Positions 1 to 64,000 of a DNA stretch of 64,000 nt are shown in pieces. The notes below the pieces were generated by a model. The model did not search any database, was not told the origin of the DNA, and saw only the letters and a list, made by a program, of their open reading frames with translations. The DNA is taken from positions 34,631,102-34,695,101 of the forward strand of contig NC_134850.1 in assembly GCF_965363235.1 (NCBI RefSeq). Direction: 5' to 3'. The translations under genes and the position numbers were made by a program. Within the stretch, counting starts at the first letter, position 1. Each line of letters opens with the position of its first letter. The stretch comes from Mytilus galloprovincialis (lineage: Eukaryota > Mollusca > Bivalvia > Mytilida > Mytilidae).

Positions 1-1304
1 GTTTATATGTATGATGGCTTGTTTCGAAGCTGAGATATTTTTACATATGTGGTTAAATTTTCCAGGTACGAAGTTTGATTCATTTTTCCGTAAATTAGCA
101 TACCCCGATCTTTTCGTGATGCGGCTCTTCATGGCAAAAAGTGCCTTTTTCCACACAATAATTTCTTTGAAAATTTAATACTTTGAATACATATAATAAC
201 TGCATAGTTTTTACACATTTATTCTAAGGTCCTATACTTTCCAGATCAACACAAAAAGTTAAGCTCAGTCACTTGTTAAAGATTTAAACCTTCGTCATAT
301 ATAACTTGGATCATCTTGCGGGCTTTGGACTTTCTAAAATTACTTAACTAGCGTCTGGCAGATTCGTGGTATATAATAACTGTTAACATTTGTACACACT
401 AAACACCTCACATTTTGTTTTCCTCCAAAATGATATTAGTTTTTTATTCTTTTATCTAACTACTAGTAACTTACCATAGCGTCGGACGTGTTTCCATAGT
501 TACCATCAGCAAAGGTAACAATATCATGTGACAGGCTGCGAGAACAATGTAACCAACAATCTAAAACGTTGAATAGTTATAAAATTGTTGAGCTATTGTA
601 CCTTATTGAACAAATCGACAGACAAGGGACGAAAAACAAACATGTTGATATTAATTTTTAACAGAATAAGAACAGGTCTGTCAACAAGACAGCATCTTCT
701 ACTCGATGTGCGTAAACGGTGTCATTAAATTGTCTGTTTTCATATTGATCCGTTTCTATTTCAAAGTACAGTTATTTCGATCAGAGTAAGCTCATTCGAG
801 TGTCAATACAGTTGATTATAAGATTTCATTTAAGATTAATAAAAAAATATCCCTTATATAAAACCGTTAAGAACCAATTGGATAAGACGATTTGAAGTCG
901 ATAATTTACTTTTTATGATACCCTTATTAAATAGGTAACTACCATACTATGTATATGAAATTAAAGCACTCACTACAATGTAAAAAAAAATATAAGGTAC
1001 AAAAATTTAAAACAACATTTTAACTCGGCCAGGAAAAAGGACAATCACACAATTAATTAGACATAGGTACAAATCACCTATGAACAACATTTTACACTAT
1101 ATGGAATAATGCGCATTTCTAAATATTAATACCTTTTCATAATTTGTGGAATTTAGCATATACAAAAATAAGGGGATTATAATTATAAAAATGGTAAAAC
1201 AATAAAATTATGCACAAAACGATAACTTTTAATTAGATGTTCGTTATTTAGCCTATGGTTATACGCATTGCAAAACATCATATTTTCAATATATACTTTC
1301 TTAC
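1..1304. other. Intron or 3' part of the host gene, nothing recognised
   Basis: AT-rich sequence downstream of the last visible donor. I looked on the minus strand for further exons (an acceptor followed by a sustained frame with membrane-like or RING-like content) and found none convincing. Confidence 0.4.
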
Positions 1305-1601
1305 CGTTTTTAGATCTCTGTGTTCTAATCCATACCACATTTTGTTTATGATATTCCGCACTTCTTTGTTGTCCAGAAACGTTCTGTTCTGTGTCTTTAT
1401 AGCATCTTCGATGTATCCATGATTTAGTAACAGTCTGCCGGCATGGTTGATATGTTCACCCAATTCCCTGTCCTCCTTACTATTCGACTCGACCTCTTTT
1501 CCAGTAGGGTTATTCCGCATGTTCCGCATGTTCCGTTTCTGTTTATCGTTTTCAGTTTTCTTGTCAGTCTCATATATAGACTCTAAAATGCGAGATGCCC
1601 T
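1305..1601 (-). CDS. Last visible exon: TRPM-like pre-membrane segment (tentative)
   Basis: The exon encodes about 99 residues ending at a good GTAAGA donor (1304). It begins RASRILESIYETDKK, has a hydrophilic Asn/Arg/Glu middle with a short RNMRNM repeat, and ends GRLLLNHGYIEDA, TQNRTFLDNKEVRN and IINKMWYGLE. In TRPM channels the MHR4 region reads roughly 'ILxxCYxxD ... LLxxELxxW ... xxFLxHxxxQxLLxxxWxG', just before the first membrane helix, and this exon follows that layout. The 5' end is uncertain: acceptors at 1614 (strongest, but needs phase 2), 1601 (phase 0, used with exon 23) and 1582 (phase 1, direct from exon 22) are possible. Downstream exons lie outside the window. Confidence 0.6.
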
Positions 1602-4600
1602 CTGCGTGAAGGCCCTAAAAACAATGATTTGAAAAAAAAACATGACAAGATGAGGACATAAAATAGATAATATCGAAAATGTTGCCTGCTGTACCCAAAT
1701 TTTGACATTTTAATCTACTATGTCTGTTTGATATGCTGTCATTATTGGCAGTATAATGTAGTACCAATTAACAATTTCGCTGGCTTTATGACCAGCTGTT
1801 GTCTGCAATTTTCTACATAGAGTATTGCATGTACCAATTCAGGAATGAGACATTTGTATTATATTTGTTTGATGTGTTTTAGCTTTTGATTTAAAAAGGA
1901 CTATACAGGTGTGCTGGTGGTTTTTACCACAGGGGTTGTGTATGCGTCTAGTGCAGTGGTAGAGTTAATACTCTATCACTGCCGCTGGCTAACTCACTTG
2001 TGGGTGAAAAGAAAGTCGAATGTGTAAATCTTTCCTGCCAGTACAAAGCCTCTATACTATCCAAGACTTCTACAGTGCCACCTCGCGACAGCACACGGTA
2101 ACTAGGTTTTATTATCCTAGGCGTCATCTGTAGAGGATCTCGGAGATGCAGTGTATAGGCCCTCCAGCGTGTGGACACGCCCTAGCACTCATCGTCCTTG
2201 CCTCAGCTATTGGTCATATAGTATCACTGCCTTGTGATTGGATTCTTGAATCAAAGGCTATGGAAGTAAATCCAGACAGAAAATCCAGGTAGATGGAACT
2301 CGATAGCAACAGCAATCGTCTAAGGGATGGAAACCCCTACAGAAAAGCTGCCGGTTCTCCGGGCACAGGGGGTTAAGCGTAGTAATCACCTTGCCTTGGA
2401 AAAATATATTGATTACAGAAACGACTAGATACACGTGGGAGGTTTGCTAGTCAGAAAAAAAGTTTCAAACCGCCGCTTATCTCTTAAAATGTCCAGTACC
2501 AAATCAAGAATTTGGCACTTGTTATCAAATAGTCCGTGTTCATGTGTGCGTTCAGATTTTGTGAAGCAGTGGTTCTGTTGTTCTGCTGTTGTCCTCGGTT
2601 TTGGCTAGTAACCCGGACTTAGTTCAGTTAAACCTATTTATGACTAGTGAACTGCGGTGTACTACTATTGCCTGTATTAAGCATAATTATGGGTTTTTTT
2701 CTAGACCGAGTTAAAAGGAAAATATACGAACGGAATGACATAAAAAAGTTCAGAACATTTCTGTAAATAGTTAGCAATGAGGTAAGCAAATGATAATCTA
2801 GAATATCAAAAGTTTCCTTTTCAAATATTTAACATATTTGTTTATCAAATCCAAGAATTTTGTCATCAATATATATATATTAAGATCGGAAATATTTATA
2901 GGAAAAAAATTGAGGTTGAACTCATTTACAAACTTCTAAGTGCCAAAGCAAATATATTTTCTGAATTGTGTTTGAATTTCGGTTGAAACATTATGAAAGC
3001 TAACAAAATAAATATATAAGGTTTCGAAACTAGTTATATTATTATATTAAGTTATTACTTATTCAATCTTCTAAGCCTGTCTTGCACTAGTGGAGCAGTT
3101 TGCCAGCTGTTAGCAGTATTTTCTAATATAACGCATCCAACAAGAATATGATGAATTCGAATCTACAATCAAATAAAAAAACACACATCAGTAGAAACAA
3201 TGGAAGACGATTCAATGAAGCATCTAGCTTATTATAGAACAACACTAGGTTAATAGGTTTAATAGTTCTGTGAAGGATCGATGTGCAGTTTTATGGAACG
3301 TTCATCACGGTGCAGTTCGGTGTATCCACGCACAGACCTTTGACATCACTTTATTAAACTCATAAAACAAATAATCGGATAACATTGTGTGACGAAATTC
3401 ATATCATACTTTTTTTCAAAATATCTCCTGTATGTATTATTTTTAATCTAAAAGTTTTGTATTAGAAGTGTTTAAAATTAGGGAAACACCTGCTACGAGA
3501 GTTCTATCAATGTTCGGTGGTATTGCGCATGCCTTCTAAAAAAACATATTTTGAATAAAGAACAGATTGTGTGCTACAAAATGTAGTTGAATTTGAACCA
3601 AATAGACTGCCGAGGATGCAGAGCAAAAGTAATTAATCTGATTACTTTTGATATCAATGAAACAAATTAGTTAAGATAATGCGTTTTTGATGGAAATTGG
3701 CTAAATATGGTTAATCATGTGATTGTAGTTTTAAATGTACTCTTGAACCAAATCAATTGGAATCTTTTCTGTCCCTTCAAAATACTAAAATAATCGAAAG
3801 AACGTTTCTATTTGTGTAACATTGCCAATATGACGAAATCACGTAATGCACGACATCACCAGACGGGCAGATACCAGGGACTCCACTGTCATTGAAATTT
3901 ATTCAAATCCTATATTTGTAACAATATTGGTAATGACGTCAAATAAACAAACACAATTTTTATCTACGCAGCATATATCCAAAGTATTGGCAAATTCTTG
4001 AGTGACAATACCAGGATAACTTTGATGCAGTTTTATCAACCAAAAAGTAAAATAACATATATTATACAAAATAAAACAGAAACAATTATAATATTCTATA
4101 CGCATATGTATAAAAACAGAGAATCGTGGTATGATTAAATTAGATTTGATTTGATTTTTGTTATTTTAACGTCACTTTTAAGCACTCGGAGAAAACCACC
4201 GACCTTCGATAGGAAACCTGACAATCCTAATCAATTACGATTCGAGTCGAGTGCACCCGCAGTAGACCACTCGGCCTCTGAAGCCCCTGGTATGATTAAA
4301 GATAAGACTACTAATTAAAAGGCAATTATAAGAACGGTTGAAGGTTATCCTATAATCTTTATCAATTAGAAAAACTAACACCAAAACTGTAGCAGTAAGA
4401 ATGTTTTTAGTCTCTATTGCATGATTTTTTTATTATTCATTGACTTTGGCTTTCAGCAACTTTCATTTCAGACCGCCGTTCGAAGACAAAACTAGTATCT
4501 GTAATACGAAAATAACGAGGTCAAATTTGTCATCCGTCATGGGTTAAAAACGACAAATCAAAGCATTCAAATTTATATATAGCTAATATAGAAATGGTCT

Positions 4601-7600
4601 TGATTAAAAATTACACCACTCCAGACCCTTTTGTTTTCCTCATAATTAATATTGCCAATAATTAACAAGTTCCGGGTCTTATCCGATACCGATACCAATA
4701 CTATATTCACCTGTTATCTATTACCTTATCTGTACGTTCTGCATCTGACAGGCGCACCACTAAACGGTGTATTTAGGATTTTGCTATATACACTGGTCAT
4801 TATCACAGGGTTCACACTACTAAATTCAATCATTGTCAAATTGTTCCCTATTGTAGTATTTTGATAGGTAAAACTTTCTAAGATTACCATACGCATACTA
4901 AAAATCTGAACTTAAAATAAGGCGTATAGGTACAGTTTTCAATTTGTTATCGGGCATGACGCAAAACAGCGAATCAATGAATTCAACTTTATTTATAACT
5001 AACATAGGACAATGCTGTTGATAAAAAAATACTCCATTCCAGGACTTGATTTCCAAGTAATTAATATAACCAATGATTGATAAATTCCAAGTCGACGGTT
5101 TCAAACAGAAAGATTTTGAAAGCAGATAAAACTGTGCATCATATAATCGGCATGACTTTATCAGATGACAATACCAATACTAAAATAAGGCTTACGCATA
5201 GTTATATACTTTATTTCAGTCACGAACAGGCGATATAGCGGGTGTGTTCTAGTTTTTATTATTCGCATACACTTATCACTTACGCAGCCAGTTTCTATTA
5301 ACTGTTTTGCTCCATTCCAATACTGTTTTTGTAAAAGGGCCAAAAATATAAGGCCATACAATTCCGATATTGACACCTTCAGTTGCTTTGCTGCAAAATA
5401 AATGACTTCATTATACATATAACTGTTTATAACATTTTTACATAGATTTTGATTTCGTAATTATTGCAAAAGGATATATTTAATTTAAATATTGACTCAC
5501 AAGAAATTAACATAGATCAAAATGTATTCACCTCTCTATTCATTCCCTTGTCACCATCTTATGGTGTTTATATATCTCAACTTGTACGATTCGCTCGTGT
5601 ATGTAACAACGTATTAGATTTTAGCGAGATAAAGTTATGTATTACTGAAAAATTATTACACAATTGTTTTCGATAGCACAAACTAGTCAAAACATTTACC
5701 AAATTTTATTATCGGTACAGGGAAATAATTCGTAAATATAACTAAACATGCAGACATCTTATACGTTCTGGTATTTCACATCCAATATGTTGTGGTAATA
5801 TTCTTTACAAGGCACAAAAATGTCAGTATTTACCCTAAAAGCTAACCAAACCTTTAAAAAACTTAGTAAGAAGGGATATAGTTACGATAGTGTTGTCAGG
5901 TCATTAAAGATTGCATAGTTTGCTTAAATATTGATACACTTAAAGGATCTTTGCATCGGAGTTAAATACATTTATTCTAAGACCAGTTGTTGGCATGAGA
6001 CGTGTTATGTTAGTCTCATATATTTTATGATGATATAATACTAAACCCCTAACAAGAGGGATTATGCTTGGTATTCATATGATGAAAACACAATCTTTCA
6101 ATCAGTTTAATTGAGGTCTGGAGCTGGCATGTCAGTAACTGCTAGAAGTCTGTTGTTATTTATGTATTATTGTCAATTTATTTATTTTCTTTTGTTTCAT
6201 ATTCTGACATCGGACTTGGAATTCTCTTTAACTGAGTTTTACTGTGCGTATTGTTGTGCGTTTGTTTTTCTACATTGGCTAGCGGTATAGGGAGAGGGTC
6301 GTGATCTAAAAAAAAAACAGTTTAAAACCGCTGCAATTGTTCGCCTGTCCGGAGTCAGGAGCCTCTGGCCTTTGTAAGTCTGGTATTTATTTTAATTCTA
6401 GTTTCTTGTCTTTAATTCGGAGTTTAGTATGACGTCAATTATCACTAAACTAGTATGCATATTTATTTAGGGGCCAGCTAAAGGGGAGTTTCTCGCTACA
6501 TTGAAGACCCATTTGTGGCCTTCGGTTGTTGTTGCTTTGACACATTTCCCATTTCCATTCTCATTTTTATTCAATATCGATTATACTTTTATGGTACCGT
6601 TTATTTGATTACTACCACTGGGTCGACGGTTGGTAGACTCCCTCATGCAAATGCAAAGCTCTGATTCCCTGTCTAGCTTCGGCAACACTTTTTGGTCCTT
6701 TTTTGGTTGATAGCTTTTCGAATTTTTAATAAGCTTAGGATTTTCAAATATAATGGCCTCGAGCATCACTGAAGAGTCATTGATTGTCGAAATACGCATC
6801 TGGTACAGACAAAAATGGTACCGTTTATATTATTAATTGTACTTGTTTAGAAAAAAAGACTGTAATCGACATAAACATGATAAATCAGTTGTCAATACGT
6901 TATGTTTGTCTCAACTCAATAGCGGCATGTTTTTTCAGTCTAAAAACTTTATACACCAAAACAATAATCTAATCTGTAAGTTAACCAATATGTCCTATAA
7001 TACCTGATTTTAACATTTTCACTAAGTGTGGATTAGAATGTTGGCTGTTGATCATGTTGATACCAGTTGAAAACTTTGAATTACGTTTTGAACTCCTCGT
7101 TTATCTAAATCGGATGTTTTTCTTCATTAAACATGTTATAAGCACAACTACAACTGCAAAATCAGTTTTCTTCCGAAAAGACTAAGTATAATTTGGTGTC
7201 AATTGTTCATCTTTTAAGAGTGTTTTTTTTTTTTTTGAGAACCAACTGTTGATGGTTACTGTAAGAATACTGTAAGTTTTGTTGGTATGGTACCGTTTCC
7301 ATTGTCAAAACAGTCTCAAAATGGCATCAAGTTCATAAAAGTCAAACATAATGCAAGATTGTTTACAATATATCAGTAATACTAATATAATTAGTATGGA
7401 TACTAGTCAAATATTAAACATAAACAGATGAGGATAATAGTACATATAGGCCGCCATACGATCGTCACAGAAAAGAAAAACCGAAAGTTGTTTTGTCAAT
7501 ATCTCAAAATTTCTAGATCTTGTCAAAAGGTAATCAATCATCAATTCGGTCGAAAATGTTATATACTAAGTGCTTGAATAACATGTATAACGGTCATGTC

Positions 7601-10600
7601 TAAAGAACTCACTAGTTCTTCTTCCTTCTGGCATGTCTGTCTGGCGATCGATTTCATCAACTGCAGTATCTTCAACATCACTATCATCATCGGAATCACT
7701 GTCGGTGCCAGGACTATAACCAAATCTTTGACGTTCTTCCTTTTCACCACGATCTACATTGTAGTTTGAAAAAGACATGAATTAATTTCTTATCATACTT
7801 TGAGTGAAATATCCCATTTAATTTTATAATGTTTTTTAGTTAGATAAACAGGCGATATCAAAATGGTGGTGATTGTTGAAATAAGGACACTCAAATATTA
7901 GATAATTGTAATTGGGGTCATATTACCTGTACGTTTGCTATATGTCATGTGCCTCGCAGTTCAGTAGTTATGAAACACTAACAGGAAATATGAGCCCATA
8001 AACTTTGTGACGATTGCGTATACCGGTACTTTTTAATTTAAACTTAATATTTCAATGTTTTCTGTATAACTGTAAACGCATTCATGCATGACTGTTATGG
8101 TTACGCTTCTCCGATAAAATGTTGAGATTTTTTTATTCTGTATAGATAGGGTCCTTTGGTTTACAATCTTCCTAATGTAAAAAGATAATGGCTTTTTGAT
8201 CATTATGTATTAATTTTGAATAGTTATTATCACAATATAACTGATTTTTATTCGAAATAATGAAAGTGTTCAACTTATTATCAAATGTATTATAACAGAA
8301 AATAGGTTCCAATTTTTTTATGATTTAAATTTTGACCAATTTTGTCATAAACTATATTTCTGATTGGATTTGAAAGTTTGAGGTTTAAACACAATGGTGA
8401 AAATATGCATAAGTGTTTTCTTAGTAGTTCGTTGACAAATTTCAAAAATATTTCTGTCTGTAGAGTGATTGTTCATATCTGGTTAATTTTAGAATGCCTA
8501 TTATAATAATATTTTATAATACCAGTCATTCTTGGAGATCTAAAGGCCATATTTGTGTCATTTTGCAATTCTAACCACAATCCATGTTTAAAATCAGCTT
8601 CCATATCCTGTCCAAAAGAAAAACAACACTTTTTTTATTGTGAAACAATAACAAATTGAAAACATGTTCAAAATGTAAACTGATCGACACTTGGGTTTTT
8701 TTTAAAGTACATAGCTTGCATTAGTATTAGTTTATAACAAGGGCATATATCTTGACAAGAGATGCTTATGATAATCTAAGTTGTTTTTTAAGTGATTACA
8801 TTAGACAAAGTTGTGTATTTAAAACATAATAAAAAAAAATGCGTGCATTACACAGTTAAGCAGAACTCTGTCTTGTTGATATATTTTTAGTGCATTACAT
8901 TATTGTATGATTTTAAATAATAAATCTTCATAGATATATACCAAGATTAAAATTTTGTACACCAGTCGTGCAATCCGTCTATAAACGATTCGACAGTGAT
9001 GATCGAATAAAAATAGAAAAAAAGGCAAAATAAAGTATGATATTGAAATGAAGGTAGAAACTCATTGGTAATTAGAAAATGTAAATCTTCGAAACAGTAC
9101 CTACTTGTATTTGTCAGTTTTAAAGCATTTAAGCATCACATTCACATTACATGTGTGTGTATCATGCAATTCAATCAACCAAAGGTTAAACAAGCACGAG
9201 AAATGGAAATGTAATACATATTCAGTAATATTATTGGTTTGCTCCCTGCATACTCTTCATTAACCAGTCATTTTGCTACCTCAGCTATTTTCATTTAGGC
9301 AAAGACTGAGCTATCCCATTTGAATATTTAGGATTCAAATCAGTTGTATTCTAAATTAAAATAAACTTAGAATTGAGCAATGTGCAAACGAAACAAATTG
9401 TGAATTCTTTGTGTTGTCTGTATGTTCTTGTAACTTTTTTTCAAGTTGTATATATGTATATACCTTCTCGTAAATGTACTCGATTGATCTTTGATTAAAC
9501 GACTTCGTTATATGTTCTTTTGGAATCTTCCATTTCCCTTCTTTTAAAAGGTACATTGATAATGCATTCGGATACATATCAGTGTATTTCCCCTGAAATG
9601 AACGCATTTACATTTAATAAAATACAAAATGATGGTTGTTTTTTAAATCAAGTTCAAATAAGTTGCAATTTGTTTAGTTCTTTCAATTCCAAATTGCTCT
9701 TTATACATGACACAAACATGTTACAAATGTAGGTACAGGAGACAAATTAAAAAGTTACTTAATTACATATTACTGTCCTTACTTATTGATATCATATGTG
9801 GTACCAAATTTTCTGCACCAGATGCGCATTTCGACAATAAATGACCCTTGAGTGATTCTTGCTGCCACGTGTTTACTTTTACAAATTGTGACTTGAATGA
9901 CGTTTTATCTCATTGGTACCACATCTTCGAATATCTAATTATTATATTTATGTCTAATGTTGTTTTTTTATGCCTTTATGGTATTTGTCTTTTGATAATA
10001 AATGTATCTTTTGTCTTCAGAATTAAATGTGTTAAAATAAAAAATGATTTGATTGTCAATGTACATGATGTAAACTGTCATTCTGAATACTAGAAACTTA
10101 TTTTGTCAAAGATATTAATATTTTGGGGTGTTTTATTAAAATGCACATATTTCTAGACTGTTATTGATGATGAAAACCTTCATCTTGTTAATTCCAAAAT
10201 GAACTTTGCCATCGAATGGTAAAGAAAATTAAAGCATTTCATGAAGCATGAATATCATAATACAGAACTTCTAAAGGCAGCCTTTCAGACTTTTGAGAAT
10301 AACCCATGACATAAGGGGAGATTGAATTGTAAATGGTTTGATTCTAAATTCAATTTTAAAGAGGAAAACTCTTATTTCAATATTCTGTTCATTTTGTTAA
10401 TTTCAAAAAGGCCTTTTTATATACATAGATTCATGCAGAGTATACATTTCATCAGTTGACAAATTATTTATCAGGAAAGTTGTATTCTATTAACAAATGC
10501 ATGCATACAAATGACCCATATGTATGCATAAATTTCAAAAATAAATGTTTCAGGCATAGATGTGAAACTAAGTAATGTTAAGGCAATGTTTCCTACAATT

Positions 10601-13600
10601 GGATGTCTTATCATACATTAACAGCGCCACAGATATCGCTAGCCTGTATCTGTATACTATATATACAATGCTTTAAGCTCCTCCAACTACCGATCTACGT
10701 TTATGTTTGGCTTTTGATGAGTGTTTTATGAACCTTCATGACCTCATAAATGTGTATGCTTGACCTTGTGTGAACAATAAATTAATTAACGTTCTGCTTG
10801 TTTGTATTCGAGCTTTTCTTTAGAGAAATATGAAATAAACCCTTTTTCTGCTTAAAGACAATCAATGACAGCAGAATTAATAATATTTTTGTACAGCACT
10901 TTCAAGTTCAAAACTTGAATACATGTATGTACATGTGTAACACATCAAATCAACCAAAAGTGTCAAATTCAGTGAGTTCATGATCAGTGATTGTCAAATT
11001 CAGTTTACATTCTGAGGCGTGGACAAAATCATATACTTTTGTTTTAAATCGAACATAGTTTTGTTGTTTGTTCTTACTGATGATGTTAGTTGTTATATAC
11101 TAATTAAATACTTAATAACTTCAGGCTAAGTCTTTTTGTTGACTATGCGAATAAACTAATCATGGATGCCATGATCTAAATTTTATATTTGCTCCAAACA
11201 TTTCGTCTACAAAACATTAATCAGTGACGTGACACTCGAATAAAAGAAGATTTATTGGTACGAAAATAAGTGTTAGTTCTTTTGACTTTTAAATAACAAC
11301 ATGTTTTGATACTGTTATTTATTATCAATGTTTTTGTTTTTATGTTTTTATTTTGTTTTGGCTGTGATTCAGACTGCAGCTTACGGGGATATTTATAGTA
11401 TATTATGATACCTTATTCATGTTATTTTTGTCTCAATAACCAATCAGTTTATCTGATGTATGTGCTCTTTATGGGGCTCGTGATTCAGAACAAAAAAAAA
11501 TATTCTATTCTATTCCATTATAATTAAGATGACATTATGCAAAACTCGAGACTATGGTTTGTCTTACATAAATTCTCTTTTTCTGAGACTTGCTTTCCAT
11601 CGACACTGAAATGATAAATTTAAATTTATTAAGCCTTACCTGTTCCTATTCGTATTACAATACCAGCAAATTGGGTTTGAAAACAACTAGCTTGCTTGTA
11701 TATATGTACATACATATGTGATTCAAATGAGTTAAATCATATATAACTCTTTACTTTACAATCTGTTTTCTATCAATGAAATCTTTGTTGTTAAGTTGTG
11801 AAATCCGATACCAAAACAAAACAACAAATGGTAAATAGATATAAGAAGGTGTGGTATGTTAGTATATCGATGCTAAAGTTTCATAAAAGATATTATGTAT
11901 AAGGACATACTGTACTTCATTGTATATCCAGCGTTTCCCGTAACTACGACATAAACGAAAATTGATATCAAACGAGTGACTTTGAATATATACGAGTTTA
12001 ACTCATCAAAAAGGCGCTATCAGCAATAGTTATTCAACTGAAAAAGTCAATAAACTTTTCAGAATGATGTCCATTTGGCATTTTTTATACCGCAGTCCTA
12101 CTAGACCACAATCGCACTACGATCTTTGGAAAAAATGAAAATATAGACGATCGTTGTGCGATCGTGCAGATCGCGGTAAGGTCGTAGCACGATCGTTGTG
12201 AGGTTTTCCTGATCTTTATGAGCGTGGCCAATTTTGAACATGTTTAAAACAATCGTGATGCGGTCGTGGCGAAATCAGGTCCTAGTAAATGCGTTGTGAG
12301 AGCACAGTAAGGTGATAGATTGCAAAGGTCGCTGTACCACCGTAGCAACAGCTTAGCGAAAGCACGATTCTAGCTGGGGAGACTGCGCTACGATCTCACG
12401 GTGACTTTACGTCGACCATCACGTTCTTACCGCGTCCAAAGCAAGCTTCCACTAAGACTATATCACGTGTATACCACGCTAATACCACGCTGTTCAAAAG
12501 CATAGTACGACTTTAGCACGCACATGACCAATAAGTTGTGATTGAGGGTGGATTGGTCGGTGCGACATATATCTACTTGATCACGATTCGTTTATATCAG
12601 ATCTCCTTATGTCTCTACCTCTACCCCTACCCTAACGTAGATTTTGGTTGTATGAATGCGTTGTCTCCGTGATAATTAACGTATCAATGAGAAATAGAAG
12701 GAATGATACAGTACTTATATGGAACACGATGTTGAAATTATTGCTAGGAGCGTAGAAAGATAGCGACGACGTAAACGTGGTATGATCGTAGTAGGGTTGA
12801 GATAAGAGCTATAATCGTAGTAGAAGCGTGGTAAGCTCGTGTTGCAATCGGATAAATCGTTGTATGGTCGTAGTGAGTACGTGATGAGATTAGAAAAATC
12901 GTGATAATCGTAGTGAGGTCGCAGAACAAGCGTAGTGAGAACGTGGTAAAATCGTAGTGGGATCGTTGTAATAGCGTAACGAGGACGTCGTAGCAACGTG
13001 ATTGACACGAACATTTACATTTCATGCCGCTCATACTTCGAGCTCACCTTGATCTGAATTCATTTTAGATCGCGATGAGCGTGGTGCGATCGTGGTCTAG
13101 TGTGACTTGGGCTTTACGGTGTAAATACTTCACAACTTGTTCGCAACGCATGTGTTAGTAATCATGTTTTAGATTTCAATGAATTTAATTTATGGAGATA
13201 GGATGAATTAGAAAATCAGAGACTACATTAACAAGTTTATTACAACCTATACCATATTTTCATAAATATAAAGATGTGCCTAGTACATTTTACTGTTTCA
13301 AATGTTTGAGGGATGTATAAATATCCTGACACGTATAGTACTTGTTTTTTGGCGTTTACGTTGTATCGATTTGATGAGTTAAGTTCTTTTCAACTGGTTT
13401 TATTTAGAACACGTTCTTATGTTGTACTGTTACACCACTGTCCAAGGTTAAAGGGGGGTTACCGCTAGCAAGTTTGCTTTACCCCACCAGATTATCTATG
13501 TGTCCGTCCGATGTCCAAGGGTTGTAGTTTAGTAGTTGTAGTTGGTTGATATATGTTATATGTGTTCCTATAAATTGGCTTGCTATAAATTATGCCTTTT

Positions 13601-16576
13601 GTTTCATAATTGAATAGTTTCACATTTTTTATGTCGAGCCTTCTATACCCCAATTTACGATTTGTTTGTTTTAATTTTTGAAGGTTCAAACGGTTGCTTA
13701 TATTTGCTTTCATCTATTGCAGTTCAAGTTTGGCGGATAATCCTAACATTGTCAATCATACCACATCTCTTTATTTTCAAAAAGACACACACCCATGCCA
13801 CCTATTTCAAATTCGTCACAATTTTAAACAATATTTGAGTTTGACGTTTATTATAGATAACTGATACCATCAGATATATCGATGCAAACATTAATTTTCC
13901 ATGTAACACTAGAAAAGAACATTGGTGTTATTTTGAATATTCAGACTTTTAACGTTTTATCACATGACTTTTAAAATCATCTTGCATACCCCCGATTATT
14001 AAACAGCATATTATAGCATCGAAGTTATCCTTGAAGTCAGATGGACCCTCTGAGATGAATGCTATTTCGTCTGGATAATTCTCCTTATCATAGCGTCCTA
14101 TATCATAACACTTTGGTTTCGATTTCTGGACACTCCATGGATTCTTTACGTTTGTAACATGTTCTGTCATCTCAACTGAACTACCATAGTTAGTAAACTT
14201 CACGGGTGTCAAAACAGTCACATCAAATGAATGTTTCTAAAATGATATAAAATATTTTCAAATTCCCGTTGAGACTTCTTGATCTACATGATAACAGTTG
14301 TTATCCTTCAAAATAATAGACTTCTCGGTTGATTTAATGGCACAACAAATCTAGTAAAGTGCAACACATACACGCGTACGCATCATGTACATTTGTAATC
14401 GAATTATGACGTTGCTTATGGAAAACGTCAATTAGATATTACAGCAACGATCGAAAATTATTGGGTGGTGGGATTTTTTGCAAGTGGTTCTACGGTTTTC
14501 TATTACGTTGCGTTCGAAAAGGCAAAAATCAAGGCAACGATCAGAAATTTTTGGCGAGAGTGATTCTACGGTTTTCTATTTAGTGAGAAAAAAAGTATAA
14601 GAATGATAAACCTATGAAACACATGATATCATTTTTATAAAGTATAGAAATTAAACATTTACTCTACTAGTTTTAAGAGGACAAACAGCAAAACACATTT
14701 AATCATTAAATACGGCTGAATTTTTTTTACATCAGTATATGAACAGAAATATAAAGGCTTTTGAAAAAGAGGCTGATGATATGAAGGGGTCAATCAAATA
14801 GCATAAATCGAAGATAAATTGACAATGTCATTACAACATGAAAAAATCTAATCAGCAATATATATTCGTTACCTTAAATCGAATTATCGGTATATGAGAT
14901 TTTGCAGCACTGCTCATCACTGGTTTCCGAAATGCCCCTTTTCTTAGTGAAATGATGACTGGCAAAACTGTTTCTCCGTAAACATCTGTGTAATATTGAG
15001 AGTATTATATGTATGTGCATAAATCGAGTGACCAAAAAAATGAATTAAAAGCTTAAAAACACATAGAAGTGTAATTCATTTTCAAGGGTTTTCCATATTA
15101 AGCAAAGTTGAAACCCAACTTTACTATTTTGCTCTACACTCAACATAATGTGACCATTAAATGCATCTACTGTTTATCAATAAAGGCAACAGTAGTATAC
15201 TTATGTTCAAAAGTAATAAATTGATTCGGAAAATAAAATCTTGCTCACAAACCCGATAGCCAGTGACACACATCAATGACAACATGATATTAACGGAACA
15301 ACAAAAACACTGGACTGCAACAAAAACAAACGTCCACATACATAGAAACGGACAATATGATACCAACTGTCATATTCCGTATTTAATACAGGATATACAT
15401 CCAATGTGATGATATATGAAGTTGATATTTTCCTTCATTTATGAAAATACTAACATTCTGCCATTCGTTGAAAATATTGAATATCGTCCTCATCTTTTTC
15501 AACATCCCCCCGTTCAAACAGTTTGAATCCTTTTTTAACAAGTTCCTAAAAATGAAACAAATAGGAGCATTTAGTTAGAATATATAATAAGATTTCTTGT
15601 TGTTTTTTTTTAAAGGTACGTGATTAGTTTCTCTTGTTCTGTTCGATTCTAGTTTTATAAAAAAAAACAAAAAAAAAAACACCTTTAATAATTTCTTGCG
15701 TCCGAAGAGCTTTTCTGGATTTACCTTCATCAGGAACGCTCAAATCAAAGCCAAACATTTGAAATCTGAAGATGTATAAATACCGAAACCGTTGAAGAGC
15801 TATATGTTAAAAATATCTAAAATAAATCGCCAAATTCATCTAAAACCAACTTTGCCTGAGGGAGTTGAAACCTTAGTTTCTTAATAATTTCTAAATCTAT
15901 ATATGGACAATTTTATAAAGTGATGATGCGTTTTCAAACATTTTCTTAATTTATATTTTTAAAGATTTCGAAATCATATACCAAATGATTTGTCGACATG
16001 TTGAGAAATCAAAACGAAATTTCTGATATCAAACTGGCGAGATAAAACAATACAATCAGAACAAAATTATATTGACCTTATACGAAAAAGTGGAAGACAT
16101 GATAAGTTACACTACAAACCAGTAAAAGTTTGAAATGGCCTATATCTGTACTCGACCGTACTGATTTTTACCCGACCAGTCTAAATTGGTCTTAAATTTA
16201 CTTGATACTACTCGACTGTAGTCTGAACCATACTTAATAGTCTGAACTTGTACTTGACCTTTACTCCTCGACCAGTACTTAACCATTCAAAACGCGTCTG
16301 AACCATGCTCAACCTAGTCTGAACCATACTCGACCTAGTCTGCACCATACTCGACTTGGTCTGAACCATACTCGAGTAAGTCTTAATCAAACTAGACCTA
16401 TTTTTTTGTATCTATCTATTGTTTTTTATCAATCTAGGAATTGGTCCAATGACAGCTTACCCCCGTAAGTAAAAAATTGGACAAAAATTTGAAATTCAAA
16501 ATGTATTCAATATGGGATTTAAACCAAAGTTTCAGAATAAACATAATATTACTTGAACTCGGTATTCGCTAATACT

Positions 16577-16611
<35 letters not shown>

Positions 16612-19600
16612 AACGAGAAAATCTAACTCTAACACTGTTTGGTGTAATTTTCAGACATATATATACCTAACTTATCACCTTAAAAAAAAGAGAAAACATG
16701 CTGATCAAATTATATATCTTAAAAACTTAATTGTGCTAAATATTTTCAATGCAAATCTTTTTTTTTTTTTTTTTAATGTTTCAGATTTATTTTATGCTTA
16801 CTGGACAATTTTCATCATTTAAACTTAAGCCACGTATAGATTTATGGTGTCAGTTGAGTTAGGTCAATAATGCACTGAATATTTGTTTCGATAAAAATAT
16901 ACATAAATTGATACATAAAGCAACTTAATAATTTTGAAAAATAACACTTTTGTTTTGTAAAACCAAGAATTTAATATAATCAGGATCATAATAGAACTTT
17001 TCTTGAAAACCTTTTGAAAAAGGTAATGTGTTCCAAAGTTGCAGTAAAATATCTAATTCAATTCAATTTTAATAATGTTTGTTTAAATTCAAGACACGCC
17101 ATACAAGATGCACTTTGATCAGATTTAATAACCTCAGTACAAGTGTGTTTAACAGGTAAAAATAAAGCCCTATATTTCTTAAACTTGTGTATTAATTATC
17201 TGGTGAATTCAAAAGACCTTGCAATTTAAGTTTAACAGGATGTTGCAATTTTGGATGAATGTTATTTACAGTTCAATACTCTCTCATCAGGTGTTATTTG
17301 TTTAATAAACTTGCCTCAAGCAGGAGGTATTAATTTATACCTTTAATCAGTACAATTTTATTCATTTCTTAAATGTTTTTAAAAAAATTCTCAACTTGAT
17401 CTATATTATATATAATATATCTTAAATTATAATAACAAATATATTTCTTATATAAGGTTTAACTATTTATGTGATTTTGTTGAGTGTAGTTGTGATTTCT
17501 TGTAATAGTGTTTTTTACCAATCATTGTCAGTGGCTGTTGTCATGTCAGTTTAAAAGAAATTTATTTCAATAGTTAAAATTAAAAACGAGTAGAGGTTAT
17601 TTGGTTAAGTGTGATTCAGACTAGTCGAGTATTGTTCAGATTGGTTAAGACTGAAAAAATAGGCTGAGTACAGATCAAAATGGGTTAAGATTTTTTTAAA
17701 TTGATTCAGACTATTTTTTATTACAAAGACATGGGTAAAGTACAAATCAGTACAGTCGAGCATGGTAAAGACTTGTTCGAGTAATGTCAAATTTAATTCA
17801 GACTAATTTAGACTGGTCGAGTAAAAATTAGTACAGTCGAGTACAGATATAGGCCATTTCAGACTTTCAGATCCTTTGAAGGCCGTACGGTGACCGATAG
17901 GCGTTAATATCTGTGTCATTTTTGTCTCTTGTGGACAGTTGTCTCATTGGCAATCATACCACATCTTCTTTTTTATATTTTACTGGTTTGTAGTGTTAGC
18001 ACTGTATGCAACATAAGACGCTCAAATTACCTGAATAACATCCTTGTCTGTTTTGTAGTGAATAAAAACAGAGTTGGATGATCCACCGTAAAACATAACC
18101 TTTCTTCCTGCAACAAGGCATGGTAATCGTGTCTTTTCTAAAACATAAAAAGAAGTAAATGGTCCAAAGAAAAGGATAAGCATAGTTTAAACAAAGTCTA
18201 ACCTCACTTATAATGTCATATTATTGTAATATGTCGAAAGGCATTCACAGTAACAAAGAGTTAATATTACAATAGCAATAGATTAGTAGTTGATAATGAG
18301 TTAAGTAGTTACTCATTTTGTTAAAATAGTGTTTTAGTTGATTCTAAAAAATGTTACCTATATAAGCACAGTAAAAATGTAATATTGTGCGAAAACAAAC
18401 ATATTTGACCTTGCAATTTAAATTGTATAGTATATGGTCAAAAACAAACTAGCAAATTCCATGACTTCTTCAATCAGTTTTTCCATATTGGCTTCTTTTG
18501 TTCGGGTTCCATCTCCTTTTTCAAATTCAGGGTGATCAGCAAATACAATAAACAAGCTGGGTTTAAAAGTTCCTTTCTTTTCTTGTTGGATATTTCGCCA
18601 AATTGTTACTTTTATCTGAAAATATTCGACAATTCACTTATTAACAGAAGAATTGAAGAATGACTTGGCTTATATTTGAATACATTTTCTTTCTTTCATC
18701 TGAAAAAGTAACTGGTTGCTGACTGTAATACAAAATAATGCTGAAAATTGGGATTTAAATACAAATAATTAGTAAAACTTATTCCGATTTTGCGAATAAG
18801 ACTATTTATCATTTGAATCAATTTCTATTAATAAGTCACGATTTTCCTATGTTGTGGTTGTCGTTGCGTACTGTTCCCAAGTTTGCTTTCGTATTTTTTT
18901 ATTTTATTTTATTTTTTGTCTCTATTGATTATGATTAATCGGCAAGGCTTTTTATAGGCTGCACGATGACTTATGCTTGCTATCTTTTAGCTGGTTTTAC
19001 TTACGGGCAATTTTAATATATATTAAGCAAGCAATGACCAGATAATGCACATTTACCTTTTTCGTTGTTTTGCTGTTATCAAATACAAAGTCAACGTCAA
19101 AATATCCACGAAAATCTAAATAAAAAAGAACACATGACAAAAGCTGATCTAATAATGTGCAATAAATTTATATTTTCTGGTTTTTAATTGAATTTCTAGT
19201 ATTTGTTTTGGCTGCAAGACACAAGAAAACCAATATAAGTCTGAAACGCTAATGTTGATCTGTACAGTTTTTAAAAGACCGAACAATATAATAAAAAGTC
19301 ATTTTTCAGTCTTATCCTCTGCGGTTAGTTTTGCTCAGATACTTCGCGTGATGACAAAAAATACCTGTTCAGTCTATGGATACAATTTTTCAGCTGATGT
19401 TATATACATGTTTAGAACAACAGCATTCTTTTTTTTACTGAACAATAATGAATTTTCTTTGAAATTCTGTATTTTTAATTATTTAATTTTTGGTATTGGT
19501 ATTATGTGTGTTATGTATGAACCAACTTCTATGAAACTAATCTAGTATATGATAGAACTAACATAATGGATTACACAAATCACTGAATGATACAAATCGA

Positions 19601-22600
19601 CAGTAAATATCAATAAACTAGCTGAGGTATGTCTCCGGGTGCGGAATTTCATCGCTGTATGGAGAACCACTGGTTGCATTTGGCTGTTGTCTGCTCTTTG
19701 GTCGGGTTGTTGGCTCTTTGACACATTCCTCATGTCCATTCTCAATTTTAGTTCAGATTTATTTAAAAAAGTTACGCGTTTATGTTAGAAAGGATTGATT
19801 AGAAATACTGAAATATCCTAATTGGAATTCGAAAACATATCAACAAGAAAGCGAATGTATAATTTAAATATATGTCTCACCTTTTCCTAGGATTGGAAGA
19901 TGCTCATGGTAAACATAAATCCCAAACCCCCTTGTGGTTTGTAATTCCAGTATATCATGTGTGCTTGTAGTTTCATGCCGGTTAGCATTTCTCACTGACC
20001 ACTTTACTGCGACCTCGCTTCGTCCATTGTTCATTTTGCAATTACAAATTTCTGTTACTATTCCAGTTTCTTCATTTGGTTTTGATTCGTCTAATATAGT
20101 AAATAAGCAGGTTTATTTTTATTGATATTTGAATGAGTACTTTTATGGCCAAACAAGTGTTTGCAAGACTCCTTTCAGATATTTTATAAAAATAGGCCCT
20201 TGTGAAGGAAGATTAGCTTGAAAAAATTGCAATTGATCATTTGTATCACAGCATATTACTAGTGATTGCTTAAGAATATACATACAAATAAAAGGGATAA
20301 TCAAAGGGAAGGACTGAGAAATCGTTTCTCATGCAGAACAGTCATATTCTTTACTATCTTTTAAAATGAAACACATTGATTTAGTATTCTTTTTTTATAT
20401 CAAAGAGACAACAACGCCACTACAGAGCAGATATCAGCCAAAGGCACCAATGAGTATTAACCAAACGAGATAATCTCGCTTCCGGGTGTCAGCCTCATCT
20501 GGCCCCTAAAAAATGTGTAATAGTTCAGTGAAAATGGACATCATACTAAACTCCAAACATATAAATGAACTAAAATTTTAAAAACGTACAAGACAAAGAC
20601 CAGATGATCCTGACTTTGGACAGAGGCAAAAAGTCGGCGGGTTTAAACATGTTTTGTGATATCTTTACCATCTCATGAAACCTTAAACCATGAAAATTTA
20701 AAGACAGCAATATACAAGTTTAACATAACACAATAACACAGTATCGGGATATTTAAGTACAGAGTCACATCATATATATGTTCCGGACCATGAATATTTA
20801 GACCATACGCGTATAATCATATGGTGCTACCATACGCATATGGTCTGACTGTACGCGTATGGTCGAACCATATGAGTATATACTTGTTCGGTTATTAACG
20901 GGCCGGACCATATGAGTATTTGAACCATATAGGTATGTTTTCAAATATGCAATTTGAAACGTTCAATAATACAATAAATTTGATCTTAAAAACAAGAATG
21001 TTCTATGTTCAATGGACCGTGAAATTGATAACAAAAGTCTAATTTGGTTTCAAAAATAGAAAGATCATAACATATTGTGTACTAAGTTTCAAGTTGGTAG
21101 GACTTCGGCTTAATCAAAAACTACCTTGACCAAAAACTTTAACCTAAAGCGGGACAGACGCACGAACGGATGGACAGACTAACGGACGGGCGAACGAACG
21201 AACAGACGGACGCACAGACCAGAAAACATAATGGATCTCTACTATTGTAGGTGGAGCATAAAAACAATGATGATAGCATAGAAATGTATGAGTTTTTACA
21301 ATTGAAAGGCTACCTAAACATTAAATATAGATGCCACATTCAGTTGATTTTAGTTTTTATCGCTAAAATACGGTATATGAAGCTCTAAATCTCCGATATC
21401 GTAACATGACTGCAGTACATCATATTCACAGGACCACTAAAATAAACTGTGGTCCTTGTCGGTGATCTTATCTACTTTTAACAATAATCCTGGTAAGTCA
21501 CCAGACGCCCTGTCTACCACCGGTATACGTAAAGTAACAAATGTTACTTTCTTAGTGTATTTGATTTCATTGTACTTAAAATAGCGAGTACATTTACGAT
21601 GTGAAAAAAATAGTGACTTAGCCCAAACAAGACGGTTTCTGTATCAACTACCAATATACAAAGTATGTAAGAATACATTTTGTTTTGCGAGACGAGAAAT
21701 AAAAATAAAACTTCGTTTTGTAATTCATTAGGAGTGTGCAATGCATTTACCAGAATTCTGATCATCATATTCAACCACCTGTGCACCCTTGAAAATTCCA
21801 TACGATTGAACCCTCTTCGAATTTTCTCTGGTAAATTCTGAATTTTGTTCCCTGAAAAATATGAAAAAATAACAACATTCATTGCGTCAATCATACAGCT
21901 GTCACACATATTTCGTATATTTCAAGCTTCAAAATGAGTCTCAAAAGCCTAAGCTTGATCACTGAAACGCATACACATTTTTTAAGGGTAAAAAATGTTT
22001 CCAAAATCTGAAATAAAATGATTGGTCCAATGTTTTTGTGAATCTTGGAAATAAAACAAAACACTGATATTTCGACTTAGTTGCATGCTAAATATATTTT
22101 CATCTGATTTTCGAAAAATAGAACTGTTTACAGTTTTCTTTTACTTACGCCATTTATAAAATAGTCTTGGCAATGTGTCTGTATTTTGTTGGTTTTTTTT
22201 TACGTTGGAAAAGGGAGGGGGGAGTAATTTGATATTAGTTTGAAGACAATTCAACAGTCGATTAGTTTGTTGCAATGTAGCTATTTTCTGTGAATTTTGT
22301 CATTGGGGTTATATATTGTTACTTTTTGTACGTACTATATTTTAATCGTACTGTTTGTATTTTTGTCCATACATGATAAAGTTCGCGAAAAAAAATGAGA
22401 AGCTGGAAGCCAAATGTCGAAAGTCTACAGAAAATACTTATTATGGTACGCTCTTAGCGAAGTGTCGAGAAAACCAAACATTTATCAATGTTATGGCCTT
22501 ACTTAATGTAAGAGTTGAATCAACAATATATTAGTATTGTTTATCATCATGACTGATTTACTGTTTCAACTGTTTACTGTATATTGTATTTGTATTCTGT

Positions 22601-25600
22601 TAATGGTTTTAAGCATACATCAGGTAGTGTTGTCTTCTTCTTTTTTTTTTAGTGTCAATTATTTTACATTTAGTTATTTCTGGGTCTTTTATGTATAGAT
22701 TATAACATGCCCGTTTCCATATTGGCCCTGGTATCATCCCGAGACTCCCATATCGGCCTCGAGGCTTTAGACGAGGGCCGATATGGGTCGAGGGATGATA
22801 CCAGGGCCAATATGGAAAAGACATGTTATAATCTTTTTATCACATATTTAATTTCTGCAGAAAAGAGAAAAAAAGGTCAATTATAACAATTTAATGAAAG
22901 ATAAAAGGTTAAATCTTAAACATTTTATCACAAACGTGTCGTTAAGGACGCAGTGACGTCACGTCATATAGAATCAGGGCACAATATCAATATGCTCTTT
23001 TTTGCCCCGGGCAATTTTGAGGTTATTGCATATGCAAAACCAGACGTATTCGTAACAACTATGTGATAAAGTTAATTATACGTTATTGGTATATGCTCAT
23101 TGCTCATCACAGTGACCTACAGTACCATACATATCCGTCATCTGGCATCTTGTGGATAGTTGTCTAGTTAGCACATGTAGCAATTGTACCAAAGCTCCTT
23201 ACTTTTGGAAGATATTGATGTTTTACTGTGATAAATATATATGCAACGTAAATGAGGACTATCGTTTACCCTTTTATTCATAAATGTACTAATACAGTTT
23301 TTTTTTGTGATGTTGTATAAAGGAAAGCTATAAAAAAACAGTACTCATTCATAATAGTGTAGAGTTATATAGTAACAAAGTACCATTTGTTTGAAGCAAT
23401 AACTCTTCGAAATTTGTGCGTTGTGTCATGTTTATCTTCCATATAACACTTGTTGCATAAATCATAATCCTCACAATCTAAACATTGCCACCTGAAACCT
23501 TTAATGCATTCGTTGAATTCGCCTGGTTTATTACATATGTCACAACAATAGCTTTCATGTTCAACGCCTGTAAAAGAAGGATAATTGAAGCAGAAAATAA
23601 CTTCATGTAATAATGTTAATTGCATGTAACTGAAATTACTAATCATTCAACAACACGGAAATATCCCCAATTTTCTGATGGCGTCGCTTAATAGAACATT
23701 TATCAGCATATGAGTTTACACACAGAAGACACAAGCAGGAAAAAATTCAATTTTTACGAGGATAAATCATCCTTGGATATGAAAACTACTGAGCATACGT
23801 TTTTGGCAGAGTGTAGTTGTTTACCAATATTGCTGTCATTTGTATGATACAAATCTTTAAAGTAGAACATTTATAATTTCATGACAACGACATTAAACTG
23901 CAATGATGGAGTGTTAGATATAGTCCGTTTGTCTGATGCAAGTAGAGAGATTTATTCAATTAACCGTCCTGAGGAATGAAAAATGCTGTTTTAAAGTGAC
24001 ATCTGAGTGTCTAAATAGAGGCAACAGTTGTATACTGTTACACCAATAGTCATAAATGTATTGAGAAATCAAAATGTGTTCAAAGAACTATTATAGAAAA
24101 TGACTGTGGTGCATTTATGTAAACTATCGATATTTGGTGACGGCATAGTATTTTGAATAAACAGAGAAGATGTTGACATTCTAAATTCATCCGTCAAAAA
24201 ACATTTGAGTTACAAATTATGATAACGCTATTTACCGCTATATGATGTTTTGTTATAGTGTATTACTATGATCAGTTTTTGGTAGATTCGGTCAATAAAA
24301 AGTCGTATTATACGAACAGCTATGACATATCAAAACTATTGATGTTTAAAGACGTATAAGTATTTGGATTAAAGAGTGTAGATGTTCATGATGTTGGTAT
24401 TCTAAATGAATGCAGCATTTTTTAGTTATTGTGTACCGAATTTGTATTCATTTGTATTATACAATTTGTCCTGTGTCCACATATTTACTGATAATTGATT
24501 CTGCATTTTATTGTTTTGTAATACAAAGCAAATGTTATATGCTTTTGTTGAAGTGGTCAAACAATTTCCGTATACCAACCACTTTGAAACCGGCATTTAT
24601 CATTTATGATAAGGTGCAATTATGGACAATGATATTGCGCATACGTCATTGTGTATGTATAAATCAAGAAACAAATACATTTTAATTGTGTTTATCTATA
24701 GATGTAAAGTGGTCCTGGTTACAAGGTTCCTAAATGCCAAATAGACCTGTCAAACATATTTTGATTTTGATAACATTTGATGTTGTTGTTTCAACCCTAT
24801 GAAAATAATGGGTTATCATCCTTGAATATAACCAATAAACCTAATTAACCATTACCTAAAGGTCCATTGTCTAAAATTCGAAGCAATTCATTCATTACAT
24901 CATATTGAAATGTTTTTCCATTATCCCATTGAACATCTATGATCTGCGATTTTTTCTTCTGATCACTAGATGTTCCTTGATCTTGTATTGGTTTGTCATC
25001 CATTGTGGTATTTCTTGATGGTTTCTACAACAATGTAAACCATATAACTGATGATAACACGACGGGTGCCACATATAGCGCAGGATCTGCTTACCCTTCG
25101 AGAGCACCTGAGATCACCCCCAGTTTTTAGTGGGGTTCGTGTTGTTTAGTCTTTAATTTTCTATGTTTCGTCTCCTGTACTATCATTTGTCTGTTTGTCT
25201 TTGTATTTTAAGCCATGGCGTTGACAGTTTATTTTCAATCTACGAATTTTACTGTTCCTCTCGTATCTTTCATCCTACTCTTTGATGAAGATTATTCAAA
25301 TAAAAACATACATTTAAAACAATTTCAGATTATATGTTTGTTTGAAAAATGTTTCCCATATTCCGCCTGAGAATATTGTTTTCTCAGTCTTTAACTGAAT
25401 TTGCTACGTTTTATTTCCGTTTTTGTTTTTTTTATCGTTTTTGTTTTTTTGCAATGGTATTACTAATTTGTGTCTGACTTATGAGTAGGGACATCCATTT
25501 GGTGTTTTCTGCCTTTCCCTTGGAATCTCCAAACGCCATTACAAGCAAGGAACTTGTAATGGCGTCCGTAAAACATAGGATGGCTTATTTTCCCACTCAC

Positions 25601-28600
25601 GAACCCTTGGTTTAATTGATGTCCCTTGTAAGCAGTAACCTCCTATTAACACATGATCATGATAGGAACCTCATGTTCAAGAAAATTGTAGCAACTGAAA
25701 AATCATTTACTCCATATGAAATCATTGCAGCTTTTTAATGCTAGTCAACCTGTTTTACACTGTTAAAGTCATATGAAACCACAAATTAAAAAAAAAATTG
25801 CACATGTTTTTGTAACTAAATGTATAGTTTTCATCATAAACATGATAAAACTTATGTACATATACTTTTTTTTGAAGAAAATTCTCTAATTTTTCCACAA
25901 AAGAAGAAGTTCACTTTTTTAATTGCTTGCTTCCAGGAGGCAAATCGTCGAAATATTTTCCGTATGCAAGTGAACTTTGCGTGACCCTCTCGTAAAATCC
26001 GGTGATCGCAAGGATCTGTCATTGAAATGAAATACTATCGCATTGGACATTTTATACTCGTGCTCAACATTCATGCTTCTTTGTTGATAGTTTACTATTA
26101 GGAGACAATCGGTAAACTGTGGCTTCAAAACAAGGCAAGTAATTAGCTGCCATATTTTACACATCATAACAGAGACAAAAAATGATGCTTATACGATATG
26201 TTTGCGTAAGAAATGAAAAAATCGTACACAGAAGACTTAGTTTATGATATATACATGCATTGCTTAAATAATTGGATAAATATAATTTTTCGCCCGTCAC
26301 TCGTTTCATATGACTTTAACTTCAGCTAACATATTACCATACAATTGTTAATTTCGAGTGTAGTATTCTGCCAATGTGTATAACACATCTGTTATTATAT
26401 CCTGCATAAGCAACGCCTATGTGTTCAAGGCTAGTGATGAAGAAGTCAAATGTTCGATAATTAGATATATAAACATCAAAAAGCTGGGACGCATTTATTT
26501 TTTTATTTATTTTCAAATAAATTATTTCGTTTTTTTTTTCTTAAGCTTTTCATTTCCTTTATCTTTAAAATACAGGGTATCTTACAGATAAGACAGAAAA
26601 CATTGTCCGAACTATACAAGAACCATTTATATTAAATTTCTAAATTATATTGATCTATTCAAATACTTCAATATAGTTGTGAATCGTATGCATAAATTCA
26701 TTTCAAGTTATACTTTGATAGATGGATGTACAAAGACTTATCTTGATAATGAAATCATTGGTGTATTTGCCAATGTTAAATAGGCGTTTTAATCGGCGCA
26801 ATATATAAATAATAAAACAAAAAATCTGATTAAATTATAATTTGTTTTTGTTGGATTTCAGTGTTTCTGTTGTTCCGTTGTTTTCCTCTTATTGTTGATG
26901 CGTTTTCCTCGGCTATAGCTTGTAACCCGGATTTGTTATCACTTAATCGGTTTATGAATTTTCAACAGCGGTATACTACTGTTGTCTTTCTTTATTAAGA
27001 TACGAAAAATCCTCATTTATCAGTTGGAAATGGTGAATAAATAAATTATTAGTTTGCAGAAATAGAATAAAAATTATTCAAAATACTATACTGATATAAT
27101 GTACATGTATCACCGAATCGAAGCTGCAATATATAAGTTTTTTAAACTACATGTAAGACGTGAATGTCGATGTAGATTCAATACACAGCAAATACAGTGA
27201 AGGAATTCACATTGAATAAGCATGTTGATATCAAAAAGATTGACGTCATAATGACGATTAAAATGTACCGGAACGTACGGTTTAAAGAAACGAAATTATC
27301 AGCAGTAAAATTCCTTAACAGGACAATATCTGACGACGACCATATGTACATTTTATACCTTGTGAACCTTTACAATTGTTCCAACATATCCCAATCCTCC
27401 ATCGTCTTTGTCATTTTCCTTCCATGCTGGACCTCGTACAACTCGTAGTCCATTGAAAGCAGAGTCTGAATTATAGCCAAAACAAAATTATACTTACAAA
27501 AACAGGGTTTAGATAATCAATCTTCATAATTGTATAAATTTCAATAAACGATTTGAATGCCTTGCAAAAAGATAAATATATAGATATGGATATGTAAATA
27601 TGCAAATTTATATATCAGTGCAACACATTCCTTAAAAAATATTTATATATTTAAAGGATATCGTATTAAATAATGTGCTTTTTATATTAAGTTTGCTTTT
27701 AAACTTGATTGACAAAAAAGTGACGAGAAAACATACTAAACATAATGCTTTCATGTTTCATTCGTCTAAAGGTACCATTCTGTTTGTTTTCTTTTTTATC
27801 ATATTGATCAGTTTTATATTTTGTTTTTTTATTGGAGTCCTTTATTAATCGTTAGACAAATGCTGATATCATGCATTTCTAAAGGAAAATCATCAAAAAT
27901 ACAGAAAGAGCCTTAAGTCCTTGCATATGCAGGACATTTCATTATTTGCTCTACTTGTAGATATGAAATTAGAAACAAAATAGAAAGAATACCCAATGTA
28001 GTATTGAACTGATATATAATGGCGTTGATGACTAACCGAAAGTAGAGCGTCTTATAGCTTTTGTTATACGAATTCATTAAAATGTAACAAAAGGTGTAGA
28101 TTTGAACATTTCAACATATCAGCTCCATCTACGTTTGTTCAAGTAGCGATGTCTGTGCAAAACATGTTAGATCGTTTGATGTTACTTTTATTTAAAGTAC
28201 ATGGAACAAATGCATGCGCATATACGAAATTGTAATAGCTATATGTTTGTTAAATAAATTTGTATGAACAACGTATTACTATTTAGTAGTAGGTGACTAA
28301 CACTAAGGACGATAAAATCCTTCAAATGCGTCTTTTTTTAACATATGAATAAAGCAAACAGATTATAATATTAAATTATGTAACTTATTATATTTTCTTC
28401 TACAGGTGAAAAAGTTAGTAGTATTTCTCCCTTAATCATGTTAACTAAACCATGATATGTACTCTTACCACTTGAAACAACAGGCAGGTGATCCGCATAA
28501 TACAATGGACCTTTGCCTTCTTTCTTAAATTTTAAGTCACATTTTCCGTCCGTGCCTACAGCATATCGTCCTTCACTGTCGTTCCATTTCACTTTTGCAT

Positions 28601-31600
28601 CCGATCTAAATGCATCAATCTTCTTGTCCAGAAGCTTTTGAACGATACCTTTATTCAATTAAAAAACACCTTTTTGATTGGTCATCATTTTGATTTCTAA
28701 CATGGTTTTATAAAGGGAGGGTAAATCGATGTATGTATTCATGAATGTAAGGATTCTCGAGGAGTCAAGCGAAGAAATAAATTAAGGAGACGGCGTAAAA
28801 TAATGATTGTACACCGTACATCTTTATCATATCGTTTGAAACACTCAGCTCAACAGTAATACACATGCAGAGCATATATATATTATATCATACACAAACA
28901 AATATGTTCACCTTATTGTTTTTGTGTTTTTCAGAGAATTCCCAAATAATTTTTTTTATCATATTTCGGTTTAATGTCTAAAATTCATGCAACAGGTAGA
29001 GACTTGAAAATACGCAACACAATTAGGCAACGGATTCATAATCTTAATCTTGTTTTGGTTAAAGTGTCAGATTGCTAACTTTTATTTCATTGTTTCAAAT
29101 AAAGTGAGACTATGACAACGTATTTGTTTGTGTTGAATAAATTTTAATCATGTGAAAATACGCAACACAATTAGATAACGGATTCATATAAATGAAAAGA
29201 CTCGTATAATAGTTATAAAAGGTACCAGGCTTATAATTTAATACGCCATACGCTCGTTTCGTATACATAAGACTCATCATCAAAAAAGTTATAAAGCCAA
29301 ACAAGTGCAACCTATTTGAAATAAGTAAGAAGTTTAAAAAAATGTTCAAAGCTGTTCAATTATTAGTTTACAATTCATTTTGATACAAGCGACTTGTCTG
29401 ATGCTAACCTTTCTGTTTCAATGACAAAAAAAGAGAGTCGCCAAACTGAAAACCAGAAGTTAATATTTTTTCTTTATTTTTTCCGACAAAAATGGAAGTT
29501 CGCTTATAGTCATCATTACTGAACTGGCTGTCGCATTTAGCTTTGTGTATAGATAATGACAATGTTTGACGATCATTGGAGATTTCCCGTGATTGATACA
29601 TTTTGTTTGCTTAGTCTTGTTGGTTGAAAGGAATCATTGTTTTGAAAAAATGGGTAGACAAGCGATGTTCCATGTTCAAATTATCCCGCCAAAGAGCTAC
29701 TAAATGTCCACACTGTCTTTTCAAAGTGGTATTTTAAAATTTTATTAATATAAAATTAAAATTCTGCCTGTCTATCTCACCCTCGTGTTTATCATCACTT
29801 CGAAGTTTAACCGTTGCACCTTTTCCAATTCCAATTGCCGCAGTATAATCCTCTAGACCAGTTCTTGACATCATCTGCTCGCTATAAAAAAATATGTGAG
29901 GTTGCATTATTTATCAAATATAGGTTTAACAATTTGATTAGAAAACCAGTTTTGCAAAACAGTTATAGGAGTTTTCAAGAGATTTCACTTGATGATCACA
30001 ATTTCCACTGACATTTTGTTCAAAAATGTTAGATTTGATAACATTTGTCGTTACTAATTGGTTGTTCATTGTTAACTTTTGGTTATGGCATGTTTATATT
30101 AGAACCAATACTTTCTAAGCTTGACCATGAAAATCAGATGTTTTAGTAGTTGACTTGTCAAAATGATATGATAAATAAAGATAGATATATTTTGTTGTTT
30201 TTTTGGTTAATTTTGTAAACGATTACTTTAATTATTGGAAAAAACTCACCCCTTTGCATTTTCACTTTGGATTCTTTTAAATCTATGACCATTAAAGTCA
30301 TGTTCATCGTCCATATAACAGCGCGTGCATAGGTCATAATTTTCACAATTACGACATTTCCATCTTATTCCCCTTAAAGGATGTTCTTTGCATCCATCAC
30401 ACTGTACATGAGAATGCATAACACCTAAATGATATAAATTTTTTATGAAAAATTTTACACTGAATAATTTCTCACAGAACAATAGATTTACCGAATGTTT
30501 GTAAATTTCGCCTTGCCTACACCATGTACACATGCAATACAAATAAAGAATGCTTTCATTGTTTACTGTTTGAAGGCTTTATATATATTTTTTTTCTGTC
30601 TATGAAGAAATAACAACAAGAATGTGGTGCACCCTGAATAACCAGTGTAGCGGGTTATTGTTAAGTGTGCACCACATTATTTATGTTATTTCGAATAGGC
30701 AGAAAAAATATTACAGTCATTCCTTATAATTTAATTCTAAATTATATTGTTAGCTGGATTTAATCATGAAAAAACGTTGATGAAGTCATGGTCACATGAT
30801 GAAACTATGTCTATGAGCTGATTAACTAAACAACGTCAGCTAATCAGAAGACGCTTTGCATCATGACTTAAATTATATTGAAATGCAATTCTTACGGGAA
30901 TCATATTTAGCACGTATATCTTTTTCCCCAGTTATAAACCTGAAATTCTACATTTTATTGACCATGGGCACTATATAATTGATTAAAATATCGTAAGCAT
31001 TGTTATGGCAATTACGCACCTTAAAAGTATAGATTGTATATACTAGGCCAGTGGTAGATATAACTGCAAATCACGCCTGCACACTTTATTCTCTAAGCGT
31101 ATTTGCGATCTAATAGATGATATCAGACCTACATTGATATTTTTTTTTTGTATAACTCATTAAAGTATTAAATTGTGTTGGATTGTTTTTAAATGATACG
31201 ATGGAAATAAGTAGGTTTACCTATTTGCGCATTGTCTAATAAAAGAAGATCATATTGACCATTATCTCCTTTTTCACATGTTTCAATACCATTCGACGAG
31301 TCCCATTGGACCTTGACAACACCACCTTTTGCAACATTGATAATAGTACCAATTTCACGATCTTCCTTATCATGCATATAGTCTTTTGGCGGAATCCATG
31401 ATCGTGATCGTATTACTCGAAGTCCTGATTTGATTTTTTCTAAGTAAAACAAACAAGTATTACTATAAAGTTTAAAAACATGTGCCAAGCCGTACAAAAA
31501 AAGCTACAGTAGTATTACTAGCATGCTCAAAAGAACACATAATTCTATGTTGTTAAAGTCTTATAAAACCGCAAATAAAAAAAAATGCCAATGTTTTTTA

Positions 31601-34600
31601 TAACTCTATGGAAAATTTTCATTATAAAACTTATGTACATGTACGTATACTTTTAAAATTTCTGAAGATTTTTTTTTAAATTTATTCACATTAAGAAGAA
31701 GTTTACTTTTTTTAAATTGCTCGCTTCCAGAAAGCAATTCGCCGAAATATTTACAGTATGCAAGTGACCCTCTCGTAAAAAATCCGATGATCGCAATACG
31801 CATGGATCTATCATTGACATACACTTTTACATGTTATACACGTGCTCAGTATCAATGCTTCTTTGTTGATTGTTTACTATAAGGAGACAATCGGTAAACT
31901 TCGCCTTCAAAACACGGTAATCGATTAGCTGCCATATTTTCACATAATAACAGACAGAGACAACAACAAAATACGATCATACGATATGTCAGCGTAAGAA
32001 ATGATACAACCGTGAACAGAAGACTAAGTTAATGATATATACATGCATTGGTTTAAGAATTTGATAAACATTATTTTTCACTTATCACTCGTTTTATATG
32101 ACTTTAAAGACTGTTTTGCTAATTGATTTGTATAACAATCTCAATAATAAGTAAAACTGTAGGAAAGAAGGCTAAATAAGTATAACCCCTTATGTTATTG
32201 AGTTTGTATGTTCACTGTGTCATATGTCAAATTATTTGTTTAGTGTATGGTCAGGAAGTTGGTTTTTTTATTTCGTTCGACAATGAGATAAATAAAAAAA
32301 TGCGTTATTTCCCAATTTTCAAATATTCTATTAATGACATACCTCCACCATAATGTTTACGAATATTATATCCATGAAAGTTTGAATAAAATGAAAACCT
32401 CTCTTTTATACATGGATCCTTTTGAATATCCTAAAGGTAAAAAAAATATAAATAGAATCATATAAGCAGTTTTGACAATACTAAATATACATGATATAGA
32501 TACTAAAATCTAAAAAAAAAAGCAAGCTCTGGTACGTAAATGATTTCATTTAATACATGTGCAATATTAAAGCATAGTTTATAGTGTAAGTGATTTTTTT
32601 TTTGCATAGCGATACATATATATTTTTGCATTGGTATCATATGATTATTGGATTTATCCAATCGAGGTTGTTAAATTGTTAAAATTGAAAGTTGATAAAA
32701 TATCTTTCAACATAAGATAAATCCGATAGTCCACACGTAATTTTTTTAAAGATGCTTCTCTAACGACTATTAATTAAATTGTATTATTTCAGATACAAAA
32801 ATCCCGTTCGAGTGCCTTCCACATTCCACTAATTGCCAATTTCTCTCAAATATGTGAGCACATTTCGAATCCTTCTGGGAGATGATGAAGGCTATGACAA
32901 GTTCACCCTGTAGCCAATTATCTTCTGAGATTATCAGTAACCACACTTTGATTATGTTTGTTTAAACAAGTGTCAGTAAAACGTTAAATTAACAAAGAAA
33001 TTAGAGAAACCATATGATACAAACGTTTCTAATAATATATATTATGTATCATTCATTCATGATTTCGGTATTCAATGGTAAAACTTTAAAACCCCCGATT
33101 TATAGCAATATAGGATTGTTCTACACCTGGTTAATAAGACAGTTAAATAAAATGATGATACCCCAGGCTAAAATATTTGAAAAGCAAAAACTAAAAATAA
33201 ATATTACAGCTCGCCATAAAATCAGGTGTCATGTATGTTTGCATTTGTTTTGTTGCAATGTTGAATATATTTTTCTGCTGTTCTGTTGTTTTCTTTTATC
33301 ATGTTCATTATGCTTTCTTTTGTAACCTATTCTGCCATCGAACACGGACTTCTCTTAACATGAGTTTTCTGTGTGTATTGTTGTGTATTTGTTTCTTTAT
33401 TCAACACTGGCTAGAGGTATAGGTGAAAAGTGGAGATCTCACAAAACATGTTAAACCTCGCCGCATTTTGCGCGTGTCCCAAGTCAGGAGAATTCGGTCT
33501 TTGTCATTTTTGTATGTTTTTTATAGTTTAGTTCATTTATATGCTATGGAGTTTAGAAAGACGTCGAATTTCAATGAAATAGTACATACTTTTATTTAGG
33601 AGCCGGCTTAGGCCCACCCCGGGTGTGGTATTTCCTCGCTGCATTGAAGACGCATTGTTGGCATTTTTTTGTTATCTGGTCCTTAATAGGGTTATTGTCT
33701 CTTCAACATATTCCCCATTTCAAATGTCAATTTCAAAACAAATATAACAAATGACTTTTATCTTCAATTTACAATGCCGTACACACAATGACTCATATAT
33801 TGTCCTTCCCATGAGATAAAACCTACGTTTCTGAGTAATATTTAATCTGGAAAGCTTCGATATATATCATACCAGTATCGAAATTAAAGCTACCGTCAAG
33901 ATGATACTGTCGTGTATAGTCAATTAAACTTTGATATAACTCTAGTGCTAGAAAACAAATACATTGCTTGATCACATTAATGTGTCATTATTGTTTTTCA
34001 AATTTTCAATTAATTCAAATAATTAAAAAAGGATATTATTATAGCTATGAATATATTCCTGACCATATGAGTATTTGGACCATACGCGTATGGTCATGAC
34101 CATATGAATATAATACTCGTTTGGTTATTAACGGGCCGGACCATATGAGTATTATGACCATATAGGTATTTTTTTTTCACACTACATTATAAACGTTTCA
34201 ATAATACACTAACTTTATCTAAAAAAAAACTGTGATGGTTACATGACAATTTATTAATTTTATAATCCAAAAGCTACGTAAATATTAAGTATTGATGTCA
34301 TGCATAGTTAGTTTTCATCGCTAGTTACATTCTTGCATGTAGGCTTGGTGTGGTATTCATTTTCAAACAGGATCATAGCTTTTTTGCATTTGGAAGAAAT
34401 TTGTGCACGATTCTTTTTATTTAAATCTGTTGTTTGCGAGTGAAAAGCTAGCCTTTTTACAGCTGCGTACAGTGATACCGAGGACTTCTGATATCTACGG
34501 TGTTTTTGAGAAGCTAGCTCTAGATCTCAAATATCGTAAAATGACTGCAATACACAATATTCACAAGAAAACTTATAATAATAATAATAAATTATGTTAC

Positions 34601-37062
34601 TTTCCAGTGACTTCTAGTGTATCAGTTCATTAAGAAATTTTAGGAATTTATTTGTTTTAGTCGACACATTGCCATTCACTTGTTATAACAAATCGGTAAT
34701 GACCGGCGGTAATGACCATCGGTATAAAATGTGTTTACTCTAAATTTGACAATTAAGTGAAATTAACTATGTTAAATTTCTTATTTTTATTTAGCTTATA
34801 TTTTTAATATAATATAATAATAAAATGAACTATGTGATATTGTCTTTTTATTGAACGGTCGTACCATATGAAGAATTTAGAAGTATTAAAATTAAACTAG
34901 CAAACTGTTAATTACCCCGGCCATACGCGTACGGTAGGACCATACGCGTATGGTCGGCCCATATGAGTATATACCCATATGGTCATGACCATACGCGTAT
35001 GGCCAAATACTCATATGGTCCGGAACAAATAAATATATATATACATATATATTCATATAAACAGGAGAGCATAATAACCAATTGCAGGATATACACTTAA
35101 GATGTTGAAATAGACTTTACCTTTTCCTTGTTGTCTATCTCTTTATCACTATCACCATCTTCGATTTCTTCATCCTCACTATCTTCATAATAAGTCTGTA
35201 ATATTAAAGTGTTACTTTAAAAACAGACAGACCGTGAGTATAGAAGAAAAACTGTTTCGAATTTTGAGGAAGTCATTTGTGCATTTTTAACTATATTTAA
35301 TCTAAATAGTGATCAAGATGCAAGAGTGTTTAAGAAGTTTGAAAAATATGACTTCACAAAACATAACATAAAGGAATACCATTAAAATAGATATAGGAAG
35401 ATGTGGTGTGAGTGCCAATGAGACAACTCTCCATACAAATAACAATTTAAAAAGTAAACCATTATAGGTTAAAGTACGGCCTTCAACACGGAGCCTTGGC
35501 TCACACCGAACAACAAGCTATAAAGGGCCCCAAAATTACTAGTGTAAAACCATTCAAACGGGAAAACCAACGGTTTAATCTATATAAACAAAACGAGAAA
35601 CGAGAAACACGTATATATTACATAAACAAACGACAACTACTGTACATCAGATTCCTGACTTAGGACAGGTGCAAACATTTTTTTAAGATTTAAAAACTCA
35701 AAAGCCGAAAAGTTAAAACATAAACAAGACCACCATAAGGCCTGAACATTTACCCTAGTACAATCTGATACTAGCTGATAACATACCTTAGCAAAAAACT
35801 GTCAAACCATTAAATGCATTTTGTAGTATTTGGGAGGTCACCAATCCAATGTAATGGAAATTGATCAAACAGAAAATCATATCCGGTCATTTTGAGATAC
35901 AATCTTGTTCCTGCGATAAATTTGTGCAGGCTGTCTAGAAAACGAGTATCAATAATAGCATGACGCAAGTCGAATAGTGTGATGTTTAATTGGTATGACC
36001 AGATGGGAATTGAAATACTTTAAAATTATAATGAAAAACTTACCAGCCGTGGACCGCGGAGGAAAGATTTAAGTCTTTTTTCCAGTGAAATGCCTGAAAG
36101 AAATATCATTAGGTATAAGGCATAAATATTTATATGCTGTTCTAATGTGATGTGATGCTTTCAAAGGTTTTACTTCTATTTCAGTGCATAGAAGAAAACA
36201 AACGTTTTCTCTGATGCTTTGAAAAATGTGTCAGTTTGATCAATTATCAATTTAACGTCGTGTTCAAACAATAATTCTTATATGACGTGTTTCTTTCGTT
36301 TTGTACACAACAACGTTATAAAATTCTCGATATATTTTATATTTAGCGCAGACTAAGAGATATACATACTAATGGATGTTACAATATACCTCCCACGTTG
36401 ATCCAAATGTATCGGATCCTATTTGCAAAACGCTATGCCGATTTTATGTTTTTAAAATTGCAATAAAAAAAAAAGACTGAAGAACTTTTAATTTTATTCG
36501 GATGCACAACAAAAAGAATTAATGCACATGTGCTTGGTGAAATCTACAAAGTCCATTAATTCTTTAGGCGCATGCTGTCCTTTCAACGTGACGTCCTACA
36601 AATGAAAACGCTAAAGCTGAAGGTTTTTCCGTTACGTGAACCATCGAAATTTGTATGTTCGATAAAAAGATATCGTGATACAGCCAAAACATTGTACTTT
36701 TAATGACATATAGTTTCAAATCTGTCTTTATAATTCAATAGCATATTAAAATAGTGATTTAATGTGTCTTATTAGACATTTTTTTTTTTGCGATGTAATG
36801 TCAGATCGTACACTCTCTGAAATCGATCGCAATACTTGACTACCGTTACGGCGTTACATATACACCACAAGAATAAAACACATCTGTAAACTGTAATACC
36901 AATGTCAAATCGTACATGTAATGTGTAATATAAGGCAATTACAAATGCTCTAAATATTTTTTTAATTAGCATAATTTCCTTATGGTAGTAACTATAAAAA
37001 AATATATAAAATGATAAAAGTACGTAATAATGCCATTTTTTATACTTACCACAGTCACTCAT
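1305..37062 (-). CDS. Mind-bomb-like protein with two MIB-ZZ-MIB modules and a TRPM-like tail, 3' part missing
   Basis: A spliced gene with about 24 coding exons, read from splice signals and frame. The coding exons are 37062-37050, 36093-36044, 35195-35121, 32430-32343, 31439-31221, 30424-30250, 29881-29781, 28648-28469, 27465-27359, 25024-24856, 23567-23384, 21851-21751, 20090-19881, 19115-19057, 18615-18450, 18137-18031, 15545-15455, 14985-14873, 14236-13964, 9592-9464, 8607-8523, 7753-7613, 5390-5284 (tentative) and 1601-1305. All junctions keep one frame, giving about 1080 codons. The domain order is leader, MIB/HERC2, ZZ, MIB/HERC2, MIB/HERC2, ZZ, MIB/HERC2, then a long region resembling TRPM N-terminal domains. 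In MIB1/MIB2 ubiquitin ligases a single MIB-ZZ-MIB module binds Notch-ligand tails and is followed by ankyrin repeats and RING fingers; neither is visible here. The last visible exon ends in a GTAAGA donor, so the gene continues past position 1. The gene model is secure from exon 1 to exon 19 and less so after that. Confidence 0.85.
1925..2470. repeat. Unclassified, probably repetitive segment
   Basis: This block is clearly more GC-rich than its surroundings and contains TAGTGCAGTGGTAGAG, which resembles a pol III A box. A clear B box at tRNA distance is lacking. It is probably a fragment of a dispersed element inside the intron; the family is unknown to me. Confidence 0.3.
2575..2690 (-). 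repeat. Dispersed repeat X ('GGCAACAGTAGTATACCGC' family), fragment
   Basis: Read on the minus strand this piece carries the ggcaacagtagtataccg core, the 'cataaat' motif and a GGGTTAC motif. These recur at 15178, 24010, 26862, 40548, 44938 and 58845. No ends or coding capacity are visible. Confidence 0.6.
4160..4290 (-). mobile_element. tRNA-derived SINE
   Basis: On the minus strand the copy starts with a Ser/Leu-tRNA-like A-box segment (AGAGGCCGAGTGGTCTA). It ends with the GAAGGTCGGTGGTTTTC block that is typical of common bivalve tRNA-derived SINEs. It lies in the intron between exons 23 and 24. It is diverged, and the B box is poorly preserved. Confidence 0.6.
4560..5400 (-). repeat. Tandem duplication of an exon-bearing ~450-bp segment
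   Basis: Two diverged copies lie head to tail. Positions 4571-4680 align with 4984-5100 (shared AATTAATAT..CCAAT and TTCC blocks). Positions 4748-4870 align with 5227-5370 (shared ACAGGCG start and spaced TATCAC / CCATTCCA-like blocks). The right copy contains exon candidate 23 with open frame and GTAAGTG donor. The matching part of the left copy has lost its frame and donor. The second aligned part, at 4990-5104, also reads as a short open segment (IKSWNGVFFYQQHC) that resembles the exon's YWNGAKQLIETGC, but lacks clear splice sites. Confidence 0.5.
5284..5390 (-). CDS. Exon 23 (tentative): helical pair resembling TRPM MHR repeats
   Basis: This candidate exon has a TTTTGCAG acceptor and an excellent GTAAGTG donor, and enters in phase 1 as exon 22 requires. 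It encodes about 36 residues, including ELYGLIFLALLQKQYWNG and AKQLIETGC. A helix - short turn - helix ending in a G-x motif is like the ankyrin-like repeat of TRPM proteins (their 'DFVKLLLENG' helix). It lies inside a ~450-bp tandem duplication whose other copy is decayed. If it is skipped, exon 22 could join the last exon at an alternative acceptor (1582) without breaking the frame. Confidence 0.5.
5464..6575 (+). mobile_element. 5'-truncated retroelement relic, family 1 (Penelope-type RT C-terminus plus 3' tail)
   Basis: Residues SPSYGVYISQLVRFARVC near 5550-5610 match the conserved block after the RT palm in a reverse transcriptase family common in mollusc genomes. The following ~330 bp still resembles the C-terminal part. 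From about 6100 it continues as the family's long 3' untranslated tail, ending near 6575 with CCCATTTCCATTCTC. The copy is 5' truncated and old. The same tail recurs at 19620, 33280 and, inverted, at 20388. Classing it as Penelope-like rather than another non-LTR group is an inference from the motif order. Confidence 0.6.
6585..6830 (+). mobile_element. Single diverged retrozyme-like unit
   Basis: This copy matches parts of the 59-62 kb array unit: CTACCACTGGGTCGA, CCCTCATGCAAATGCAAAGC, the AAGCTT..GATTTTCAAATAT block, and a hammerhead core followed by ATGGTACCGTT. It follows directly on the family-1 retroelement tail. It shows internal deletions relative to the 350-bp unit. Confidence 0.65.
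6763..6806 (+). ncRNA. Hammerhead ribozyme, single copy
   Basis: The core CTGAAGA is followed by a stem II that is altered (GTC facing GTC), then CGAAA, a palindrome-like helix III (ATACGCAT) and cleavage triplet ATC. Helix I strands GCATCA and TGGTAC pair with one mismatch. It is probably weakened but all core nucleotides are present. It lies in an intron of the host gene, antisense to it. Confidence 0.65.
7613..9592 (-). CDS. Exons 20-22: linker with strongly acidic serine-rich tract
   Basis: Exon 20 (9592-9464) encodes GKYTDMYPNALSMYLLKEGK and a helical, basic remainder. Exon 21 (8607-8523) encodes DFKHGLWLELQNDTNMAF. Exon 22 (7753-7613) encodes an Asp/Ser/Glu tract centred on DSDSDDDSDVED, followed by a hydrophilic stretch ending PEGRRT. 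Splice sites are good (TTTCAG, ACAG and GTAG acceptors; GTATAT, GTATTA and GTGAGT donors), and phases chain 0-0-1-1. The acidic tract is probably a disordered linker or casein-kinase-2-type target; that is inference. The region has no recognised family. Confidence 0.68.
9796..9850 (-). ncRNA. Decayed hammerhead ribozyme fragment
   Basis: The reverse strand carries GTCGAAATGCGCATCTGGTG (helix II end, GAAA, helix III, cleavage site and helix I) and a GGTACC flank as in the array. The catalytic CTGAAGA box is changed to CTCAAGG, so activity is unlikely. Confidence 0.6.
12099..13102. mobile_element. Non-autonomous DNA transposon with subterminal GATCGTAGTG arrays
   Basis: The ends are inverted: ACTAGACCACAATCGCACTA on the left faces ACTAGACCACGATCGCACCA read inward from the right. 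Most of the ~1-kb body is degenerate short repeats of the type GATCGTAGTG / CGTGGT. They run mainly in one orientation on the right half, with mixed orientation on the left. It has no transposase-like frame; the open frames on the minus strand are by-products of the repeats. Short terminal repeats plus subterminal motif arrays are typical of CACTA-type elements, and the right end reads CACTAGACC inward. I could not see a clean target duplication. Confidence 0.6.
13740..13785 (-). repeat. Fragment of the 'TGCCAATGAGACAAC' high-copy family
   Basis: A short inverted fragment reading CAATCATACCACATCT, the family's signature. Other copies are listed at 17868, 35388, 39000, 44336, 51131 and 53005. 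Confidence 0.5.
13964..15545 (-). CDS. Exons 17-19: unassigned region with alternating strands and helices
   Basis: Exon 17 (15545-15455) encodes ELVKKGFKLFERGDVEKD, a helix followed by acidic residues. Exon 18 (14985-14873) encodes TVLPVIISLRKGAFRKPV. Exon 19 (14236-13964) encodes about 91 residues including VTVLTPVKFTNYGSS and FDAIICCLIIGG. The pattern of short hydrophobic strands and glycine turns suggests a Rossmann-like alpha/beta fold. No signature motif was recognised. The end of exon 19 is uncertain: I use GTGATA because it keeps phase 0 for the next exon, while a GTATGC donor 33 nt earlier would need an unseen exon. The intron to exon 20 (4.4 kb) could hide an in-frame exon. Confidence 0.65.
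14442..14580 (+). repeat. Imperfect direct repeat pair
   Basis: Two consecutive pieces share GCAACGATC, then AAAtTtTTGG, and then TTCTACGGTTTTCTATT. The spacing is about 75-90 bp, with a small insertion in the first. It lies in the intron between exons 18 and 19. Nature unknown. Confidence 0.5.
15178..15390 (+). repeat. Dispersed repeat X, longer copy
   Basis: Starts AAAGGCAACAGTAGTATAC and continues through the ACAAACCCGATAGCCAGTG and GGAACAACAAAAACACTG blocks also seen in other bivalve copies. It is intronic, between exons 17 and 18. Confidence 0.6.
16110..17995. mobile_element. Non-autonomous CACTA (EnSpm-type) transposon with subterminal repeat arrays
   Basis: The ends are perfect inverted repeats, CACTACAAACCAGTAAAA on the left and its complement on the right, flanked by TTA on both sides (16107-16109 and 17996-17998). 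CACTA termini with 3-bp duplications and dense subterminal repeats are the hallmark of CACTA/EnSpm elements. Inside the left end, ~250 bp of CTGAACCATACTCGAC-like units are arrayed. The mirror array occupies 17590-17865. A second inverted block (GGCCTATATCTGTACTCGAC) lies just inside the ends. The ~1-kb centre shows no transposase. It lies in the intron between exons 16 and 17. A (TA)n run is at 16577-16610. Confidence 0.75.
17868..17977 (-). repeat. High-copy repeat fragment nested in the CACTA element
   Basis: Between the right terminal repeat and the right subterminal array sits ~110 bp reading (minus strand) GATGTGGTATGATTGCCAAT, then GACAACTGTCCAC and GGCCTTCAAAGG. The left end of the CACTA element lacks it, so it inserted after the transposon had landed. 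Confidence 0.65.
18031..19115 (-). CDS. Exons 14-16: unassigned region, possibly TRPM SLOG-like
   Basis: Exons 19115-19057, 18615-18450 and 18137-18031 encode about 110 residues. Visible landmarks are GYFDVDFVFDNS, FKPSLFIVFADHPEF, a helix MEKLIEEVMEFAKKT and then RLPCLVAGRKVMFYGGSSNS. The order (KPxLxIxV strand, amphipathic helix, hydrophobic strand, GG turn) is reminiscent of the SLOG-like MHR1 region of TRPM channels, where a KPxLVISV strand is followed by a helix and an AWIxTGG turn. The resemblance is structural and weak, so I do not claim homology. The exon 15 donor is poor (GTTTGT), but no better site keeps the frame. Exon 16 has a good TTTTAG acceptor. Confidence 0.7.
19620..19750 (+). 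mobile_element. Retroelement family 1, short 3' tail copy
   Basis: Only the last ~130 bp of the family tail is present: TCTCCGGGTGCGGAATTTC, then CTTTGGTCGGGTTGTTG, then CATTCTCAATTTTA at the end. Extreme 5' truncation is typical of target-primed retroposition. Confidence 0.65.
19881..21851 (-). CDS. Exons 12-13: fourth MIB/HERC2 domain (module 2)
   Basis: Exon 12 (21851-21751) is 101 nt, exactly the length and phase (2 to 1) of exon 7, and carries YGIFKGAQVVEYDDQNSG. Exon 13 (20090-19881) carries EVAVKWSVRN, THDILEL and the ending YVYHEHLPILGK, matching the DHLP ending of module 1. The WDxG signature is degenerate here (WSVRN), so this copy is the most diverged of the four. Both splice sites are strong (TTTCAG/GTAAAT and TTAG/GTGAGA). 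The Mind-bomb-like part ends here, at about residue 558. Confidence 0.82.
20388..20700 (-). mobile_element. Retroelement family 1, inverted 3' tail copy
   Basis: On the minus strand the tail is recognisable through the AGTCAGGATCATCTGG-type block, the 'GGGGCCAGATGAGGCTGACA' region and the 'GTTGTTGTCTCTTTGA' end. It lies in the intron between exons 12 and 13, antisense to the copy at 19620. Confidence 0.6.
20778..21545. mobile_element. 'ACCATACGCGTATGG' element, first copy
   Basis: The left end is built of repeated palindrome-like words (CCATACGCGTATGGT, ACCATATGAGTAT) and GTTATTAACGGGCCGGACC, as in the element at 34061. Its interior (TCGTAACATGACTGCAGTAC) also matches that element. The right inverted end was not found. 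A 'GGACGGACG'-type repeat is nested at 20990-21255. Confidence 0.55.
20990..21255 (+). repeat. 'GACGGACGGAC' dispersed repeat, nested copy
   Basis: Shares with 47795-48050 the blocks TTCAATGGACCGTGAAAT, AGAAAGATCATAACATA, GTTTCAAGTTG and AACTTTAACCT. It then has a stretch of (GRACGGACGGAC) words and a closing AACATAATG. It is intronic. Confidence 0.6.
22697..22833. repeat. Long near-perfect hairpin (foldback element)
   Basis: Arms of about 60 bp face each other: AGATTATAACATG, CCATATTGGCCCTGGTATCA and CCCATATCGGCC on the left all recur inverted on the right. The loop is about 15 nt around CTTTAG. Mismatches are few and clustered. It lies in the intron between exons 11 and 12, so it would be transcribed as a long dsRNA stem. 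Confidence 0.85.
23384..23567 (-). CDS. Exon 11: second ZZ-type zinc finger (module 2)
   Basis: The exon encodes CDIC, CLDC, CNKC and the terminal KHD...THKF histidines, so the ZZ is complete. Relative to the first ZZ it has a longer loop between the first two cysteine pairs (about six extra residues). Like exon 6 it starts in phase 1 and ends in phase 2, here at a GTACTT donor after AAATG. The YDLCNKCYMEDKHD core is closely similar to YDLCTRCYMDDEHD of exon 6. This supports descent of the two fingers from one duplicated exon. Confidence 0.92.
24856..27465 (-). CDS. Exons 9-10: third MIB/HERC2 domain (module 2)
   Basis: Exon 9 (27465-27359) begins SAFNGLRVVRGPAWKEND and runs to YVGTIVKVHK. 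Exon 10 (25024-24856) adds a Lys/Ser/Thr-rich insert and then IIDVQWDNGKTFQYDV, the WDxG ... YDL signature. Compared with exon 5 this domain is split by a phase-0 intron and carries about 30 extra residues of low-complexity loop. The exon 9 donor is either GTATAA after AAG (used here) or GTAAAG 15 nt earlier; both keep the frame. It is the first MIB/HERC2 domain of the second module. Confidence 0.82.
25057..25290 (+). mobile_element. Retroelement family 2, 3' tail copy
   Basis: Matches the tail of the RT-bearing copy at 54190-54490: GGGTGCCACAT, CAGGATCTGCTTACCCTTC, GAGCACCTGAGATCACCCC, then TAAGCCATGGCGTTGACAGT. It is 5' truncated and sits in the intron just upstream of exon 10. Confidence 0.7.
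25763..26319. mobile_element. TTAA-flanked MITE (piggyBac-like), copy 1
   Basis: TTAA followed by AGTCATATGAAAC at the left is mirrored by GTTTCATATGACT and TTAA at the right. The ~550-bp interior has no transposase. It is homologous along its length to 31553-32107 (shared CGCTTCCAG-type, GGAGACAATCGGTAAACT and TTAGCTGCCATATTTT blocks). TTAA target sites and 13-bp inverted ends fit piggyBac-derived MITEs. Confidence 0.75.
26862..26998 (-). repeat. Dispersed repeat X, minus-strand copy
   Basis: The reverse strand of the family is visible as GTAACCCGGATTTGT and CAGCGGTATACTACTGTTG. Intronic, between exons 9 and 10. Confidence 0.6.
28469..29881 (-). CDS. Exons 7-8: second MIB/HERC2 domain (module 1)
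   Basis: Exon 7 (29881-29781, 101 nt) carries the start of the domain, GIGKGATVKLRSDDKHEG. Exon 8 (28648-28469) completes it with AKVKWNDSEGRYAVGTDG and CDLKF, then ends in YYADHLPVVSS. A terminal YY..DHLP motif is what I expect after the second MIB/HERC2 domain of Mind-bomb proteins, and a similar ending recurs after exon 13. The acceptor of exon 8 is unusual: AG preceded by AATAAA rather than a clean pyrimidine tract, although a T-run lies just upstream. The reading frame across the junction is seamless. Confidence 0.85.
29006..29190 (+). repeat. 35-bp direct repeat, 146 bp apart
   Basis: TGAAAATACGCAACACAATT and the following GG/GA-CAACGGATTCATA occur at 29006-29041 and again at 29152-29188. 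This suggests a small local duplication inside the intron between exons 7 and 8. Confidence 0.5.
29213..29310 (-). mobile_element. Hammerhead-bearing repeat fragment (CTGATGA subfamily), decayed
   Basis: On the minus strand it reads GGCTTTATAACTTTTTTGAT, GATGAGTCTTATGTATACGA, AACGAGCGTATGGCG and GCCTGGTACC. These are the landmarks of the element at 41586 and 63817. The ribozyme core is changed at the first C and at the cleavage triplet, so it is probably inactive. Confidence 0.6.
30250..30424 (-). CDS. Exon 6: first ZZ-type zinc finger (module 1)
   Basis: This exon encodes about residues 149-207. It has the full ZZ ligand set: CDGC, then CRNC, then CTRC, and a closing EHD..GHRF pair of histidines. 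The YDLCTRCY core is typical of ZZ fingers in Mind-bomb proteins. The exon starts in phase 1 and ends in phase 2 at a strong GTGAGT donor, which is the same phase pattern as the second ZZ exon. By family knowledge the ZZ packs between two MIB/HERC2 domains and helps to hold the substrate peptide. No zinc ligand is missing. Confidence 0.93.
30591..30708. repeat. Hairpin-forming palindrome next to exon 6
   Basis: About 118 bp fold on themselves: GAATGTGGTGCACC and GAATAACC on the left face GGTTATT and GTGCACCACATT on the right. The pairing continues outward through GAAATAAC / GTTATTTC and the TTTCTG / CAGAAA ends. It lies ~170 bp upstream of exon 6 in the intron. Confidence 0.75.
31221..32430 (-). 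CDS. Exons 4-5: first MIB/HERC2 domain (module 1)
   Basis: Exon 4 (32430-32343) is a 29-residue linker. Exon 5 (31439-31221) encodes the domain in one piece, about residues 76-148. Family hallmarks are visible: GLRVIRSRSW at the start, the glycine turn REIGTIINV, the VVKVQWDSSNG strand and the closing GDNGQYDLLLL. These match the GxRVxRGxDW ... GxVxxV ... VxVxWDxG ... GxxxxYDL pattern of MIB/HERC2 domains. The exon is bounded by phase-1 introns on both sides, with an acceptor at 31440 and a GTAAAC donor. A TTAA-flanked MITE sits just upstream in the intron between exons 4 and 5. Confidence 0.88.
31553..32107. mobile_element. TTAA-flanked MITE (piggyBac-like), copy 2
   Basis: A full-length relative of the element at 25763 in the same orientation. 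It is bounded by TTAA and AGTCTTATAAAAC at the left and GTTTTATATGACT and TTAA at the right. Its terminal repeats are slightly diverged from each other. It is in the intron between exons 4 and 5. Confidence 0.72.
33280..33740 (+). mobile_element. Retroelement family 1, 3' tail copy
   Basis: About 460 bp of the same 3' tail as at 6100-6575: ACACGGACTTCTCTTAACAT, GTTAAACCTCGCCGCATTTT, GTCCCAAGTCAGGAG, CACCCCGGGTGTGG and the TTCCCCATTTC end. It is 5' truncated, in the intron between exons 3 and 4. Confidence 0.68.
34061..35030. mobile_element. 'ACCATACGCGTATGG' element, second copy with both ends
   Basis: The left end (GACCATATGAGTATTTGG, ACCATACGCGTATGGTC) is repeated inverted at the right end (CCATACGCGTATGGCC, AATACTCATATGGTCC). 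Each end is a cluster of several such words, many of them palindromes themselves. The ~0.75-kb interior is AT-rich without coding signs. It lies in the intron between exons 3 and 4, just downstream of exon 3. Confidence 0.65.
35121..37062 (-). CDS. Exons 1-3: start codon, basic peptide and acidic linker
   Basis: The ATG at 37062-37060 opens a 13-nt coding piece (MSDCG) that ends at a GTAAGT donor. Exon 2 (36093-36044) adds ISLEKRLKSFLRGPRL, a short basic amphipathic-looking segment. Exon 3 (35195-35121) adds an acidic stretch rich in Asp, Glu and Ser, about residues 22-46. The start is chosen because it is the only ATG in frame with exon 2 and has a good donor straight after it. No signal peptide or membrane segment is seen, so the N-terminus is probably cytosolic. 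An untranslated 5' exon further right cannot be excluded. The first introns are about 1, 0.8 and 2.7 kb. Confidence 0.7.
35388..35790 (+). repeat. 'TGCCAATGAGACAAC' high-copy family, ~400-bp copy
   Basis: Begins GAAGATGTGGTGTGAGTGCC, continues AATGAGACAACTCTCCA, then TACGGCCTTCAACACGGAGC, ACATAAACAAACGACAACTA and CCTGACTTAGGACAGGTGCA. All of these are landmarks of this bivalve family. Intronic, between exons 2 and 3. Confidence 0.65.
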
Positions 37063-38756
37063 CTCGACAGGTGCACACTATGAAATGTTTATCCCAGCAT
37101 GCTAAATATGAAATAAAATGTTGCATATGTTTCTGAGAAATTTATACATAATAATAAATGAATACTTGATTCTGGAAAAGTACTTCACTGAACGGATACT
37201 TATATGATGATTCGATCTTAAATATATTATACTTTATTCCCAGCCTTGGTAGATCAGCTATCTTTCCGTTGACTGTTTGATTTAACATTAAAATACAATT
37301 CACTTGTTTTCTTGATTTTACTTGTACATGTATACATGCTATACATGTATATAGTGTACGTGCGAACTCGTAGCCAGGGACAAATGTACATGATGTAGTA
37401 CATTTTGAGATCTTATACTTTATATTTTCAAACATACATAAAGTAGTCAACCATACACAACAATGAATTTTCCATATATGATTTCAACAAACGGTTCAAG
37501 ACTGCAAAACATGTGTTCTTATCAAAACCATTGATTAACGGCAAAAACACGTAATTTCTTTCTTTTACATTACATTACGTTACATCCACTGATGCCAACG
37601 GCCGAAAGTATATATCAGTTTTTCAAAAGTCAATTAAACCACATATTTACCGAAACAAAAGACAGTAATTATTGTATTCCATATTCCGAGAGAAATGTAT
37701 GTAATGGCAATTATTTACCAAAACTAATTGTACAAAAAACGTTTACCAAAATTATGCACGTAAAAACACGCGACGTTTTGTGCGATGAATATTCTTTTTT
37801 CGCAGGTGAATATGCTTATTTATTCAAAATCCCATTCATATAGAAAAACCATCAAAAATTCTTATAAATATGGAATAACAATCTTTATTTTCTTGATCCG
37901 CAAATTCAATGTGACTCCTATGCTGAAAAACACAGGTGTTTTACTTTTTGTCGAGGTAATATCTAATGATTCATTTGTACTAACTTTACATATGCATGGT
38001 ATCTTTTTTATTAGTTGATTTAATATTTTTCCGTACAAGGGTATATATGCTTAAATGACTCGCGTGCTAAACGGACAATGATTTATTTTATGTTGAAAGT
38101 TGACGTTTTAAATACAAGTATCGCATACACGTTACCATAATTAAATATCCATGTAAATAAGGTCATGGTCAAATGAACCCTACCCGACTGTTCATAGTAT
38201 CCATTACACTACGTAATCGTATTCGCCAAACCAGTCATTGACTACTAAAGCAGGCAAAAGTGACAAGGACAAATGAATCCTCCAAGATATTATTATTTTA
38301 TAATCATTAGAAGCACTAAATACAGTTGACATATTACTTATGGTATCTACGATACAGATCACGAAACAGAAGCTTATCATAGAAAAATGAACACACCTTG
38401 TTGTTTCGTTATTGAAATACGGAATAACTCATATTTCTAAAAATAAATGGATAAAACTAAATGCACATGCATACATTTCAGAATATGTACATCTCAAAAA
38501 TTCTCAGTTTATGAAATATTATAATTTGATCTACCTAATCCATATAACAATCGAATGCCTTGTTAACAATCATGGTATTGTTAACTTACAAATCTCTATT
38601 AACACATTGATGGTCGTTAATTTCTAGTAATACTGAAAGTTTTTTTGTTTTTTTGTTAAATCTAAATGAAATGTTTGATTCTTTTATCTCAACATAACAA
38701 ATCTTTACCTTCGCAGTTAAGCACACCCAAAGTACATTGTTATCAGTTACAAGTTA

Positions 38757-38965
38757 AACAATACAAGTAACACAATAAACAATACAACTGACAGAATAAA
38801 CAATACAAGTAACATGATACACAATACAAGTAACATAATAAACAATACAAGTAACAGAATTAACAATACAAGAAACAGGATAAACAATACAAGTAACAGA
38901 ATAAACAATACAAATGGATAATAGACAATGAAAATTACAGGATGGACGATACAAGTAACATAATA
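38757..38965 (+). repeat. 21-bp tandem repeat
   Basis: About ten units of ACAATACAAGTAACAnAATAA in a row, with scattered substitutions. This is a plain minisatellite. Confidence 0.85.
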
Positions 38966-38999
38966 GACAATAATTTCAGGCCCTTTTATAGCTGACTAT

Positions 39000-39125
39000 G
39001 CGGTATTGGCTTTGCTAATAGTTGAAAGCCGTACAAAAACCTAAAGTTGGTAATTTTTGTGTCATTTTGGTCTCCTGTGGAGATTTGTTTCATTGGCAAT
39101 CATACCACATCTTTTTTTTTATACA
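39000..39125 (-). repeat. 'TGCCAATGAGACAAC' family, short copy
   Basis: Minus-strand fragment: GTCATTTTGGTCTCCTGTGG, then TTCATTGGCAATCATACCAC before a T-run on the plus strand. Confidence 0.6.
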
Positions 39126-40547
39126 ATTTATACGTAGTAAAGATGTATCTAGTCATTCTTGTATGACATTGTTTAATCCTTGCATTTTTTGTTTGGTTCA
39201 AGAATAATTGTTCGTTTTGACTTGCTGATAAAGAGGAAGGTTTAAATTAGTAAGTGTTATTAACACACTTTAGGATTTACTAAGGTGAGATTGAGGAATT
39301 TTTTGTCAGACGTTTAGACTCCTTATATTTTTTCTTCTTTGCCGGGTAAAATACTTCGCCACACAACACCAATTTTTCTTTTCATATAAGTACCAATAGC
39401 TCATAAAAAGGTAATTTTCCAAAATTTAAATTGATTGTAGATTTCTTTTCTTTCAATTTGACACCAACATGATATCTTTACAAATATAATGCTAAATAAT
39501 GAAGCAGCCTAATCCCGTCATTTTTAAAAGTTAAATATTTCGAAAAGAAACTTAATAATCTATCAATATCTTAAGCTTATTTTATTCCTTAGCTGATGCT
39601 CTTCTGATTGATGATATAAATTGTTAACTCATATGTACATTCTTTAGTTACAAATATCTTTTTTTTTAAATCGCCAATTATACTTCATTATTTTCAGATG
39701 AATTTTCAAATACTTGTAGAAAAAAGGTTTAAAGAGCAATTTGAAAATAATTAAATAGGTTAAGCATATTAGATTACTGGTTAATTTACATTTTGACGAT
39801 TACTCTTTCGGATTTTTAAAAAATAGCGACCAAACAATTTTCAAACGTAGACGATGTTCGACACTTATTTTGTCCATGCAAATAACACAATTAAATTTCA
39901 ATGTTTATAATGCAATTAAATATGACATGTTATTGCCACTATAATGATAGCCAAGGACATAGATTAAGGAGATATGAAATTGACAACGTGATCAAAGAAA
40001 ACAAACATGGTACCTAATCACGACGAAAATTTTACAATACCTAGATGTAGACATTAAGTTTTGACAATACCTATGTAGATTAAAGTTGTCCGATTTTCAC
40101 TGAAATTCATTACAATATTATTATATATTTATAAAAAGAAGACCTCGAATGGATATTAACCGAGTTGAAATAACTTTATGTTTCACTTTTCTTTAAATTA
40201 TTGATCGGGTAAGTAACCAGTAAATTTTACATAATCCTCATTAAACCAGTAACATGCAGAGTTATCAAACGTAATTATGACTTGAATAGTTGCATATGTT
40301 ACTTCATTTTCAAGCTAAAATTCAATTAATTGGTATTTTTTCGATTATCGGTAATCCTTAGACGAATAATAGTCCCGTGAATGAAACAGTTAGGGAGCTC
40401 TATGAATATTTTTCAAGTCTTCGTAATAGATTGTGTATTGCTATAATTCTATATTGCATTGTTGGTATAAAGACCAATCTGTTTAAATCAGCAGTGACAT
40501 TGAATAAAATTCTACCAACTGATTTTAAAGAAAACGTTTTCTTCATC

Positions 40548-40740
40548 TTTAATAAAGGCAACAGTAGTATACCGTTGTTCGAAAATCATAAATCGATTGA
40601 GAGAACACAAACCGTACGATAGACAACCGAGCACCACAGTCACAAATTTCATAATTGTTTCTTTTGAACACGACAATATTGTTATAACTACAAGGGTATC
40701 GCGTGCAGGAAATAAAATTGTTCTCATTGACGGACATCCA
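40548..40740 (+). repeat. Dispersed repeat X, plus-strand copy
   Basis: AATAAAGGCAACAGTAGTAT, then CCGTTGTTCGAAAATCATAA and ATCGATTGAGAGAACACAAA. Confidence 0.65.
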
Positions 40741-41790
40741 TTATGGTGACTGGGGAATAGAAATACGTTGTGTGTCTATTTGGATAGACGTGGTGTATCA
40801 GTAAACAGTAACTTCCGGTAAACATGGTGATGTTAAATCTGATACTTTGTGTAAAGAGAGTCATTTTCTCTCTGCAAAGATCTGAAGTATCTAAATAGTT
40901 ATTTTGTTTTTATCCGTTAAATGCATGAAATATTTGGACTTCATTCAGCAAGGAATCAACCAAACGTCGAAAGAAATACAAATAAACGTTTAATATTTAT
41001 ACTGCTAAGTTTAAACGATTAAGTCAACAGGAATACTTTAGTAAAACCGTTTAAGTAAGATTGAATCTTTTTACAATTTGCCTTAATTATGCAAGGAAAT
41101 AAATAACAAAATTATCTTATTGAATTGAAAGTGTTTAGTAACACAATATATCTACTTCCATGTCATCTTTTATAAATCGTAAAGTGTCAATTTCAAATGT
41201 ACCTATTTTTGTCTTTTTCATTCCGTTTCAATAGGTGTTTATTTCCGTGGGAAAGAAAAACAATGATTAAAAATGTATGAATGATTATGTTGTACGTTGC
41301 CAAAAAAATGTTTTTAACGCATTGGTTTAATCCTAAATTTATACAATGGCAACAAACATAACAACTTGGTTCACTAATATTTGTTGTTATTATTTTCTGC
41401 TATTGTTTTCTGCTATACCATTGATAGTTGTGGTAACATAATTATTTTTTGAAAATCCCTACGTATTTAAAGTACTTAGACAGTCTGATATTGCAACGGC
41501 CTTTTATATATCTATGGGGCTGTGGGTTGTCGAAGCGCAGTTCATAAAAACCCGTGAAATGACCGACCTAGACTTCATAGATTATGGTCAGCCATTTGCT
41601 TAATTTAATTATTTGTAAGGGGGCAAGTCTTATACCATTCGATATCTTATTTCCAGTTACAAAACTTCAAATTTTTCGAAAAACTAAGGATTTTCTTATC
41701 CCAGGAATAGTTTACCTTAGCCGTATTTGGCAAAACTTTTTGGAATTTTGTGTCCTCAATGCTCTTCAACTTTGTAATTGTTTGGCTTTA

Positions 41791-42260
41791 ATATGAGGCA
41801 GGAATTACCTGTAAATGGGGACGAAGTCTATGATTTTTTTTAAAATCAGCAATGTTAAAAAGAGAAACGGAAATACTGTAACGTTTCCGATTTTGGTTCT
41901 GTTGTTAGGGATTTAAGTTGTGACGTTATTTGAGTTATGACGTCATATTCAATGTAAACAAAGAAACGCTGTCATTAGGTAACGTTTTTATAATAATAAA
42001 CATTTTTTTTTAAATGAATTAGTATTAGTTCCTTTCTTAGACTGATAAATATACAATTTATTCAAAGTCTCATGTAAACAAGACCGGAAACGGAAGAAGA
42101 TACTGCGCCGATCCGGAAATTCAAAAACACGACAAAAAAAAATTGAACGATTTTGAGTTCATTAGTACAATGAAAAATTCGGGAAATTTTCCCGATTTTT
42201 TTTTTTTTTATTTTTTTTTTTTTATTGAATTTACTACTGTAATAGGGGACTTCGTCCCCA
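41791..42260. mobile_element. MITE nested in the hammerhead repeat, TA target duplication
   Basis: The host repeat reads ...GGCTTTA before the insert and TATAACT... after it, so a TA was duplicated. ATGGGGACGAAGTC near the left end (41815-41828) faces GACTTCGTCCCCA at the right end (42248-42260). About 24 bp lie outside the left inverted repeat. The interior has poly-T/A runs and no open frame of note. TA duplication suggests a Tc1/mariner-type mobiliser, which is inference. Confidence 0.7.
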
Positions 42261-42279
42261 TATAACTATTTTGATCTGA

Positions 42280-42322
42280 GCGTCACTGATGAGTCTTATG
42301 TAGACGAAAAGCGGTCTAGCGT
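42280..42322 (+). ncRNA. Hammerhead ribozyme (CTGATGA subfamily)
   Basis: GCGTCA, then CTGATGA, a stem II GTC-TTATGTA-GAC, then GAAA, AGCGGTC and TAGCGT. The catalytic core is intact, but helix III is shortened and helix I has one mismatch compared with what pairing would demand. Cleavage would follow GGTC at 42316. Activity is doubtful. Confidence 0.65.
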
Positions 42323-42681
42323 ATTAAATTATAATCCTGGTACCTTTGATCATGTTGATTACATTTTTCAGTTTTATTTTCGTATTTTTTAATATAAGAA
42401 TTATTGTTTGTTGTGAGGCTGTGAAATTTGTTCCAACATCTTCAGGACCATTTATGTTCTAAAAAAGTGAATACCTTGTTAGTAACCTCTGTAAGTTTAC
42501 AATTTAAATAAAGGCGACCAATGTTCATCAATTTTCCATTTTCGTAAATCAATTTAAAAGACACAAATCAACGCAATTAACAAAACTGTGGGACCTACAT
42601 GATCTACAAACAGATTGAAACCGAGAACTTCGACACATAGTTCTACGCATGCATCCCTCGCCTACGATTTTGCACTAAGGC

Positions 42682-43270
42682 AAAAAGGAGTAGGTCCGGT
42701 AAGGGCCAATTTTGGCCTCAAATTTCAGGTTCATCTAACGAAAGTTTTTGGACACTTTTTAAACACTGAAGTGTGTATTTCAATTGATTCGATTAGTTAA
42801 TGTGAAAGATTTTAACTGATTTAGTCATTAAAAACGCTCTGATTCAAGCTTAAATATGAAAAATCTATCAAATATGCCAAAAAACGTCACTTTTTAGATG
42901 GTTTTTGTCAAAAATGAATGTGGCTGCATCCGTGTTCATCCTCAACCTTTATATATGTTTTGTATTATCATCAAATACAACTTACATTTCAATATTAGGA
43001 ATGAACACGAATGCGGCCACTTTCATTTTAGACGGAAACCGTCTAAAAATTGACCAAATGCTAAAAAGTTTAAGATTTCAGTAATTTAGCATGACTTAAT
43101 GATGCTAGAACGCGATATTTGTGCATTTTATCGTCAAAAGCAGCTCATATTTATGTAGCAGAAGCATTTTACTTTCCAAAATATAGCTTAAAGATTACAT
43201 TTTCACAATTTTCGAAAACTGCTATATTTTGGGGCCAAAAAGGGGTCTTAGTGAACCTACTCCTTTTCTC
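42682..43270. mobile_element. MITE with AAAAGGAGTAGGT inverted ends
   Basis: AAAAAGGAGTAGGTCC at the left faces CCTACTCCTTTTCTC at the right, followed inward by GGCCAATTTTGGCC-like and GGGGCCAAAAAGGGG blocks. TAAGG flanks both sides and may be the target duplication. The ~590-bp interior is non-coding. It includes a partly self-complementary stretch (AATGTGGCTGCATCCGTGTT / AACACGAATGCGGCCACTTT). Confidence 0.6.
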
Positions 43271-45460
43271 TCAATAAGGTGCTATCTAAATATCTGAATA
43301 TCTGTTGTCTACTGTAATATGAATGCTTGTACTGAACAAGTATGTTATCGACAAAACCAATCATGCAGCTTTATAATGATAACATCTTCGGTGTATTGGT
43401 TGTTGGAATCAGTGTCGTTCATCTCAAATGAAGTTTTTAACGATCTAAAACAAGGAACTTGTATCAATGGTTTCTATATGTAGATATAAAAAAGCTATGT
43501 GTAATCTGATGATGTAGTCAATCTTTAATCGATTAAGCATAGGGATAAGTTGTGTAACGCGTAGAAAATCAAAGGGTTGATACTAAGGCAAGTTGTAGAA
43601 ATTGTAACTGAAGTTCTTGGGTAGATTTTAAGGACATATTTAAAATGTATATCTGATTGACATTGCCGGATTTATAGATATATTTCATCAAAATATTTCT
43701 TCTCGAGTCTTAATTTAAAAAAAAAAGGTGCTTGTAAAATTGTATCTGATAGTAATAATACTGTTCTCGTGTAATTTGAAGTAGTGATGATTATCCTCTG
43801 TTACATCTGATCTCTGTATAATGATATCATAATCTCTACAAACCTTCGGTTGTCTTTCTTCTTCCTAATATCACGTTAAGTCGGAAAATATAATTCTGAT
43901 ATCATGTTAAGCTGTTCAAATCGCCAGTTTTAAAATGAACAGCTTAAATGCTGTAAGAATCCTTTATTTTTACCGAAGTTAATTCAATGATGCTGCAATA
44001 AAAAAAAAAACATTTGGAATTAGAAATAACCCTTGTTTCAAACGTAAAACTGTATGACAGAATTGCAGTAACTGTATATTGCTTTTAATGAAAAATGTCA
44101 GTGATGATTTTTTAAACGATTTTTTTTTCAATAAGTGATGATATGCTGCAATATTCCCGAGTTGGTATATTTTGTTTCACACTTGTTTAAATAACAATGT
44201 CTTTTTTATGTGTATACTAAAATGTCAGCTTGGATCCTTCAATTGATGACCATTTTAAGAAGTCTTGATTAAGTGTAATACTCTTTACTCGGTAGAGTTA
44301 CTTTTAACATGGAAGCGATGGGTTGATATCAATATAAGAAGATGTGTTATGATTGCCAATGAGACAAGTTTCTACCAGATTTCAAATGAAGTGAGTCACA
44401 GAATAAAATGTTATTTAGATATAAGGTAACCATAACTTCCCAATTGAGATGAAGTGAAAACATCAGACTCAATAGATCTGGTTTACGATAAACTGAGAGG
44501 GGTAATTTATTAACAACAGTATAGGTTCCTTCCTTTTGTCTGTATTATCGTTCAATGTCGATTTCCACCATCATTTTTGTGTTAATCAAAAAGTTTTTGT
44601 TTCCTGATGATTCAAAAATGAATTACAAAATAAAAACAAAAACAAAATTACGAATTAACGAGTAGTACAACTGGAAATCAATCTGATAAACGTTCAATCA
44701 TTTATAATAAAAAGCTTTTCGTCCTATACACTTATAATCTAATCAATAATTGATAATCATCTTGATTTGGAATATAAAGTTAGTGCTTGAGCCTCATTTC
44801 CGGTTGTCCTCAATCACTATTATATAACAGGAAGTAGTTAATGTAAATGATAAGTAGCTGCTATTATTATGACTTATATAACGCTAAGTATTACAGAATC
44901 ACGCAGAAGCTAAATCAAAATAAGTTAAGTCATTTACATAAAGGCAACAGTAGTACACCGCTGTTCGAAATTCATAAATTGATTGCGAAAAAAACAAATT
45001 TGAGACGGTTATCTATTTTATTTTTTTCCCGGTAATGTTTTCTCTTATACCAGGTTAAGAATTTACATGCAACAATCGACAATTGACATTCAATTTTTGA
45101 ACAAATGCAGTTGAATTTTCGTAATTCAGTTTTATAGCAGACTACAAAAAGGTGTTCTTTTGCGTCATAAAAAATATTTCAAAAAAATTAATTGCTATCC
45201 AGGTACGATTTTTGTCAACCAAATGTTTTGGTATTTGTTAAAACTTGTATATTACAAACGAAAATGCAAACAAATCAAGAATTATAAGTAAAATTTGTGA
45301 CTATTGCATAAAAATGAAGAAAACTTGTAACTTATTAATTGATATTGTTCAAATTCGCAATACTTTATGCACGCAATAATTTCTGAATTTACAGTATATA
45401 CTTTCGTCTCAAATTCAGCCCAACGATGTTAATTTGCAAATTTGCATTATTAGATTTTGC
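43271..45460. other. No gene seen
   Basis: AT-rich DNA with short fragments of the 'TGCCAATGAGACAAC' family at 44336-44375 and of repeat X at 44938-45010. Nothing else is recognised. Confidence 0.5.
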
Positions 45461-45470
45461 TTTTTTTTTT

Positions 45471-45551
45471 TCTTCAGGGGACTTGAACCCCTGCATCAAA
45501 GACATTGTGGAAACACCGCTTGTTTTGTATCCAGTGCTCAACTAAGCTAAC
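45471..45551 (-). other. tRNA-like sequence (pol III A and B boxes), not a functional tRNA
   Basis: On the minus strand TTAGCTTAGTTGAGCAC resembles a tRNA D-arm/A box, and AGGGGTTCAAGTCCCCT forms a perfect T-arm with the B box GGTTCAAGTCC. The spacing between them is too long and the acceptor arms do not pair, so it is a tRNA-derived relic or SINE head. A more diverged copy lies at 47540-47620 in the second duplicate. Confidence 0.5.
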
Positions 45552-46559
45552 TATATAATGCATATGTTGATCGCGAAAGGTTAGGTCTCATATAAGCACT
45601 TTACAAATCACCCTAAAATTATAAAAAAAAAAAGACATGTATCGTTTGCATGAAAAATTTTGGTAATTGTATTGCGATATTTATTTAACTTTAACGGCAA
45701 TCCTTTTTCGGTCCCATTTCTTCATGAAGCTACAAAAAGAGGGACGAACGATACCAAAGGGACAGTCAAACTCATAAATCTAAAACAAACTGACAACGCC
45801 ATGGCTAAAAATGAAAAAGACAAACAGAAAAACATTAGTACACATGACACAACACTACAAAGCATGTATTGGTAGGTTATTTAAAACAATTAAATTTGAA
45901 TGTAATTGTGGTTCCAAGACTTGTTAGTCCAGGTAAACATACATTGTCAAATGAAATCTAAATTGTTTTACGACTTATTGTCTAGTCTGTGATTCCATTA
46001 CATCTATATCCTCTTAAACATCGTAATAAACCAATAGGTAGTGTTATGTAATGAGTTCATGTAGATAGCTTTTTTATATCTTAGAATTACATAATTAAAC
46101 TTGGAAAGGAAGTACTTTTATTATTTTCATGTTGCAATTTCATTGTCGAACATTTATAAACAGTAAATAAACTTTATGTAATTTGTTACTTTGATACTGT
46201 AGCTGCAGGACATTGTGTGCAACCTGTAACTTCATTAATAACCCTACACGTAATCAATGGATGTATGTCTCATAAAATTCACAAGCTAAATGTATAGCAC
46301 AGTTGGAATGATTTCGCTTTAATTGTAAATATATATATTAACTAATATTGCTTTTAGCTTTCATTGCCGTATACTGATACGTAGTGTTAATTCTTCGTGT
46401 AGTCTGTTACTCAAGTAAATGATCTGCTTTGCAGCTGCTTGCGACTTTACATTATATTCATCATCAGTGATGAAAACCTTCCTTTGTTAGTATAAACAAT
46501 TGGATGTCACAGCTGACAAACTGAGTACTAGTATATTAGCATGATTATGATGAAAATGC

Positions 46560-47090
46560 CTTGTGTTTAAACTAAATAAATATAGTGTCATGCACCATAC
46601 AATAAAGGTCTATTTTGATATGAATAGTTTTGACACGTTCTGTTCCCGAGTACTGTCCCTTATTTACCTTAGCAAAAAGACTGTTTTCCGTTTCCCGATG
46701 ATTTTAATGTCTGGCCTAGTATTTTGCAGCTGACTAAAAATAGAGGCATGGAGCATGCAATACAGGTCAAGTTTCATTTTAATGGTTCTGACACGTACTG
46801 GTCAAGAGTACTGCTCATTATTTACCATAATCACTGGGTTTCATTTATCGATTCATTAATAATGACGATAATGCATGTGCAGGTATTTTTTTAAACTAAA
46901 TCAATAAAGTGTCATGAATCATACAATAGGCTAAGTTTTATGTTATGGCTTTGAAATGTACTGCTATACAGTAATACCCATATAGAGTATATACCTTAAA
47001 AGTTCTGCTTTCTTCAGATTCCTGGTGAAAATTATAATAATGCCTGACAAAGTCTTTTGATAGTCTTTTCAATATAGTCATATTGCTCAT
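46560..47090 (+). repeat. Internal ~170-bp tandem repeat, about three to four units
   Basis: Units share GTCATGCACCATACAATA-like starts, TTTGACACGT.CTG..C..GAGTACTG and TTATTTACCTTA..A, diverging strongly between units. Matching units recur at 50490-51125. Confidence 0.6.
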
Positions 47091-47794
47091 TCAATACAGT
47101 TTAAGTTTTATTTCAAATTGCATTGGCATTAACCGTACAATAGTCATGATATTTTCCAAATGATAAATAAAGTTCAGCTTTACAAAATTGTAAAAGAAAA
47201 AGAAATACAATGAAATACAGATCAAGTTTAAATGCAGTTGTGACGACTTTGACACCTTTCATTATATTGTTACTATTGTAATTTTAGACAAAAATGCGAT
47301 TTTAAGTTTTGCTATATTGAGAACAATCTTGTTTTTTTAAATGCTAGTTTAAATTATTGCAGTTTTACCACTGTCGTTATTTCGCATAAATAAAAACATA
47401 ACAATAGTTTCTGAATTAACAGTACTCCAAAGCATACAAAATGAGCAGATGGGCGTAACTATAATACTAAGCATTAAGTGTTTACTAGGTGAAAATATCT
47501 CTTTTCGACCACTTTTGTTTTTTGAGTGATGCTCGAAGCAATTTGGATTGTAACCCCAGCATCCGAGACATCGTGTAAACACCGCTTGAACTGTATCAAG
47601 CGCTCAATTAAGCTATACAATGCATATGCTGATCGCGAAAGTTTAGGTCTCACAAGAGCACTTTACAAATCCACCTTAAATTATATATAAAAAGGCGTCA
47701 TTTGCATGAAAGAATTTGGTAATTGTATTTTAATATTTATCTAACTTAAACTGGAACATTTTTTCCGCATATGTTGTTTAGTTATTTAAAACAA

Positions 47795-48050
47795 GGATGC
47801 CCTATCCACACTATCATTTTTATGTTCAGTGGACCGTAAAATGGAGAAGAAATCTCTAATTTGGCATTCAAATTAGAAAGATCATATCATAGGGAACATA
47901 TGTAGTAAGTTTCAGGTTGATTGAACTTTAAATTCATTAAAAACTACATCGACCAAACACTTTAACCTGAAGCTGGACAGACGTTCGAAAGGACGGACAG
48001 ATGGACACACAGACAAGAAAAAATAATGCCCATAAGAGGGCATAACAATA
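47795..48050 (+). repeat. 'GACGGACGGAC' dispersed repeat
   Basis: Second copy of the family at 20990: TTCAGTGGACCGTAAAATGG, GTAAGTTTCAGGTTGATTG, ACACTTTAACCTGAAGC, GGACGGACAGATGGAC, then AATAATGCCCATAAGAGGGC. Confidence 0.6.
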
Positions 48051-49963
48051 AAATTTGAAAGTAATTATGGTTCCAAGTCTTGTCAGTCCAGGTAAACATA
48101 CACACGAAATCTAAATTAGTTTACGACTTAAGTTAATGTCTAGTCTGTCATTTGATTACATCTATATCCTCTTAAACATTTCTCGTATTGAATCAATAGG
48201 TACTGTTATGTAAATATACTTAACAGATCTAGACATGTAAAGAGTTCATGTATACGTAGATGTTTTTTTTTTATATCTTTGAATTACATAATAAAACTTT
48301 GAAAGGAAGTACTTCTACTTTAACAGTATAACTTCATTGTCGGACATTTATATACAATAAAGAAACTTTATGCGATCTATTATTTTGATACTGTAGCTGC
48401 AGAATACTATGAAACCTTTAACTTTATTAATAAACATGAACGTAATCAGTGGATGTTCTTCTCATGAAATTCTCAAGCCAAATGTCTAGCACAGTTGGAG
48501 TAATTTTGCTTTTACCGTAGGTATATTTAAATACGTAGAAGTTTTGCTTATAAGCTATCATTGCCGGATACTAAAACTCAGGTTCACTTATGTCACACAA
48601 TGGCCTAAATTATCAACTTAATAATAAAACACCAAAAATATTTTAATTTGATTTGTAAATGGGTCTTTTTCAAAAGCATTCATGTGAAATAAATCATTTT
48701 TTTCATAAAAGTACAAAATATTATCCAGTGTAGGCCCATGTTGGACATTTTGTCAATATATGAAGATTTTGTGCCATTTTCATACCTCAAAGCGTTTGGC
48801 AAACCTTGGCCATCGCCTACGATCAAACATGTGTTGTAACATTAATATTCCAATTTTGATAAAGAATTATAAATATAAAATCTTTTGGATCGTGGATTGC
48901 GGCCAAGGGTAATTTTGCCAAAAACAATTGAAATTATGGAAAAAAATTATCAAAAATGACCTTAAAATACAATTAACACATGGCAAGAGTTAAATCTCTT
49001 TGTTCTTACTGTGTTATAATCTGGATAATGCACAGCAAAGGTGTGCATTAACTACCTCAGATATACTGCACAGTTCAAATCTATTTTTATCTTAAGGGGC
49101 GGTTCCTGGATTTTAAAAGGGGCGTTATTCTATCAAATTAAAAAAAATATCACCGAGTGTAGCGAGACTAAAGACAAAATTGACGATTTTAAGCTAAAAC
49201 ACGATACTTTGTCCAATCCAAGGGTTAAAGACCTGTTCGCCCCAACCCCGAATCCGCTATCTGCCTTGAAATTACGACAAAGTTGAACTTCGTACAAACA
49301 TCGTAGTTTCAAAATAGGAAAACGCAAGGTTTCTCATTCCGTTTTTTTTTTTTATCTAAGCTGGGACATAAACTATTTTATTATATATCGGTACAACGTA
49401 AATCTAAATCAGTGTTTTAAAGTTAGAAAGATAGTTCAAACAATTTTTGGTAATTTCTGCCAAAAAAGAAATGTATCTTAGAATATCTGAATAAAAAAAA
49501 TCTGATTTGGATAAGTTTCAGAAAAATGTTTTAAAAGAGAAATGTATTTTCTGTTTATTTAACATTTAAAATGTAGGTAATATAACATCTTCCTCGGTTC
49601 TTTTTTTCTCTAAACATATCATTGAGGGAAAGAAATTCAAAAGCAATTAATCTAATGTAAACTCAATAACACTTGCAGTTATTTTTCTTTTCATACACCA
49701 ATTTGAAAGTACACAATTTGTCAAATTCTTAATCGTCACCAATTAAATAAAAATTGGGAAAAAATTTAACGGAAACGATAAAAATAAATACACCATTAAA
49801 TCGCAATTTTAGAATGAGTCTAAATATCAAAAAAAAAAATAATTTTAAACTTACCAAAGTCGTATTTCCCCTACAAGAAACTTTCCTAGGATCAGTGGAT
49901 TGCGGAATAACGTCCACATTTCTAAAACGTTCACGTAAATTGATTGCGTCATGTGTTAAAACA

Positions 49964-50110
49964 GTTATTGGCCAATCAAATCGGTATATGTAATTTAATC
50001 TGCACAGCACGAGATGACCCAATAACCCGAACTCCTACGTCGTTCAGGTTATTGGGTCATCTCGTCCTGTGCAGATTAAATGGCATATACCGACTTGCTT
50101 GGTCAATAAC
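49964..50110. repeat. Long near-perfect hairpin (foldback element)
   Basis: Arms of about 65 bp: GTTATTGGCCAA, TCGGTATATG, ATTTAATCTGCACAG, ACGAGATGACCCAATAACC and their complements on the other side. The loop is about 13 nt (TCCTACGTCGTT region). Only a few mismatches are seen, so it is young or maintained. Confidence 0.85.
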
Positions 50111-51130
50111 TATAACATAATATTTATTTTAAGGGATCATAGCTTCATAAATTTTAAAGGAAGTGCCAATATATATACATATATATTTTTTGTCTTTATA
50201 GTATTATCATAAGTATTCTTATTGGCCATTGTAATTTTGGCCAGTTAAAAAAACATCGACCAATTTGAATTTTTTATAAACCTTCTTTCGTGAAGTAATT
50301 TACTTATTAATAAGTAAATGAACTGCATTTGTTTTCAAATTTGCATTATATTCGTCATCAGTGACAAAAATCTTCCTTTGTTAGTTATAACAATTGGACG
50401 GTACAGTAGACAAACTGACTACTAGTATATTAGCATGATTATGATGATAGTGATATTAATGCCTTACCAAATTTGTGAAACTAAACAAATAAAGTGTCAT
50501 GCACCATACAGTACAGGTCAAGTTGGATATTAATGGCTTTGATATGTGCTGTTCAGGAGTATTGCCCTTAATTTACAAATATATAATTCTATCGCCATTT
50601 TGTGCATTTTTCCTTTGATCTTTTTTTTTGTGATAATTTTTTGAAATCATGCTACTCGTTTGAGATGGAAAATTGTCGCTAGAAACTAAGGAGGCACGTG
50701 GCGTTGCTAACGAAATTGACATGAAAGACAGGTGAAATAGTGATTAACAGATTAGCATTGGTCATCTAAACTTAATCGCACCGGCTCAAGCGCGATAACC
50801 AATCTCGTTGAGATGATCAACGACATCATGGACAAATAAAAACTAGTCAAATTTTAAAATTATGATTGTAACATGTATTGGTCAAAAGTTCAATTTGTAC
50901 TGCCCCTTATTTTCTTTAAAAACTGTTTTTCTGATTCCATTGATAGAAATGTTTGACCAGGTATTTTGAAACCAAATCATTTTATTTTCATGAATCATAC
51001 TATACAGGCAAAGTTTTATTTTTATAGCTTTGACATGTACTGTTTCAGAGTATTGACCACTACACTCATGTACCTTAAAATTTCTGCTTTCTACAAATTT
51101 CAGTTGGAATGATAATAATGTTTGACCAAT

Positions 51131-51330
51131 ATAAAAGAGAAACTAGGGCATGATTGCCAATGAGACGACTTTCCAAAAGAGACCACATGTCACAGAAATT
51201 AATAGCTATAGTCACGGCCTTCAACAATGAGCAAAGCCCATACCGCATACGAAAGGCCCAAAATGTCAACTGTGACACAATTCTGAAGAGAAAACTAACA
51301 GCTTAATTTGTGTACAAAATAAATGAAGGA
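51131..51330 (+). repeat. 'TGCCAATGAGACAAC' high-copy family, ~200-bp copy
   Basis: CATGATTGCCAATGAGACGA, AAAAGAGACCACATGTCACA, CGGCCTTCAACAATGAGCAA, AGCCCATACCGCATAC and GAGAAAACTAACAGC. It marks the right edge of the duplicated segment. Confidence 0.7.
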
Positions 51331-52050
51331 AAAACAAATATATAACATATCAGCAAATGACATGTATTTATATAACACTTGAGCAAACTTTGAAATCTCG
51401 TAATCTATAAAGGTTGTTCAAATATAGAATTCAATTGAAGAAAAGATATTGCTTTTCTAGGCATTGAATACGTTTTGTGTAAAAATAAGTCGAAAAAACA
51501 TTCTAACAATTTCCCAAATTGTAAATTAAAGTCTACATATTTTGAAAGGAGTTGAAGATTCTAAGAAAATGAAAATTGATAAGTCGAAGAGAAATTAATA
51601 AAACTATGGTAAAACAGTGTAAGATGACGAAAAGACATCAGTTCACAAAACTTTTTGTACAAAACCTATAAAAACAAAAGTGTATGTACTGTTTGCAATA
51701 ATTACAATACACAAATATATGTTCAATAAGTCAATCATCTTATAGGGTATTTGCAATATAAATCAACTATTGTGGAACTCAATGACACAACAAAATAACT
51801 AGTTATCATTTTTTTCTTTTTAAGTTTCAACTGCAAATAATTACATTAGATGTATGTTTCATTATAATATTTTATTCTGATTGACTAACTGCACATCACG
51901 TGTTATTATGTAAGCAGTTGCATTGCTCAATACAACTTTTCACTCATAATAACACATGCTCCAACAATAAAGTGCACAGGTGAATTAAATAATAAAATAT
52001 ATAAAATTCGTGTTTTCATGATCATAGCTAAAAAAAATGTAATTATAAGT

Positions 52051-52200
52051 ATTGAATGCTTCTTTTTGTAACTTTATAGGGTTGTAATAGCGTTGACCGT
52101 GCGTACATTTTTAGAATGAAGCGCTTCCGCGCTTCATACAAAATGTACTTCGGTCAACGCTTTTACACCCCAATAAATTTACAAAAAGAAGCATTCAATT
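52051..52200. repeat. Long hairpin (foldback element)
   Basis: Arms of about 65 bp: ATTGAATGCTTCTTTTTGTA, AGCGTTGACCG, GTACATTTT and GAATGAAGCGC are mirrored by GCGCTTCAT, AAAATGTAC, CGGTCAACGC and ACAAAAAGAAGCATTCAAT. The two sides have diverged slightly near the middle. Confidence 0.82.
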
Positions 52201-53004
52201 CTTAAATGAATGCAATCCTTAACTAGCGTAACGTGCATTTTAATAAGTGTAATATTTGGTTACAAGTACAAATGTTTACCGATTAAATGTAAGTCATATG
52301 AGGACACAATAACAGTGACGTCGATAGACATCTTTCAATATAGAAACGACATGCTCGTGATTGTTGATGACAATTGTAGAAAAAACTGTAATACCACGTA
52401 CGCTACAAAATATAACATGTTGGTGTCATTTACATGTATTTATATAACAATAAATCATAATTTAAAACGTCGTAATCTGAAAAGGTTTAAATATGGGATT
52501 CAAATGGAAATTTAATATTGCTAAATAAAGCAGTGTATACGTGTTGCCTTATAGAGGTCGACAAAACATTCTTACAGTTTTCAAAAACGTAAGTTAAAGT
52601 ATTAAATTGAAACAGTTGGTATTGCTTTGTTTCATACAAAAGAATGGCCAATGTAGATACATTTATCATGTCTTGGGGAGGGATAAATCCTACTTGGTAG
52701 ATGATCACTCTGATTCAAACCCAAAATTCTCTGAAACTGACATTATCAAGATGCTTGATTTCTTGATAGACAACATATTTGTTACGTTCTGAGGACGTGT
52801 TTTTCAACAGACTTTCGTCATACCAAATGAAACCAATTGTGCCCCTCTTCTTGTCGAATTGTTTCTTTATCATTATGAGACTGACTTCATACAGGATCTT
52901 CTTAGGGAGAAAAAGTTAGCAATATTCTTTAACTTTACTTTCCGCTATAAAGATGATATCATATGTTCTCTCACTAAATAATTCAAAGTTTTGTGACAAT
53001 ATAA

Positions 53005-53725
53005 AAAAAGAAGATTTGGTAGGATTGGCAATGAGACAACTGTCCACAAGAGACCAAAATGACACAGACATTAACAACTATGGGTCACCGTACGGCCTTC
53101 AAAAATGAGCAAAGCCCATACCGCATAGTCAGCTATAAAAGGCACTGATAAGACAATGTAAAACAATTCAAACGAGAAAACTAACGGTCTAATTTATATA
53201 TAAAAAAATTAACGAAAAACAAATATGTACCACATAAACAAACGACAACCACTGAATTACAGGCTCCTGACTTGGGACAGGCATATACATAAATAATGTT
53301 GCGGGGTTAAATATGTTAGCGGGATCCCAACTCTTCCCCAAACCTGGGACAATGGTATAACAGTACAACATAAGAACGAACTATAAAAATCAGTTGAAAA
53401 CGGCTTAACTCATATGACGGACGCAAATACAAGTGGACGTGGTCGGGTACTTATACATCCCGACACAAAAAGACACAATGAACAGATTTGAGAGTACTTG
53501 CAGTTATCTGACAGCTATTTCAAAGCCACTAAAAACTAATAAAAAAATCATGCATCTAAGACTAAACTATTAATCCGTACACATCCAACATCCAATGGAT
53601 TTAGTGTAAAGACGTCGTCATAAACAACAACAACAAACATGACCTTGTGCAATGCCAAGTTACAGGTATCGACAGATTGTAGATCCATGTATATGTATGT
53701 TGACTGCATCTTTCTCATCGAACTA
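53005..53725 (+). repeat. 'TGCCAATGAGACAAC' family, long (~720-bp) copy nested in the RT relic
   Basis: Starts GAAGATTTGGTAGGATTGGC, continues AATGAGACAACTGTCCACAA, GGTCACCGTACGGCCTTC, TGACTTGGGACAGGCATATA and TCCGTACACATCCAACATCC, and ends about GTATATGTATGTTGACTG. The RT frame of the host relic resumes directly after it. This is the longest copy of the family here and shows that the shorter ones are fragments. Confidence 0.7.
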
Positions 53726-54320
53726 GAGATAAAGGATACTACAGATACAGTTAAGTCGGCCTCATATCTTGACTTACATCTAGAAATTCACAATGAGGGT
53801 CGGTGGAAAACAAAACTTCACGACAAAAGAGATGATTTCAGCTTTTCAATTGTGAACTTTCAATTTCTCAGTAGCAACATCCTTGCGGCACCTGCATACG
53901 GAGTATATATTTCCCAATTGATATGAAATTCCCGTGCTTGTATTTCCTATCATGGTTTGCTTGATAGAGGGTTGCTGCTCACAAGGAAGCTATCAAACCA
54001 AGAGTTCCAAATAGTGAAGTTGAATCATTCCTTCGTAAATTTTACGGACGCCAACACGCGTTGGTTGACAGTTATGGAATAACCGTTTCACAGATGATAA
54101 CGGATATGTTCCTTACGTCGTAACTAAAATCCCCTACCCTTTCATGAACGTGACCTATCGAATTATACCATTTACCAGATTTGTTTTAACATGAGCAACA
54201 CGAAGGTGCCACATGTGGAGCAGGACCTGCTTACCATCCGGAGCACCGAAGATCACCCCCAGGTTATGGTGGAGTTCGTGTTGCGTATGCTTTAGTTTTC
54301 TATGTTGTATCATTTGTACT

Positions 54321-54402
54321 ATTAAAATTGAGAAAGGAAATGGGGAATGTGCAACAACCCGACCATAGAGCGGACAACAGCCGAAATCCACCAATGGGTA
54401 TT
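54321..54402 (-). mobile_element. Fragment of retroelement family 1 nested in family 2 tail
   Basis: An ~80-bp antisense piece (AATTGAGAAAGGAAATGGGG, AACAACCCGACCATAGAGC) interrupts the family-2 tail exactly where other copies (63180-63215) read straight through. Confidence 0.65.
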
Positions 54403-55225
54403 GTTTGTCTGTTTGTCTTTTTCCTTTTTAGCCATGGCGTTGTCAGTTTATTTTCGAGTTTAACTGTCCCTCTGGTATATTTCGCCCCTCCTCTAGTTTG
54501 AAAAAAGGCCGAAGATTCTAAGGCGTCTGTATAAGTCGACGAGAAACTAACAAAGCAATGATAAAATAATGTGAACTTAGCAAAACGACCTCTGCAAAAG
54601 AACGGACTCGACTAATTGATATAAGCATACACTAAATAAAATGGCAGTATCTACAAACGGATGTTTGGACCTTAGACGCCAAGTGATTATGATAACTAAC
54701 TTGCCCGTTGTTCCTAGCTTCAAAGGCATTTACATGTGTTTGTTATTAAGCCGATTATAACGTTCTCAGAAACTTTTCAAAATTCTAAACCAACATTTTA
54801 TTATAAAAAGTCAATTTATATTTGCGTTTATTATTGCGATCAGTATAGTATGTCTTCTGAACACTTCTTACGATTGATAACCTTATTTTATATAAATTAT
54901 AACACATATCAGTATTATTCATATGAAATAGAAATATTTTATGATTCAGTTTTCTCAAACTTTGGTTGAAGTGCTAAAACCAGATTTTACGACAAACAAT
55001 GTATTTACAAATAAACAGGACAAACATTGTATATCAGTTCTGTCATCCAAACATTTGGAGAATTAATGAATAATTGTTTGTTGGAGTTTTTGGAATAATT
55101 GATTAAAATTTATTCTTGATTATTTCAACTCTTCTTTTTTAATTCAGTAATTATCACAAATAATACTGCTCGGATGTTCAAAACTTTCAATTTTTTCTTT
55201 AACATTTTATTCTTTAAAACAATTT

Positions 55226-55385
55226 CAGGCATTTTGTAAAGTGCCTTTCAATTTTTCCAGGCATTTTGCAAAATGCCTAAAAAAAATAATCATTATGTAT
55301 AATGACTTAATATTCCAGGCATTTTAGAAGATGCCTAAAATTTTCAGACATTTTCCAAAATGCCTGACTTTAGAAAATGCCTGAA
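55226..55385. repeat. Cluster of AGGCATTTT..AAAATGCCT palindromes
   Basis: Four to five near-identical ~20-bp palindromes in 160 bp: 55226-55246, 55259-55278 (perfect AGGCATTTTGCAAAATGCCT), 55318-55337, 55345-55366, and a half-site at 55369-55384. Spacers are AT-rich. Function unknown; possibly remnants of short inverted-repeat elements inserted side by side. Confidence 0.75.
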
Positions 55386-56141
55386 AGGGTAATAGAGGAT
55401 ATTGTTACACTTTGAAAAGACATTGTCAACCTTTGTTTCGGCTCATTTGATTATTTTCTCGGGGTAACAATCTGCTATCTAATCCTCTCAGCTTTATGTT
55501 ATCTATTATAATTTTAATAACGAAACAATGATAATCATGACCCCAAAAACATATATAAGCATTATTTTTCGAAAAGGTTATGATTAAACATGTAAAATAC
55601 GTGAAAAATTTTGAAGACAAATAAAGCAATAAAAACAATAATTAAAAAGTTGTTACAGAAATTTTCAAAAATATGTAGTATAGTACTCAATATATCAGAA
55701 TTAAGAAGACAATATTGTGGCGCTCAATGAAGCGAGAAGATTTCTATTTTTTCTTAGTTTTTTAACAAAGGGGATGAGTTGAATCACTCATTTGCTTAAC
55801 GTGGATTAACATCTTATATTTCATGAAAAACGTTAAAATCTCATGCTACAAGAGCGTGCCCTATTTTGTATGGCTGGTTAATAGAAAGGTCGATAACTAG
55901 TTCAATATCAATAAAATATTATCTTGATTCTCGATAAAAGTTCGGTCAAAACTGGAATCACACTAATACTTAAAAAAATTAATTGAACGTCATAATCATG
56001 TATCTTCAAGTTGGTATTTAAAACAAATGATGGTATGTACGAGAATTCAGTAACCGTAGAGTTAAAAGAAAGTGTTAATAACGTCAATGTAGACGTCCTG
56101 TCTTCATGCGATTAACAAATCCGAACTGTCAATTAAAAGGT

Positions 56142-56346
56142 ACCGTATAGCGGGTGATTTTTGCAGGTGAAAAATTTCGCGAATTTTCTTCAATAAGGTA
56201 TACGAAATATTTTGGCGGATTCAAAACTTTTATAATTACCTTCGCATGTACACTTTTACATTGGCGGAATTGATTTTGGCGATTTTGTAAAATCTGGGAA
56301 AATAAGCAACATTCACATCCCGCGAAAATAACCCGCCCCGCTATTC
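56142..56346. mobile_element. Short MITE with ACCGTATAGCGGGT-type ends
   Basis: ACCGTATAGCGGGTGATTTT at the left, with GCGAAAATAACCCGC and a CCCGCTAT end at the right. The interior has the repeated GCGAATTTTC / GCGGATTC / GCGGAATT words of a common mussel family. The long open frame on the minus strand across it is incidental. Confidence 0.6.
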
Positions 56347-56744
56347 GATATTTGTTTAAAGAAGACAAAATAGTTTGAACATACCAATTGGACATTGAAG
56401 GCTTATAACTAAAGACATAAAAAATGTTTAGACGATGTAGATGTAGATGTAGATAACGAGTAGCATGCAATAATCCATGAATTACCCTTATCTTTATCCA
56501 TTTACCCTTAATCAGGAAAATCACACTAACATTAAACAAAATGCTTGAACGTCATCAACATGTATAGTGATAATTACAAAACAAACCGTGTAATATAAGA
56601 AGATAAGATATATATATAGAATGTAAAAAGAAACAAATGATAATAACGTCATTGTAGACATCAAAATGTAAATGTTAGGTTCAAATAGTGTTATAGAGTT
56701 ACGGTAAGACGAGGAAAATGACTATTTAGTCATTAGAACACTAC

Positions 56745-57663
56745 AAATAAAACTAAAGACAAGACTGAGCAACAAACCCTATCACAAACTTTGTGATCGC
56801 TGATGCTCTTAACTAAAAACTGGACAAAAAATCCAATAAATAGATGTGACCTCAAAATGCTCGAATGTTCTAAACTTAAGACTGCGAAAAAAAAACATCC
56901 CGAATTTTGTGTGATTTTAGATGTTCTACACTTAAATGAGAACAACAATCCCTACAAGATCTTGGTTTGCTCTCAGATGCTTTAAACTAATGTTTGAGCA
57001 ACAAATCCGACCAAGAACGTGGTGTAATCGCAAGTGCTCTGAACTAAAAACTGGAATATATTGCCATCTAGAATTTGGTGTGATCTCAGATGTTCTGAAC
57101 TAAAGACTAAAAAAACAAACCCCTTCAAGCACGTGGTGTGATTTCACATTCACTGATCTAAAAACTAAAAAAGGAAAACCATCAAGAACTTGGTGTGATC
57201 TCATATGCTCTGAAATATCGACAGAAAAACAAATCCCATCAATATATTGGTATGATCTGTCTCAAATGTTTTAATTAAAGACTTAAAAGCAAAACCCATC
57301 AAGGTATTGGTGTGATCACACATGTCCTTACCAAAACACTGAAAAAAACCACCATCAAGGACTTGGTGTAATTTCATTTTCACTGAACTAAAAATTGAGA
57401 AACAAACCTAATCAAGTACTTGATGTGATCGCATACGCTCTGGACTTAAGACCGATAAACAAACCCCTTCAATAAATTGGTGTGATCTCAGATGTGTTAA
57501 CTAAGACCGATAAACAAACCCCTTCAATAAATTGGTGTGATCTCAGATGTGTTAACTAAAGATTGAGAAACAAATCCCATCAAGAACTTGGTGTGATCTC
57601 AGATGCTCTAAACTAAAGACTTAGAAGCAAATCCTATCAAGAACTTGGTGTGATGTCAGGTGC
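56745..57663 (+). repeat. 57-bp minisatellite, about 16 units
   Basis: Units follow TCAAGAACTTGGTGTGATCT, CAGATGCTCTGAACTAAAGA and CTnAnAAACAAACCCCA. Early units are diverged. Two neighbouring units at about 57447-57550 are almost identical, which points to a recent unit duplication. It has no coding continuity. Confidence 0.85.
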
Positions 57664-58844
57664 TTTGGAAGTAAATATTTATTTTACAAATTAGTGACAT
57701 TTTTTATGGATCATAGAACTTTATTTGCTTTGAAAATTTAAATTGTTATTAAAAAGTGGAATGTTAAAAGCGTGTGGTTAAAAAACGCTAGTTGAGGAAA
57801 ATATAAGATTAAAACTAATGTAAACTGAGAATTTCCAGTTGTAATTTAACGCCATTATTTCAATGAATATAAGCAGTTTTAGTGCCTTTTACAACGTAAA
57901 ACAAATTATAAATTAGCAATCATACCAAATGTTCTTTTTATATATAGCTCGTATTTCGTGTGCATAATTTGAACCTAGAAATTTAACACGATCCATGCCT
58001 TTTTAGCTACTCATGGTAAGAAAGTGTAGGACGATAGTCTATAGCTATCAAGTGACTCTCTTTCAAGGACTATTATAAATTGATACATTTGTACAGGCAT
58101 TTCCCTGAATTTGAAGATGTTTTACAGTATGGTTATAAATAAATTAGATCATGTTCAGTTGCAGACAAGATAATTTTGAAATTAGATTTTGGTTACTGCA
58201 TGTATCTATCGTGTATGTGTTACAACTTCAGAAGCCTTCAAGACGTTATAAATACCTCGATTGACTAAAATAATCATATCAAACGGCATGTGGCTTCTGC
58301 GCACCAGCTTCAAACGTCTATAATATGAGATGCTGCTAGGCTTCAAATCGAGGATTATGATTTATACGAACTAGATCGGATCCATCGCTTTCCAGATCTT
58401 GTAGTGAACTGAAGAATACGATGTTGGTTTTTTTTACAGAATTACACGATCATGCACAAGGCAAATTTTGATAACGAATACAGTAACTGTCTTGTTTCAA
58501 CCAAAGAATAGGCAATTGATATTACCTTAAATGATGAATAGCCCAAAAACATGTACATTATATCACAAAAATACTGTCAGAACTATATAAAGTCAAAACA
58601 AAACTTGAGTGACAATCATCTTACTTGTTTGTTTTATGAATGACACTATTTCGTAAAAGATGGGTGTCAAAAAAATCTATTTAGCATATCAAAGAAAGTG
58701 TACATATTTCCCTTACAGTTTCTTTATCAGCTGTAAAATCTGTTAAAGTTCGTGCCAGTTTTTTTATTTCTTAAGGTTGGCATATAACAATTGCAGAATT
58801 GTTACAAGAACTTAGACTTATCAAGAAAGTACATATGTTATTAA
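57664..58844. other. No gene or recognised repeat
   Basis: AT-rich sequence between the minisatellite and repeat X. Nothing supported was found on either strand. Confidence 0.4.
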
Positions 58845-59010
58845 ATAAAGGCAACAGTAGTATACCGCTGTTCGAAAGTCATAAATCGATTCACAGAAAA
58901 CGAATTCGGGTTACAAACTAAAACCGATGGAAAAACATCAACCATATATAAGAACACAACAACGTAACAACGAAGTGCAACACAAAACAAACGATAATAC
59001 AACATACACA
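58845..59010 (+). repeat. Dispersed repeat X, ~165-bp copy abutting the retrozyme array
   Basis: AATAAAGGCAACAGTAGTAT, ACCGCTGTTCGAAAGTCATA, GAATTCGGGTTACAAACTAA and AAGTGCAACACAAAAC. It ends where the array begins. Confidence 0.7.
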
Positions 59011-59235
59011 GGGCATCACCAGCCCAGTAGCCAGTACCGAACAAAAATACGGATTTTTTTGTGTTATTAAAATTTGCTGCCACAAAATAATAGAAATTAT
59101 TATAAATTAAGGAATCATTCTCCCTCATGCAAAGCTCTGATTCCTTCCACGGATTTGGCTATACTTTTTGAACTTTTTAAATTATAGCTCTTCATCTTTT
59201 ATATAAGCTTTGGAGTTCAAATATTTTGGCCACGA

Positions 59236-59279
59236 GCATCTCTGAAGAGACATGTATTGTCGAAATGCGCATCTGGTGC
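59236..59279 (+). ncRNA. Hammerhead ribozyme, array copy 1
   Basis: GCATCT, CTGAAGA, stem II GAC-ATGTATT-GTC, GAAA, helix III palindrome ATGCGCAT, C, then TGGTGC. The base just before the core is T instead of A, which removes one helix I pair. Confidence 0.8.
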
Positions 59280-59587
59280 AAGAAAATTGGTACCGTTAAT
59301 TTTATGACTACCACTTGGTCGATGCCTCTGCTGGTGGACTATTAGTCATCGAGGGTATCACCAGCCCCGTAGCCAGTACTTCGGTACCGGCATGATGAAA
59401 ATACGGATTTTTTGTGTTATTAAAATTTGCTGTTACAAAATGATAGAAATTATTATAAATTAAGGAATGTATCTCCCTCATGCAAGTTCTGATTCCTTCC
59501 ACGGATTTGGCTATACTTTTTGAACCTTTTGGATTATAGCTCTTCATCTTTTATATAAGCTTTGGAGTTCAAATATTTTGGCCACGA

Positions 59588-59631
59588 GCATCACTGAAGA
59601 GACATGTATAGTCGAAATGCGCATCTGGTGC
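59588..59631 (+). ncRNA. Hammerhead ribozyme, array copy 2 (consensus)
   Basis: Consensus copy. Helix I GCATCA pairs with TGGTGC (one G-U). The core is CTGAAGA, helix II GAC/GUC has loop ATGTATA, GAA follows, helix III is the self-complementary ATGCGCAT, and cleavage is after C at 59625. This is type I topology with a minimal helix III, as described for Penelope-like elements and animal retrozymes. Confidence 0.88.
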
Positions 59632-59937
59632 AAGAAAATTGGTACCGTTAATTTTATTACTACCACTGGGTCGATGCCTCTGCTGGTGGACTATTAGTCC
59701 CCGTGGTTATCACCAGCCCAGTAGCCAGTACTTCGGTACTGTCATGAAAATACGGATTTTTTGTGTTATTAAAATTTGCTGTTACAAAATGATAGAAATT
59801 ATTATAAATTAAGGAATGTATCTCCCTCATGCAAAGTTCTGATTCCTTCCACGGATTTGGCTATACTTTTTGAACCTTTTGGATTATAGCTCCTCGTCTT
59901 TTATATAAGCTTTGGAGTTCAAATATTTTGGCCACGA

Positions 59938-59981
59938 GCATCACTGAAGAGACATGTATAGTCGAAATGCGCATCTGGTGC
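59938..59981 (+). ncRNA. Hammerhead ribozyme, array copy 3
   Basis: Identical to copy 2 in all stems and core positions. Cleavage predicted after 59975. Confidence 0.87.
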
Positions 59982-60287
59982 AAGAAAATTGGTACCGTTA
60001 ATTTTATTACTACCACTGGGTCGATGCCTCTGCTGGTGGACTATTAGTCACCGAAGGTATCACCAGCCCAGTAGCCAGTACTTCGGTACTGGCATGAAAA
60101 CACGGATTGTTTGTGTTATTAAAATTTGCTGTTACAAAATGATAGAAATTATTATAAATTAAGGAATGTATCTCCCTCATGCAAAGCTCTGATTCCTTCC
60201 ACGGATTTGGCTATACTTTTTGAACCTTTTGGATTATAGCTCTTCATCTTTTATATAAGCTTTGGAGTTCAAATATTTTGGCCACGA

Positions 60288-60331
60288 GCATCACTGAAGA
60301 GACATGTATAGTCGAAATGCGCATCGGGTGC
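60288..60331 (+). ncRNA. Hammerhead ribozyme, array copy 4
   Basis: As copy 2, but the base after the cleavage site is G instead of T (GGGTGC), which disrupts the first helix I pair. Activity may be reduced. Confidence 0.8.
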
Positions 60332-60637
60332 AAGAAAATTGGTACCGTTGATTTTATTACTACCACTGGGTCGATGCCTCTGCTGGTGGACTATTAGTCC
60401 CCGAGGGTATCACCAGCCCAGTAGCCAGTACTACGGTACTGGCATGAAAATACGGATTGTTTGTGTTATTAAAATTTGCTGTTACAAAATGATAGAAATT
60501 ATAATAAATTAAGAAATGTATCTCCCTCATGCAAAGCTCTGATTCCTTCCACGGATTTGGCTATAGTTTTTGAACCTTTTGGATTATAGCTCTTCATCTT
60601 TTATATAAGCTTTGGAGTTCAAATATTTTGGCCAAGA

Positions 60638-60681
60638 GCATCACTGAAGAGACATGTATAGTCGAAATGCGCATCTGGTGC
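60638..60681 (+). ncRNA. Hammerhead ribozyme, array copy 5
   Basis: Core and stems as in copy 2. Only the upstream flank differs (CCAAGA instead of CCACGA). Confidence 0.87.
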
Positions 60682-60990
60682 AAGAAAATTGGTACCGTTA
60701 ATTTTATTACGACCACTGGGTCGATGCCTCTGCTGGTGGACTATTAGTCCCCGAGGGTATAACCAGCCCAGTAGCCAGTACTTCGGTACTGGCATGAAAA
60801 TACGGAGTTTTTGTGTTATTAAAATTTGCTGTTACAAAATGATAGAAATTATTATAAATTAAGGAATGTATCTCCCTCATGCAAAGCTCTGATTCCTTCC
60901 ACGGATTTGGATATACTTTTTGAACCTTTTGGATTATTATAGCTCTTCATCTTTTATATAAGCTTTTGAGTTCAAATATTTTGGCCAAGA

Positions 60991-61040
60991 GCATCACTGA
61001 AGAGACATGTACTAGTATTGTCGAAATGCGCATCTGGTGC
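60991..61040 (+). ncRNA. Hammerhead ribozyme, array copy 6, enlarged loop II
   Basis: Core and helices I and III are as in the consensus. Helix II is followed by a 6-nt longer loop (GAC ... ACTAGTATT GTC) that can extend the stem. Confidence 0.83.
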
Positions 61041-61225
61041 AAGAAAATTGGTACCATTAATTTTATTACTACCACTGGGTCGATGCCTCTGCTGGTGGAC
61101 TATTAGTCCCCGAAGGTATCACCAGCCCAGTAGCCAGTACTTCGGTACTGGCATGAAAATACGGATTGTTTGTGTTATTAAAATTTGCTGTTACAAAATG
61201 ATAGAAAATTATTATAAATTAAGGA

Positions 61226-61550
61226 AAAAGTAAAATCATAAAATTACTGAACTTAGAGGAAGATCAATTGGGAAAGTCCATAATCACATGGCAAAATCAA
61301 ATAACAAAACGCATCAAAAACGAATGGACAAAAACTGTCATATTCCTGACTTGGTGCAGGCATTTTCAAATGTAGAAAATGGTGGATTAAACCTGGTTCT
61401 ATAGCGCTAACCCTCTCACTTTAATGACAGTCTCCTCAATTTCCGATATTTTTACATTGATGCGTTAAATAAACAGACACAATAAATATAATAGTCAAAA
61501 TATGGGTACATCAGTCATCATCGTTTAACAATTTTAAAAGGCTGAGAATG
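61226..61550 (+). repeat. 325-bp dispersed repeat inserted in the retrozyme array
   Basis: Starts about GTAAAATCATAAAATTACTG and contains AGTCCATAATCACATGGCAA, GTCATATTCCTGACTTGGTG, GTGGATTAAACCTGGTTCTA and ATATGGGTACATCAGTCATC. It is a recurrent mussel repeat that probably belongs to a larger retroelement tail. It separates array units 6 and 7 and may have replaced most of a unit. Confidence 0.65.
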
Positions 61551-61669
61551 TATCTCCCTCATGCAAAGCTCTGATTCCTTCCACGGATTTGGATATACTT
61601 TTTGAACCTTTTGGATTATAGCTCTTCATCTTTTATATAAGCTTTGGAGTTCAAATATTGTGGCCAAGA

Positions 61670-61713
61670 GCATCACTGAAGAGACATGTATTGTCGAAAT
61701 GCGCATCTGGTGC
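61670..61713 (+). ncRNA. Hammerhead ribozyme, array copy 7
   Basis: Core, helix I and helix III match the consensus. Loop II is ATGTATT. Cleavage predicted after 61707. Confidence 0.87.
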
Positions 61714-62019
61714 AAGAAAATTGGTACCGTTAATTTTATTACTACCACTGGGTCGATGCCTCTGCTGGTGGACTAATAGTCCCCGAGGGTATCACCAGCC
61801 CAGTAGCCAGTACTTCGGTACTGGCATGAAAATACGGATTTTTTGTGTTATTAAAATTTGCTGTTACAAACTGATAGAAATTATTATAAATTAAGGAATG
61901 TATCTCCCTCATGCAAAGCTCTAATTCCTTCCACAGATTTGGCTATTCTTTTTGAACCTTTTGGATTATAGCTCTTCATCTTTTATATAAGCTTTGGAGT
62001 TCAAATATTTTAGCCACGA

Positions 62020-62063
62020 GCATCACTGAAGATACATGTATTGTCGAAATGCGCATCTGGTGC
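62020..62063 (+). ncRNA. Hammerhead ribozyme, array copy 8 (terminal)
   Basis: Core CTGAAGA, then TACATGTATTGTC: the first helix II base is T instead of G, so the closing pair is lost. Helices I and III are intact. The unit breaks off at about 62090. Confidence 0.8.
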
Positions 62064-62169
62064 AAGAAAATTGGTACCGTTAATTTTATTATACACAGAA
62101 ACGAACTATGACTTGATACAGGACATTTTAAGAAAAATGGTAGGTTAAACATGGTTATGTGGCACATGA

Positions 62170-62995
62170 AACACTTGTTGAATTAATATAAAATGAACTT
62201 TGTGATCAGTTACTTTATTTAAAAATCGTTTCAGTAAACGTATAAATCTTTTTATTGTAAGGAAATATTCAAAAGGTATAACACAAAACCGTAAGTAAAC
62301 GTAGTTTAAAGGGGGTGTCTATACAAACTGAAAATCTAACTTTAGACTTTATCAACCATCAGCACATAAAATGAAACTGTTGTATTCATGCCTTGGTTTT
62401 CTGAAGAAAATGATGGGTTCAACCTTGTTTCAAAGCTGCCTTATAGCTTGACATCCCACTTGTTCGACAATTGTTTATATTTCCCTTTCATTGACAAAAT
62501 TGGTGAACAATCCAAAACAGACATTATATGTTTAATAAGGATATAGCAGCCAAAGCTGCGTAGACTTGAACTTTTACTTTCCCGCAGTACATACTCATCC
62601 AACATTGATTAGATGTTTTCCCCCTATGTCATTAGTATTCTGAAACAGGAATTACTTATCTGTGTTAATCAGGTCAAGAAACTCGACTAATAAATTGTCC
62701 TTGTACTCGAATTGTCCATTAATATGATTATATCATTATTGTGGTTTTTGTTCGGACATTACGGCGGTTTGCATAAGAGCTAGACGATACACAGAATTAG
62801 ATAATAGTTACAAAATTGTATCTAGAACTCAAGCAAGATTTTTGTGGGTTTTTTTTTTAAATAAGAATGATGCATTTGATTTTTGACGATTTCATGTGAC
62901 ATTTACCAATTATATTTCAAAATAAATATTGAAAAAGAATTGCATAAAAATACAACATGGTATATTCATTGTCAAAATTTTAGAAAATTAATTGC
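62170..62995. other. No gene seen
   Basis: AT-rich DNA. A TCATAC..GACTTGATACAGGACA fragment at 62090-62165 resembles part of the high-copy retroelement tails. Otherwise nothing is recognised. Confidence 0.4.
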
Positions 62996-62999
62996 AGCA

Positions 63000-63320
63000 T
63001 ATACGTCGTAACTACAATCCCCTCCCCTTTCATTAATGTGACCTACTGAATTAGACTATTTACCGGATTTGATATGTCATAAGCACCACAATGGGTGCCA
63101 CATGTGGAACAGGATCTGCTTACCCTTCCGGAGCACCTGAGATCACCACTAGTTTTTGGTGGGGTTAGTGTTGTTTATTCTTTAGTTTTCTTTGTTGTGT
63201 CGTGTGTACTATTGTTTGTCTTTTTGTCCTTTTCATTTTTAGCCGTGACGTTGTCAGTTTATTTTCCATTTATGAGTTTGACTGCCCCTCTGGTATCTTT
63301 CGTCTCTCTTTTAAAAATTG
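63000..63320 (+). mobile_element. Retroelement family 2, 3' tail copy
   Basis: Matches 54110-54490: ACGTCGTAACTACAATCCCC, CATTAATGTGACCTACTGAA, GGGTGCCACATGTGGAACAG, CCTTCCGGAGCACCTGAGAT and TTTTTAGCCGTGACGTTGTC. It is truncated at its 5' side and reads through where 54321-54402 is inserted in the other copy. Confidence 0.72.
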
Positions 63321-63816
63321 GTTAAACCGATTTTCCAGATAATGCTACAAAACAGTTGACCCTGATATGTGTCAATCCTCAGTTGTTGAAGTATAAAAAA
63401 AAAAGAGGAGAACGAACGAAAGATATGGTGTTACAATAAGAAAAGTTATAAACGATAAAGAATAAAATAATAATCTAACCAATAATTTGCAATATAAAGT
63501 ATCTTAAGGTCTGTGCAAAATTGGTGGCCACATTTCTATTATTAATACATAATTAAATGAAAATATCGAACACAGAATCTATAAACATAAAACTAGGAAA
63601 CACAACCGCTTGATATTTAGGAACGGTGCGTATTTATGATTTTGAATTCCATTTTTAATTCATCTAGAAACATACTTTGCAAATCGGCGCATATTTGGTA
63701 TACTGTAAACGCACTCATTTTCGCCATTTTCAATTTTTCTTGTTTAACAACATAAAGTAAATTTAAATATCGAGAAAGTAACGTCTACGAAGTGCACTAG
63801 AAAGTCCTAATTGTTA

Positions 63817-64000
63817 ACAAAGGTACCAGGATAATAATGTAATACTATGCGTTTCGTCTACATAAGACTCATCAATTACGCTCAGATCAAAATAGTTATA
63901 AAGCCAAACAATAACAAAGTTGAAGAGGACCCAAAATTCAAAAAAGTTGTGCCAAATTAAGCTAAGGTTTTCTATTCCTGGGATAAGAAAAATACTTCTT
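63817..64000 (-). mobile_element. Hammerhead-bearing repeat (CTGATGA subfamily), edge copy
   Basis: On the minus strand it carries the same order as 41586-42355: AAGTATTTTTCTTATCCCAG, GGCACAACTTTTTTGAATTT, TTTGGCTTTATAACTATTTT, GATCTGAGCGTAATTGATGA, then GTAGACGAAACGC and CCTGGTACC. Core C is T and the 3' half of the ribozyme (63840-63885) is altered, so it is probably inactive. It runs off the right edge. Confidence 0.65.

Follow-up and report, generated by a model that had tools for sequence, protein, structure and literature searches.

Type I hammerheads of Mytilus galloprovincialis, approximately 5000 in number, were described by Cervera and de la Pena in 2020 as two similar families residing in ~350-390-bp repeats, according to the passages of that paper which treat the mussel (PMC7229834). 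In the same passages the mussel repeats are reported to cleave in vitro at a rate near 0.1 per minute and their circles to be abundant by northern blotting; Penelope-like elements are put forward there as retrozyme helpers (PMC7229834). The corresponding section of a 2020 review gives the same retrozyme model (PMC7761336). Work in vitro on a Penelope-like element from the green anole showed fixed internal starts of reverse transcription in an AC-rich stem loop beyond the hammerhead; the starts coincide with the ends of genomic copies (PMC11167929).

The locus described here lies at 59012-62090 on the forward strand of a 64-kb window, by which we mean the whole stretch of DNA that was analyzed. 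It consists of a 350-bp unit in a head-to-tail array carrying eight hammerhead cores, and we consider that it probably represents a metazoan non-LTR retrozyme copied into the genome, a reading that includes the copying mechanism proposed below.

59012..62090, + strand: 350-bp units in tandem, ~7.9 of them when the insertion is discounted (Tandem Repeats Finder, BLAST, unit comparison)
61227..61546, + strand: 320-bp insertion within one array unit, partly similar to 1679-1892 (- strand)

The ~350-bp head-to-tail unit of the initial annotation was borne out by two methods. Tandem Repeats Finder called an array at 59044-62091 with a period of 350 and 8.8 copies, a copy figure that is too high because the 320-bp foreign insertion is counted in; without the insertion the array measures 2759 bp. 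A BLAST search of one unit against the window returned an unbroken chain of copies over 59010-62091, with a single interruption at 61227-61546, where no clear target repeat was visible by eye around the inserted sequence. Full units share 95.1-98.0% pairwise identity, and the partial first unit is 91.9-92.8% identical to them. "Must be recent", as the initial annotation put it, is a strong wording for units that stand 2-5% apart. The G+C content of six array monomers is 0.38-0.39, in a window of ~29-35%, and the array is non-coding, being without any open reading frame (ORF) of at least 110 aa (stop to stop). Other tandem arrays in the window comprise ~14 copies of a 57-bp unit at 56865-57664 and two different arrays of 21-bp units at 38755-38972 and 16296-16400.

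All eight expected places in the array carry the core CTGAAGA...GAAATGCGCATC, a type I hammerhead by motif, as the initial annotation had claimed. We take CTGAAGA to be CUGANGA with A at the variable position 7.

59236..59279, + strand: hammerhead core 1, helix I pair adjoining the core lost (T.T)
59588..59631, + strand: hammerhead core 2, helices I, II (3 bp) and III fully paired
59938..59981, + strand: hammerhead core 3, fully paired
60288..60331, + strand: hammerhead core 4, helix I pair adjoining the core lost (A.G)
60638..60681, + strand: hammerhead core 5, fully paired
60991..61040, + strand: hammerhead core 6, loop II with 6 extra nt
61670..61713, + strand: hammerhead core 7, fully paired, helix II of 4 bp, dimer fold a double hammerhead
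62020..62063, + strand: hammerhead core 8, first helix II pair lost

The eight places follow the pattern GCATCA-CTGAAGA-(helix II)-GAAA-TGCGCA-TC-TGGTGC, exactly or with small deviations, with helix I formed by GCATCA/TGGTGC and cores that read CTGAAGA...GAAA...ATC. Helix III had been called a bare palindrome, and ATGCGCAT is indeed present in 8/8 cores. The further claim that all three helices can be drawn with the GCATCA/TGGTGC flanks holds for the four complete cores (59588, 59938, 60638 and 61670, each having six pairs in helix I, three in helix II and the palindrome) and for one more, 60991, whose loop II is enlarged by 6 nt. The remaining three are each one pair short: all six helix I pairs are standard in 6/8 cores, the pair adjoining the core being lost at 59236 and 60288, and the first helix II pair is lost at 62020. 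A T to A change common to cores 2-5 removes the fourth helix II pair.

The Rfam hammerhead scan that had been suggested as a check gave a divided result. In a 4.4-kb search, Hammerhead_1 (RF00163) matched four of the eight cores, three of which scored 31.4 bits (E 5.4e-5) and the fourth 26.5 bits (E 0.0023), all below the gathering score of 34. No hammerhead was matched in the whole window at gathering thresholds, none was listed for the whole 64 kb at E up to 1, and none was listed in a 481-base search across cores 61670 and 62020, though 61670 is fully paired. We suppose that the missing listings in the 64-kb and 481-base searches are an effect of the search filters. Covariation was also considered as proof of a hammerhead and was set aside, the sequences being too few and too similar: 92% of cells pair, and both-sided change occurs in 2/13 pairs, both in the copy at 42280, a level reached by 34/500 and 39/500 shuffles.

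Folded singly with their flanks, five of five cores were no better than shuffles (z -0.5 to 1.3), and helices I and II both appeared in the best fold of one of the five (61655-61735). Because helix III consists of a loopless palindrome of eight bases, a single core can form at most two pairs around a GCGC loop; across two cores, pairing over all eight bases is possible. Two strands of core 61670 fold best as a double hammerhead, at -35.9 kcal/mol as compared to -12.1 per single strand (2 x -12.1), where dimer and single-core energies alike ignore tertiary contacts. With the exception of 60991, the remaining cores were treated likewise; in these six, the double hammerhead as drawn lay 9.4-13.7 kcal/mol above the best dimer fold, and at 59938, the sole structure printed among the six, the best dimer structure was not a double hammerhead. 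Monomer circles have 60-66% of their bases paired and exceed shuffles in fold stability by a small margin (z -0.2 to -2.0 in 6/7 monomers). Dimeric cleavage by hammerheads with a weak helix III has been published for newt and viroid, in the passages of PMC6155905 that deal with such molecules.

Both ends of the array directly abut a copy of the 8-bp sequence ATACACAG, and a direct repeat of at least 8 at the array spacing arose in 59/20000 random pairs of points. The flanks run directly into another repeat.

59004..59011, + strand: left 8-bp direct repeat ATACACAG, putative target-site duplication
62091..62098, + strand: right 8-bp direct repeat ATACACAG, putative target-site duplication
58834..58998, + strand: left flank, belonging to a dispersed repeat that recurs in the window as six other partial copies
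62109..62150, + strand: right flank, resembles the continuation of one host-repeat copy (2440-2690, - strand)

The partial copies of this dispersed host repeat are found at 27002-26834, 15171, 40548, 44934, 2678 and 24012. The right flank recurs in one of the six (2690-2200, - strand), which scores 41 where the best of 100 shuffles reached 37, a match equalled by 0/3000 random stretches. By similarity scoring against shuffles it was undetectable in 5/6 copies, namely that at 15171 and four others. The 15171 copy aligns straight over the empty site, and its 25 nt beyond the junction are equalled by 100/3000 random stretches. On these alignments we take the array to be nested inside an older dispersed repeat, because of the 8-bp direct repeat, which is the stronger evidence, with the empty site in support. 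Elsewhere in the window, a long inverted repeat at 42893-43045 with a weak microRNA-model match on both strands is probably a small palindromic transposon.

These ends bear on the principal alternative, an ordinary satellite in which one or two units were inserted once and later grew by unequal crossing-over, the hammerheads being relics without a present role. The variation among units speaks partly for it. Seven variants are shared between units, and four of the seven lie in neighboring units, from which it follows that some exchange between units took place after insertion. The partial first unit is richer in substitutions (13/226 vs 49/2536, Fisher p 0.0012), as at array edges that escape exchange, although some of the 13 adjoin a deletion and may be alignment effects. 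Additionally, three of the eight cores have lost a pair adjoining the core or at the base of helix II. Against growth as a satellite, 44 of the 51 substitution variants are private to one unit, and the clean array ends together with the direct repeat indicate that an element did insert. The variants form a near star, the pattern to be expected of units that arose at one time and later underwent some exchange. We regard the satellite explanation as unlikely.

A different origin would make the array the tandem-repeat core of a larger DNA transposon, for example of pearl or Helitron type, and not a retroelement. Elements of these types with central tandem repeats do occur in bivalves. Here, however, both flanks are a repeat whose other copies lack the array, and the direct repeat falls exactly at the array ends, which leaves this origin very improbable. 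Slightly less probable still is an origin as the remains of a pseudo-LTR from an autonomous Penelope-like element, since the type I hammerheads and tandem layout that the 2020 review, in the sections concerned, gives as common to such elements (PMC7761336) stand against ~eight complete 350-bp units with no coding sequence and no ORF of at least 110 aa in the array, and against a six-bp helix I and full palindromic helix III where the Penelope hammerheads of that review are minimal and without helix III (PMC7761336).

Returning to the retrozyme reading, the scattered decayed copies that had been claimed elsewhere in the window are also present, three of them by BLAST (6763, + strand; 9858, - strand; 42280, + strand) and two of weaker standing (63881 and 9002). 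A model built from eleven window cores recovered those eleven by construction and two outside it, at 63881-63837 (- strand, 23.1 bits) and 9002-8959 (- strand, 22.4 bits), with rough E values of 3e-4 and 5e-4.

6592..6835, + strand: decayed element copy, core 6763-6806, 155-nt internal gap (BLAST, core model)
9815..9858, - strand: decayed single hammerhead core (core model)
42280..42322, + strand: decayed second-family core, CTGATGA, GTC/GAC helix II (Rfam, core model)
63837..63881, - strand: weak hammerhead-like core, resembles the 42280 core (core model)
8959..9002, - strand: weak, broken hammerhead-like core (core model)

Two of these, the single cores at 42280-42322 (+ strand) and 63837-63881 (- strand), belong to a second hammerhead family (CTGATGA/TTGATGA, GTCTTATGTAGAC helix II). 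Both hammerhead families are thus present in one 64-kb window. Hammerhead_3 matched the 42280 copy weakly, by the tail end of the model (18.0 bits and E 0.09, against a cut-off of 48.5).

The array and its scattered relatives end alike on the 3' side. After the predicted cut of its last core the array continues for 33 nt and then gives way at once to the target repeat, and the copy at 6592-6835 ends no more than one or two bases from this position in the unit. The latter has a possible 9-bp target repeat with 8/9 bases matching, which is weak, being equalled in 73/3000 random pairs. In the single copies at 9858 (- strand), 42280 (+ strand), 63881 (- strand) and 9002 (- strand), the resemblance to the unit, and among the copies themselves, has ceased by 15 nt after TGGTACC, a motif that ends 21-28 nt past the cut position in these copies. 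In all, the loss of similarity falls within 15 nt after TGGTACC at six loci, namely the array and five others with single copies, with exact 3' ends established for the array and the 6592-6835 copy and inexact ends for the other four. When the tails more than 15 nt past TGGTACC were compared among the six loci and the unit, the lowest shuffle counts in 21 comparisons were 8/200 and 10/200. The 5' extents differ: ~7.9 units for the array, at least 125 nt upstream of the 6763 core plus a separate piece at 6592-6626, and ~76 nt at 63881, with nothing above chance upstream of the 9858, 42280 and 9002 cores. If ends fell evenly over the 306 other unit positions, the odds of five more lying within 16 positions would be near 4e-7, a figure to be taken as rough, since the comparison spans two families, the position of four ends is inexact and every copy was found through its hammerhead.

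Shortly beyond this end point, the array units are predicted to form a very stable hairpin domain.

60015..60093, + strand: stable two-hairpin domain, one example of those repeated in the units (fold, z -4.2)
61747..61825, + strand: two-hairpin domain in a later unit (fold, z -4.7)

In the predicted fold the domain begins 7 nt past the insertion end point of the array, and its second hairpin carries a UUCG loop. All three units folded gave a stable domain (z -4.2, -4.7 and -3.8; 1, 0 and 0 of 200 shuffles as good). The insertion end point precedes the AC-rich ACTACCAC at the foot of this domain. Coincident 3' ends before ACTACCAC are the pattern that would be expected from fixed-point priming on a circle, and the six loci in this one window fit reverse transcription of a circular RNA from one fixed internal point over several laps. 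As a general proposal, animal retrozymes may integrate by target-primed reverse transcription from a fixed point past the hammerhead, beside a helper-recognised hairpin and with a variable number of laps; we offer this tentatively and judge it to fall somewhat short of an even chance. The main texts and passages searched yielded no statement of fixed internal priming for retrozymes.

From the units, the eight cores, the direct repeat, the nesting in another repeat, the coincident 3' ends of six loci and the predicted hairpin domain, we infer cleavage, circles, fixed-point priming and a helper as steps of the copying mechanism. A read-through transcript would be cut after ATC in every unit, possibly aided by the ATGCGCAT palindromes of two units pairing into a double hammerhead. 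The 350-nt pieces would be closed into circles by a host ligase, and another element would provide the reverse transcriptase. Copying would start at a fixed internal point ~33 nt past the cut, just before the stable hairpin domain, and proceed for ~eight laps round the circle into a nicked target. The product would be a concatemer whose 3' end is fixed and whose 5' end is arbitrary, flanked by an 8-bp duplication of the target.

The retrozyme interpretation put forward in the initial annotation gains support from several features by which metazoan non-LTR retrozymes are recognized: a type I hammerhead in every unit, tandem repeats of 150-450 bp (350 bp here), non-coding sequence (no ORF of at least 110 aa) with a G+C content below 50% (38-39%) and a target duplication longer than 4 bp, here the direct repeat. 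On its sequence the locus fits this kind, and it adds one more example to an already published class. No reverse transcriptase was read among the six window ORFs of at least 110 aa, none of which lies in the array, and an ORF with the reverse transcriptase and GIY-YIG endonuclease of Penelope-like elements was thus not seen among them. Pfam searches on 4/6 of these ORFs matched only a ZZ zinc finger and a weak B-box; the ORF at 30246-30578 (- strand) with the ZZ-type zinc finger (E 9.3e-13) is probably an exon. An internal Pol III promoter was considered and rejected: the B-box-like GGGTCGATGCC in the unit is equalled in 150/2000 shuffles, and a B-box with an A box at fitting distance in 138/2000. 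Such a promoter is further disfavored because T runs of 4-5 in the unit would stop Pol III. Exact unit patterns found no match in viral and other genome contig collections, nor did BLAST against phages, results that say little as the collections are without animal genomes. Short sequences of the unit were not found printed in the literature searched.

Should the coincident 3' ends hold genome-wide, a question left by the published work would become one that can be settled, namely which enzyme turns the circles of retrozymes back into DNA and what primes it. If the fixed-point reading is true, Penelope-like elements with an internal reverse transcription start would be the likely helper, and each array would directly record its number of laps.

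Among known systems, the non-LTR retrozymes of Mytilus galloprovincialis are matched in their type I hammerhead tandem repeats, in unit length (350 bp here vs 350-390 bp) and in low G+C, as given in the published passages on these repeats (PMC7229834). The two similar hammerhead families described there also have a counterpart in the two families of the window, a comparison made by description (PMC7229834). Fixed 3' ends are not among the features that these passages describe for published loci (PMC7229834), and the insertion anatomy is what the present locus adds beyond the published class. Plant LTR retrozymes share tandem hammerheads, published circular RNA and a non-autonomous nature with the array. 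They differ, in the sections of both papers that describe them, by type III hammerheads in LTRs, ~700-bp units and 4-bp duplications (PMC7229834, PMC7761336), whereas the array has an open helix I, matches the type I model and combines a 350-bp unit with an 8-bp repeat. As compared to Penelope-like elements, the array encodes no protein and shows no second start (tail) (PMC11167929). In the Anolis element the cut lies at +26 and the start at +111-118, while the 3' end of the array falls ~33 nt past the predicted cut (PMC11167929). With the Penelope-like elements of Frangieh et al. 2024 the array nonetheless has in common the tandem layout and a hammerhead upstream of a fixed internal start, putative in the array, that becomes the genomic 3' end (PMC11167929).
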